DNA of 44,025 bases from Methanobacteriaceae archaeon (GTDB lineage: Archaea > Methanobacteriota > Methanobacteria > Methanobacteriales > Methanobacteriaceae), in assembly GCA_030539615.1 (NCBI GenBank), contig JAUNXU010000007.1, forward strand, positions 1 through 44,025, in the 5' to 3' direction. The translations under genes were made by a program, and so were the position numbers. This document shows, piece by piece, positions 1-44,025 of this stretch. The notes below the pieces were generated by a model. That model worked only from the letters and a program-made list of their open reading frames with translations. It did not search any database and was not told the origin of the DNA. Numbering within the stretch: the first letter of the stretch is position 1; each line of letters starts with the position of its first letter.

Positions 1-485
1 TAAACACCGGAACAATAGTCTACAAAATCAATCAAAAAACCATAGGAAAAACAAACATCACCAATGGAAAAGCAACACTAACATACACAATACCCAAAAA
101 CTACAGTGCAAAAAACTATACAATAACAGCAGTACTCTCAGACAAAAACTACCAAAGAACAGAAACCAACACCACACTAACACTACAAAAAACACCAACA
201 AACATAACAACAAACCCATTAATAATACCCGAAAAAACACCATTTACAATAACAGCAAAAATAACCAATAACCAAACACAAAAACCACTAACAAACGGAA
301 AAACAGGAATCAAAATCAACCAAAAAACACTAACAAACAACCTAACACCCGACAAAAACGGAATAATCACATACACAATCAACAACAACACATACAAAAA
401 AGGAACACACAACATCACAATCATGTACGGAGAAACAAAAAACAACCAAGAAACAAGAACACAAACCACACTAACAATAACCTAA
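1..485 (+). CDS. Adhesin-like surface protein with Ig-like repeats (3' end only)
   Basis: The reading frame is open from the left edge (first full codon at position 3) to TAA at 483-485, about 160 residues. The protein is rich in Thr, Asn and Lys and alternates short beta-strand-like stretches. Two similar units of roughly 80-90 residues can be seen, each with a TYTI/ITYTINN-like strand. This is typical of the tandem bacterial-Ig-like repeats of the very large adhesin-like proteins of Methanosphaera and Methanobrevibacter. No C-terminal transmembrane anchor follows the last repeat. Codons are strongly A/C-ending with CTA for Leu, unlike most genes here. The long minus-strand frames opposite it are shadows of this composition. 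The exact family and the length of the missing N-terminal part cannot be judged. Confidence 0.7.
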   Translation, partial: NTGTIVYKINQKTIGKTNITNGKATLTYTIPKNYSAKNYTITAVLSDKNYQRTETNTTLTLQKTPTNITTNPLIIPEKTPFTITAKITNNQTQKPLTNGKTGIKINQKTLTNNLTPDKNGIITYTINNNTYKKGTHNITIMYGETKNNQETRTQTTLTIT

Positions 486-488
486 AAA

Positions 489-517
489 AAAGAAAGATAA
501 AAAATTATTCTTTCTTT
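489..517 (+). terminator. Possible hairpin terminator after the adhesin gene
   Basis: A perfect 9-base inverted repeat (AAAGAAAGA at 489-497 with TCTTTCTTT at 509-517, 11-base loop) starts 3 bases after the stop codon. A T-rich stretch follows at 519-536. Archaeal termination depends mainly on U-rich tracts, so the hairpin may be incidental. Confidence 0.35.
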
Positions 518-667
518 CAAATCATTTCTTTTTCTTATAATCTTTAATAAATGCTTTTATACAAACATTAACATTATATACGCTGTTAGATATACAATAT
601 CTTTCCAATGTTTACTATCAAGACTAAATTTGAACAATTTGGTGTTGAATTTATTTAATATTAAAAA

Positions 668-1182
668 TTAGTCATTGTAAATTCTCACACAGTATTCAGG
701 ATCCCTATAAAAAATAAACCTATAATCTATTGGCTTTAAATTTTCTGTTACTTTCCATGGCATATCTCCATAGGAATATTTGCTTATTTGTTCAGCTGCC
801 ATGTTGGATAGTTTATCCATAACTTTATCAATTACTTTAATTTCATTACTACTAAGTAAACTAATATCAGGAATTTCTATAGATGAATAAATGTACTGGC
901 TATGATTTAAAGAAATATGTTTTAATTCTTCTTTAATTTTATTTTCAACTTTTAATTTTTTAATAATTTCTTTACTATGTATTGGTACAGGTTATTTAGG
1001 ATATTTGATGTATGTTTCATTTGTTAATGGTTTTTCATATAGTTCAAAGAAGTTAAAATCTGAAAAATATAATAATTTATAAAGTATAGTTTGTTTAATA
1101 TTATTTTTACATCCATATTTACTTATAATATAATGTAAAGCTGTTTTAAATTTTTGTTTATTAATTTTTTTCCAGTTGTCAT
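668..1182 (-). pseudogene. Decayed Panacea (DUF4065, SocA-like) domain gene
   Basis: Read on the minus strand, the frame ending at TAA 668-670 encodes a recognisable Panacea domain. It has a helix ending in KLLYFSDFNFFELYEKPL, then a TYIK strand, then PVP, which matches the family's pattern of LYFAD, a GxxY segment and a GPVP motif. Two lesions are visible. A TAA stop at 992-994 sits where the glycine of GPVP should be. The only plausible ATG (1180-1182) is in another frame, so an indel lies within the A-rich first 50 bases. About 170 residues can be reconstructed. Panacea proteins are antitoxins or proteolysis adaptors of toxin-antitoxin pairs; no partner toxin is seen here. The family is inferred from motif memory, but the lesions are read directly. 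Confidence 0.65.
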
Positions 1183-1359
1183 ATTTAATCCTGTTTTATT
1201 TATATCTCTTTTATAGAAGAATATTTTCGTATTTTATGAGTTTTTGTGTTGTTAAATGTTTAAGTTTATTATTTTTTGTTTTTAATCTATCTGTAGATGA
1301 TTGTCACTAATAATTATATGTTTTGTTTTATTAATTCTTGTATTCTAATTTGAAAAATA

Positions 1360-1379
1360 CTAAAAAACCCTATTTTTAG
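1360..1379 (-). terminator. Hairpin plus T-run after the type III operon
   Basis: On the minus strand a 7-base inverted repeat (CTAAAAA with TTTTTAG, 1360-1366 and 1373-1379) is followed by TATTTTT. It lies about 40 bases past the stop of the DUF2283 gene. The rest of 1183-1419 holds no open frame of note and is AT-rich spacer. Confidence 0.45.
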
Positions 1380-1419
1380 ATTATAATTTAATCTATTTAA
1401 AAATAAAGTATATAATCGG

Positions 1420-1881
1420 TTAAAAAAAGAATTCAAATTCAGCAGCGTTTTTAACAGTTAGAATAACATTAATTGTAATATTATTCCCAGTTATATCAAT
1501 GCCCATACTTAGTTTAACAATATTATTTAATTCACTTTTAGAAATATTAAAATGATTAGGAGCATTAAGTATTTCTAATGCACGTGGAATTTTCTTAACA
1601 TCAACTTCTAATAAAATATCATCTTCTAATTCAATAACTTTATCATATACATAATCTACAGGCTGAGCAATAAATAAAGCATCAGCATACTCATCATAAG
1701 TACATACATCATGTTTAACCATATATACCATTATCTCCCTTAATTTTAATATATTGTTACTAATACTATTATTCTTATCAACAGCTACAATTACAGTTCT
1801 ATTCAAAGGTTTATTAAATCTATTAATTTCTTCACATTTTAAATCTTTTTTGTATGTTATTAATACAATATTAAAAATCAT
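1420..1881 (-). CDS. DUF2283 domain protein, third gene of the type III R-M operon
   Basis: This is a 153-residue product. Residues from about 60 onward (YDEYADALFI, then DDILLEVD, then ALEILNAPNHF) are a clear DUF2283 domain, a small beta-rich family of unknown biochemistry often found beside toxin-antitoxin genes. The first 50 residues match nothing I know. The ATG at 1879-1881 overlaps the end of res by 11 bases, which suggests translational coupling. However, AGGGAG lies just before internal methionines at codons 51 and 54 (ATGs at 1729-1731 and 1720-1722). The real product may therefore be a DUF2283-only protein of about 100 residues. Its role in the operon is unknown; an antitoxin-like or regulatory partner is only a guess. 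Confidence 0.65.
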   Translation of the reverse strand: MIFNIVLITYKKDLKCEEINRFNKPLNRTVIVAVDKNNSISNNILKLREIMVYMVKHDVCTYDEYADALFIAQPVDYVYDKVIELEDDILLEVDVKKIPRALEILNAPNHFNISKSELNNIVKLSMGIDITGNNITINVILTVKNAAEFEFFF

Positions 1882-4768
1882 CTAATGTAAAATATCCTTT
1901 TGCTTTTGATTGAGTTACAATACAATAATCTAATATTTCTTTGATAGATGCTCCTTTATCATGTAATGTATTAAATGTATCATCACTTAATAAAACATAA
2001 TTCCATTTAGCATCCATTCTGTCAATACCTTTCAATTGATTTATTTTTTCTAATTCATCTAATGTTGCTAATCGTTTAGATTGAACATTTTCACTTTTTA
2101 AATCTTTATTAGCTTTAGTTTCAACAACATAAATATCATTATTAATTTTTACTAAAAAATCAGGATAATATCTAGCTAATAATCCATCATCACGAATATA
2201 AGTTATAGCTGCAAATGTATGATAATATTCATTTATTTTTAAAAAAGAATTAACATGACTATCATTATCACAAGATTTCATAAATAACTTTTCAAATAGT
2301 CCTTTATTTGAAGGATATGGTAATTTTTCATAGATGGATTTACTTACATTAATAGAATAATTTTCTCTCATTTTTAATTCTTTAACTTCAGAAAAATAAT
2401 TTTTAGTTATTATAGCATCTGTTATATCAACATTATTTTGCATGTCTTGAATAATATCAGCAAATTGTTTAAGTATATGGCTAACAATATCTTTAGATAT
2501 TAATAATATTTGATAATTACCATTTATCATAGGATCAAAATCACAATTAAATAATTTTGTTCTTATATATTCATCAATTAATTGAGCTATATAAGCATTA
2601 TTTATTTGTAGCATAGGAAATTCCTTAGAAAAACTTCTTCTCCCTTTTTTAATAGATTTAATCATACTTCCAATCTTTTTAACTATTTTAAACAAAAATT
2701 CATTATAACTATCAGCATTAAATAAATTATCAGTTACAATGTATTCTCCAAATTTTGTTCTAACAGTTAATTCTTGTGATACAAATTTTTCATCAGATGA
2801 TTCTTCTTTTAATTTTTCTAATTCTTCTAAAGAAACTTTATAAGATTTAAAAGAATCTAAAGAAAAGTCCATAGGAATAATATTTTCTTCTTGTTCTTTA
2901 ACTATTACAGGCCAATAAAAATCATAATCAATATAATTATCTTTTAAATTAACTGTAATCATATCACCTAAAATTTTAGTAGTACTAATTTCATCTTTAA
3001 TTTCAGTCATAAGTCCTTCTTCAATAAATTCATCATAAAACTCAGTAAATTTAGGATGTTCAATAATACTTAATAAATCTAATTGATTAGAAGGTTCAAT
3101 CTTTTTAATTAAAATATTTTCTCTACTTTCATTTTTAATATCAATATATTCAGGTTCTCTCCACATTAATCTTAAACCACGACCAATAGTTTGTTCAAGA
3201 AGAATAGGTGCTTTAGAAGATCTAAGAGGAACTATTACACAAATATTATTCACATCAAAACCTTCTCTTAACATTAAAACAGAAACAATAATCTTAGGAT
3301 TAGTATGTTGATCCATATTAAATAATTGTTGTTTTAATGAATTCCACTCTTTTTCATTAACTTCTCCTTTTCTATTTGAATGAATTTCCATAATTTCATC
3401 TTGAGATAATCCTTCATCAATAAAAAACTGAGTAACAAAAGGAGCAACTGAAGTATCTTCACACATAACTAACATTTTTGGCTGTTTAGAATTATCATAA
3501 TCTTTAAAACCATTAGATAAAATATTTAATTTAGAAATACCAGCTCTTAACATAATTTTTTGACCTTTAGATAAATCAATAACTTTTTTACCATCTCTTT
3601 CAGCTTTATAATCTAATGGTATGGAAGATACTTCTTTTCTTTTATCAATAGCAATCATTTTTACTAAACCATTATGAATAGCAGTTTTCAAATCAAAATC
3701 AACAATTATATGTGGAAAATAATGTCTTTTTTTGTTTTTACCACTAGATGAATTATAAGGCGTTGCAGAAAAATCAATCTGAATAAAGTTAGAACTTTTA
3801 TTTTCAGCAATCTTATTTAAACTCTTTTGCCATTCAACTTCAAAAACTTCACCACCTTTCTTAATTTCATGGATATGGTGAGCTTCATCATTAAAAACAA
3901 CTAAATCATCTAAACTAGCCAAGTAATCAATTTCTTTACCCCTTAAATAATTATTATCTAAAGATTCTAAACTATTTCCAGCAGTTTTTCCTGGAGAAAT
4001 AGGTAAAACATTTTCTAAAACAATCTCTGGAGAATCTAAAGGAGAATCAACATTTTTAGTATTTTCTTCATTTTTTAAAATATGCCAATTAGTAATAGCA
4101 ATTAAACCATCACCAGTAACTTTTGAAGAAATTTCATCCTTCTTAACAACAGAAGACTGTAAAAAACCTAAAATCTTATTTTCATAAGCTTCAGGAATAA
4201 ACAACTCTTTAAAATTCATAAAATCAGAAGTTTCAAAATCACGAAGTCCATTACTATTTTCCTTTCCTAAAAAAGCATCCAAAATACGATTATAAACAAT
4301 TAATCCAGGAGCAACAATAAGAAAATTTTTTGAAAAATTATCAAATCCCTCTTTAGCATTTAAGTACTGCCAAATAAGTAAAGCATTCATAACCCAAGTT
4401 TTACCAGTTCCAGTAGCCATCTTAACACCAAACATAGGATGTTGGTATTTATCCTTTTTTAAATAATCAATATCCATATTATCTAATAACTCAGGATCAG
4501 TAGAAAGATACAAATCCTTTACATTATTTATTTTCAAAATTTCACTAAGATAAATAATATTTAAAATAGCTTGTTTTTGTCCTTCATGAAAATTAATATT
4601 ACGAATATCACAAAAAGAATCAGAAAACCAAAATCTTAATAAATCCTGAGTAACAGAAGAAACTTTTTCATAAAAAGAACCATTACTCCAAGACTCATTA
4701 ACTTCATTTGTTAAAAACTTAGCCATTTTCAAAGGGTTTCTACCAGTACCTTTACTTTTTTTAACCAT
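1871..4768 (-). CDS. res: Type III restriction enzyme, Res subunit
   Basis: This 965-residue protein is the usual size for Res. Walker A is ATGTGKT at 118-124 and the Walker B/DEAH box is D294-E-A-H297. SF2 motif VI is seen as GRGLRL, following the REGFD segment. The C-terminal part carries a PD-(D/E)xK nuclease core (D870 in YYPDF, then E883-T-K885). With its Mod partner it would bind an asymmetric site, hydrolyse ATP and cut DNA 25-27 bp away; that mechanism is family knowledge. ATG at 4766-4768 has AAGGAA upstream and lies only 6 bases after the mod stop, so the genes are co-transcribed. The frame is intact. Type III Res needs Mod for specificity, so it should be idle while mod is out of frame. 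Confidence 0.93.
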   Translation of the reverse strand: MVKKSKGTGRNPLKMAKFLTNEVNESWSNGSFYEKVSSVTQDLLRFWFSDSFCDIRNINFHEGQKQAILNIIYLSEILKINNVKDLYLSTDPELLDNMDIDYLKKDKYQHPMFGVKMATGTGKTWVMNALLIWQYLNAKEGFDNFSKNFLIVAPGLIVYNRILDAFLGKENSNGLRDFETSDFMNFKELFIPEAYENKILGFLQSSVVKKDEISSKVTGDGLIAITNWHILKNEENTKNVDSPLDSPEIVLENVLPISPGKTAGNSLESLDNNYLRGKEIDYLASLDDLVVFNDEAHHIHEIKKGGEVFEVEWQKSLNKIAENKSSNFIQIDFSATPYNSSSGKNKKRHYFPHIIVDFDLKTAIHNGLVKMIAIDKRKEVSSIPLDYKAERDGKKVIDLSKGQKIMLRAGISKLNILSNGFKDYDNSKQPKMLVMCEDTSVAPFVTQFFIDEGLSQDEIMEIHSNRKGEVNEKEWNSLKQQLFNMDQHTNPKIIVSVLMLREGFDVNNICVIVPLRSSKAPILLEQTIGRGLRLMWREPEYIDIKNESRENILIKKIEPSNQLDLLSIIEHPKFTEFYDEFIEEGLMTEIKDEISTTKILGDMITVNLKDNYIDYDFYWPVIVKEQEENIIPMDFSLDSFKSYKVSLEELEKLKEESSDEKFVSQELTVRTKFGEYIVTDNLFNADSYNEFLFKIVKKIGSMIKSIKKGRRSFSKEFPMLQINNAYIAQLIDEYIRTKLFNCDFDPMINGNYQILLISKDIVSHILKQFADIIQDMQNNVDITDAIITKNYFSEVKELKMRENYSINVSKSIYEKLPYPSNKGLFEKLFMKSCDNDSHVNSFLKINEYYHTFAAITYIRDDGLLARYYPDFLVKINNDIYVVETKANKDLKSENVQSKRLATLDELEKINQLKGIDRMDAKWNYVLLSDDTFNTLHDKGASIKEILDYCIVTQSKAKGYFTLDDF

Positions 4769-4774
4769 ATTTCA

Positions 4775-6475
4775 TCATTCCTTTTTAATTATCTTAGTAA
4801 CCATACTTTCAAAACCAAACACATCAACAGCTTTTATACAAATCTTTCTATCATGATCTAATTTAGAAACATTAAGAACAGCAGTTCTTATAACCTTATA
4901 AGGATCATTATCATTAGCAGTATTTTCCCTATAATCTTGCCAAATACTCCTAAATAAATTACCATCATAATCAGGATCAATACTCCAATATTCAATTAAA
5001 GACAATGGATCATTATTTATAACGTCACGTAAAATCTTTTTATTCTTATCATCTAAAGGAATAACATCAGGAGACAATAAAACATAATTTTCCAACTCAA
5101 CATTTAAAGTTTCAATTTCGTTATTATACTCTTTAATAACAGGTTCTTTTATTTTCAAATACTGTAATGAAGAAAACCTCAATTTACCAGATTCAATTAA
5201 TTTCCTAGCATTAGATTTAGTTTTTAACTGTTCTAATAAATCAGGAGGAATAACAAGAATCTCAATATTAGTTTTATTATACTTTTCAATTAATTCACCA
5301 ATATTATACACAAAATTCCAACCTAAAACAACAACCTTATTCCAACCACCTTTATAAGAATTTCTTAACTTCTGAGCTTTAATAATAGTATTTTCACCAG
5401 TTAACTTAGAAGGAGAATCAACATAAACCAAAGTTTTAGAATCCTTAATATAACCAAGATTATCCCTACTTTCAATATCATTAAAAGGAATAGCACCAAA
5501 AAGATGCATAACAACACTACTCAAATCACGAATAGTCTTAAATTCAGACATTTCATATTGTTCTTTTTGATAATCACCAATAGATTGGAATAAAAAAGAA
5601 CTAGCATCCTGATCAATTAATCTCTTACGAGTAATTAAACAAGCAGGTTTACCTAAATCAGACATAATCCATTTACGACCTAATTTATCAGCAACAGCAC
5701 CAGTAGTACCAGAACCACAAAAGAAATCAGCAACAATAGAATCTTCATTAGAAGAAGCTTTAATAATACGTTCTAAAAGCTTTTCAGGCTTTTGAGTATA
5801 AAAACCAGTTCTTTGTGGATCTTTTTGTTGGATGTGACTAATATCTAACCATACATCAGGACATAAAGTTGGTTCATCATCATAATATTTGTAAATTTTA
5901 CCTGAAGATTTTATTGTTCTATATACTCGTCCATCTTGATCTGTATGTTTTTTTAAATGATTCCATTTTTCTAAAATTTGATTACATGATGGACATTTAT
6001 TTCGAGGAATAGTTGCATAATTTGTATTGAAATATTTTTCATTGTTTTTTTGATAAAAAAGGATGACATCATGTTTTTTTGAAAAATTTGATTTAGGAGT
6101 TCCTCCACTAGAATAATGCCAAATAATTTCATTTACAAAGTTTTCTTTTCCAAATATTTCATCCATTATTATTTTTAAATAGTGACCTACATGCCAATCA
6201 ATGTGGACATATATGCTACCTTGTTCGGATAATAATTCTTTCATTAAAATAAGTCGCGGTACCATCATTTCAAGATAACTTGCAGTACCATTTTTCCAAG
6301 TATCTTTGTAAGCAAATTGTTCAATAACTGTGGGTTTTTGATCAAGTTTTTTATCAGAAAGTTCTATTTTTGTTCTATAATCTGCTTTAGAATCAAAAGG
6401 GGGATCAATATATATTAAATCAATTTTTCCTCTCATTGAAGGGGTATTTTCATTTCCACTTAAAAGAGTTTGCAT
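4775..6475 (-). CDS. mod: Type III DNA adenine methyltransferase Mod, main part (separated from its N-terminus by repeat slippage)
   Basis: 566 residues are open from the ATG at 6473-6475. Methylase motif IV is DPPF at 24-27, within [11 protein letters not shown]. Motif I (D250-FFCGSG) comes after it, the beta-class order expected of type III N6-adenine methyltransferases. The intervening segment contains a CxxC pair (CPSCNQ). The frame stays open upstream of this ATG and encodes [14 protein letters not shown], a conserved piece of Mod N-termini, back to the CT repeat at 6521-6542. The annotated ATG is therefore internal. The true N-terminus is the small frame at 6499-6717, in another reading frame. 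With ten CT units the gene would run 6717 to 4775 and give about 646 residues. The present state should be OFF or a truncated product. Confidence 0.92.
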
Positions 6476-6498
6476 AGTTAATAAATTATCACCATAAA

Positions 6499-6717
6499 TT
6501 AATTTATTAATCCAATTTTCAGAGAGAGAGAGAGAGAGAGAGTATTGGATGGTATATTATTTTTGAAATAACCAGATTCATCTTTGGAAGATGAAACTAA
6601 TTCATTTGTTTGTAATGTTAATTTAGTATCTTCTGATAATCCCTCTAAAATTTTATTGGCTTCTTTTTTTCCTCTTTTTACTATTTTAGGTAATTCTTCG
6701 ATTAGTGATTTTGTCAT
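6499..6717 (-). CDS. mod: N-terminal fragment of the type III Mod protein, out of frame after the CT repeat
   Basis: The true start of mod is ATG at 6715-6717, preceded by an AGGA ribosome binding site. It encodes about 59 normal residues (start [10 protein letters not shown], including [12 protein letters not shown]), then TLSLSLSL read from the repeat, then a short tail and TAA. This leader is typical of type III Mods, which open with a helical segment before the NKLIYGDN stretch. The repeat shifts the frame so that the conserved NKLIYGDN sequence is missed by one repeat unit. The distance between the two start codons (6717 and 6475) is 242 bases, or 2 modulo 3. Removing one CT or adding two restores the frame. 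This is not an independent gene. Confidence 0.85.
6521..6542. repeat. (AG)11 / (CT)11 dinucleotide tract inside mod
   Basis: Eleven uninterrupted AG units on the plus strand (CT on the coding strand) lie within codons about 60-67 of mod. The tract is by far the longest perfect short repeat I see in the window and contrasts with the AT-rich surroundings. Coding consequences: 10 or 13 units restore the full-length Mod, with an alternating Leu-Ser linker. 11 units (this sequence) end at TAA 6499-6501. 12 units are also out of frame. Tracts of this kind slip during replication and act as ON/OFF switches in many bacterial mod genes. Confidence 0.95.
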
Positions 6718-6929
6718 ATTCTATTCCTATCTTTTTAAATTATATAAAATTAAGAAAAAATTTAATTTTTCTTTTATGTATTTAACTTTGTTGTTATTTA
6801 TTATTATTTTCTATCTTTTGACATGCAATGTGTAATAAATATAATAATAATGTATATATAAATAAATTTAATAAGTATAAAGATATTATAATAATTAAAT
6901 TAAGATAGGGGGTTATAGTTATTATTAAT
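6718..6929. promoter_or_regulatory. Divergent promoter region between mod and mcrB
   Basis: This is a 212-base AT-rich spacer between two outward-facing operons. It contains an 8-base inverted repeat (AAGAAAAA 6752-6759 with TTTTTCTT 6766-6773) and several TATA-like runs. On the mcrB side, GGGGGT at 6908-6913 is a good anti-SD match but lies 16 bases before the ATG at 6930. The plus-strand frame at 6584-6835 is a shadow of mod continuing into this spacer. Confidence 0.4.
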
Positions 6930-7127
6930 ATGCAATTTGAATTTTTTAGGGATGAACATTATTCTCTTTTTGTAATTCCAGTAAAAACATGGATTGCAAT
7001 GTTAAAAGATGAAAATATTTTTAATGAAAAGATATTAAAAGTATTGGAAACAATGTGTGGATTTGAAGATTATGCTGCTACATGTAAGGAAATAACTCAA
7101 ATATTACATAAAAAAAGATGGATGTGA
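6930..7127 (+). CDS. N-terminal fragment of McrB-like protein, frameshifted
   Basis: This 65-residue frame (start MQFEFFRDEHY) ends at TGA 7125-7127, just after a run of seven A (7110-7116). Reading six A instead of seven continues with DGCDFTSIVVATGRKIKNY and then about 110 more residues, including PWLFTGDWIYDGKYYEW, straight into the AAA+ domain at 7474. The N-terminal 180 residues would be the McrB substrate-recognition region; I do not recognise the fold. The gene is therefore broken by one extra A, which could be a mutation, slippage or a sequencing error. The stretch 7128-7473 belongs to this same gene in the shifted frame. Confidence 0.75.
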   Translation: MQFEFFRDEHYSLFVIPVKTWIAMLKDENIFNEKILKVLETMCGFEDYAATCKEITQILHKKRWM

Positions 7128-7473
7128 TTTTACATCAATTGTAGTAGCTACTGGAAGAAAAATTAAGAATTATACTAAACGTACAAGTGTATATTATAAT
7201 AATAGTGAAGTATTTTTTCCTTGGTTATTTACAGGTGATTGGATATATGATGGTAAATATTATGAATGGAAAATTAGAGATAATTTAATAAACGCTTTAA
7301 AAGAATTATATCCTAATTGGACTGTAAAATATAAACATAATAATGGGAAATTTCCTATAACAATAACTAATAATGATAAAATAGATATTCATGATGAATC
7401 TTTAAATTTAAATCCACCAGATATCCATACGAATCTTGTACTTAATGATAATTTATTAAATCAAATAGCAGGT

Positions 7474-8334
7474 ATGATTAATTCAGGTAAACATTTAATA
7501 TTAACAGGTATTCCAGGTACTGGTAAAACTATGTTAGCAAAGGATATTTGTAAATCTATTAAGAATAATAATTTTAGTGATAGTTATATTCTTACAACAG
7601 CTACTTCAGATTGGTCAACTTTTGATACTATTGGTGGATTAATGCCTGATAAAACAGGAAATCTAGAATTTGTTGAAGGTATATTTTTAAAAGCAATAAG
7701 AGAAAATAAATGTTTAATAATTGATGAAATAAATCGTGCTGATATTGATAAATCATTTGGACAATTATTTACAGTATTATCTAATCAAAATGTTGAATTA
7801 AATTATAAAATTAATAATAAACCTATTAAAATAACTGTAACTGATAATGTAAAAAGTTGTTATGATTCTGAAACTGCTACTTATTATGTTGGAAAAAATT
7901 GGAGAATAATAGCAACAATGAATACTTATGATAAAAATTCATTATTTGATTTATCTTATGCATTTATGAGAAGATTTGCTTTTATAACTGTAAATAATCC
8001 AACTTATGATAAATTAGAAAAATTATTGAAGATAAAATCAAAAAATTTAGATGAAAAATATCAAAATCAAATAATAGACTTGTTAAAATTAAATCAATAT
8101 CGTAAGATAGGATTTGCCATATTTGAAGATATAATAAACTATGTAAAATATAGGGTGGAATTTAATCAAGAATTTATCATGGAAGAAGTTGTAATTTCAT
8201 TTATAATACCTCAATTCGAAGGATTAGATAATGATACATTAAATGAAATATCTAATTATCTAGTAAAGGATATGAAATTAGATAAAACTATAATAACTGA
8301 AAAAATAAAAGAAATATCTGGATTATTATTTTAA
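7474..8334 (+). CDS. mcrB: McrB-like AAA+ GTPase (motor part)
   Basis: The 286 residues carry a dynein/MoxR-like AAA+ module. Walker A is GIPGTGKT at 12-19 and Walker B is LIIDE at 81-85, continuing INRAD. The McrB signature position reads MNTYDKNS at 149-156, followed by the arginine-finger segment FMRRFAF. Such proteins form hexamers that hydrolyse GTP and drive McrC to cut modified DNA. The ATG at 7474 lacks a spaced ribosome binding site, and the frame is open back to 7111 with sensible coding, so this is not the native start. The full protein would begin at 6930 after correcting the A7 run, giving about 467 residues. mcrC follows 13 bases later. Confidence 0.82.
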   Translation: MINSGKHLILTGIPGTGKTMLAKDICKSIKNNNFSDSYILTTATSDWSTFDTIGGLMPDKTGNLEFVEGIFLKAIRENKCLIIDEINRADIDKSFGQLFTVLSNQNVELNYKINNKPIKITVTDNVKSCYDSETATYYVGKNWRIIATMNTYDKNSLFDLSYAFMRRFAFITVNNPTYDKLEKLLKIKSKNLDEKYQNQIIDLLKLNQYRKIGFAIFEDIINYVKYRVEFNQEFIMEEVVISFIIPQFEGLDNDTLNEISNYLVKDMKLDKTIITEKIKEISGLLF

Positions 8335-8347
8335 AAAGTGAAAAATA

Positions 8348-9562
8348 ATGAATAAAGAAATATGGAATGAACAAATAAGACAAGATATTCTAGAAGAAAT
8401 AAAAGAATATCTTTATTTGTACCTTTTTAAAGAAACAAAAATAACAAATGTATATTCAAGTATTAAAAAATTATTTAATTTAAATGATACAGATATACTC
8501 ACTCTTAAAAAAATACATTTTTTATTAAGTTTACAAGTAAAAGATTTTATAGAAATACTACCACAATTAATAAGAAATTTGACACATTCTACTAATAAAG
8601 AAAAAATAAAATCAATTGGAAGAATACAAGGACAAATTAATTGGAATAAAACATATAAAAAAAGATTTGAACAAGGCTATAATGATAAATCATTATATAT
8701 TTGTAATTTAAGACAAAAACAATATGATTTACCAGAAAATCAGTTATTAAAGTATCTACTAAAAAATATACTAGAAATACTAAACACATTACATATTAAA
8801 GAAAAAGTAGATATTGATTATTGGCAAGATACAATAAAAAATGAATACATAATAATAAAACATATAAATAAAAATATACACCTACAAAATATAACAGATA
8901 TATCCCATATACCACCAAAGATACTAGAAAAAACAATAAAAAATAGAAACAATCTATACCAAACAGTAGCAAAATGTTATAAATTATATGAATCACTATT
9001 TATTAAAAACAATAAACAAGAACTAATCACACTAATAGAAAAACAAATACTAAAACCACTAAATAATAACCAACTCTATGAAATATACATATTCTTCAAC
9101 TTAATAAATAATTTCAATAATGAACATCTAAAAATAGGATTACTACATCCAAAAAATGACTATACAGCAAAAATAAGAAAAAACAATAAAACAATAAATA
9201 TCTACTACCAACACACACCAAATGAATTTAAAACTAAAAGTAAATATAACAAACTAAATTATTACTATGATCTACAAATAACAACAAAACAACCAGATAT
9301 AATTATAGAATATGAAGAAAACAATAAAAAAACATACAGAATAATAGAAATAAAAAGAACAAAAGATCCCAACTACATAAGACAAAGCATATACAAAGTA
9401 TACGGATACCTAAAAGACTATGAAGAAATACAACTTAAAAAACAATATCCAGCAATATTAATAATCTGGGATGGAATAAAAATAGAAAAAGAAATAAAAA
9501 ACCAAGAACTAATCATTTTAACAAGAAAAGAATTCTTGAAATATAAAGAAAAAATATTATAG
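8348..9562 (+). CDS. mcrC: McrC-like nuclease subunit
   Basis: This 404-residue product sits 13 bases downstream of the McrB-like gene, with AAGTGA before the ATG. The middle region (GRIQGQINW, then LPENQLLKYLL) resembles the DUF2357/McrC-type N-terminal half. The C-terminal third has a PD-(D/E)xK core: D317 in QPDIII, then E334-I-K336. McrC is the endonuclease that McrB recruits to methylated or hypermodified DNA. Codon use changes along the gene: the 5' half is T-ending with TTA/CTT Leu, while from about 8760 Leu is mostly CTA and codons end in A or C. The family call is firm; the modified base recognised cannot be told. Confidence 0.78.
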   Translation: MNKEIWNEQIRQDILEEIKEYLYLYLFKETKITNVYSSIKKLFNLNDTDILTLKKIHFLLSLQVKDFIEILPQLIRNLTHSTNKEKIKSIGRIQGQINWNKTYKKRFEQGYNDKSLYICNLRQKQYDLPENQLLKYLLKNILEILNTLHIKEKVDIDYWQDTIKNEYIIIKHINKNIHLQNITDISHIPPKILEKTIKNRNNLYQTVAKCYKLYESLFIKNNKQELITLIEKQILKPLNNNQLYEIYIFFNLINNFNNEHLKIGLLHPKNDYTAKIRKNNKTINIYYQHTPNEFKTKSKYNKLNYYYDLQITTKQPDIIIEYEENNKKTYRIIEIKRTKDPNYIRQSIYKVYGYLKDYEEIQLKKQYPAILIIWDGIKIEKEIKNQELIILTRKEFLKYKEKIL

Positions 9563-9615
9563 ATTTTATTTAAAATGGAATTATTATTATTATAATAAAA
9601 TGAGAAGATATCAGT

Positions 9616-11373
9616 ATGTGTGTTATAAATAATAAGTATAAACAGAAAAATAATTGCGAATTTTTTGAAGATGATAAAAAGAAATTAAGAAACTTAATAG
9701 AAAATAAAGAGATTACTGATAAATTATTTTCTTTTTTGATTGAAAATAATTTAAATAGATATATATTTGGTTATATACTTAGAATAAAAGACTTTGATAT
9801 TGACAATATTCCATTTGAAGATAGTTTATTAAATCCTGAACGAGTCGAAGAATTTGCTAAAGAAAGTTTTATAAAAAAATATGAATGTGAATCTTGTAAT
9901 TACCTTTTATTTAGAAATTATGATTATAATATCCCCTTTGATTTTGAAGAAGATTGTAGATGTCCTTATTGTTGTAAAAAAAATAAATTTGATTTTAATA
10001 GTTTAAATAATGATTTTCATATAACTCGTAAAGATTTATATAATTTTTTGAATAAGTTAGCTGATATTGGAGTTTTTAATAAAGAGTCATATGTTACTTG
10101 TTCTAATTGTACTGAAAAAAAGATTTATGATGGAAATTTTGATCAAAATTGTTCAAAATGTGGTAAATTAAATGAAATTAAGTTTAATTATTCAACTAAT
10201 TATTTTTCAGATTGTGGTGGTTTTTGGTTTGAATGGTATGTTTATAATTTATGTTTGATTCATTATCCTTCTCAAAACGTGTTTTATGGTTATAAAGCAA
10301 AATATGATGATGAAAATAATAAAGAACAAGAATGTGAATTAGATATTCTTGTTTTAGATGGTGATAATCCGATAATTTATGAATGTAAAGATTATATGGG
10401 ATATAATAAAAAAAAATTAGTGACAAATGATTTATATGGTAATCTATCAAAAATTAACAAAGTTAGTGATAAAATTGTTGTTGTTAGTTCTACAAAAGAA
10501 ATAAAAGAAAAAAGTAAAGAAAAACTTAAAAAAGAATTTGGAGAAAAAATTGAATTTTTAGAATGTGGGAACTTAGAAAAAAAGTTTTTAAATGCAGAAA
10601 AAATATTAGAAGAAGTAGAAAATAAAAGTTATGTTATAAATTCATTATATGAAAAAATAAATGAACAAGAAAAAAAGAAAGTTTTAGAACTACTTATTGA
10701 AAAGATTAAATTAAACTCTGAATCAAAAGGTTCTGAATCAAAAGTTTATTTTGAATGTTTAATTCGAATATTGAATAATGAAGATCAAGATATTAAAAAA
10801 TGTTTGAAAGAATTTTTAAAAGAATTTGAGCCTATTTTAAAAGATATTCTAAAAAATTCAATAGCAAATAATTTAAAAAATAATCAAAATATCTCTGCTA
10901 TGTTTAAATTTATTAGATCAATATATGATATATATCCTAAAATTATAATAAATTTGGATATGAATTTATTTATTAAAACTGGAATTCCATATTTAAATCC
11001 AAATAGTTTTTCAGATTGTAAGAAAAGAGCTCCTTTTTATTATTTTATTTGTTCTTTTTTTAAAACTGAAAATTTTAATGATTTTAATTTAGATGAATCT
11101 ATTATTCAAAATTTTCTTCTAAAATTTATTGATATAATTCCAGTATATTATGGTTGTAATTCTTTTAAAAATACATTAAATGTTTTTTTAAAATTATGGG
11201 GTTATAAAACTGATATTATTGAAAATAAATTAATAACTAGTTTAGAAAATTTGTTTAAAGAAGAGAATTGTTATAAAAAAGAAATATTATCTTTTTTAAA
11301 AGAAGTATGTAATACATTAAGTAAAGAGAACCAAAATATTTATCGTAGACTAAGTACAAACAATGAAAAATAG
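9616..11373 (+). CDS. Zinc-ribbon PD-(D/E)xK nuclease with helical C-terminus, probable defence protein
   Basis: This 585-residue product is of no family I can name. Two cysteine clusters look like zinc ribbons: C91/C94 with C114/C116/C119, and C162/C165 with C179/C182. A nuclease core follows: ECELDI with D243, then E256-C-K258 in IIYECKDY, as in Mrr-like and CARF-associated nucleases. Residues 320-585 are Lys/Glu/Leu-rich and probably helical repeats. It lies 53 bases after mcrC on the same strand, so it may be a third component of that operon or a stand-alone nuclease. Because ECK precedes DY and the helices, this could be a DNA-cutting effector; the substrate is unknown. 11374-11551 holds no gene. 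Confidence 0.6.
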   Translation: MCVINNKYKQKNNCEFFEDDKKKLRNLIENKEITDKLFSFLIENNLNRYIFGYILRIKDFDIDNIPFEDSLLNPERVEEFAKESFIKKYECESCNYLLFRNYDYNIPFDFEEDCRCPYCCKKNKFDFNSLNNDFHITRKDLYNFLNKLADIGVFNKESYVTCSNCTEKKIYDGNFDQNCSKCGKLNEIKFNYSTNYFSDCGGFWFEWYVYNLCLIHYPSQNVFYGYKAKYDDENNKEQECELDILVLDGDNPIIYECKDYMGYNKKKLVTNDLYGNLSKINKVSDKIVVVSSTKEIKEKSKEKLKKEFGEKIEFLECGNLEKKFLNAEKILEEVENKSYVINSLYEKINEQEKKKVLELLIEKIKLNSESKGSESKVYFECLIRILNNEDQDIKKCLKEFLKEFEPILKDILKNSIANNLKNNQNISAMFKFIRSIYDIYPKIIINLDMNLFIKTGIPYLNPNSFSDCKKRAPFYYFICSFFKTENFNDFNLDESIIQNFLLKFIDIIPVYYGCNSFKNTLNVFLKLWGYKTDIIENKLITSLENLFKEENCYKKEILSFLKEVCNTLSKENQNIYRRLSTNNEK

Positions 11374-11551
11374 GATGTAAGATTAGTTATAATCTGTATA
11401 ATCATGAGTTATTTTCTTTGTATCATGTTATTGTTTTTTGTAGTGTCTTTAAAGGAATATTCTGGTAAAAAATTTAATCTTTTATAATTTACATGTTATT
11501 ATATAATTTTCAGTCATTTTTTCCCTTCTTTTTTAAAAATAATATTTTTAT

Positions 11552-12484
11552 TTATTTAATTATATTATCTAAATACCATTTATAAGTTTTTTTAATACCT
11601 TCTTTTAGTTCTGTTTTAGGTTTCCATCCTAAAGAAGAAAGTTTATTCATATCTAGTTGTCTTCTATATATTCCATCTGGTTTTGTTGTATCAAATTTTA
11701 ATTTACCAGTGTATCCTACAACATCTTTTATTATTTTTACAACATCTTTAATTGTAATATCAGTACCTGTTCCTAGATTAAGAAATTCATTTCCTTTGTA
11801 ATTTTCTAGTAAAAATATGATGGCATCAGCTGCATCATCCACGTATAAAAATTCTCTATAAATGTTTCCTGTTCCCCATATGTTAACATTTGGAAGATTA
11901 TTTATTTTAGCATTATGCATTCTTGTCATAACTCCTGTTATTATATGGGAGTGTTTTGGATCAAATTTATCATTTTTTCCATATATATTTGTGGGTAAAA
12001 CAGTGATATAATCCATATTATATTCTTTATTATAGTATTCGCATAGTTTAAGGCCTATTATTTTAGAAAGTCCATAAGCTTCATTTTCAGGTTCTAGTTT
12101 GCCTGTTAAAAGGTATTCTTCTTTTAGTGGTTGTTTTGCAGTGTCTGGATAAACACAAGAACTTGCAATAAATAGAAGATTTTGAATATTATTTTTATAA
12201 GCAGAATTAATTACATTAGTTTCAATTTGAAGATTTTCAACTAAAAATTCTGCAGGATAATTCTTGTTTTCTTCTATGGTTCCAACTTTTGCAGCTGCAA
12301 GTATGATAACATCAACTTTTTCATCTTTTAAAAAGGTATCAACTTTTTTTTGATTAGTTAAATCTAATTCAGATGAACTTCTGGTAATTATATTATTATA
12401 TCCTTTTTCTTTTAGTTGACGAATTATTGCAGAACCTAACATTCCGTTGTGTCCTGCTACATAAATTTTATCATTTAATTTCAT
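11552..12484 (-). CDS. fcl: GDP-L-fucose synthase (epimerase/reductase)
   Basis: This is a 310-residue SDR of the WcaG/Fcl type. The dinucleotide motif is G11-HNGMLG17, and SSCVYP is followed by the catalytic pair Y137/K141 in YGLSK. HSHI appears in the substrate region. It converts GDP-4-keto-6-deoxymannose to GDP-L-fucose using NADPH, with epimerisation at C3 and C5. It starts 4 bases after the gmd stop, so the two form an operon that makes GDP-fucose from GDP-mannose in the cytoplasm. Length is normal. A related GDP-colitose synthase is possible but less likely, because no ColD-type gene is present. Confidence 0.9.
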   Translation of the reverse strand: MKLNDKIYVAGHNGMLGSAIIRQLKEKGYNNIITRSSSELDLTNQKKVDTFLKDEKVDVIILAAAKVGTIEENKNYPAEFLVENLQIETNVINSAYKNNIQNLLFIASSCVYPDTAKQPLKEEYLLTGKLEPENEAYGLSKIIGLKLCEYYNKEYNMDYITVLPTNIYGKNDKFDPKHSHIITGVMTRMHNAKINNLPNVNIWGTGNIYREFLYVDDAADAIIFLLENYKGNEFLNLGTGTDITIKDVVKIIKDVVGYTGKLKFDTTKPDGIYRRQLDMNKLSSLGWKPKTELKEGIKKTYKWYLDNIIK

Positions 12485-12488
12485 AATA

Positions 12489-13553
12489 TCAATCTTTTAA
12501 TCCCTTATTAACATATTCAACATCTGATTGAACCATATCTTTTACAAGTTCTTTAAAAGAAGTTTTCTTAGGATTCCAATTTAATTCATTTTTAGCTTTA
12601 GTAGGATCACCACATAATTGTTCAACTTCTGTAGGTCTAAAGAAATTAGGATCAACTTCAACTAATACTTCATTAGTTTCTTCATTTATACCTTTTTCAT
12701 TTATACCAGAACCAGTCCATTTAATAGTAATATCAACTTCTTTAAATGCAAGTTCAACAAATTCCCTAACAGTATGCATTTTGCCTGTAGCAATTACAAA
12801 ATCATCAGGAGTATCATTTTGTAAAATTAACCACATGCATTCAACATAATCTTTTGCATGACCCCAGTCACGTTTTGCACTTAAATTACCAAGATATAAT
12901 TTATTTTGTATGCCTTGTTTAATTCTTGCAACAGCAAGGGTAATTTTACGTGTTACAAAGTTTTCACCTCTACGTGGAGATTCATGGTTAAATAATATTC
13001 CATTAGATGCAAACATATCATAAGATTCTCTATAATTTTTAGTAATCCAAAATCCATAAAGTTTAGCTACACCATAAGGACTTCTAGGATAAAACGGTGT
13101 TTTCTCATTTTGAGGAACTTCTTGAACTTTACCATATAATTCTGAAGTAGAAGCTTGATATATTTTAGTTTTTTTATCTAAACCTAATAAATGAACAGCT
13201 TCAAGTAATCTAAGAGTTCCCACTCCATCAACATCAGCAGTATACTCTGGTACTTCAAAAGAAATTTTAACATGGGATTGTGCTGCAAGATTATATATTT
13301 CATCGGGTTGAATCTTTTGAATTAATGAAATAATACTTGAAGAATCAGTTATATCTCCATAATGGAGATGAAATCTTTGTTTTTTATGAATATCTTCTAC
13401 TAAATCATCTAAATATAAATGTTCTATTCTATCCCTATTAAATGATGAACTTCTTCTTACTATTCCATGTACTTCATAATCTTTATTAAGTAAAAATTCT
13501 GCAAGATAAGATCCATCTTGACCTGTAATTCCTGTTATCAATGCTTTTTTCAT
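12489..13553 (-). CDS. gmd: GDP-mannose 4,6-dehydratase
   Basis: This 354-residue extended SDR has T7-GITGQDG14 at the N-terminus, STSELYG, and the catalytic Y160/K164 in SPYGVAK. The [11 protein letters not shown] segment is characteristic of GMD. It makes GDP-4-keto-6-deoxy-D-mannose, the precursor of GDP-L-fucose and GDP-D-rhamnose. The immediate fcl neighbour points to fucose. The gene diverges from the flippase across a 161-base AT-rich spacer, so it is first in a two-gene minus-strand operon. Confidence 0.94.
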
Positions 13554-13714
13554 TAATTCACTTTCCTTAAAATATATATTTCAATATTAATTTATTTATG
13601 TTTTTTAATCATTAAACTTTTTAGTTAATAACAGAAAATTAAAACATAATACATTTAAATATTTAAAGTATACAAAAGTTTATTTATTAAATAAAAATTT
13701 TTATTCGTGAAATA
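13554..13714. promoter_or_regulatory. Divergent promoter region gmd / flippase
   Basis: This 161-base spacer is nearly all A and T. It contains ATTTAAATATTTAAAG around 13650-13665, which offers TATA-box-like TTTAAATA sequences on both strands at suitable distances. No operator-like repeat stands out. Confidence 0.35.
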
Positions 13715-15145
13715 ATGAGTCAAGTAAAAACAATTTTCAAAAATACAAGTTGGTTAATGATTTCTCAATTTATTACAAGTATCTGTGGTTTCTTATGGAC
13801 TATTCTTATTGCTCGTTATTTAGGTGCTTCTGATTTTGGTATACTTTCTTTTGCAATTTCTATTATGGCAATTGGTGGTGTATTTATGGATCTTGGAGTA
13901 AGTACTTATATTGTTCGTGATGTTTCAAATAGGCATGAACTTGCAAGTGAATATTTAGGAAAAATTATTCCTTTAAAATTGTTGCTATGTGTAATTGTAT
14001 CTTCAGTTGTTTTATTTATCCTAAATATTTTTGGATATGGTTATTTAACTGTTAATGTTACTCTTTTAATTGCTATAGAAACTATGTTTTTATCATTAAA
14101 TGGTTTATTGCAAGGAATATTTCAATCCTATGAAAAAATGGAGTATCAATCTAAAGGAGTTATATTAAATTCTTTATTTTTATTAGGAACTGTTTTAATA
14201 TCTCTATATTTTAATTTAGGTTTAATTGGAGTTAGTTTTGCATATTTAATTCCATCAATGATTGCATTTATATATTATTATATTACTTTAAATAAAAATA
14301 TCACAAAACCTAAATATGAAGTAGATTATGGTTTTTGTAAAAAGATATTGAAATATTCTATACCATTTGGTTTAACTAGTATATTTTATACTATTTATTT
14401 TAGTATTGATATGAGTATGCTTGGTTTTCTTTCAACAACTAGTGATGTAGGAGTATATAATGCAGCTTATAAAATAATTTCCATATTAACAGCTTTTTAT
14501 GTGATTTATCCATCTGTGATTTTTCCTGTTATGAGTAAATTATATGAAAATTCAGAAGAGTTATTGAAGTTGTCTTATGAAAAATCTATAAAATATTTGT
14601 TAATTATTGTTCTTCCAATAAGTGTTGGTGTTGTTATATATGCAAGTCCTTTAATTAATCTGATATATGGTATAGAATATATTTCAAGTAGTCATATAAT
14701 GCAAGTTCTTGTATGGACTGTACCATTTTTATTTATTAATGGTGCTTCAGGAATTGTTTTAAATTCTTCACATAATGAAGTAGCTGTTACTAAAATATAT
14801 GGAATAGCAGCCATTACAAATATTATCTTAAACTTTATAATGATTCCTTATATATCTTATATGGGAGCAGCTTTTGCTACAGTAATAAGTGAAATAGTAA
14901 TATGTGTATTAATGTATTATAGTATTCAAAAAACACCATATCATCCAGATAAGAAAGTTGCAATTGATGTAATTAAAGTATCATTTGTTTCTATTATAAT
15001 GGGTGTGGTATTATCTTACTTTAATATTAATATGTTTCTGGGAGTTATAATTGGAGCTATTGTTTATATTATTGGACTTTTATTAAGTCGTACAGTTGAT
15101 GATAAAGATTTATCTATTGTAAAAGAAATAATTGGAAAAAAATAA
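13715..15145 (+). CDS. Wzx-like polysaccharide flippase (MOP superfamily)
   Basis: This 476-residue integral membrane protein has 12-14 hydrophobic segments spread over its whole length. It starts with the typical TxWLxxSQFI first helix and RYLGASDFGxLSFA loop of the polysaccharide_synt family (Wzx/RfbX). It would flip lipid-linked oligosaccharide units across the cytoplasmic membrane. TTCGTGA precedes the ATG. It is the only transporter in the sugar region. No Wzy-like polymerase or ligase is visible in the window. It ends 5 bases from the converging rmlD gene. Confidence 0.88.
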   Translation: MSQVKTIFKNTSWLMISQFITSICGFLWTILIARYLGASDFGILSFAISIMAIGGVFMDLGVSTYIVRDVSNRHELASEYLGKIIPLKLLLCVIVSSVVLFILNIFGYGYLTVNVTLLIAIETMFLSLNGLLQGIFQSYEKMEYQSKGVILNSLFLLGTVLISLYFNLGLIGVSFAYLIPSMIAFIYYYITLNKNITKPKYEVDYGFCKKILKYSIPFGLTSIFYTIYFSIDMSMLGFLSTTSDVGVYNAAYKIISILTAFYVIYPSVIFPVMSKLYENSEELLKLSYEKSIKYLLIIVLPISVGVVIYASPLINLIYGIEYISSSHIMQVLVWTVPFLFINGASGIVLNSSHNEVAVTKIYGIAAITNIILNFIMIPYISYMGAAFATVISEIVICVLMYYSIQKTPYHPDKKVAIDVIKVSFVSIIMGVVLSYFNINMFLGVIIGAIVYIIGLLLSRTVDDKDLSIVKEIIGKK

Positions 15146-15150
15146 GGAAA

Positions 15151-16020
15151 TTAAAAGTTTTCTTCTTGTTTTTTCATTCTTTCTAATGATTCAACACATG
15201 TTTCCATTGTAATACCTAATTCTTTTTTTACTTTTTCTACAGATAATGATGAATTTTGTGGTCTTGGTGCTTTTTGTTTAAATTGATTACTGGTAACAGG
15301 ATTTATTAAACTAGTATCTAATTTGAATACTTCTGCTATTTTTTGTGTAAAATCATAACGGCTTATATTATCATTTCCTGCTGTGTGAAAGATTCCTGTT
15401 TTATCTTGTTTATATATTTCTAACATTGCTTCTGCTGCATTATCTGCTAGTGTTGGTGAATTATATTGATCTGTTACTATATTTATTTGATTATTATTTC
15501 TTAGTTCATTTATTACCCATGTTGTAAAATTAGGTTTATTATTCCATCCATATAATACACTTACACGTGCTATTGCATAGTTAGTAGAATATTTTTGTAG
15601 TTCTTGTTCACCTTGATATTTACTTTTTGCATATATTCCTTGTGGATTTATAGGATCTGTTTCTTTATAGTTTTCTTTTTTTCCATCAAATACAAAATCA
15701 GTTGATACATATACTATTTTACATCCTAATTCTTCAGATGCTTTTGCTAGATTTTTAGTTCCATCACCATTTATTTTGTATGCTAATTCTTGTTCATCTT
15801 CACATAAATCCACATTTGTCATTGCAGCACAATGCATAATACATTCAGGTTCTATTTTTGAAATTACATCTAATACTTCTTTTTCATTTGTAATATCACA
15901 TTTTACTGTACCATCAGTTGGATTACTATTATGTGTTAATATTATCTCATAATTATCTTTTGTTGTTTCAATGAATTTTTTCCCTAATAATCCACTTCCA
16001 CCTGTTACAAATATTGTCAT
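15151..16020 (-). CDS. rmlD: dTDP-4-dehydrorhamnose reductase
   Basis: This 289-residue RmlD-type SDR has G7-GSGLLG13, the STDFVFDG strand, and the active-site Y130/K134 in YAKSK. It performs the last step of dTDP-L-rhamnose synthesis, the NADPH reduction of dTDP-4-keto-rhamnose. It diverges from rmlB, with a shared 80-88-base promoter spacer between them. The 3,5-epimerase gene rmlC, whose product supplies its substrate, is not in this window. Confidence 0.9.
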   Translation of the reverse strand: MTIFVTGGSGLLGKKFIETTKDNYEIILTHNSNPTDGTVKCDITNEKEVLDVISKIEPECIMHCAAMTNVDLCEDEQELAYKINGDGTKNLAKASEELGCKIVYVSTDFVFDGKKENYKETDPINPQGIYAKSKYQGEQELQKYSTNYAIARVSVLYGWNNKPNFTTWVINELRNNNQINIVTDQYNSPTLADNAAEAMLEIYKQDKTGIFHTAGNDNISRYDFTQKIAEVFKLDTSLINPVTSNQFKQKAPRPQNSSLSVEKVKKELGITMETCVESLERMKKQEENF

Positions 16021-16108
16021 AATAATAATATTAATAAATTAAAAGATATAAATTTTATTAATAATAAAAGAATTTAAAATTCGGAAAAAAAATTTGTAGG
16101 TGAAATAT

Positions 16109-17056
16109 TTGAAATTAGTTGTTACTGGTGGAGCTGGATTTATTGGATCTAACTTTGTACATTACATGTTAAATAAATATGAAGATTATGATATTACAGT
16201 ACTTGATAAACTTACTTATGCAGGAGATATGAAAAACTTAGAAGGATGTGATATTGAATTTGTTAAAGGAGATATTGCAAGTCCAGATGATGCTTCTAAA
16301 GCTTTAAAAGACGCTGATGCAGTTATTAATTTTGCAGCAGAAACTCATGTAGATAGATCAATTAATGATCCATTATCATTTGTTAAATCAGATGTAATAG
16401 GAACACAAAACCTATTAGAACTTGTTAGAAAAAATGATATTGAAAGATATGTTCAAATTTCTACCGATGAAGTATACGGCAGTATTATGGAAGGATCATT
16501 TAAAGAAACAGATAATATATATCCATCAAGTCCATACTCAGCAAGTAAAGCAGGGGGAGACTTACTAGTTAATGCATATTATAAAACATATGATCTACCA
16601 GTGATCATAACACGAAGTAGTAACAATTTTGGACCAAGACAATTTCCAGAAAAACTCATACCACTATTTATCCTAAAAGCAATAAACAATGAAAAACTAC
16701 CAGTCTATGGAGATGGACAAAATGTCAGAGATTGGATATACGTAGAAGATAATTGTGCAGGAGTAGACACAGTACTACAAAAAGGAAAACTAGGAGAAGT
16801 ATATAATATTGGTGGAGGAAACGAAAAAAATAACCTTGAAATTACAAAACTAATACTAGAAAAACTAGGAAAAGACGAATCACTAATAAAATATGTGGAT
16901 GACAGACTAGGTCACGACAGAAGATACTCACTAGATGCTTCAAAAACCAAAAAACTAGGATGGAAACCAGAATATTCCTTTGAAGATGCTATGAAAAAAA
17001 CAGTAACATGGTACCAAGAAAATAGTTCATGGTTATATGATAAGATTATAAACTAA
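16109..17056 (+). CDS. rmlB: dTDP-glucose 4,6-dehydratase
   Basis: This is an extended SDR of the RmlB family. It has T6-GGAGFIG13, THVDRSI, STDEVYG, and Y143/K147 in YSASK. It converts dTDP-glucose to dTDP-4-keto-6-deoxyglucose. I place the start at TTG 16109-16111 because AGGTGA (16098-16103) lies 5 bases before it and the protein then opens MKLVVTGGAG as in homologues. The in-frame GTG at 16100 overlaps that ribosome binding site. This gives 315 residues. From about 16560 the codons change to A/C-ending with CTA Leu. It is paired with the divergent rmlD. Confidence 0.9.
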   Translation: MKLVVTGGAGFIGSNFVHYMLNKYEDYDITVLDKLTYAGDMKNLEGCDIEFVKGDIASPDDASKALKDADAVINFAAETHVDRSINDPLSFVKSDVIGTQNLLELVRKNDIERYVQISTDEVYGSIMEGSFKETDNIYPSSPYSASKAGGDLLVNAYYKTYDLPVIITRSSNNFGPRQFPEKLIPLFILKAINNEKLPVYGDGQNVRDWIYVEDNCAGVDTVLQKGKLGEVYNIGGGNEKNNLEITKLILEKLGKDESLIKYVDDRLGHDRRYSLDASKTKKLGWKPEYSFEDAMKKTVTWYQENSSWLYDKIIN

Positions 17057-17068
17057 TTGGTATTTAGT

Positions 17069-17854
17069 ATGAATGAAAAAATTAAATTATTTGTAATATC
17101 ACATTCTCCAGAAGATATACAAAAAATAAAAAATGATGAATTGTATACACCATTATTTGTAGGAAGAAATGGTGAAGATAATCTTGGTTTTATAAGTGAT
17201 GATACAGGAGATAATATTTCAAATAAAAATCCTAATTTTTGTGAATTAACAGGTTTATATTGGATGTGGAAACATTTCGATGGGGATATTTTAGGATTAT
17301 GTCATTATAGAAGATATTTCACAAATGATAATGGAGATCTTATTGAAAAAAAAGATATTTTAAATTATTTAAAAGATTATGATTTAATAGTTCCTCCATT
17401 TGGCACTTCTCTTTTAGGTTCAGTTTATAATGATTATGATAATGAACACTACGGAGAAGATTTAGATAAATGTAGAAAAATCATATCTAAAATGACTCCA
17501 GAATATTTAGATAGTTATGATAAAGTAATATATGGGGATAAACTTTGTCATTATAACATGTTTATAGGATCAAAAGAACTAATTGATGATTATTGCAATT
17601 GGGTTTTTCCCATAATGTTTGAATTAGAAAAACATTTAGATGCTTCAAATTATGATAGTTACCGAAAAAGAGTTTATGGTTTTTTAACTGAACGATTATT
17701 TAATGTTTGGTTTACCCATAAAAATTTGAAAGTAAGAGAAACAAATGTTAAATTAAATAGCCGAATTTTAAATTTCAAAATGTTCTTTTATAAATTACCA
17801 TTTTTAAGATGGGGTTATTCACATATTTATAAACCATATATTAAAGATAGATAA
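17069..17854 (+). CDS. DUF4422 glycosyltransferase-like protein
   Basis: This 261-residue protein has the hallmark LCHYRRYF segment (HYRRYF at 79-84) of DUF4422, a family found in capsule and exopolysaccharide clusters and thought to hold glycosyltransferases. ELTGLYWMWKH precedes it, as is usual. The start is ATG 17069; a TTG in frame at 17057 abuts the rmlB stop and has no ribosome binding site. No transmembrane segment is seen, so it probably acts on a lipid-linked acceptor at the cytoplasmic face. The sugar donor is unknown; galactofuranose is a candidate because the mutase gene follows 28 bases later. Confidence 0.8.
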   Translation: MNEKIKLFVISHSPEDIQKIKNDELYTPLFVGRNGEDNLGFISDDTGDNISNKNPNFCELTGLYWMWKHFDGDILGLCHYRRYFTNDNGDLIEKKDILNYLKDYDLIVPPFGTSLLGSVYNDYDNEHYGEDLDKCRKIISKMTPEYLDSYDKVIYGDKLCHYNMFIGSKELIDDYCNWVFPIMFELEKHLDASNYDSYRKRVYGFLTERLFNVWFTHKNLKVRETNVKLNSRILNFKMFFYKLPFLRWGYSHIYKPYIKDR

Positions 17855-17882
17855 CTAAAACATGTAGGTAAGGTAAGATTAT

Positions 17883-18983
17883 ATGCAATATGATTATTTG
17901 ATTGTTGGTTCAGGTTTATTTGGAGCTATTTTTGCCCATGAAATGGCTGTTAAAGGGAAAAAAGTTTTAGTTATAGAAAAACGTGAACATATTGGCGGAA
18001 ATGTCTATACTGAAAAAATAGAAGGGATAAATGTTCATAAATATGGTGCTCATATTTTTCACACGGATAATAAATTAGTTTGGGATTATATTAATCAGTT
18101 TGCTGATTTTAATAGATTTACAAATTCACCTATTGCTAATTATAAAGGGGATTTTTATAATCTTCCTTTTAATATGAATACTTTTTATGGTATGTGGGGT
18201 GTTAAAACACCAAAAGAAGCTAAAGCTAAAATTTATGCACAAAAAAAAGAAGCAAATATAACTAATCCCTCAAATCTTGAAGAGCAAGCTATTAGTTTAG
18301 TAGGTCAAGATATTTATGAAAAATTAGTTAAAGGATATACTGAAAAACAATGGGGAAGAAAATGTTCTGAACTTCCATCTTTTATAATTAAACGTTTACC
18401 TGTAAGATTTACATTTGATAATAATTATTTTAATGATTTATATCAAGGTATTCCCATTGGAGGATATACTAAAATCATTGAAAAAATGTTAGATGGAATT
18501 GAAGTAAAATTAAATACTAATTTTTTAGATGATAAAGAAAAATGGATTAATATTGCAGATAAAGTATTATTTACTGGAATGATTGATGAGTATTATGATT
18601 ATTGTTATGATGAGTTAGAATATCGTGGACTTAATTTTGAAAGTGAAATTAAATCTATTGATAATTATCAAGGAAATGCAGTAATAAATTATACTGAAAG
18701 TGAGATTCCTTATACTCGTATTATTGAACATAAACATTTTGAAAACTCTAATTCTGATAAAACTGTAATTACTCATGAATATCCTGCAGAATGGAAAAAA
18801 GGAGATGAAGCATACTATCCTATAAATGATAATAATAATACTAAATTATTTGAAAAATATCATAAATTAGCTCAAAAAGAAAAGAAAATGATTTTTGGTG
18901 GTCGTTTAGGTTTATATAAATATTATAACATGGATCAAATAATTGAAGAAGCTTTAAAATTAGTTGAAACTGAATCAATCTAA
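17883..18983 (+). CDS. glf: UDP-galactopyranose mutase
   Basis: This 366-residue flavoenzyme has an N-terminal Rossmann motif (VGSGLFGAIFAHE) with ERxxHIGGN and the YGAHIFHT segment. The later parts (YTEKQWGR, GRLGLYKYYNMD) are diagnostic for Glf. Reduced FAD catalyses ring contraction of UDP-Galp to UDP-Galf, so galactofuranose should be part of the surface glycan. It follows the DUF4422 gene. Its last 9 bases overlap the convergent GT2 gene. Confidence 0.95.
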   Translation: MQYDYLIVGSGLFGAIFAHEMAVKGKKVLVIEKREHIGGNVYTEKIEGINVHKYGAHIFHTDNKLVWDYINQFADFNRFTNSPIANYKGDFYNLPFNMNTFYGMWGVKTPKEAKAKIYAQKKEANITNPSNLEEQAISLVGQDIYEKLVKGYTEKQWGRKCSELPSFIIKRLPVRFTFDNNYFNDLYQGIPIGGYTKIIEKMLDGIEVKLNTNFLDDKEKWINIADKVLFTGMIDEYYDYCYDELEYRGLNFESEIKSIDNYQGNAVINYTESEIPYTRIIEHKHFENSNSDKTVITHEYPAEWKKGDEAYYPINDNNNTKLFEKYHKLAQKEKKMIFGGRLGLYKYYNMDQIIEEALKLVETESI

Positions 18984-19973
18984 TTTTTTACTTTCATGTT
19001 TACTATAAATAACTTTACATATTTTTTTAGGAATTAAATAAGTTAATAAAATTACAATGTTGTATAAACTTCCTTTAAACCAACCCTTTAATTGTAAAAA
19101 TGTGGAAAATAATCTCATAATTTCTTGTTTTAAATTATTTTCATTATTAGCTTTTGCAACAATTAACATTCCTGTTGCTATTTTTAGTGGAGAACCTTCA
19201 AAAAATTGAATTGCATAATTTTGAAATTTTTTATCCTTAACTAGTAATCCTGAATCAATCCATCTAATAACCCAATTAAATTTTTCTATTTCCCAATCAT
19301 CAGGATTTTTTTCCATATGTATCATGTCTGTTTTTGTTTTGTATGTCATGAAATTTTCTTCTAAAGATTTGACTATAAATGCATAATGAGGATAACTATT
19401 AGATATATAATCATAACCTACTAAAAAACAATCTGTAGTTAAAAGTTCTGTTCTGAAAATTGTTGTAGATATGAATGCCATTGATAAAAAATAATACTTT
19501 TTTAATATTTCTACTAATTCATGACTATTATTTTCAAGATAATTATTTTTAGCATTATTGTTTTTTAAAATATCATTTAAAGAGTCACCATCTTCATTTG
19601 GGAATCCTGGAGAACAACATAAAATCATATCATATTTTTCAGATTCTATAGCTTCTATAAAGTCATCACAATTCTTAAAATCATAGGAATCATTGTCTGC
19701 TATAACCCATGTATATTCAGTTGTTGATTGTTCATAACATCTTATAACATTTGCATTACCACCAATATTTAATCTATTTTTTATAATGTTTATATTTGGA
19801 AATAGTTTTTCATATTTTTCACATATTTCAGGAGTATTATCAGGGGATGCATTATCTCTAATAGTTATTTTACAATTCTTAAATGGACTATTTAATAATT
19901 GGGATAAGGTATTATCTAAATATTCTGCTCGATTATAAGTGGGGATAACTATTTCTAATTTTTCTTCGATCAT
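18975..19973 (-). CDS. Family 2 glycosyltransferase
   Basis: This 332-residue GT-A fold enzyme starts with EIVIPTYNRAEYL. It has IRDNASPDNT in the nucleotide-binding region and a DxD-like metal site ADNDS at 92-96. The C-terminal region has a hydrophobic stretch (YNIVILLTYLIP) near the end that may touch the membrane. It would add one sugar to a lipid-linked glycan; the donor cannot be read from sequence. It is the only minus-strand gene between rmlB and galU, and its stop overlaps glf by 9 bases tail to tail. It diverges from rfbF over 104 bases. Confidence 0.85.
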   Translation of the reverse strand: MIEEKLEIVIPTYNRAEYLDNTLSQLLNSPFKNCKITIRDNASPDNTPEICEKYEKLFPNINIIKNRLNIGGNANVIRCYEQSTTEYTWVIADNDSYDFKNCDDFIEAIESEKYDMILCCSPGFPNEDGDSLNDILKNNNAKNNYLENNSHELVEILKKYYFLSMAFISTTIFRTELLTTDCFLVGYDYISNSYPHYAFIVKSLEENFMTYKTKTDMIHMEKNPDDWEIEKFNWVIRWIDSGLLVKDKKFQNYAIQFFEGSPLKIATGMLIVAKANNENNLKQEIMRLFSTFLQLKGWFKGSLYNIVILLTYLIPKKICKVIYSKHESKKLD

Positions 19974-20019
19974 TATTTTTTTCCAGTTTTTATTAATTTA
20001 TTCGTAAATTGTATTTATT

Positions 20020-20068
20020 TTTAAATATATATTTAATTGTAATGTTAATTATATAATATTTAAGAGGT
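20020..20068 (+). promoter_or_regulatory. Promoter and ribosome binding site of the CDP-sugar operon
   Basis: TTTAAATA at 20020-20027 matches the archaeal TATA consensus and lies about 50 bases before the ATG at 20078. AAGAGGT at 20062-20068 is the ribosome binding site. No other convincing promoter is seen until after 29174, so this may drive the whole rfbF module. Confidence 0.45.
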
Positions 20069-20077
20069 TATTTATTT

Positions 20078-20857
20078 ATGAAAGTTGTTATTTTAGCAGG
20101 TGGGTTTGGAACTAGGATTTCGGAAGAATCTTATCTTAAACCAAAACCCATGATTGAAATTGGAGAAAAGCCTATTTTATGGCATATTATGAAGATATAT
20201 TCTCATTTTGGATTTAATGAGTTTGTTATATGTTTAGGTTATAAGGCTCATATGATTAAGGAATTTTTTGCAGATTATTATTTACATACTTCTGATGTTA
20301 CTTTTGATTTAAAAAAGAATGAGATGGAAATTCATAATAATTATTCTGAACCATGGAAAGTTACTTTAGTTGACACTGGTTTAGATACTATGACTGGTGG
20401 AAGGATTAAAAGAATTAAGGATTATCTTCCTGATGATGAACCATTTATGTTAACTTATGGTGATGGATTAGCTAATGTTGATCTAAAAAAATTATTAGAA
20501 TTTCATAAAAGTCATGATAAGTTAGCTACTATCACTGCTGTTAATTTATCTGGTCGTTTTGGTGTTTTAGATATTGATGATAATGAAACTATTTCTAGAT
20601 TTGCTGAAAAAACTAAAGAGGATGCTGGATGGATTAATGGTGGTTTTATGGTTTTAGAAAAAGAAGTTATTGATTATATTGATGGGGATAAAATTAGTTT
20701 TGAAAAGGAACCTCTTTCAAATATTGCTTGTGATGGTCAACTTAAAGCTTATAAACATCATGGTTTCTGGAAATGTATGGATACTAAGAGAGATCATGAT
20801 ATTTTTGAAGAAATGTGGGATTCTAATAATATTCCATGGTGTATGTGGGTGAAATAA
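20078..20857 (+). CDS. rfbF: Glucose-1-phosphate cytidylyltransferase
   Basis: This 259-residue nucleotidyltransferase has GGFGTR at 8-13 and the RfbF/DdhA-specific features KPKPMIEIG, WHIMKIY and FADYYLHTSDVTFDL. It makes CDP-glucose from CTP and glucose-1-phosphate, entering the CDP-3,6-dideoxyhexose pathway. It is the first gene of a tightly packed plus-strand run, with only one base between its stop and the next ATG. Length is exactly that of the family. Confidence 0.94.
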   Translation: MKVVILAGGFGTRISEESYLKPKPMIEIGEKPILWHIMKIYSHFGFNEFVICLGYKAHMIKEFFADYYLHTSDVTFDLKKNEMEIHNNYSEPWKVTLVDTGLDTMTGGRIKRIKDYLPDDEPFMLTYGDGLANVDLKKLLEFHKSHDKLATITAVNLSGRFGVLDIDDNETISRFAEKTKEDAGWINGGFMVLEKEVIDYIDGDKISFEKEPLSNIACDGQLKAYKHHGFWKCMDTKRDHDIFEEMWDSNNIPWCMWVK

Positions 20858-20858
20858 T

Positions 20859-22010
20859 ATGAAAATATGGAGAAAATGTCCAATTTGTGGATCAGATGAT
20901 TTAGAGTTATTACATAATCAAAAGTTTGCTAATTTAAGTGAATCAAGTATTGTAGATAATTATAATATAGTATCTTGTAATTATTGTGGATTTGTGTATG
21001 CTAATACAAAATCTTCACAACAAGATTATGATAGTTATTATGAGTCAATGTCTAAATATCAAGATTCCAATGCAAGTGGTAGTGGATCAGGGTATTATGA
21101 TGAGCAACGATTAATTGAAAGTGCTGAAACTATATTAAAATATGTGCCTAAGGATTATTCTATATTAGATGTTGGTTGTGCTACAGGTGGTTTATTATAT
21201 GAGTTGAAAAAGAGAGGATTTAAAAATTTAGAAGGTTTAGATCCATCTCCTGTTTGTGCAAGATTAACTAATGAAAAAGGTATTAAATCTAGTACTGGAA
21301 GTATATTTGAAAATAATTTAAATAAAAAGTATGATTGTATTATTTTAACACATGTATTAGAACATTTAAGAGATTTGAAAAGAGGAATTGATTTATGTAA
21401 AGATTTATTAACTGAAAATGGTATTATTTATATAGAATCACCTAATGCTAAATTATATAAAGAGTCTTATATTGTACCTTATTATTATTTTGATTGTGAA
21501 CATATAAACCATTTAGATATTAATTCTATTAAAAATTTGATGTTAGATTTTGATTGTGTGTATACATGTGAAAAATTACAACAATTTACTAAAGAAATTA
21601 ATTATCCTGTTTTTAAAGCGGTATTTTCAAAAAGTAATTCAAAAAGTTCAATAAAAAAAGATGAGTCAGCAAAAAATAGTGTTTTAAATTTTATTAATGA
21701 TTCAAAAAATGATGTTGCTAATAAACTTATTAATGATATAGATATTAATGAACCATTAATTATATGGGGTGCAGGACAGTATGCTTTACGATTACTTGCT
21801 AATACTGATTTAAATAAATATAATATCATTGCATTTATAGATAATAATACTAATAAACAAGATACAGTTATTGAAAATATTCCTGTAAAAAATAAAGATA
21901 TACTTTATGATTTTGAGGGAACAATATTAATTGCTAGTGCATTATTTAGTGATGAAATTTTAGAAGATATAACTAATATGGGAATTGAAAATTCAGTTAT
22001 AATATTATAA
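20859..22010 (+). CDS. SAM-dependent methyltransferase with zinc-binding head, probable sugar C-methyltransferase type
   Basis: The protein has 383 residues. An N-terminal zinc module has C7/C10 and C40/C43. A class I SAM fold follows (DVGCATG at 104-110, HVLEHL). A C-terminal Rossmann-like part opens with IIWGAGQYALRLL, near residue 300. This three-part plan resembles sugar 3-C-methyltransferases (TylC3/NovU type) that act on 4-keto-deoxy NDP-sugars, but the middle domain is of the common Methyltransf_23 kind. The substrate is therefore uncertain. Its place between rfbF and rfbG argues for a CDP-sugar or the finished glycan as substrate. Confidence 0.75.
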   Translation: MKIWRKCPICGSDDLELLHNQKFANLSESSIVDNYNIVSCNYCGFVYANTKSSQQDYDSYYESMSKYQDSNASGSGSGYYDEQRLIESAETILKYVPKDYSILDVGCATGGLLYELKKRGFKNLEGLDPSPVCARLTNEKGIKSSTGSIFENNLNKKYDCIILTHVLEHLRDLKRGIDLCKDLLTENGIIYIESPNAKLYKESYIVPYYYFDCEHINHLDINSIKNLMLDFDCVYTCEKLQQFTKEINYPVFKAVFSKSNSKSSIKKDESAKNSVLNFINDSKNDVANKLINDIDINEPLIIWGAGQYALRLLANTDLNKYNIIAFIDNNTNKQDTVIENIPVKNKDILYDFEGTILIASALFSDEILEDITNMGIENSVIIL

Positions 22011-22023
22011 ACTTTGTGATCAT

Positions 22024-23094
22024 ATGTTTAAATTAAAAAATTTTTATAGAAATAAAAATATTCTTTTAACAGGTCATACTGGATTTAAAGGTTCTTGGTT
22101 AAGTGAAATTTTAGTTAGTTGGGGTGCTAATTTAACTGGTTATTCATTAGATGCTCCAACTAATCCTAATTTATTTGATTTATTAGATTTAGAAAATAAG
22201 ATGGACTCAGTTATTGGGGATATTCGAGATTTAAATCAGTTAAGTGAAGTTTTTAATAATGTTAAGCCTGAGATTGTTATTCATATGGCTGCTCAGCCTA
22301 TTGTAAGAGAAAGTTATAAGAATCCTGTTTATACTTATGAAACTAATGTTATGGGAACTGTTAATATTTGTGAGTGTATTAGAAATTCTGATTTTGTTAA
22401 GTCTTTTTTAAATGTAACAACTGATAAGGTATATGAAAATAAAGAGCGAAATAGTGGTTATACTGAGGATGAAAAGTTAGATGGGTATGATCCGTATTCT
22501 AATAGTAAATCTTGTTCAGAATTGGTAACTCATTCTTATAATAATTCTTTTTTTAAAGATTTGGGAATTTCTTGTTCTACAGCTCGTGCTGGTAATGTTA
22601 TTGGTGGTGGGGATTTTGCAAGTGATAGAATTATTCCTGATTGTGTAAGATCTGCAAGTAAAAAAGAAAATATTGAAATTAGAAATCCTTATTCTATAAG
22701 ACCTTATCAACATGTACTTGAACCTCTTAATATGTATCTTACAATAGTTAAAGCTCAATATGAAGATTCAAATTTTTCTGGTTATTATAATGTTGGACCA
22801 AATGATGAGGATTGTGTTACAACAGGTAGTTTAGTAGATTTGTTTTGTAAATATTATAATGATAATAATGAATATACCCTTGATTGGGTTAATAAATCAG
22901 ATAATGGACCCCATGAAGCTAATTTTTTAAAATTAGATAACACAAAAATTAAACAAACTTTTAATTGGGAACCTAGATGGAAAATAAATGAAGCTATTCA
23001 AAAAACTGTTGAATGGACTAAAGTTTATTTAAATAATAAAAACATAAATGATTGTATAGATAATCAAATTAATGAATTCTTTAATAAAGAATAA
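22024..23094 (+). CDS. rfbG: CDP-glucose 4,6-dehydratase
   Basis: This 356-residue extended SDR has the distinctive RfbG opening: G17-HTGFKG23 followed by SWL. It also has RESYKNP, TTDKVYEN and the catalytic Y158/K162 in YSNSK. It converts CDP-glucose to CDP-4-keto-6-deoxyglucose, the substrate of RfbH. The ATG lies 13 bases after the methyltransferase stop, and the gene overlaps or abuts the start of rfbH. Confidence 0.94.
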   Translation: MFKLKNFYRNKNILLTGHTGFKGSWLSEILVSWGANLTGYSLDAPTNPNLFDLLDLENKMDSVIGDIRDLNQLSEVFNNVKPEIVIHMAAQPIVRESYKNPVYTYETNVMGTVNICECIRNSDFVKSFLNVTTDKVYENKERNSGYTEDEKLDGYDPYSNSKSCSELVTHSYNNSFFKDLGISCSTARAGNVIGGGDFASDRIIPDCVRSASKKENIEIRNPYSIRPYQHVLEPLNMYLTIVKAQYEDSNFSGYYNVGPNDEDCVTTGSLVDLFCKYYNDNNEYTLDWVNKSDNGPHEANFLKLDNTKIKQTFNWEPRWKINEAIQKTVEWTKVYLNNKNINDCIDNQINEFFNKE

Positions 23095-24454
23095 TACGGG
23101 GGTCATTACAATATTTAAAAATAAATCAGAACAAGAAGCAAAGGAAGAAATTTTAAATATGGTTTCAGAGTATGCTAAAGAGTATCATAATCAAGAAAAA
23201 CCATTTGAAAAGGGAGATAAAATATCTTATGCTTCAAGAGTTTATGATGATAAAGAAATGACTAATTTAGTAGATAGTGCCTTAGAATTTTGGCTTACAG
23301 CTGGTAGATATACTAATAAGTTTGAAGAAGAATTTTCAAAATATTTAAAAATTAAACATTGTTCTTTAGTTAATTCAGGTTCATCTGCTAATTTAATTGC
23401 TTTTATGACATTAACTTCACCACTTTTAGGTGATAGACAAATTAGAAGGAAAGATGAAGTAATTACTGTGGCTGCTGGTTTTCCAACAACTGTAGCTCCT
23501 ATGATTCAGTATGGTGCGGTACCTGTTTTTGTTGATGTTACAATTCCACAATATAATATTGATGTAACTAAATTAGAAGAAGCATTAACAGATAAAACTA
23601 AAGCTGTAATGATAGCTCATACTTTAGGAAATCCTTTTGATTTAGAACATATTTCTAAGTTTTGTAAAGATCATAATTTATGGTTAATTGAAGATAATTG
23701 TGATGCTCTTGGAAGTACTTATACAATTAATGGAAAAGAAAAGTTAACTGGAACTATTGGTGATATTGGAACAAGTAGTTTTTATCCACCACATCATATG
23801 ACTATGGGTGAAGGGGGAGCAGTTTATACTGATAATGATTTACTTCATAAGATAATTAGATCCTTTAGAGATTGGGGAAGAGATTGTCAATGTGCATCTG
23901 GTGAAGATAATCATTGTGGAAATAGATTTACTTTAAAATATGGTGAGTTACCTGTAAGTTATGATCATAAATATGTTTATTCCCATTTTGGATATAATTT
24001 AAAAGCAACAGATATGCAAGCAGCAGTAGGTTGTGCTCAACTTGAAAAGTTTCCATCATTTGTTGAAAAAAGAAGAAAAAACTTTAATAAATTAAAAGAA
24101 GGATTATCTACTTTGGAAGATAAATTAATTTTACCAAAACCTGTAGAAAACTCTAATCCAAGTTGGTTTGGTTTTATGATTACTGTTAAAGATGGTCAAA
24201 ATAGATCTGAAATTGTTCAATATTTAGAAGATCATAATATTCAAACAAGAATGTTATTTGCAGGAAATATTATAAAACATCCTTGTTTTGATGAAATAAG
24301 GGAAGATAATTCTAAATATAGGGTTGTTGGTAGTTTAGATAATACTAATAAAATAATGGAAGATACTTTTTGGATAGGAGTATATCCTAAAATGACTGAT
24401 GAAAAGATTGATTATATGATAAATTGTATTAAAGAGTTTTTTAATAATAATTAG
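23072..24454 (+). CDS. rfbH: CDP-4-keto-6-deoxyglucose-3-dehydrase (RfbH/E1)
   Basis: This is a 460-residue PMP-dependent dehydrase of the DegT fold. The active-site lysine is replaced by histidine (H241 in PPHHMTMGEGG), the hallmark of E1. An iron-sulphur motif is present as C272-x-C274-x7-C282, with a further Cys about 61 residues upstream of C272. It removes the 3-hydroxyl to give CDP-4-keto-3,6-dideoxyglucose together with a flavin/iron-sulphur reductase (E3), which is not in the window. The ATG at 23072 lies inside rfbG without a ribosome binding site. GGGGGT at 23098-23103 is a better site, but only ATT or ATA codons follow in frame, so the true start is unclear. Confidence 0.92.
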   Translation: MNSLIKNNTGVITIFKNKSEQEAKEEILNMVSEYAKEYHNQEKPFEKGDKISYASRVYDDKEMTNLVDSALEFWLTAGRYTNKFEEEFSKYLKIKHCSLVNSGSSANLIAFMTLTSPLLGDRQIRRKDEVITVAAGFPTTVAPMIQYGAVPVFVDVTIPQYNIDVTKLEEALTDKTKAVMIAHTLGNPFDLEHISKFCKDHNLWLIEDNCDALGSTYTINGKEKLTGTIGDIGTSSFYPPHHMTMGEGGAVYTDNDLLHKIIRSFRDWGRDCQCASGEDNHCGNRFTLKYGELPVSYDHKYVYSHFGYNLKATDMQAAVGCAQLEKFPSFVEKRRKNFNKLKEGLSTLEDKLILPKPVENSNPSWFGFMITVKDGQNRSEIVQYLEDHNIQTRMLFAGNIIKHPCFDEIREDNSKYRVVGSLDNTNKIMEDTFWIGVYPKMTDEKIDYMINCIKEFFNNN

Positions 24455-24507
24455 TTAAGTATGAATTTTTAAATAGTTTTTATTAAAATAGTTTTAAGGG
24501 GATTTTT

Positions 24508-25290
24508 ATGAATATTGTAGAAGCACAAATGGTTGAAATTCTTAAAGAATTAAAAAAAGATTATGGTGTAATTGCAGTTAAATCTGAATTTGAAACAGAA
24601 GGTTCAAGAAAAAATGAATTAACTAAATTAAGGGATATTATATCAAAATCTGGCCTAAAAATGTATATAAAAATTGGGGGATGTGAAGCAGTTCGAGATT
24701 TAGATGATTGTAAAATATTAAGTGCTGATGGGATTATGGCACCAATGATTGAAACTCCTTTTGCAGCTTCAAAATTTAAAAATGCATTTAATAAGGTATT
24801 TCCTTCTAAAGAAGATGGTGTTATTGATAAAATTATTAATTTAGAAACAATAACTGCTTATAATAATATAGATGATATTTTTAGTGAAAATAGGGACTTT
24901 TTAGATACTGTTGTAATTGGTAGAAGTGATTTTTCAGCTTCAAGTAAAATACCAAAATCAGAAGTAAATGGTTCTAAAATGTTTGAATATTGTAAGAATA
25001 TAATTGAGAAAGCTAATGATTATGGATTTAATTCTGCATTTGGTGGAAGTATTTCTGTAAATACTATTGATTTTATTAAAGATTTAGAAGATATGATTGA
25101 TAGGATTGAAACTAGGAAAATTGTTTTTGATGTTAATAAATTAAATGATAATTATGAGGAAGCAATTTCAAAAGCTATTGAATTTGAATATCTTTATCTT
25201 AAAAATAAATTAAATTATTATCAGTCTGTTGTTGATGAAGATAAAGCAAGATTTGATGACTTAAAAAATAGGGTTGATGTTGAATTATAA
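24508..25290 (+). CDS. HpcH/HpaI-type aldolase family protein
   Basis: This 260-residue TIM-barrel protein belongs to the HpcH/HpaI aldolase / citrate lyase beta-like superfamily. A metal-site glutamate is E82 in MIETPFAA, and the second acidic residue is D141 in VIGRSDFSAS. Family members split or join 2-keto-3-deoxy acids with release or use of pyruvate. The last 40 residues look helical. AAGGGGA precedes the ATG. It stands between rfbH and a KDG-kinase-like gene within the CDP-sugar operon, so a biosynthetic role with pyruvate is plausible. Its true substrate is unknown, and it differs from the canonical HpaI sequences I remember. Confidence 0.75.
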   Translation: MNIVEAQMVEILKELKKDYGVIAVKSEFETEGSRKNELTKLRDIISKSGLKMYIKIGGCEAVRDLDDCKILSADGIMAPMIETPFAASKFKNAFNKVFPSKEDGVIDKIINLETITAYNNIDDIFSENRDFLDTVVIGRSDFSASSKIPKSEVNGSKMFEYCKNIIEKANDYGFNSAFGGSISVNTIDFIKDLEDMIDRIETRKIVFDVNKLNDNYEEAISKAIEFEYLYLKNKLNYYQSVVDEDKARFDDLKNRVDVEL

Positions 25291-25345
25291 ATTATCAACT
25301 TATTTTTTTTTAAATTATTATTAAAAAAATATTGAGGTTTTAAAA

Positions 25346-26368
25346 TTGTCTAATGTGATATGTTTTGGAGAATTAATGCTTAGATTATCTCCAGAAGGTT
25401 ATAATCGATTTGTTCAAGCAGATAAATTTGATATAAATTATGGTGGAAGTGAAGCAAATGTTGCACTTTCATTAGTAAATTATAATATGAATTCAACTTT
25501 TATAACTAAATTACCGTCTAATGAAATTGGTCAATCTGCATTAAATAAATTAAGACAATATGGGGTGAATACTTCAAAAATTAAGATGGATGGCGAAAGA
25601 ATTGGTATTTATTACATGGAAAAAGGTGCAAGTCAAAGACCTTCTAAAGTAATATATGATAGATCAAATTCTGCTATTTCTAATGCAAATTTAGATGATT
25701 TTAATTGGGATGAAATATTTAATAATGCTAAATGGTTCCATTTTTCAGGAATTACTCCTGCTTTAAGTGATAATTTAGCAGAAATATGTCTTGAAGCTTG
25801 TAAAAAAGCTAAAAAAAATAATATAACAGTTAGTTGTGATTTAAATTATCGTTCTAAATTATGGTCAGAAAAAAAAGCAAATAAAGTAATGACTCAAATT
25901 ATGAATTATGTTGATGTTTGTGTTGCAAATGAAGAAGATATAGAAAAAGTATTTGGAATTAAAGCAGAGGATACCGATGTTAGTCATGGAAAAATAAATT
26001 ATGATTCATATAAATCTGTTGCAGAAGAAGTTTTATCTAAATTTAATTTGTCTATGGTTGCTTGTAATTTAAGAACTTCAATATCAGCAAGTGATAATAA
26101 ATTACTTGCAGTTTTATATGATGGAAATAAGTTTTATCAATCAAAAGAGTATGATGTTCATATTGTTGATCGTGTTGGTGGTGGGGATAGTTTTCTTGCA
26201 GGTTTAATTTATGGGTTATTAAATAATAAATCTAATCAAGAAGCTTTAGAATTTGCTACTGCTGCTGGTGTTTTAAAACATTCTATTGAAGGTGATTTTA
26301 ATATGGTAACAGTAAGTGAGGTTGAAAATCTAGCTTCTGGGGATAGTAGTGGAAGAGTTCAAAGATAA
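25346..26368 (+). CDS. PfkB-family carbohydrate kinase, KDG-kinase-like
   Basis: This 340-residue ribokinase-fold protein opens with CFGELMLRLSP. It has the N-terminal NYGGSEANVALSL signature and the catalytic-base motif DRVGGGDSF (D281). These features are closest to 2-keto-3-deoxygluconate kinases. The start is TTG 25346-25348, with GAGGT 7 bases upstream, and no nearby ATG fits. It would phosphorylate a keto-deoxy acid or sugar. Coupled to the upstream aldolase it could feed or drain pyruvate for the ThDP enzyme that follows 45 bases later; this is inference. Confidence 0.82.
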   Translation: MSNVICFGELMLRLSPEGYNRFVQADKFDINYGGSEANVALSLVNYNMNSTFITKLPSNEIGQSALNKLRQYGVNTSKIKMDGERIGIYYMEKGASQRPSKVIYDRSNSAISNANLDDFNWDEIFNNAKWFHFSGITPALSDNLAEICLEACKKAKKNNITVSCDLNYRSKLWSEKKANKVMTQIMNYVDVCVANEEDIEKVFGIKAEDTDVSHGKINYDSYKSVAEEVLSKFNLSMVACNLRTSISASDNKLLAVLYDGNKFYQSKEYDVHIVDRVGGGDSFLAGLIYGLLNNKSNQEALEFATAAGVLKHSIEGDFNMVTVSEVENLASGDSSGRVQR

Positions 26369-26413
26369 TTTTTTTAAATTAAAAAAAGTATATTATAAAA
26401 AAAGGAGAGTATT

Positions 26414-28243
26414 ATGGAGATAAGAGTTGCTGATTATATAGCACAGTTTTTAGTTAAAAATGGTGTTGATACATTATTTACTGTTGTTGGTGGTGGAGCT
26501 ATGTATTTAAATGATGGTTTTGGACATAATAAAGATTTAAATTGTATTCATAATCATCATGAACAAGCATGTACTATAGCTGCTGAAGGTTATTACAGAA
26601 TGAGTAATAAGTTACCTGCAGTTTGTGTTACAACAGGTCCTGGGGGAACAAATGCAATAACAGGAGTATTAGGTGCTTATTTAGATTCCATACCTATGAT
26701 TGTTATTTCAGGTCAAGTAAAAATTGAAATGACTGTTCAAGACACTGGTTTACCTTTACGTCAAATTGGAGATCAAGAATGGGATATTATAAGTACTGTT
26801 GATTCCATGACTAAATATAGCGAAATGATTACTAATCCTAATAAAATTAAATATGCTCTTCAAAAAGCTTTGTATTATGCAAAACATGGAAGACCTGGAT
26901 CATGTTGGTTAGATATTCCCTTAGATATTCAAGGAGCCATTATTGATACTGATGATTTAATTGATTTTAATCCAGATGAAGATAAGTTAGATTTAGGAAA
27001 ACATGTTACTACTGAAATAATTAATAAAGTAATTGAAAAACTTAAAAATGCTAAAAGACCAGTTATTTATGCAGGTTCTGCTATTAGAACCAATAATGCA
27101 TATAATGAATTTAGAAAATTAATTGATAAATTAAATATTCCTGTAGTTAATGCATGGAATGCTACTGATTCTCTTGAATATGATAATAACTTAACTGCAG
27201 GTTGTGGTGGTTCTATGGGTGATAGATCAGGAAATTTTGCAGTTCAAAATAGTGATTTAATATTATCATTAGGTTGTAGATTAAGCACAAGACAAGTTTC
27301 ATTTGCATATGATTTATGGGCAAGAAAAGCTTATAAAATCATGGTTGAAATAGATCCTGCAGAAATTAAAAAACATACATTGAATATTGATATGCCTATA
27401 CAATCAGATATAAAAGAGTTTTTAACTAAGTTTAATGAAGTTTTAGATGAAAATGAAAATTCTTTTGATTATTCAAAATGGGTAAAAATATGTAATTGTT
27501 GGAAAGAAAAATATCCTGTTTGTACAAAAGATGAATTAAATCAAAAAGGTCTTGTAAATGTTTATGCATTTTTAGATTCACTTTCAAATAATATGAAAGA
27601 AAAAGAAAAAATTGTTGTTGCAAATGGTTCTGCTTGTGCATGTATTCATGGTTATAAATTAAAAAAAGATCAAAGATTAATTGTTAATTCAGGGGTTGCT
27701 TCAATGGGTTATGACTTACCTGCAGCTATTGGTGCATGTTTATCTATTAATAATGAAAATTTAGTTTGTGTTAGTGGAGATGGAAGTATTCAAATGAATC
27801 TTCAAGAATTAGAAACAATTGTTCATCTTAATTTACCAATTAAACTATTTGTAATTAATAATAATGGTTATCAATCAATCAGGATTACTCAAAGAAACTT
27901 CTTTGAAAAACCATTTGTTGGAATTGGAAATGATAGTAATGATGTAAGTTTTCCAGATATGAAAAAAATTGCTTATGCATTTGGAATTCCATTTATTAGA
28001 TGTGAATCTAATGAAGATTTAGATGAATGTATAGAAAAAACATTAAATTCAGATTCATATATGATTTGTGAAATTATGGTGGATACAAAACAAAGTTTTG
28101 AACCAAAATCAGCATCTAAGAGATTACCTAATGGTAAAATGATATCTGCACCACTTGAAGATTTAGCACCATTTTTAGACAGAAAAGAACTAGAAAATAA
28201 TATGTTTATTGATTTAGTTAAAGAAGATGAATTCAATAAATAA
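26414..28243 (+). CDS. ThDP-dependent acetolactate-synthase-like enzyme (YerE-type candidate)
   Basis: This 609-residue protein has the three-domain plan of the ThDP decarboxylase/ligase family. The activating glutamate is E50 (HNHHEQAC). A central GxxxRTNNAYNEF domain follows. The ThDP/Mg motif is GDGS at 455-458, running to NNNGYQSIR. AAAGGAGAG precedes the ATG. In isolation it would be called acetolactate synthase, but it has no small subunit gene and sits among rfbFGH and a sugar reductase. In the yersiniose pathway YerE adds a two-carbon unit from pyruvate to CDP-4-keto-3,6-dideoxyglucose, the product expected here. That role is inferred from context. Confidence 0.8.
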   Translation: MEIRVADYIAQFLVKNGVDTLFTVVGGGAMYLNDGFGHNKDLNCIHNHHEQACTIAAEGYYRMSNKLPAVCVTTGPGGTNAITGVLGAYLDSIPMIVISGQVKIEMTVQDTGLPLRQIGDQEWDIISTVDSMTKYSEMITNPNKIKYALQKALYYAKHGRPGSCWLDIPLDIQGAIIDTDDLIDFNPDEDKLDLGKHVTTEIINKVIEKLKNAKRPVIYAGSAIRTNNAYNEFRKLIDKLNIPVVNAWNATDSLEYDNNLTAGCGGSMGDRSGNFAVQNSDLILSLGCRLSTRQVSFAYDLWARKAYKIMVEIDPAEIKKHTLNIDMPIQSDIKEFLTKFNEVLDENENSFDYSKWVKICNCWKEKYPVCTKDELNQKGLVNVYAFLDSLSNNMKEKEKIVVANGSACACIHGYKLKKDQRLIVNSGVASMGYDLPAAIGACLSINNENLVCVSGDGSIQMNLQELETIVHLNLPIKLFVINNNGYQSIRITQRNFFEKPFVGIGNDSNDVSFPDMKKIAYAFGIPFIRCESNEDLDECIEKTLNSDSYMICEIMVDTKQSFEPKSASKRLPNGKMISAPLEDLAPFLDRKELENNMFIDLVKEDEFNK

Positions 28244-28259
28244 AGTTAATGGTGATATT

Positions 28260-29174
28260 ATGAAAGCAGTAATAACTGGTGCTACAGGAATGATAGGTTC
28301 TACATTAATAAATATCTTATTAAAAAAAAATATTGAAGTCATAGCAATTATAAGACCTAATTCAAAAAAAATTAAAAATATTCCAAAATCAGATAAAATT
28401 AAAATAGTTGAATGTGATTTATCAAATTTAAATTCTTTATCAACTAAATTACCCTCTTGTAATTATTTTTTCCATTTTGGATGGATTTCTCCTGCAGGTA
28501 TTAATCGAAACAATCCTGAATTACAATTAAAAAATGTTCAATATGTTCTTGATGCTGTAAAATTAGCTAAAGCTATTGGATGTGAAAGTTTTATTGGAGC
28601 TGGTTCACAGGCAGAATATGGACTTAAAAATGAAATATTATCTAAAGATACTTCAATTAATCCTGTTAATAGTTATGGTATTGCAAAATATACTGCTGGT
28701 AAATTAAGTAGAATTTTAGCAAATGATTTAAATATTAAACATGTATGGGCTAGAGTTTTAAGTGTTTATGGTCCAAAAGATAATAATTACACTTTAATAA
28801 TGTCTTGTATTGATTCTATTTTGAATAATAAATCTTTTGATACAACAAAAGGTGAACAAATGTGGGATTATATTTATTCTGAAGATTGTGCAAAAGCATT
28901 TTATAATTTAGCTGTTAATGGTAAAAATGGTGAAGTTTATACAATTGGTTCAGGTAAAGTTAGGCCACTTAAAAAATACATATTAACTATAAAAAATAAT
29001 ATAAATCCTGATTTTAATTTAGGTATTGGTAATTTAGATTATTCTCCAAATCAAGTAATGTATTTATGTGCTGATATTTCAAATCTTCAAAAAGATACAG
29101 GTTTTGTACCTGAAATTTCTTTTGAAGATGGAATTAAAAAAACAATAAAATGGTATAAAAAAGAAATGTTATGA
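28260..29174 (+). CDS. NAD(P)-dependent sugar epimerase/reductase (YerF-type candidate)
   Basis: This is an extended SDR of about 304 residues with G7-ATGMIG13 and the catalytic Y139/K143 in YGIAK. I take ATG 28260, with GGTGA 4 bases upstream. The earlier ATG at 28227 lies inside the preceding gene and adds 11 residues before MKAVITG. The substrate is not evident from motifs. Following the ThDP enzyme directly, it could reduce the keto group of a branched CDP-sugar as YerF does, or act as a C4 epimerase/reductase. GSGKVRPL in the C-terminal half resembles substrate loops of CDP-sugar SDRs. Confidence 0.8.
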   Translation: MKAVITGATGMIGSTLINILLKKNIEVIAIIRPNSKKIKNIPKSDKIKIVECDLSNLNSLSTKLPSCNYFFHFGWISPAGINRNNPELQLKNVQYVLDAVKLAKAIGCESFIGAGSQAEYGLKNEILSKDTSINPVNSYGIAKYTAGKLSRILANDLNIKHVWARVLSVYGPKDNNYTLIMSCIDSILNNKSFDTTKGEQMWDYIYSEDCAKAFYNLAVNGKNGEVYTIGSGKVRPLKKYILTIKNNINPDFNLGIGNLDYSPNQVMYLCADISNLQKDTGFVPEISFEDGIKKTIKWYKKEML

Positions 29175-29240
29175 AGTTATGTATTAAAATAATAAAAAAT
29201 ATAAAATTATATTTATGATAAATATTAGGAAAAAGATAGT

Positions 29241-30743
29241 ATGAAAGTTTTATTTTTGAATTTACCTTATGAATTTAATATTAGTAGAGCAAGTAGGTGG
29301 CCTGAGAAAACTAAGTCTGGTACACTTTATTATCCTTATTGGTTATCTTATTGTGTTGGTGTTTGTAAATCTTATGATTTAGATGTTAAATTAGTTGATT
29401 GTATTACTAAAGAATATGATTTAAATGATACTTTAAATGAGATTTCAACATATGTTCCTGATTATATTATGTGTGAGACTACTACACCTACATGTGATTA
29501 TGATTATAATACGATTAATGCTATTAAGAATAAATTTCATAATATTAAGATTATTTGTGGAGGAACACATCCTACAATACTACCTGAAGAAGTATTAAAA
29601 AAATGTGATGGTATTGATTTTGTTGTTAGACAAGAATATGATTATACCGTACCTGAAATTATCCAAGCAGGTGATAATTTTATTGATGTAGATGGAATTA
29701 GTTTTAAATCTTCATTAATAACAGTTGATAATATAACAAGAAAAGATATTATTAAATCAAAAGATGGTAAAATAATCCACACTCCTGATAGAGTTCCTTT
29801 AGAAGATCTTGATAAATTACCTTATGTTTCTAAAGTTTATCAAGAATTTTTAGATGTGAATGATTATGCATATGCATTTGCTCAAAAACCTATGATTCAA
29901 ATAGTTTCAAGTAGAGGTTGTCCTAATAAATGTAATTTCTGTTCATATCCATCTACTATGGGTGGTAGATTATATAGAACAAGATCAGTTAAGGATTTAG
30001 CAGATGAATTTGAATATATTTTAAATGAAATGCCTGAAATTAAAGAAATATTCATTGAAGATGATACTTTCACAGTAGATCAAGATAGGGTTATTGATTT
30101 TTGTAATGAGTTAATAAGTAGAAATTTAAAATCTGTCTGGTCTTGTAATACCAGAGTTGATTTAAAATATGATACTATGAAAAAGATGAAAGAAGCAGGA
30201 TGTAGATTATTAGTATGTGGTTATGAATCAGGAAATCAAGATGTTTTAGATCAAACACAAAAGGGTATTACATTAGAACAATCTAGTGCATTTGCAAAAA
30301 ATGCTCGTAAATTAGATATAAAAGTCTTTGGTTGTTTTATGATAGGTTTAACAGGAGATAATTTAGATACAATTAATGAAACTTATGAATTTGCAAAAAC
30401 AGTATATCCTGATATGTGCTTTTTTCAACAAGCAGTTCCATTTCCAGGAACAGGATTTTATAAATGGGCTAAAGAAAATAATTATCTAATTACAGAAGAT
30501 TATGGTAAATGGTTAAATGATGATGGTTATCTTAATTGTCTTGTAGATTATCCTTATGCTGATCATAAAGAAATTGAAAAAATAAGAGATAATCTTATGA
30601 GTAAATATTATTTCTCATTTGCATATATTGGTAAAACATTCTTAGCTAATCTTGATTGGACAGAATTTAAACGTGTAATGCGTGGAGGAACACAATATAT
30701 TGCATTTAGATTTAAAAAAATGTTACATGGAAATAATGAATAG
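29241..30743 (+). CDS. Cobalamin-binding-domain radical SAM enzyme
   Basis: The protein has 500 residues. Residues 1-150 form a B12-binding-like domain (PDYIMCETTTPT, then ICGGTHPTILPEE). The radical SAM core carries C227-x3-C231-x2-C234 in RGCPNKCNFCSYP, followed by IFIEDDTFT and GYESGN. This is the class B architecture shared by radical methyltransferases and other remodelling enzymes. The position at the end of the CDP-sugar run (67 bases after the SDR) suggests modification of a glycan, its lipid carrier or a sugar, but no substrate can be assigned. The C-terminal 60 residues contain a short hydrophobic part. Confidence 0.82.
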   Translation: MKVLFLNLPYEFNISRASRWPEKTKSGTLYYPYWLSYCVGVCKSYDLDVKLVDCITKEYDLNDTLNEISTYVPDYIMCETTTPTCDYDYNTINAIKNKFHNIKIICGGTHPTILPEEVLKKCDGIDFVVRQEYDYTVPEIIQAGDNFIDVDGISFKSSLITVDNITRKDIIKSKDGKIIHTPDRVPLEDLDKLPYVSKVYQEFLDVNDYAYAFAQKPMIQIVSSRGCPNKCNFCSYPSTMGGRLYRTRSVKDLADEFEYILNEMPEIKEIFIEDDTFTVDQDRVIDFCNELISRNLKSVWSCNTRVDLKYDTMKKMKEAGCRLLVCGYESGNQDVLDQTQKGITLEQSSAFAKNARKLDIKVFGCFMIGLTGDNLDTINETYEFAKTVYPDMCFFQQAVPFPGTGFYKWAKENNYLITEDYGKWLNDDGYLNCLVDYPYADHKEIEKIRDNLMSKYYFSFAYIGKTFLANLDWTEFKRVMRGGTQYIAFRFKKMLHGNNE

Positions 30744-30932
30744 AAATTTCTTGATTATTTTTAACTAAATTTTTTCATCCACCACTTTTTTTAATTATTT
30801 TTCTTATATAAATCTATTTTTTTAAAGTAAAATTTAATATCTATAATAACAAAAAATATTATTATATTATAAAAAATAGGATAAAACTTTATTTATTTTT
30901 TTAATTTTTATTAGAGGGAGATTTGATTTATT

Positions 30933-32000
30933 ATGAAAGGAATTATATTATCTGGTGGTCATGGAACACGTTTAAGACCATTAACTCATACAGGACCTAA
31001 ACAATTAATACCTATAGCAAATAAGCCTGTTATATGTTATGCTATTGATGATTTAAGAAATGCAGGAATTACTGATATTGGTATTATTCTTGGAACTAAT
31101 ATGCCTGAAAAGATTAAAGAAGCATTAGGTGATGGTTCTGATTTTGGTGTAAATATTACTTATATTATGCAAGGTGAACCTAAGGGTCTTGCTCATGCTG
31201 CTAAAACTGCTTGCGATTTTGTAAAAGATGAACCTTTTGTAATGTATCTTGGTGATAATATTTTAAAAGCAGGTATTGAAGAATTAGTAGATGGTTTTGA
31301 AGATTCTAAATATTCAGCTCGTATATTATTACAGCCTGTTGAAGATCCACGTCAATTTGGTGTTGCTGAATTAAATGATAATCAAGAAGTTGTTAATCTT
31401 GTTGAAAAACCTAAAGAACCTAAAAGTAATTTAGCATTAGTTGGAATTTATTTATTTACTAAGGAAATTTTTAATGCTATTGATAATATTAAACCTTCAT
31501 GGAGGGATGAATTAGAAATTACTGATGCTATTCAAAGATTAATAGATACAGATCATGATGTTGATTCATTTGTTGTTGAAGGTTGGTGGAAAGATACAGG
31601 AAAACCAGAAGATGTTCTTGATGCTAATCAATTAATCTTAGAAACTATTAACTCATCTATTGAAGGTGTTGTTGAAGATGATGTTAAAATTAAAGGAAGA
31701 GTAGTAATAGGAAAAGATACAATTATAAAATCAGGTTCAGTTATCAGAGGTCCTGCTGTTATAGGATCAAATTGTATTATTGAAGGATATGTAGGACCAT
31801 ATACAGCAATAGGAGATAATACAAAAATTATTGATAGTGAAATTGATTCTTCAATAGTAATGGGAGAAGCTATAATTCACTGTGAAGATAAGATTGTAGA
31901 TAGTCTAATAGGATTAAATGCTCAAATTACAACAGGAGAAAATAAATATCCAAAAGGTAGAAGCTTTGTAATTGGTGAAAATTCAGTAGTAAAATTATAA
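30933..32000 (+). CDS. rmlA: Glucose-1-phosphate thymidylyltransferase, archaeal long form
   Basis: This 355-residue protein has a nucleotidyltransferase domain (GGHGTRLRPLT, KQLIPIANKPV, YLGDN) and a left-handed beta-helix C-terminus of repeated hexapeptide units (from about residue 245, with VIGKDT, VIRGPAVIGS). This two-domain form is usual for archaeal RmlA. It would supply dTDP-glucose for rmlB. It lies 14 kb from rmlB, beside galU. AGGGAG lies 12 bases before the ATG. The 189-base spacer upstream is AT-rich, with a TATA-like TTATATAAA at 30804-30812. Confidence 0.9.
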   Translation: MKGIILSGGHGTRLRPLTHTGPKQLIPIANKPVICYAIDDLRNAGITDIGIILGTNMPEKIKEALGDGSDFGVNITYIMQGEPKGLAHAAKTACDFVKDEPFVMYLGDNILKAGIEELVDGFEDSKYSARILLQPVEDPRQFGVAELNDNQEVVNLVEKPKEPKSNLALVGIYLFTKEIFNAIDNIKPSWRDELEITDAIQRLIDTDHDVDSFVVEGWWKDTGKPEDVLDANQLILETINSSIEGVVEDDVKIKGRVVIGKDTIIKSGSVIRGPAVIGSNCIIEGYVGPYTAIGDNTKIIDSEIDSSIVMGEAIIHCEDKIVDSLIGLNAQITTGENKYPKGRSFVIGENSVVKL

Positions 32001-32022
32001 AAAAAAGGGAGATTAAAAAAAC

Positions 32023-32877
32023 ATGAAAGCAATAATACCAGCAGCAGGATTAGGAACAAGATTTCTACCAGCTACAAAAGCACAACCAAAAGAAATGCTA
32101 CCAGTATTTAATAAACCAACAATACAATACGTGGTAGAAGAAGCAGTTAATTCAGGAATAGATGACATCCTAATAATCACAGGAAAAGGAAAACGCAGTA
32201 TTGAAGATCACTTTGATAGATCATTTGAACTAGAATACCATCTAGAAAAAAAAGGTAAACTAGACTATCTTAAAGAAGTCGAAGAAATATCAAACATGGC
32301 AGACATATACTACGTACGTCAAAAAAGACAAAAAGGACTAGGAGATGCAATAAACTCAGCACAAAAACACATAGGGGATGAACCATTTGCAGTACTACTA
32401 GGAGATACCATAACCTACTCAAACACACCCTGCATAAAACAATTAATGGACGTTTATGAAAAATACAACTCATCCACCATAGCCATAGAAGAACTACCAA
32501 AACACAAAATAGAAAGATACGGAATAATCGATGGACAATCAATAAATGACAAAGTCTACAAAGTAGATGACCTAGTAGAAAAACCAAAACTAGAAGATGC
32601 ACCATCAAATTTAGGAATAACAGGAAGATACATCCTAACACCAGACATCTTCGACCATCTAAAAAACACAAAACCAGGAGTAGGTGGAGAAATACAACTA
32701 ACCGACGCAATAAAAAAACAAAAATCAGTCTATGCAACACTATTTGAAGGCTCAATATACGACATAGGAAATACCATTGAATGGCTAAAAAGCTCAATAG
32801 ACATGGCACTAACACATGAAGATGTAAGTGCTGATTTATGTGATTATCTTAGAAAAAAACTAGAAGAATGCGAATAG
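32023..32877 (+). CDS. galU: UTP-glucose-1-phosphate uridylyltransferase
   Basis: This 284-residue GalU has AAGLGTRFLPATKAQPKEMLP at the N-terminus, QKGLGDAI, LLGD and VEKP in family positions. It makes UDP-glucose, which can be epimerised to UDP-galactose for Glf. It starts 22 bases after rmlA with GGGAG upstream, so the two are an operon. Nearly all Leu codons are CTA and codons end in A or C until about 32815, where they revert to the T-ending style of the neighbours. The 181-codon minus-strand frame inside it is a by-product of that composition. Confidence 0.92.
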   Translation: MKAIIPAAGLGTRFLPATKAQPKEMLPVFNKPTIQYVVEEAVNSGIDDILIITGKGKRSIEDHFDRSFELEYHLEKKGKLDYLKEVEEISNMADIYYVRQKRQKGLGDAINSAQKHIGDEPFAVLLGDTITYSNTPCIKQLMDVYEKYNSSTIAIEELPKHKIERYGIIDGQSINDKVYKVDDLVEKPKLEDAPSNLGITGRYILTPDIFDHLKNTKPGVGGEIQLTDAIKKQKSVYATLFEGSIYDIGNTIEWLKSSIDMALTHEDVSADLCDYLRKKLEECE

Positions 32878-33094
32878 ATATTTTATAATTAATTTTTTTA
32901 TTAAAATGAGTTAATAGTTGGATAATAAATAATTATTATCAATTAAGATAATATTAGAAAATTAAAATAAAGTTATTTACTAATTAAAAATTACAAAATA
33001 AGTTATTATGCTGATTTTAACAATAGTAATTAACACTATAAATATTGGTTAATCAATTATAAATAAAAAAAAAATACTTTTTATGTTGGTTTAA

Positions 33095-36000
33095 ATGAGT
33101 GGGCAAGTTATTGAAAAAAATACTGAAATTGAAATTAAAAAATTAAGAAATAATCTTATAGATATGGGGTTAAGAAACAATTTATTAAATTTTAAGATAT
33201 TAAAAAGCAGAACTATTCCTGTGGTAGATGAGGTTGTAGGAGAATTATTTGATATTCTTGTTTTATCTGGAAAAAAAATGAAATTTTTACCTGGAAAAGG
33301 GCGGAATAATCATCAGAAAAATAAGAATACATTATGGAAAATGCCATTATCATCTAATGTTCCTGATAAACACAAAGATTTATTTTTACAAACTAATTTA
33401 GAAGAAGAATCTCTTCAAAATAAATTATTTTCACTTCATCAATATTATAAAACTAATTTAGAAGAACAAGGATATAATAGTCTTTATTTATCTTTAGGCT
33501 GTTTAGAATGGAATGAAAGTAGTGATGAATTAAATCTTCGTAAAGCACCATTATTTTTAATACCTGTAAAAATATTTAGAAATTCAGTGAATAATCCTTT
33601 TAAAATTGAATGGGATGAGGATGATTGTTGTTTTAATACAGCATTAGAATTTAAATTAATTGAACAAGGTATTACTCTTCCAAAATTTGATGAAATAAAA
33701 ACTAAAAAAGATCTTAATAATTATTTTAAAGAAGTACAAAAAAGCATTTCTACAAAAAAAAATTGGAACATTACTAATGAAATTTATTTAAGTAATTTTA
33801 GTTTTAAGAAAATTGTAATGTATAAAGATTTGGATATGGATAATTGGCCAGAAGATATTTTAGATGGTGGAATAAATAGCTTAATTAATCCTATTAATGA
33901 ACAAAATACTGATTCTTTTGAAGAAAAAGATTGTGATAGATTAATTAAAGATGAAAATGTTTTTCATGTTTTAGATGCTGATTCTTCTCAAGTTGCAGTT
34001 ATTGAAGATGTAAAAAAAGGGAATAATTTAGTAGTTGAAGGTCCTCCAGGTACAGGTAAATCTCAAACTATTGTTAATTTAATAGCAGAATTATTGGCTT
34101 TGAATAAAACAGTTTTATTTGTTAGTGAAAAAAAAGCTGCATTAGATGTAGTTAAAAAAAGATTAGATTCTTTAAAATTGGGAAAAGGTTGTTTGGAACT
34201 TCATAGTAATAAAACTAATAAAAAACAATTTATAAATGAATTATCTCAAAGATTAACAGAACATAAAATAAATAATTCTAAAGAAGGTGAATATCATCAA
34301 TTATTTTCTTTAAAAAAGAATCTTAATGAGTATATGGATGTCATAGAAACTAATTATGGGAATACTAATTTTACACCATATGATTTGATGGGTTTATATG
34401 AATTTTATTATCAAGATATTGAAAAGTTAAACCAAGAATTTTGTAAATTTAATATTCCTGATACTAAGAATTTTTATAAGGAAAGATTAAGTGAATTAAA
34501 ACTTTTTCTTGAAAAGGTATCAGAAATTTATAAATTAATTTGTCCTATTAAAGAGAATGTTTGGAGATTTACTAATCCTAAATATTTAACTCCTGATGAT
34601 AAAGAAAACATAAATAAAGAATTAAATTTATTAAATAATACAATTTCATCAATATTGAATGTTATTGATGATATACAAAATAAGACAGCTGCTAAAAAAT
34701 TAGAAAATTTAAATGATATAGAAGAATATGTTAATAATTGTAAATTACTTGAAATTAAACCTCAATTATTAGGTGATTTAAATTTTGAAAATTTAATTAC
34801 ATCAATTGAAAATTATCAAATTAAAACTAGTGATATTGATGTAAAAGTTTTAGATATGGATTTACTAAATAAAAAAGAAGAAGTTTCTAATTTAATAGAA
34901 GAAATTTCTTCATTAGATATAGAATATAATATTCTAAATAAATATGATTTAGAAGAGTTAATAACTTCATTTCAAAAGTATAATGATAAATTAAATAACT
35001 CAAAAATTAACAAAGCTTTAGAAATTAATGATTTAATTTCAAAATTTGATGTTTTCATGAAAAATAAAAATTCTATATTTACTTTTTTTAAAAGAAATTT
35101 TAAGAAAATTAGAACAGAATTTAAGGGATGTTATGAAGAGGGGGAAGTTCCTAAAAATAATGATATAATAGCTGATGATTTTGCAGAAATAATAAAATGG
35201 AAAGATGAATTTAATAGTTTAAGAGAAACTTTATTACTTTATTGTTCTGATAAAACTATTTCTAATAAAAAAATAATTTATGATTCTGAAAAGTTAATTA
35301 ATTTAGATAAGAAATTAATTCAATTTAAAAATGAATTTTCGGATTATAATATTGAATTAAAAAATAAACCATTAAATGAGTTAGTTAATGAAATAGATGA
35401 TTTAATTAAAATTAAATCTGAAAAAGAAGAAATTAATTCAAATTCTAATGCTTTAAATTATTTTAATGAGTTATGGGAAGGAACTAATTCAGATATTGAT
35501 AAGTTGAATAAAAGATATGATCTCATATTACAATTTAATGAGTTAGTAGATTCTAATTTTTTCAATAATAAAACTATAAAATTGATAAATAATGGCATAG
35601 ATTTAAATGAACTTTCTTCATTATTTAATACATTATTAACTTTAAAAAAAGATATTTTAACATCTTATAATAAATTGGACAATTTATTGAATTTCAATAG
35701 TGAATTAAATAGTTTGGATATAGTTAATTTAAATTTTAATAAATTTAAAGAGCATATTGAAAAGTTCTTGGAAAATGAAACATTATCCTCTTGGAATAAT
35801 TTTAATAATCTAAAAAAAGAATCAAATAAATATACTAAAGGTATTATTGATATTATAAGTGAAGATAAAGTTAAATCTGAAGCTATTGAATCAATTTTTT
35901 ATTTAAATTTTGCAAATAATGCACTTAATGAAATTTTTAAAGAAAATGAAATTCTTCAAGATTTTAATGGGACAATTCAAGATAATTATGTTAAAGATTT

Positions 36001-38185
36001 TAGAAAATTAGATGAAGATCAAATAGAATTAAATAGGATAAGAGTTGGGGAAATTATTGATAAAAATTGTCCAAATATGTCTGGAACAACAAGTAGAACT
36101 TCAAATTTAGGAATTTTACAAAGAGAATTTAATAAAAAAACAAAACATATACCAATTAGAAAATTATTATGTGAATGTTCTGATACAATAAAGAAAATTA
36201 AGCCATGTTTCATGATGAGTCCTCTTTCAATTGCCCAATATTTGGATCCTAAAATTTATGCTTCCTATTTTGATTATATTATTTTTGATGAAGCAAGTCA
36301 AGTTAAAGTAGAAGATGCTATTGGTGCAATGTTAAGAGGAAAACATTATGTTGTTATGGGAGATACTAAACAGTTGCCTCCTACTTCTTTTTTTGATGGA
36401 GGTGATAATAATTCTGATGAAGATGATGATTTGAGTAATGTTGAAAGTATTCTTCATTATTGTAAAACAGCTTTCCATTCAAAAATGTTAAAATGGCATT
36501 ATAGAAGTAAACATGAATCTTTAATTGCTGTTTCTAATATGGAATTTTATAATAACCAATTATATGTTTATCCTTCTCCTATGAATAAATCTGAAGTTTT
36601 AGGTCTTAAACTATGTTATATTCCTGATACAATTTATGATAAAGGAAAAAGTAGGAGAAATATTAAAGAAGCAGAAATTGTTGTTGATTATGCTATTAAT
36701 CATTTTAAAAAATATGGTAAATCTAAAAGTTTAGGAATTGGTACTTTTAGTTCTGCACAACAAAGTGCTATATTAGAAACTTTAGAAGTAAAACTTAAAG
36801 AAAATCAAGATTTAGAATTATTTTTTAATGAAGAAGGAGAAAATGGATTTTTTGTTAAAAATTTAGAGAATATTCAAGGTGATGAACGAGATGTTATTTT
36901 AGTAAGTGTTGGTTATGGTTATGATTTAAATCATAAGTTATCTTTAAATTTAGGACCTTTGAATAAAAAAGGAGGAGAAAAAAGATTAAATGTTCTTTTT
37001 ACTAGAGCTAAAGAAAAATGTGTAATTTTCACCAATTTCAAATCTAGGGATATGTCTTTAGATAATAATTCTTCAGAAGGTCTTAAAACCTTACAAATGT
37101 TTTTAAACTTTGCAGACAAAGGTGAATTTCCTAAAAATTATCATACTGGGGAAGATTTTGATTCAAAATTTGAAGAATCTGTTTATAATTTTTTAACAGA
37201 TAATGGATATAATATTGAAAAACAAGTAGGATGTGCTGGTTTTAAAATAGATTTAGCTATTAAAAGTAAGATTAATGAAGAAGAATATATTTTAGGTATA
37301 GAATGTGATGGTGCACCATATCACTCTTCTAAAGTAGCAAGAGATAGAGATAGATTAAGACAAAATGTTTTAGAAGGTTTAGGTTGGAAATTCCATAGAA
37401 TTTGGTCAACTGACTGGTATCATGATAGAAATAATGCTAAAAAAAGATTACTTAAAGTTATAAATGAAGTAGAAACAGAAAATGAAAAAAAATCAAATGA
37501 AAAAAGTAATATGAATTTTGATATAGAAAATACTTTTGAAAGGACTAATGTTGAAAAACCAGAAGATATTAAAAATAAAGAGATTATAGATAAATTCAAT
37601 GTTCAATTTATAAGTAATGAAGAAATAAAGGTTAATAACTTAAATATTATCCCTTATGAAGAATTTATTCCAAATTTTGATGTAATAACTGATTTTTACA
37701 ATATTTCAGATATTAAACAGGAATATATTTTAAAAAATTTAATAATTGAAGAATCACCTATTCATATTGAGGAAATATATAATAGATTAGGTAAAATATT
37801 TAATGCAAGAATCACCAAAAAATTTAAAAGGACTATTGATGATCGTTTGAATGTTGTAATTACTAAAGAGGATATTGAATGGCACAATGATTTTTATATT
37901 TATAAATCATATTCTTCTATGAAAATTAGGGAAAGAATAAAACCAAATATAAGTTATATTTATTCTAAAGAAATAGATTATGCTATAACTCAATTATTAC
38001 TTATTGAAGGTGCATTTAAACCTGATGATTTAATAAAAGCCACATCTAAACTATTAGGATTTAAAAAATTAACTGCAAATGTTAAAAAAATACTTTCAGA
38101 TAATGTTGATTTATTAATAAGTCAAAATAAAATAAAAACAAATAATCTTGAAAAATTAGAATTAATTGATAATGTTGAATTATAA
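33095..38185 (+). CDS. Giant DUF4011-helicase-nuclease-DUF3320 protein (Hhe-like anti-phage candidate)
   Basis: The protein has 1696 residues. The N-terminal DUF4011-like part (LRNNLIDMGLRNNLLNFK) is followed by an SF1 helicase split by a long coiled region. Walker A is GPPGTGKS at 316-323, DEAS is at 1065-1068, then come GDTKQLPP, QGDERDVI and NVLFTRAK. A Vsr/MTES_1575-type nuclease follows, with D1386 and E1403-C-D1405 (IECDGAPYHSS). The C-terminal 120 residues resemble DUF3320. This order matches the single-gene defence protein described as Hhe. No partner gene is adjacent: 217 bases precede it and 495 follow. TTGGT is a weak ribosome binding site, so the start is less certain than the identity. 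Confidence 0.87.
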   Translation: MSGQVIEKNTEIEIKKLRNNLIDMGLRNNLLNFKILKSRTIPVVDEVVGELFDILVLSGKKMKFLPGKGRNNHQKNKNTLWKMPLSSNVPDKHKDLFLQTNLEEESLQNKLFSLHQYYKTNLEEQGYNSLYLSLGCLEWNESSDELNLRKAPLFLIPVKIFRNSVNNPFKIEWDEDDCCFNTALEFKLIEQGITLPKFDEIKTKKDLNNYFKEVQKSISTKKNWNITNEIYLSNFSFKKIVMYKDLDMDNWPEDILDGGINSLINPINEQNTDSFEEKDCDRLIKDENVFHVLDADSSQVAVIEDVKKGNNLVVEGPPGTGKSQTIVNLIAELLALNKTVLFVSEKKAALDVVKKRLDSLKLGKGCLELHSNKTNKKQFINELSQRLTEHKINNSKEGEYHQLFSLKKNLNEYMDVIETNYGNTNFTPYDLMGLYEFYYQDIEKLNQEFCKFNIPDTKNFYKERLSELKLFLEKVSEIYKLICPIKENVWRFTNPKYLTPDDKENINKELNLLNNTISSILNVIDDIQNKTAAKKLENLNDIEEYVNNCKLLEIKPQLLGDLNFENLITSIENYQIKTSDIDVKVLDMDLLNKKEEVSNLIEEISSLDIEYNILNKYDLEELITSFQKYNDKLNNSKINKALEINDLISKFDVFMKNKNSIFTFFKRNFKKIRTEFKGCYEEGEVPKNNDIIADDFAEIIKWKDEFNSLRETLLLYCSDKTISNKKIIYDSEKLINLDKKLIQFKNEFSDYNIELKNKPLNELVNEIDDLIKIKSEKEEINSNSNALNYFNELWEGTNSDIDKLNKRYDLILQFNELVDSNFFNNKTIKLINNGIDLNELSSLFNTLLTLKKDILTSYNKLDNLLNFNSELNSLDIVNLNFNKFKEHIEKFLENETLSSWNNFNNLKKESNKYTKGIIDIISEDKVKSEAIESIFYLNFANNALNEIFKENEILQDFNGTIQDNYVKDFRKLDEDQIELNRIRVGEIIDKNCPNMSGTTSRTSNLGILQREFNKKTKHIPIRKLLCECSDTIKKIKPCFMMSPLSIAQYLDPKIYASYFDYIIFDEASQVKVEDAIGAMLRGKHYVVMGDTKQLPPTSFFDGGDNNSDEDDDLSNVESILHYCKTAFHSKMLKWHYRSKHESLIAVSNMEFYNNQLYVYPSPMNKSEVLGLKLCYIPDTIYDKGKSRRNIKEAEIVVDYAINHFKKYGKSKSLGIGTFSSAQQSAILETLEVKLKENQDLELFFNEEGENGFFVKNLENIQGDERDVILVSVGYGYDLNHKLSLNLGPLNKKGGEKRLNVLFTRAKEKCVIFTNFKSRDMSLDNNSSEGLKTLQMFLNFADKGEFPKNYHTGEDFDSKFEESVYNFLTDNGYNIEKQVGCAGFKIDLAIKSKINEEEYILGIECDGAPYHSSKVARDRDRLRQNVLEGLGWKFHRIWSTDWYHDRNNAKKRLLKVINEVETENEKKSNEKSNMNFDIENTFERTNVEKPEDIKNKEIIDKFNVQFISNEEIKVNNLNIIPYEEFIPNFDVITDFYNISDIKQEYILKNLIIEESPIHIEEIYNRLGKIFNARITKKFKRTIDDRLNVVITKEDIEWHNDFYIYKSYSSMKIRERIKPNISYIYSKEIDYAITQLLLIEGAFKPDDLIKATSKLLGFKKLTANVKKILSDNVDLLISQNKIKTNNLEKLELIDNVEL

Positions 38186-38680
38186 ATATTGATTAATTAG
38201 ATAGTATTAAAAATACTAAAATGATACAATTGTCATGTTTAAATATTTAATCTATCAACTTCTTCTTCTTTTAATTATCTGATTATTTGCCAAAATTCGA
38301 AATTTTAGTTTTTAATAAATTTTAACATTTAAGAATAAATCATGATAGTCGTGTTTTAAATTATTAACAAAATTTTTTAAACTACTATGGGAATTAGATG
38401 TTTCGGGTGATGATTGATCTGTTTTTTGGTAGTATATTCATATAATGATAAAATAAAATCTATAAAGTTACGTTTTATTAAAAATAAACATAGATAAACA
38501 AACAAGAAAATAATATAATGATATACAAAAACTAATCTAACAAAATTAAATAAAACAATCGGAACAACGAAATCTTAAATTAAGAATTTAAAATATTGAA
38601 AGTTAATTATTAAAGAAGATATAACTTAATTAATAAAATAAGATGATCTTCTTTTTATTTTTAAAGAAATTAAATAATAT
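38186..38680. other. 495-base AT-rich gap without a gene
   Basis: No credible frame or RNA gene is seen on either strand. The one structured element is a 9-base inverted repeat, AAAGAAGAT (38612-38620) with ATCTTCTTT (38646-38654), 27 bases beyond the stop of the convergent Mrr-like gene. It has T-rich flanks and could be a transcription end. Confidence 0.4.
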
Positions 38681-39673
38681 TTAATTAGGCCAGTAAATTT
38701 TAGTCAAAGGAACTAAAGCTTGGGCTTCAATATCAAAATTATCATAATATTGGATAATAAAATAGACTAATCTATCTAAGTCAATTAAAGTTAAAGGAAT
38801 TTTTGATCGTTCTGCTTCATATTTTGCTTCTTTAGTAAAACCACCTGTGCTAACATATAATCCTTTAACAGAATTAGGAAGGCCGCCAATAAAACTTCTA
38901 ATATCTGAAGCACCAATAGTATTGTTTCTATGTTTTACTTCAACTCTAATTTTAGGATCTTCTAAACCTAATCCATCAGGAGAAGCAATAATATCTTTAC
39001 CTCTATCAGAACCTTTTGGAGAAACAATAGTTTTATAACCCATAGCTCTTAAAAGACCAGCAACTAAATTTTGCATTTCAGACCAATCTAATTTACTAAC
39101 TTTATCTTTAATAAATTCAATAGATTTTTCAATAGTTTCTTCTTTTAAAATAGATTCATCTTCTTTATTTTCATTTTCATTAATAACTTCTTCTTTAGAT
39201 GATAGACCATTTTCTAATAAATTTAAAATTTCTTCTTTAACATCTTCATTTAATTCAAATATGGAAAGTAAAGAACCTAAACTATATGTTGTGTTTACTT
39301 TAAGATTATCTCTATTAACTTCACCACACCACTTAACTTTTCTTATATGAGCACTATTTTCAAATTTAGGACAGTACATATACTCAGATTTAATTATTCC
39401 AACTAAATAAATTCTCTTTGTAGAATTATATGAAATAACATAATCATCAATCTTAAATTCATCCTTAAACTTCCACATCACACCATTAATGGAACCTATT
39501 TGAATATTAGTTTTTTCAGGATAAACATCATTTATCATACCTTTTAATTCTTCTTTAGAATTAACTTTAGATAAATCAGGAAGTTTGAAACCCACAGAAA
39601 CAATTTTTTCATCTTTAAACCTATCAATTAAGTAACTATCTTTTCCTGCTCGAACCATATACATTTTTTTCAT
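38681..39673 (-). CDS. Mrr-type restriction endonuclease
   Basis: The protein has about 330 residues from ATG 39671-39673, which has AAGGAG 8 bases upstream. An in-frame ATG at 39715 would add 14 residues but has no site. The N-terminal half (MYMVRAGKDSYLIDRF) resembles a ligand or modified-base reading module found on stand-alone Mrr-like proteins. The C-terminal half is an Mrr_cat fold: GSDRGKD with D227, then E245-V-K247 in VEVKHR, and GLYVSTGGFTKEA. Such enzymes cut methylated or foreign DNA. It is transcribed away from the SNF2 operon through a 147-base divergent spacer. Confidence 0.85.
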   Translation of the reverse strand: MKKMYMVRAGKDSYLIDRFKDEKIVSVGFKLPDLSKVNSKEELKGMINDVYPEKTNIQIGSINGVMWKFKDEFKIDDYVISYNSTKRIYLVGIIKSEYMYCPKFENSAHIRKVKWCGEVNRDNLKVNTTYSLGSLLSIFELNEDVKEEILNLLENGLSSKEEVINENENKEDESILKEETIEKSIEFIKDKVSKLDWSEMQNLVAGLLRAMGYKTIVSPKGSDRGKDIIASPDGLGLEDPKIRVEVKHRNNTIGASDIRSFIGGLPNSVKGLYVSTGGFTKEAKYEAERSKIPLTLIDLDRLVYFIIQYYDNFDIEAQALVPLTKIYWPN

Positions 39674-39765
39674 TAAATTTCTCCTTTTAATAATTAATTT
39701 AATTTTATTATCCAATTTTCTATTAATACTTCAAAATTATTTATTTCTACTTATTTCTAAATAAA

Positions 39766-39815
39766 TTTATATTATTATTTTAACATATACATTATTATAA
39801 TATATATGAAGGGAA
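39766..39815 (+). promoter_or_regulatory. Promoter and ribosome binding site of the SNF2/DUF4391/mod operon
   Basis: TTTATATT at 39766-39773 is a TATA-like element about 50 bases before the TTG start at 39821. GAAGGGA around 39808-39814 is the ribosome binding site, which supports the TTG as initiator. Confidence 0.4.
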
Positions 39816-39820
39816 TTTAG

Positions 39821-42800
39821 TTGAGCAATATTAAAACATTAAATAATAAAGGTAATGAGACAGTTTTTAATGAATTAAAAAATAGTATTAGAAAGGGTTC
39901 TAAGTTATCTGTTATTTCTGCTTATTTTACAATGTATGCTTATTTTGAACTTCAAAAAGAATTAGATAAAATAGATGATATGCGTTTTATTTTTACAACT
40001 CCTAGTTTTATAAAAAATAAGGATGATATTGATTTTCGTGAGTATTTTATTGATAATTCTAATGATATTTTTGGTAATGAATTTGAGATAAAACTTAGAA
40101 ATGAAATGACTCAATCTTCTATTTCTAAGGAATGTTCTGATTGGTTAACTAAGAAGGTGGAAATAAAGTCTTTTAAAAAATCTAATCTTGCTCAACCACG
40201 TATGATTCATGTTAATAATAAGAATATAGATGATATTGTAATTAATGGGACTGTGGATTTTACAACTGATGGTCTTGGAATAACTTATTCTAATAGAACA
40301 GATTCTAATATTTTTATGTCAGGTAATGAAGTTACAGATCCTCAACTTATTAGTTTTAATGCTTTATGGGAAAATGAAGAATATCTAGAAGATGTTAAAG
40401 ATGAAGTTTTAAAACAAATGAATGTAATGTATAAGGAAAATTCTCCCGAATTTATTTATTTTGTATCATTATATAATATTTTTCATGATTATCTTAATGA
40501 ATTAGATGAAACAAGTATTATAAAAAAAGGAAATAAGCTTAAAGATAAAAAAATATGGAATAAATTATATAAGTTTCAACAAGATGCTGTAATAGGTGCA
40601 ATTAGTAAGATTGAAAATTATAATGGATGTATCCTTGCTGATAGTGTAGGACTTGGTAAAACTTTCACAGCACTTGCCATTATACAATATTATGAACTTA
40701 GAAATGATAGGGTTTTAGTATTGGTTCCAAAAAAATTAAGGGAAAATTGGACTATTTATACTCTTAATGATACACGAAATATTTTTGCTGAAGATAGATT
40801 TAGATATGATGTATTAAATCATACAGATTTATCAAGAAATAATGGAAAATCAGGGGATATAGATTTAGAAAATATAAATTGGGGTAATTATGATCTTGTT
40901 GTAATAGATGAATCACATAATTTTAGAAATAATCCTCCAGTTAAAGATCATGTTACAAGATATGAACGTTTAATGAGAGATGTTATTAAAAGTGGTCATA
41001 AAACAAAGCTTCTTATGTTATCTGCTACTCCTGTTAATAATCGTATGAATGATATTAAAAATCAGATAGCATTTATAACAGAAGGTAATGACTATGCATT
41101 AAATGATATTGGAATTAATAGTATAAAATATACTCTTAGAAAAGCTCAAGGAATTTTTAATGAATGGTCAAAATTAGATGATACTAATAGAACTGGTGAA
41201 AGATTTGTAAATAGTATGGATCTAGATTATTTTAAATTACTTGATACTTTTACAATAGCTCGAAGTAGAAAACATATAGAAAAATATTATGATCTATCAG
41301 AAATAGGTGATTTTCCAGAAAGATTAGATCCAATAAATCAAAGTTCAAATATAGATATTAATAATGAATTTCCATCATTAAAAGAAGTAAATGATGAAAT
41401 AAGCAGATTAAATCTTAGTATATATTCTCCATTCTTGTATATATTACCTCCTAAAAAAGCATATTATGAAGAATTATATGATGATTCTATAAAATCAGGA
41501 AAATCAGTATTTAAACAGAGAGATAGAGAGATAAATCTAGTTCATTTAATGAGAACAAATCTTCTAAAACGAATGGAAAGTTCTGTTTATTCATTTAAAC
41601 TAACAATAAAAAATATACTTAAAAAAATCAATAAAACACTAGATAAAATAGATAAACAAGACAATTATCAAAAAATAAATATAAAACCCATTAATTTAAA
41701 TGATACAAAATATGATCAATACTCATTTGGAAAAACTAAAAAAGTACTATATCAAGATCTAGACTTAATTAAATGGAAACAAGATCTATACTATGATAAA
41801 ACAAAACTTGAAAATCTACTACAAGAAACAGAAAAAATAACACCAGACAGAGATGAAAAACTACAAGACTTAAAAAAACAAATCACCACTAAAATAAACA
41901 ATCCAATCAATGAAAATAATAAAAAAGTAATAATATTTACAGCATTTGCAGATACAGCTAAATACCTATATGAAAACATATCACCATGGGCACAAGAAAC
42001 ATATAACATTCATTCAGCACTAGTAACAGGAAATAATGAAAATAAAACAACACTAAAAAAAGTACATACAAAAGATATAAATGACATACTAACAAATTTT
42101 TCACCAATATCAAAAGAAAGAAATACAATAAATCCAAAAACAACAAAAGAAATAGATATTCTCATAGCAACAGACTGCATATCCGAAGGACAAAACCTCC
42201 AAGACTGTGACTACCTAATAAACTATGATATTCACTGGAATCCCGTAAGAATAATACAAAGATTTGGAAGAATAGACAGAATAGGATCTATAAACAAACA
42301 AATACAACTAGTAAACTTCTGGCCAAACATAGAACTAGACGAATACATCAATCTAAAAGGAAGAGTTGAAAGTAGAATGGTTATGGCAGATGTAAGTGCA
42401 ACAGGAGAAGAAAATGTCATAAATAAAACCAATATAATGAACGATCTAGAATATCGAAAAACACAACTAGAAAAACTACAAAATGAAGTAATAGACCTAG
42501 AAGACATATCAAATGGAATCTCAATAACAGACCTAACATTCAATGACTTTAAAGTAGAACTAATGAACTACATGAAAAAATATAAAAAAGAACTAGAAAA
42601 CACACCATCCGGAATATACTCAATAGTACCAAAAAATGAACTAGAAAAAGGAGTAATCTTCCTACTAAAACAAACAACAGGAAAAAAAGAAAACAAAGAC
42701 CAAAATCCATTATCACCATACTACCTAATCTACATAACCTCCACAGGAGAAATAAAACTAAACCACATACAATCCAAAAAAATAATGGACAACTACAAAA

Positions 42801-43045
42801 AACTATGCTACAATACAAAAGAAATATACAAAAACCTAATAACAGAATTTGAAAAAGAAACACAAAATGGAAAAGAAATGAACCACTACACCAAACTACT
42901 AGCAGACTCAATAGAAAACATCCAAGGTAAAAAAGAAGAAATAGGAGTAAAAAGCCTATTTTCAAAAGGAGGAACAATAACAACAAGAAAAGACATATCA
43001 GGACTAGAAGAATTTGAACTAATAACATTCTTAATTCTAAAATAA
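39821..43045 (+). CDS. SNF2-family helicase with PLD-like N-terminal domain
   Basis: The protein has 1074 residues. The N-terminal 170 residues look like a phospholipase-D-type nuclease domain. Its HKD motif is degenerate (H130 without the usual lysine; NGTVDFTTDGLG as the second half), so activity is doubtful. A SNF2/SF2 motor follows: GLGKT at 277-281, D363-E-S-H366, SATP, and the C-terminal SEGQNLQ with Q813-RFGRIDR820. It leads an operon with DUF4391 and a type III-like methyltransferase, so it is probably the motor of a restriction-type defence system. From about 41570 to the end, Leu is mainly CTA and codons end in A or C, unlike the 5' half. Confidence 0.83.
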   Translation: MSNIKTLNNKGNETVFNELKNSIRKGSKLSVISAYFTMYAYFELQKELDKIDDMRFIFTTPSFIKNKDDIDFREYFIDNSNDIFGNEFEIKLRNEMTQSSISKECSDWLTKKVEIKSFKKSNLAQPRMIHVNNKNIDDIVINGTVDFTTDGLGITYSNRTDSNIFMSGNEVTDPQLISFNALWENEEYLEDVKDEVLKQMNVMYKENSPEFIYFVSLYNIFHDYLNELDETSIIKKGNKLKDKKIWNKLYKFQQDAVIGAISKIENYNGCILADSVGLGKTFTALAIIQYYELRNDRVLVLVPKKLRENWTIYTLNDTRNIFAEDRFRYDVLNHTDLSRNNGKSGDIDLENINWGNYDLVVIDESHNFRNNPPVKDHVTRYERLMRDVIKSGHKTKLLMLSATPVNNRMNDIKNQIAFITEGNDYALNDIGINSIKYTLRKAQGIFNEWSKLDDTNRTGERFVNSMDLDYFKLLDTFTIARSRKHIEKYYDLSEIGDFPERLDPINQSSNIDINNEFPSLKEVNDEISRLNLSIYSPFLYILPPKKAYYEELYDDSIKSGKSVFKQRDREINLVHLMRTNLLKRMESSVYSFKLTIKNILKKINKTLDKIDKQDNYQKINIKPINLNDTKYDQYSFGKTKKVLYQDLDLIKWKQDLYYDKTKLENLLQETEKITPDRDEKLQDLKKQITTKINNPINENNKKVIIFTAFADTAKYLYENISPWAQETYNIHSALVTGNNENKTTLKKVHTKDINDILTNFSPISKERNTINPKTTKEIDILIATDCISEGQNLQDCDYLINYDIHWNPVRIIQRFGRIDRIGSINKQIQLVNFWPNIELDEYINLKGRVESRMVMADVSATGEENVINKTNIMNDLEYRKTQLEKLQNEVIDLEDISNGISITDLTFNDFKVELMNYMKKYKKELENTPSGIYSIVPKNELEKGVIFLLKQTTGKKENKDQNPLSPYYLIYITSTGEIKLNHIQSKKIMDNYKKLCYNTKEIYKNLITEFEKETQNGKEMNHYTKLLADSIENIQGKKEEIGVKSLFSKGGTITTRKDISGLEEFELITFLILK

Positions 43046-43067
43046 AACATAAAGAGTTGATAAAAAA

Positions 43068-43814
43068 ATGGATTTAATTCAAAAATTAAATATTCCAAAA
43101 GAATGCCTGGTAAATAATGTAATACCAAAAAAAGATTTTTTTGAACAAAACATGAAAACAACAGAAAGAAACTTATTTACCAACAATGTAAAACAAATAA
43201 AATGGCTATACTCACTAAAAGAAGAAAATATCAACATAAAAAAATACATAGATGAAGAAAAAGAATATCTAGAAATAGAAATAATACAACTAACACTAAA
43301 AAAAGAACAAAAACAAGAAAAAATAACAGAAATCATACAAAAATTCATACCATATCCTATACTACTAATAATCAGATACAAAAACAGATACAAACTATCA
43401 CTAGCACACAAAAGAAACAACAAAAACGATACAGAACAAATAATCATCACAGAAACAATAAACACAAACAACTGGATAAAAGAAAACTTCACCAAAAAAC
43501 AAGACGAAAAACTAATACAAACACTAAACATCAAAAACCTAAACACAAACAACTTCTACGAAATGTACGAAGATATGATAAATACCATTATCAGATACAA
43601 TGCAACCAATGAAATAAAAAAAGAAATAAACAAACCCATAAAAGAAATAAAAGAAATAACAAACCAAATAACCCAACTAGACAAAAAAATAAACGAACTA
43701 AAAAAAGAACAAAAAAAAGAAACACAATTCAACAAAAAAGTCGAACAAAACATAGAAATACAAAAACTAAAAGACAAAAAAGAAAAATTAGAAAAAGAAT
43801 TAAAAGGTGAATAA
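43068..43814 (+). CDS. DUF4391 domain protein
   Basis: The protein has 248 residues. The N-terminal 150 residues (LNIPKECLVNNVIPKK, IKWLYSL, YPILLIIRYKN) match what I recall of DUF4391, a family found next to SNF2-helicase/methyltransferase operons. Residues from about 185 on are almost pure Lys/Glu/Ile/Leu and should form a coiled coil. It starts 22 bases after the helicase stop (no clear ribosome binding site beyond AAAGAG) and ends 4 bases before the next ATG. It is probably a structural or specificity partner in the complex. The gene has extreme A/C-rich codons throughout. Confidence 0.72.
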   Translation: MDLIQKLNIPKECLVNNVIPKKDFFEQNMKTTERNLFTNNVKQIKWLYSLKEENINIKKYIDEEKEYLEIEIIQLTLKKEQKQEKITEIIQKFIPYPILLIIRYKNRYKLSLAHKRNNKNDTEQIIITETINTNNWIKENFTKKQDEKLIQTLNIKNLNTNNFYEMYEDMINTIIRYNATNEIKKEINKPIKEIKEITNQITQLDKKINELKKEQKKETQFNKKVEQNIEIQKLKDKKEKLEKELKGE

Positions 43815-43818
43815 AAAA

Positions 43819-44025
43819 ATGAATGAAACTAAACTAACAGGAGAAACAAAAAACATCCTAGATGACAATATCACCAAACTAAAAGAACTATTTCCAGAGA
43901 TAGTTACAGAAGATAAGATTGATTTTGAAAAATTAGAATTACTTCTAGGAAAAGAAGTTGATAATTCAAATGAAAGATATAATTTCACATGGCCAGGTAA
44001 AACTCAAAGTATAAAAGAATCACAA
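43819..44025 (+). CDS. Type III-like site-specific DNA methyltransferase (5' end only)
   Basis: 69 codons are visible from ATG 43819, with AGGTGA 8 bases upstream; the frame runs off the window. The N-terminus (KNILDDNITKLKELFPEI, then YNFTWPGKTQ) is the leader of a known group of type III-like Mod proteins. In these, the FTWPGK segment precedes the methylase core. No catalytic motif is visible yet, so the call rests on this leader and on the SNF2/DUF4391 neighbours. Codons revert to T-ending from about 43895. A restriction helicase may follow outside the window. Confidence 0.7.
   Translation, partial: MNETKLTGETKNILDDNITKLKELFPEIVTEDKIDFEKLELLLGKEVDNSNERYNFTWPGKTQSIKESQ

What the first reader, a model, noticed from the sequence alone, without database searches (positions are those of the whole stretch)
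39821..44025. SNF2 helicase with degenerate PLD head plus DUF4391 plus Mod: little-studied restriction-like system
The helicase carries a PLD-like domain lacking the usual catalytic lysine, followed by a coiled-coil DUF4391 protein and a methyltransferase with the FTWPGK leader. The set recalls DISARM or type III systems but matches neither. Its cutting component and the role of DUF4391 are unclear.
Basis: partly seen in the sequence, partly recalled or inferred. Interest (0 to 1): 0.52.

Follow-up and report, generated by a model that had tools for sequence, protein, structure and literature searches.

The report
Type III restriction operon, extra motor
This is the front half of a widespread, apparently unnamed version of a classical DNA-cutting defence (a type III restriction-modification system) that carries two extra genes, a DNA motor with a dead nuclease head and a small protein of unknown function, whose job can now be tested directly.

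Summary
The window ends inside an operon: an SNF2 (RapA-like) helicase whose PLD-like head has lost its catalytic residues, a DUF4391 protein, and the first 69 residues of a type III Mod. The rest of Mod and a full-length Res, with ATPase motifs and an intact PD-ExK nuclease domain, lie at the end of contig C51 of the same genome. Among the 80 nearest helicase relatives, from archaea to Proteobacteria, 62 show DUF4391, Mod and Res; 14 are cut by contig ends, 4 deviate. This is a four-gene type III variant; cutting is assigned to Res. DUF4391 has no helicase-independent home in the sample: helicase matched beside 29 of 30 loci, the exception at a contig edge. The helicase-DUF4391 pair can be lost while Mod-Res stay intact, so it looks accessory. 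In 35 of 82 complete loci the operon also holds inserted genes, many of defence or toxin families. What helicase and DUF4391 do is inferred: a DNA-tracking or remodelling module that extends or gates restriction. I found no paper describing the set. New variant of a known kind.

The parts
39821..43045 (+). HEL: PLD-like head + SWI2/SNF2 (RapA-like) helicase, 1074 aa
   Evidence: AlphaFold2 mean pLDDT 82.7; Foldseek best RapA 1.3e-17; VIA Z 20.3, rmsd 3.6, 417 aligned to ISW1, one of many tied SNF2 rows
39821..40435 (+). PLD-like head of HEL, residues 1-205, catalytically degenerate (H/K/N/E -> Q125/R127/D146/D161)
40538..42535 (+). SNF2 motor core, residues 240-905, motifs I (DSVGLGKT), II (DESH), III (SATP), VI intact
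   Evidence: (near invariant in 101 sequences)
43068..43814 (+). DUF4391 protein, 248 aa; alpha/beta domain 1-160 and C-terminal helical hairpin
   Evidence: AlphaFold2 mean pLDDT 96.6; no Foldseek match at E <= 0.001 in PDB or BFVD
43629..43811 (+). coiled-coil hairpin of DUF4391, residues 188-248
43819..44025 (+). first 69 codons of the type III Mod methyltransferase (cut by the contig end; continues on contig C51, not in the window)

Best explanation
The locus is the 5' half of a four-gene operon HEL-DUF4391-Mod-Res: a type III restriction-modification system that carries an accessory two-gene module. SHOWN by sequence: Mod and Res are of the type III kind and Res has ATPase motifs and a PD-ExK nuclease domain; HEL has an intact SNF2 motor and a PLD head without the catalytic residues; HEL and DUF4391 go together and stand with Mod-Res across phyla; the pair can be lost while Mod-Res persists. 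INFERRED: Mod recognises and methylates the site, Res cuts. HEL, held on duplex DNA (and perhaps dimerised) by its dead PLD head, uses ATP to track along or remodel DNA, and DUF4391 couples HEL to the other subunits through its coiled coil. The module extends or gates restriction, for example by clearing bound proteins or by letting the complex act where the two-inverted-sites rule of type III enzymes fails. It is not the cutter.
For: Rest of Mod and complete Res on C51; RE_endonuc 1.3e-39 and N6_N4_Mtase 2.1e-25; Res homologous to EcoP15I Res. HEL-selected sample: 62 of 80 loci with DUF4391, Mod and Res; 76 of 80 with DUF4391 within 200 nt of HEL. DUF4391-selected sample: HEL matched at 29 of 30 loci, the 30th at a contig edge. 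Distances of the four proteins correlate over 59 common loci, HEL-DUF r=0.90, HEL-RES 0.87, HEL-MOD 0.76, permutation maxima <=0.20. Motor motifs near invariant in 101 sequences, identity to the window 0.62-0.66 in the core against 0.33 in the head. HxK at the right place before the GSxN-like motif: 1 of 99 heads with a complete set (L172; two others have HxK at another spacing). L170 against its near twin L172: HEL-DUF deleted, Mod and Res open, Res 97.3% identical, dN/dS 0.06. Res nuclease motif by simple pattern in 57 of 60 relatives. Type III mechanism: Mod2Res1, two inversely oriented sites, diffusion after ATP hydrolysis (PMC4490356, passages).
Against: No experiment shows that HEL or DUF4391 touches Mod or Res, and no complex was predicted. 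Correlated distances are expected of any co-inherited genes. 12 of 45 Res-selected systems of this Res lineage lack the pair (3 of them with remnants), so Mod-Res does without it. The join of C69 to C51 is inferred: about 100 Mod residues, with the DPPY motif, are not assembled. The L170 deletion may be too young for the Res dN/dS to speak about the time after it.
Confidence: 0.6

Rival explanations
1. HEL-DUF4391 is a separate second defence line beside the type III pair. It uses Mod's methylation as self-mark and blocks unmarked DNA without cutting, as BREX-like exclusion systems with RapA-like helicases do.
For: RapA-like SNF2 helicases recur in methyltransferase-based systems: BrxHII (PMC12839542, passages), ArmA of ARMADA (PMC12458937, passages). 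HEL matches DrmD, BrxHI/HII and DpdE models weakly. Mod-Res works as a gene pair without it.
Against: HEL-DUF4391 without Mod and Res is rare: 1 of 80 HEL loci has HEL alone, and 2 of 80 have HEL, DUF4391 and a broken or partial Mod but no Res; an independent system should travel alone more often.
Confidence: 0.22
2. HEL-DUF4391 restrains Res, protecting the host while methylation is incomplete (control or alleviation factor).
For: Tight linkage and gene order upstream of Mod-Res.
Against: The pair is lost with Mod and Res left open: L170 and L175, and L181 with fragmented HEL and DUF4391; a needed restraint should not be lost first.
Confidence: 0.1
3. HEL is itself the nuclease, a SauUSI-like PLD-helicase restriction enzyme, here with a divergent active site.
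For: Same order of PLD domain then helicase; one relative, G118 (L172), keeps HGK, GSSN and NMEL.
Against: In SauUSI, mutation of any of four catalytic residues abolishes activity in vitro (PMC3874153, passages); the window has none of the four, and 98 of 99 heads lack the set. Res supplies a nuclease.
Confidence: 0.06
4. Chance neighbours in a defence island.
For: The surroundings are an island: ProA/Hhe-like, Mrr-like and Dsr1-like genes.
Against: The same gene order recurs across phyla and in two domains.
Confidence: 0.02

Closest known systems
Type III restriction-modification (EcoP15I)
   Same: Mod and Res of the same families, adjacent, Res with ATPase and PD-ExK nuclease
   Different: Two additional genes, HEL and DUF4391, upstream; many loci carry further inserted genes
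PADLOC C3a139 'HKD+Snf2'
   Same: HEL matches over nearly its full length, 405 bits. I recall, unverified, that C3a names come from a list of genes near type III CRISPR loci
   Different: The model is a single protein without system or mechanism; the HKD in its label is not intact here
SauUSI (type IV) and other PLD-helicase nucleases such as PbeA
   Same: PLD domain fused ahead of a superfamily-2 helicase (PMC3874153 and PMC10853773, passages)
   Different: Catalytic residues lost; stands with its own Mod and Res; a different helicase branch
DISARM DrmD, Dpd DpdE, BREX BrxHII, ARMADA ArmA
   Same: RapA-like SNF2 helicase in a methyltransferase-based defence operon
   Different: HEL misses the equivalog cut-offs (DrmD 151/610, DpdE 99/500 bits); partners are Mod and Res, not DrmABC, PglX or PglZ
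Druantia type III helicase
   Same: Has an inactive PLD-like domain (PMC12458937, passages)
   Different: There a second PLD domain is predicted active; a YprA-like, not RapA-like, helicase

Membership tests
Type III restriction-modification | Res subunit: ResIII ATPase plus PD-(D/E)XK endonuclease domain | tested here: met
   C51: ResIII 2.3e-12, RE_endonuc 1.3e-39; EcoP15I Res 1.8e-66
Type III restriction-modification | Mod subunit: beta-class N6 methyltransferase, DPPY before FxGxG | tested here: inconclusive
   N6_N4_Mtase and FFSGSATT on C51; DPPY falls into the unassembled gap. Relatives: DPPY 65 of 67, FxGxG 56 of 67 by simple patterns
Type III restriction-modification | mod and res adjacent in one operon | tested here: met
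   Mod ends 14016, Res starts 13988 on C51, same strand
Type III restriction-modification | cleavage needs two inversely oriented sites and ATP | not testable with these tools
   biochemistry
DISARM | DrmD equivalog | tested here: not met
   151 bits against 610; DrmD_b 88 against 950
DISARM | DrmA, DrmB, DrmC beside it (set recalled) | tested here: not met
   None among 5 window proteins at and before the locus, the 10 before them and 4 proteins of C51, except weak helicase-core cross-matches of HEL
Dpd | DpdE equivalog | tested here: not met
   99 bits against 500
SauUSI-like PLD-helicase nuclease | four catalytic PLD residues | tested here: not met
   Q125, R127, D146, D161; complete set in 1 of 99 family heads
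PLD superfamily fold (HEL head) | sequence or profile similarity to PLD domains | tested here: met
   Pfam PLDc_2 over its cut-off only in relative G118; profile comparison without it 44%, E 2.3e-4. Moderate support
SWI2/SNF2 (RapA-like) helicase | SNF2 motor fold and motifs | tested here: met

The most novel reading that the evidence does not exclude
HEL-DUF4391 turns a type III enzyme into a surveillance chassis: the motor senses phage action or failed restriction on DNA, and the operon carries exchangeable cargo effectors in fixed slots (SIR2+HerA, PrrC-like AAA, AbiL-like AAA+RloB, Fic, Abi_2, GmrSD-like) that fire when restriction is defeated. DUF4391 would be a new fold serving as adaptor. 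Neither step is shown.
Probability: 0.15. Interest if true: 0.8.

Novelty: new variant of a known kind. Interest (0 to 1): 0.5.

Why it matters
Type III enzymes are treated as two-subunit machines. A recurring lineage, from methanogenic archaea to E. coli plasmids, adds an SNF2 motor and a protein without a recognised fold. It links type III restriction to the RapA-like helicases of DISARM, BREX and ARMADA, whose roles are unsettled, and it can be dissected in E. coli, where 10 of 5426 complete genomes carry close copies of the E. coli helicase-DUF4391 stretch. L170 and L172 are a natural comparison with and without the pair.

Tried and rejected
DISARM, Dpd and BREX membership: cut-offs missed for DrmD and DpdE; BREX helicase models match only weakly. 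HEL as nuclease: catalytic residues gone. PLD homology by profile comparison: the first run (96.6%) had the G118 helicase segment (L157) inside the PLD set; without it 44%. Two stand-alone PLD proteins match the HEL profile at 18.5 and 14.6 bits, E-values for 31 targets only. My first reading of the lost motif as H130/N132 was out of register; the aligned positions are Q125/R127. Relatives of DUF4391 in viral contigs: none confirmed from 9 candidate stretches. DUF4391 fold: no Foldseek match at E <= 0.001, and its VIA rows cover mainly the coiled coil 188-248, so the alpha/beta part was barely tested and 'new fold' is not claimed. DUF4391 against Mod, Res and HEL profiles: nothing. FTWPGK leader as a marker: my loose pattern fits 24 of 67 relatives, not followed. 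Cargo as a mark of HEL-bearing systems: Mod-Res gap over 500 bases in 3 of 21 'with' and 1 of 11 'without' loci, no difference shown. Source of PADLOC's C3a names: not found in the library listing.

Of 60 rows, 51 are covered by the 48 Res stretches fetched; 9 were not fetched. Of these stretches, 45 had a Res frame of at least 700 aa: 21 with, 12 without, 3 partial, 9 cut by contig ends. The Res tree is a FastTree and warns of long branches. The 82 complete loci include at least two pairs from identical systems (L019/L169, L037/L171).
Full report
What is there. The window is contig C69 (44025 bases) of a 1.8 Mb genome in 139 contigs. The genome's family holds Methanobrevibacter curvatus: the DUF4391 hit on relative G020 lies on a 38879-base contig, the length of that species' contig, so the kinship is inferred. 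At its right end stand HEL (39821-43045, 1074 aa), DUF4391 (43068-43814, 248 aa) and the first 69 codons of a Mod (43819-44025), all on the + strand with gaps of 22 and 4 bases. Pfam and PADLOC confirm SNF2/helicase domains, PF14335 and a type III Mod N-terminus.

The missing half. Searching the genome with a relative's Mod and Res finds the rest of Mod (residues about 179-616 of the query) and a whole Res at the end of contig C51, which breaks inside Mod just as C69 does. C51 reads Mod 15446-14016, Res 13988-11055, then a Dsr1-like SIR2 protein 11001-7414, all on one strand. Res (977 aa) has ResIII and RE_endonuc domains and is homologous to EcoP15I Res. About 100 Mod residues between the contigs are unassembled, so the join is an inference. 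It is supported by the complementary pieces and by the same gene order in relatives.

The operon is real and widespread. Of these, 62 have DUF4391, Mod and Res on the same strand; one (L017, short contig) has DUF4391 and Res; 14 are cut by the contig end before Res could show; two have DUF4391 and Mod without Res (L016, L057); one has HEL alone (L078). DUF4391 lies within 200 nt of HEL in 76 of 80. Taxa run from methanogens through Bacillota, Bacteroidota and Chloroflexota to Proteobacteria (titles). Selecting instead on DUF4391 in 348 genomes of the phylum of a Clostridium (31 with a match), HEL is matched at 29 of 30 loci held, three of them with HEL split and one a remnant; the 30th starts 164 bases before DUF4391. 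In the window's relatives, all 8 loci over the family cut-off have HEL; of three weaker ones, none shows it, one of them at a contig edge. Annotated plasmids show the same four genes in Methanomethylovorans, Enterococcus and E. coli, and the first three in Acetobacter, where Res is interrupted. Four complete loci have the order Mod-Res-HEL-DUF4391; those I could place are Bacteroidota.

The head. AlphaFold2 gives an alternating alpha/beta head followed by an SNF2 core (mean pLDDT 82.7); structural neighbours are RapA and eukaryotic SNF2 remodellers. The motor motifs are near invariant in 101 sequences. The head is PLD-related: a relative in genome G118 passes Pfam's PLDc_2 threshold and has HGK, GSSN and NMEL, which look like a complete catalytic set. 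Without that relative the profile match is moderate. Among 99 heads it is the only one with the complete set. In the window all four catalytic positions differ. SauUSI, a PLD-helicase nuclease, loses activity when any of its four is mutated (PMC3874153, passages). I therefore assign cutting to Res.

DUF4391. Predicted with high confidence (mean pLDDT 96.6): an alpha/beta domain and a C-terminal helical hairpin. No Foldseek match at E <= 0.001 in PDB or viral models. It evolves fast (mean p-distance 0.73 against 0.47 for HEL) with P10, K21, E69, P95, P97 and Y167 at 90% or more. No catalytic pattern is evident to me; an adaptor role is inferred.

HEL-DUF4391 is separable from Mod-Res. Selecting on Res in the same 348 genomes (50 with a match), 45 Res frames of at least 700 aa were examined: 21 with the pair, 12 without, 3 partial, 9 cut by contig ends. 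Remnants of HEL or DUF4391 are found in three of the 12 (L170, L175, L210) and in the partial L180; in partial L181 both genes are fragmented, and L166 is a contig edge. L170 and L172 are near twins by Res. L170 has lost about 3.7 kb, from near the start of HEL to near the end of DUF4391, while Mod and Res are open and Res is 97.3% identical with dN/dS 0.06. On the Res tree the label 'with' needs 15 changes, against a shuffled mean of 21.8, with 0 of 500 shuffles as low: clustered, but gained or lost often. Reverse losses exist too (L016, L057, L078). So the pair is an accessory, not a needed guard.

Cargo. In 35 of 82 complete loci, a stretch over 500 bases lies between core genes: Mod-Res 24, DUF4391-Mod 15, HEL-DUF4391 3, Res-HEL 2. 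The inserted genes that Pfam or PADLOC recognises include RhuM, YhcG, GmrSD_N, Schlafen AlbA_2, SIR2 with HerA, AAA_13/PrrC-like, AAA_21 with RloB (AbiL-like), OLD-like TOPRIM, Fic, Abi_2, Bro-N, McrBC and trypsin-like; nine of the 30 proteins matched nothing. The window's own operon has none between its assembled genes but has the Dsr1-like gene 53 bases after Res. Whether type III operons without HEL-DUF4391 carry fewer was not shown.

How it probably works. Mod2Res1 enzymes need two inversely oriented sites and diffuse along DNA after ATP hydrolysis (PMC4490356, passages). A duplex-tracking motor tied to them could clear bound proteins, extend reach or permit action at awkward sites. RapA-like helicases recur in BREX and ARMADA beside a methyltransferase (PMC12839542 and PMC12458937, passages). 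This is inference; the chief rival is a non-cutting second line that shares Mod's mark.

Literature. 'DUF4391' occurs in 1 paper of the held library, seen only in the listing; PF14335, C3a139 and PLD/HKD-SNF2 in none. Searches for type III restriction with SNF2, PLD, HKD, DISARM or RhuM gave no paper that I could see to describe the set; I read passages of PMC2292703, PMC10853773, PMC10952713, PMC11090510, PMC12458937 and PMC12839542. Subscription papers and supplements were not searched, so 'unnamed' is limited to this library.

Noticed in passing
82 complete loci among L016-L095 and L166-L216 (e.g. L176:2747-6944, L084:5041-7032, L095:5793-9980): Inserted genes, many of defence or toxin families, between the core genes in 35 of 82 loci, mostly in the Mod-Res and DUF4391-Mod gaps.
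   Followed up: partly
L172:10587-13847 (genome G118): The only helicase of 99 whose PLD head keeps HGK, GSSN and NMEL; an intact-looking head within a family of dead ones.
   Followed up: partly
L170:6604-7740 against L172: Clean deletion of HEL-DUF4391 that leaves Mod-Res intact, a natural experiment.
   Followed up: yes
window 1871-6475 (-): A second type III system: Mod 4775-6475 and Res-like 1871-4768, with no DUF4391 match in the window beside it.
   Followed up: partly
L101:7414-11001 (-), contig C51: Dsr1-like SIR2 protein (PADLOC 407 bits) 53 bases downstream of Res on the same strand.
   Followed up: partly
window 33095-38185 (+): 1696-aa DUF4011/helicase/MTES_1575 nuclease protein, near ProA (1243 of 1500 bits) and Hhe (946 of 2000), below both equivalog cut-offs.
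   Followed up: no
window 38681-39715 (-): Mrr-type nuclease (PADLOC PDC-S02) between the DUF4011 gene and HEL, opposite strand.
   Followed up: no
L009:3-1599 (genome G039): Res followed directly by the start of a DUF4391-like frame at a contig edge, a gene order not seen elsewhere.
   Followed up: no
window 20859-22010 (+): 383-aa protein with a weak MADS mad2 match, 56 bits.
   Followed up: no
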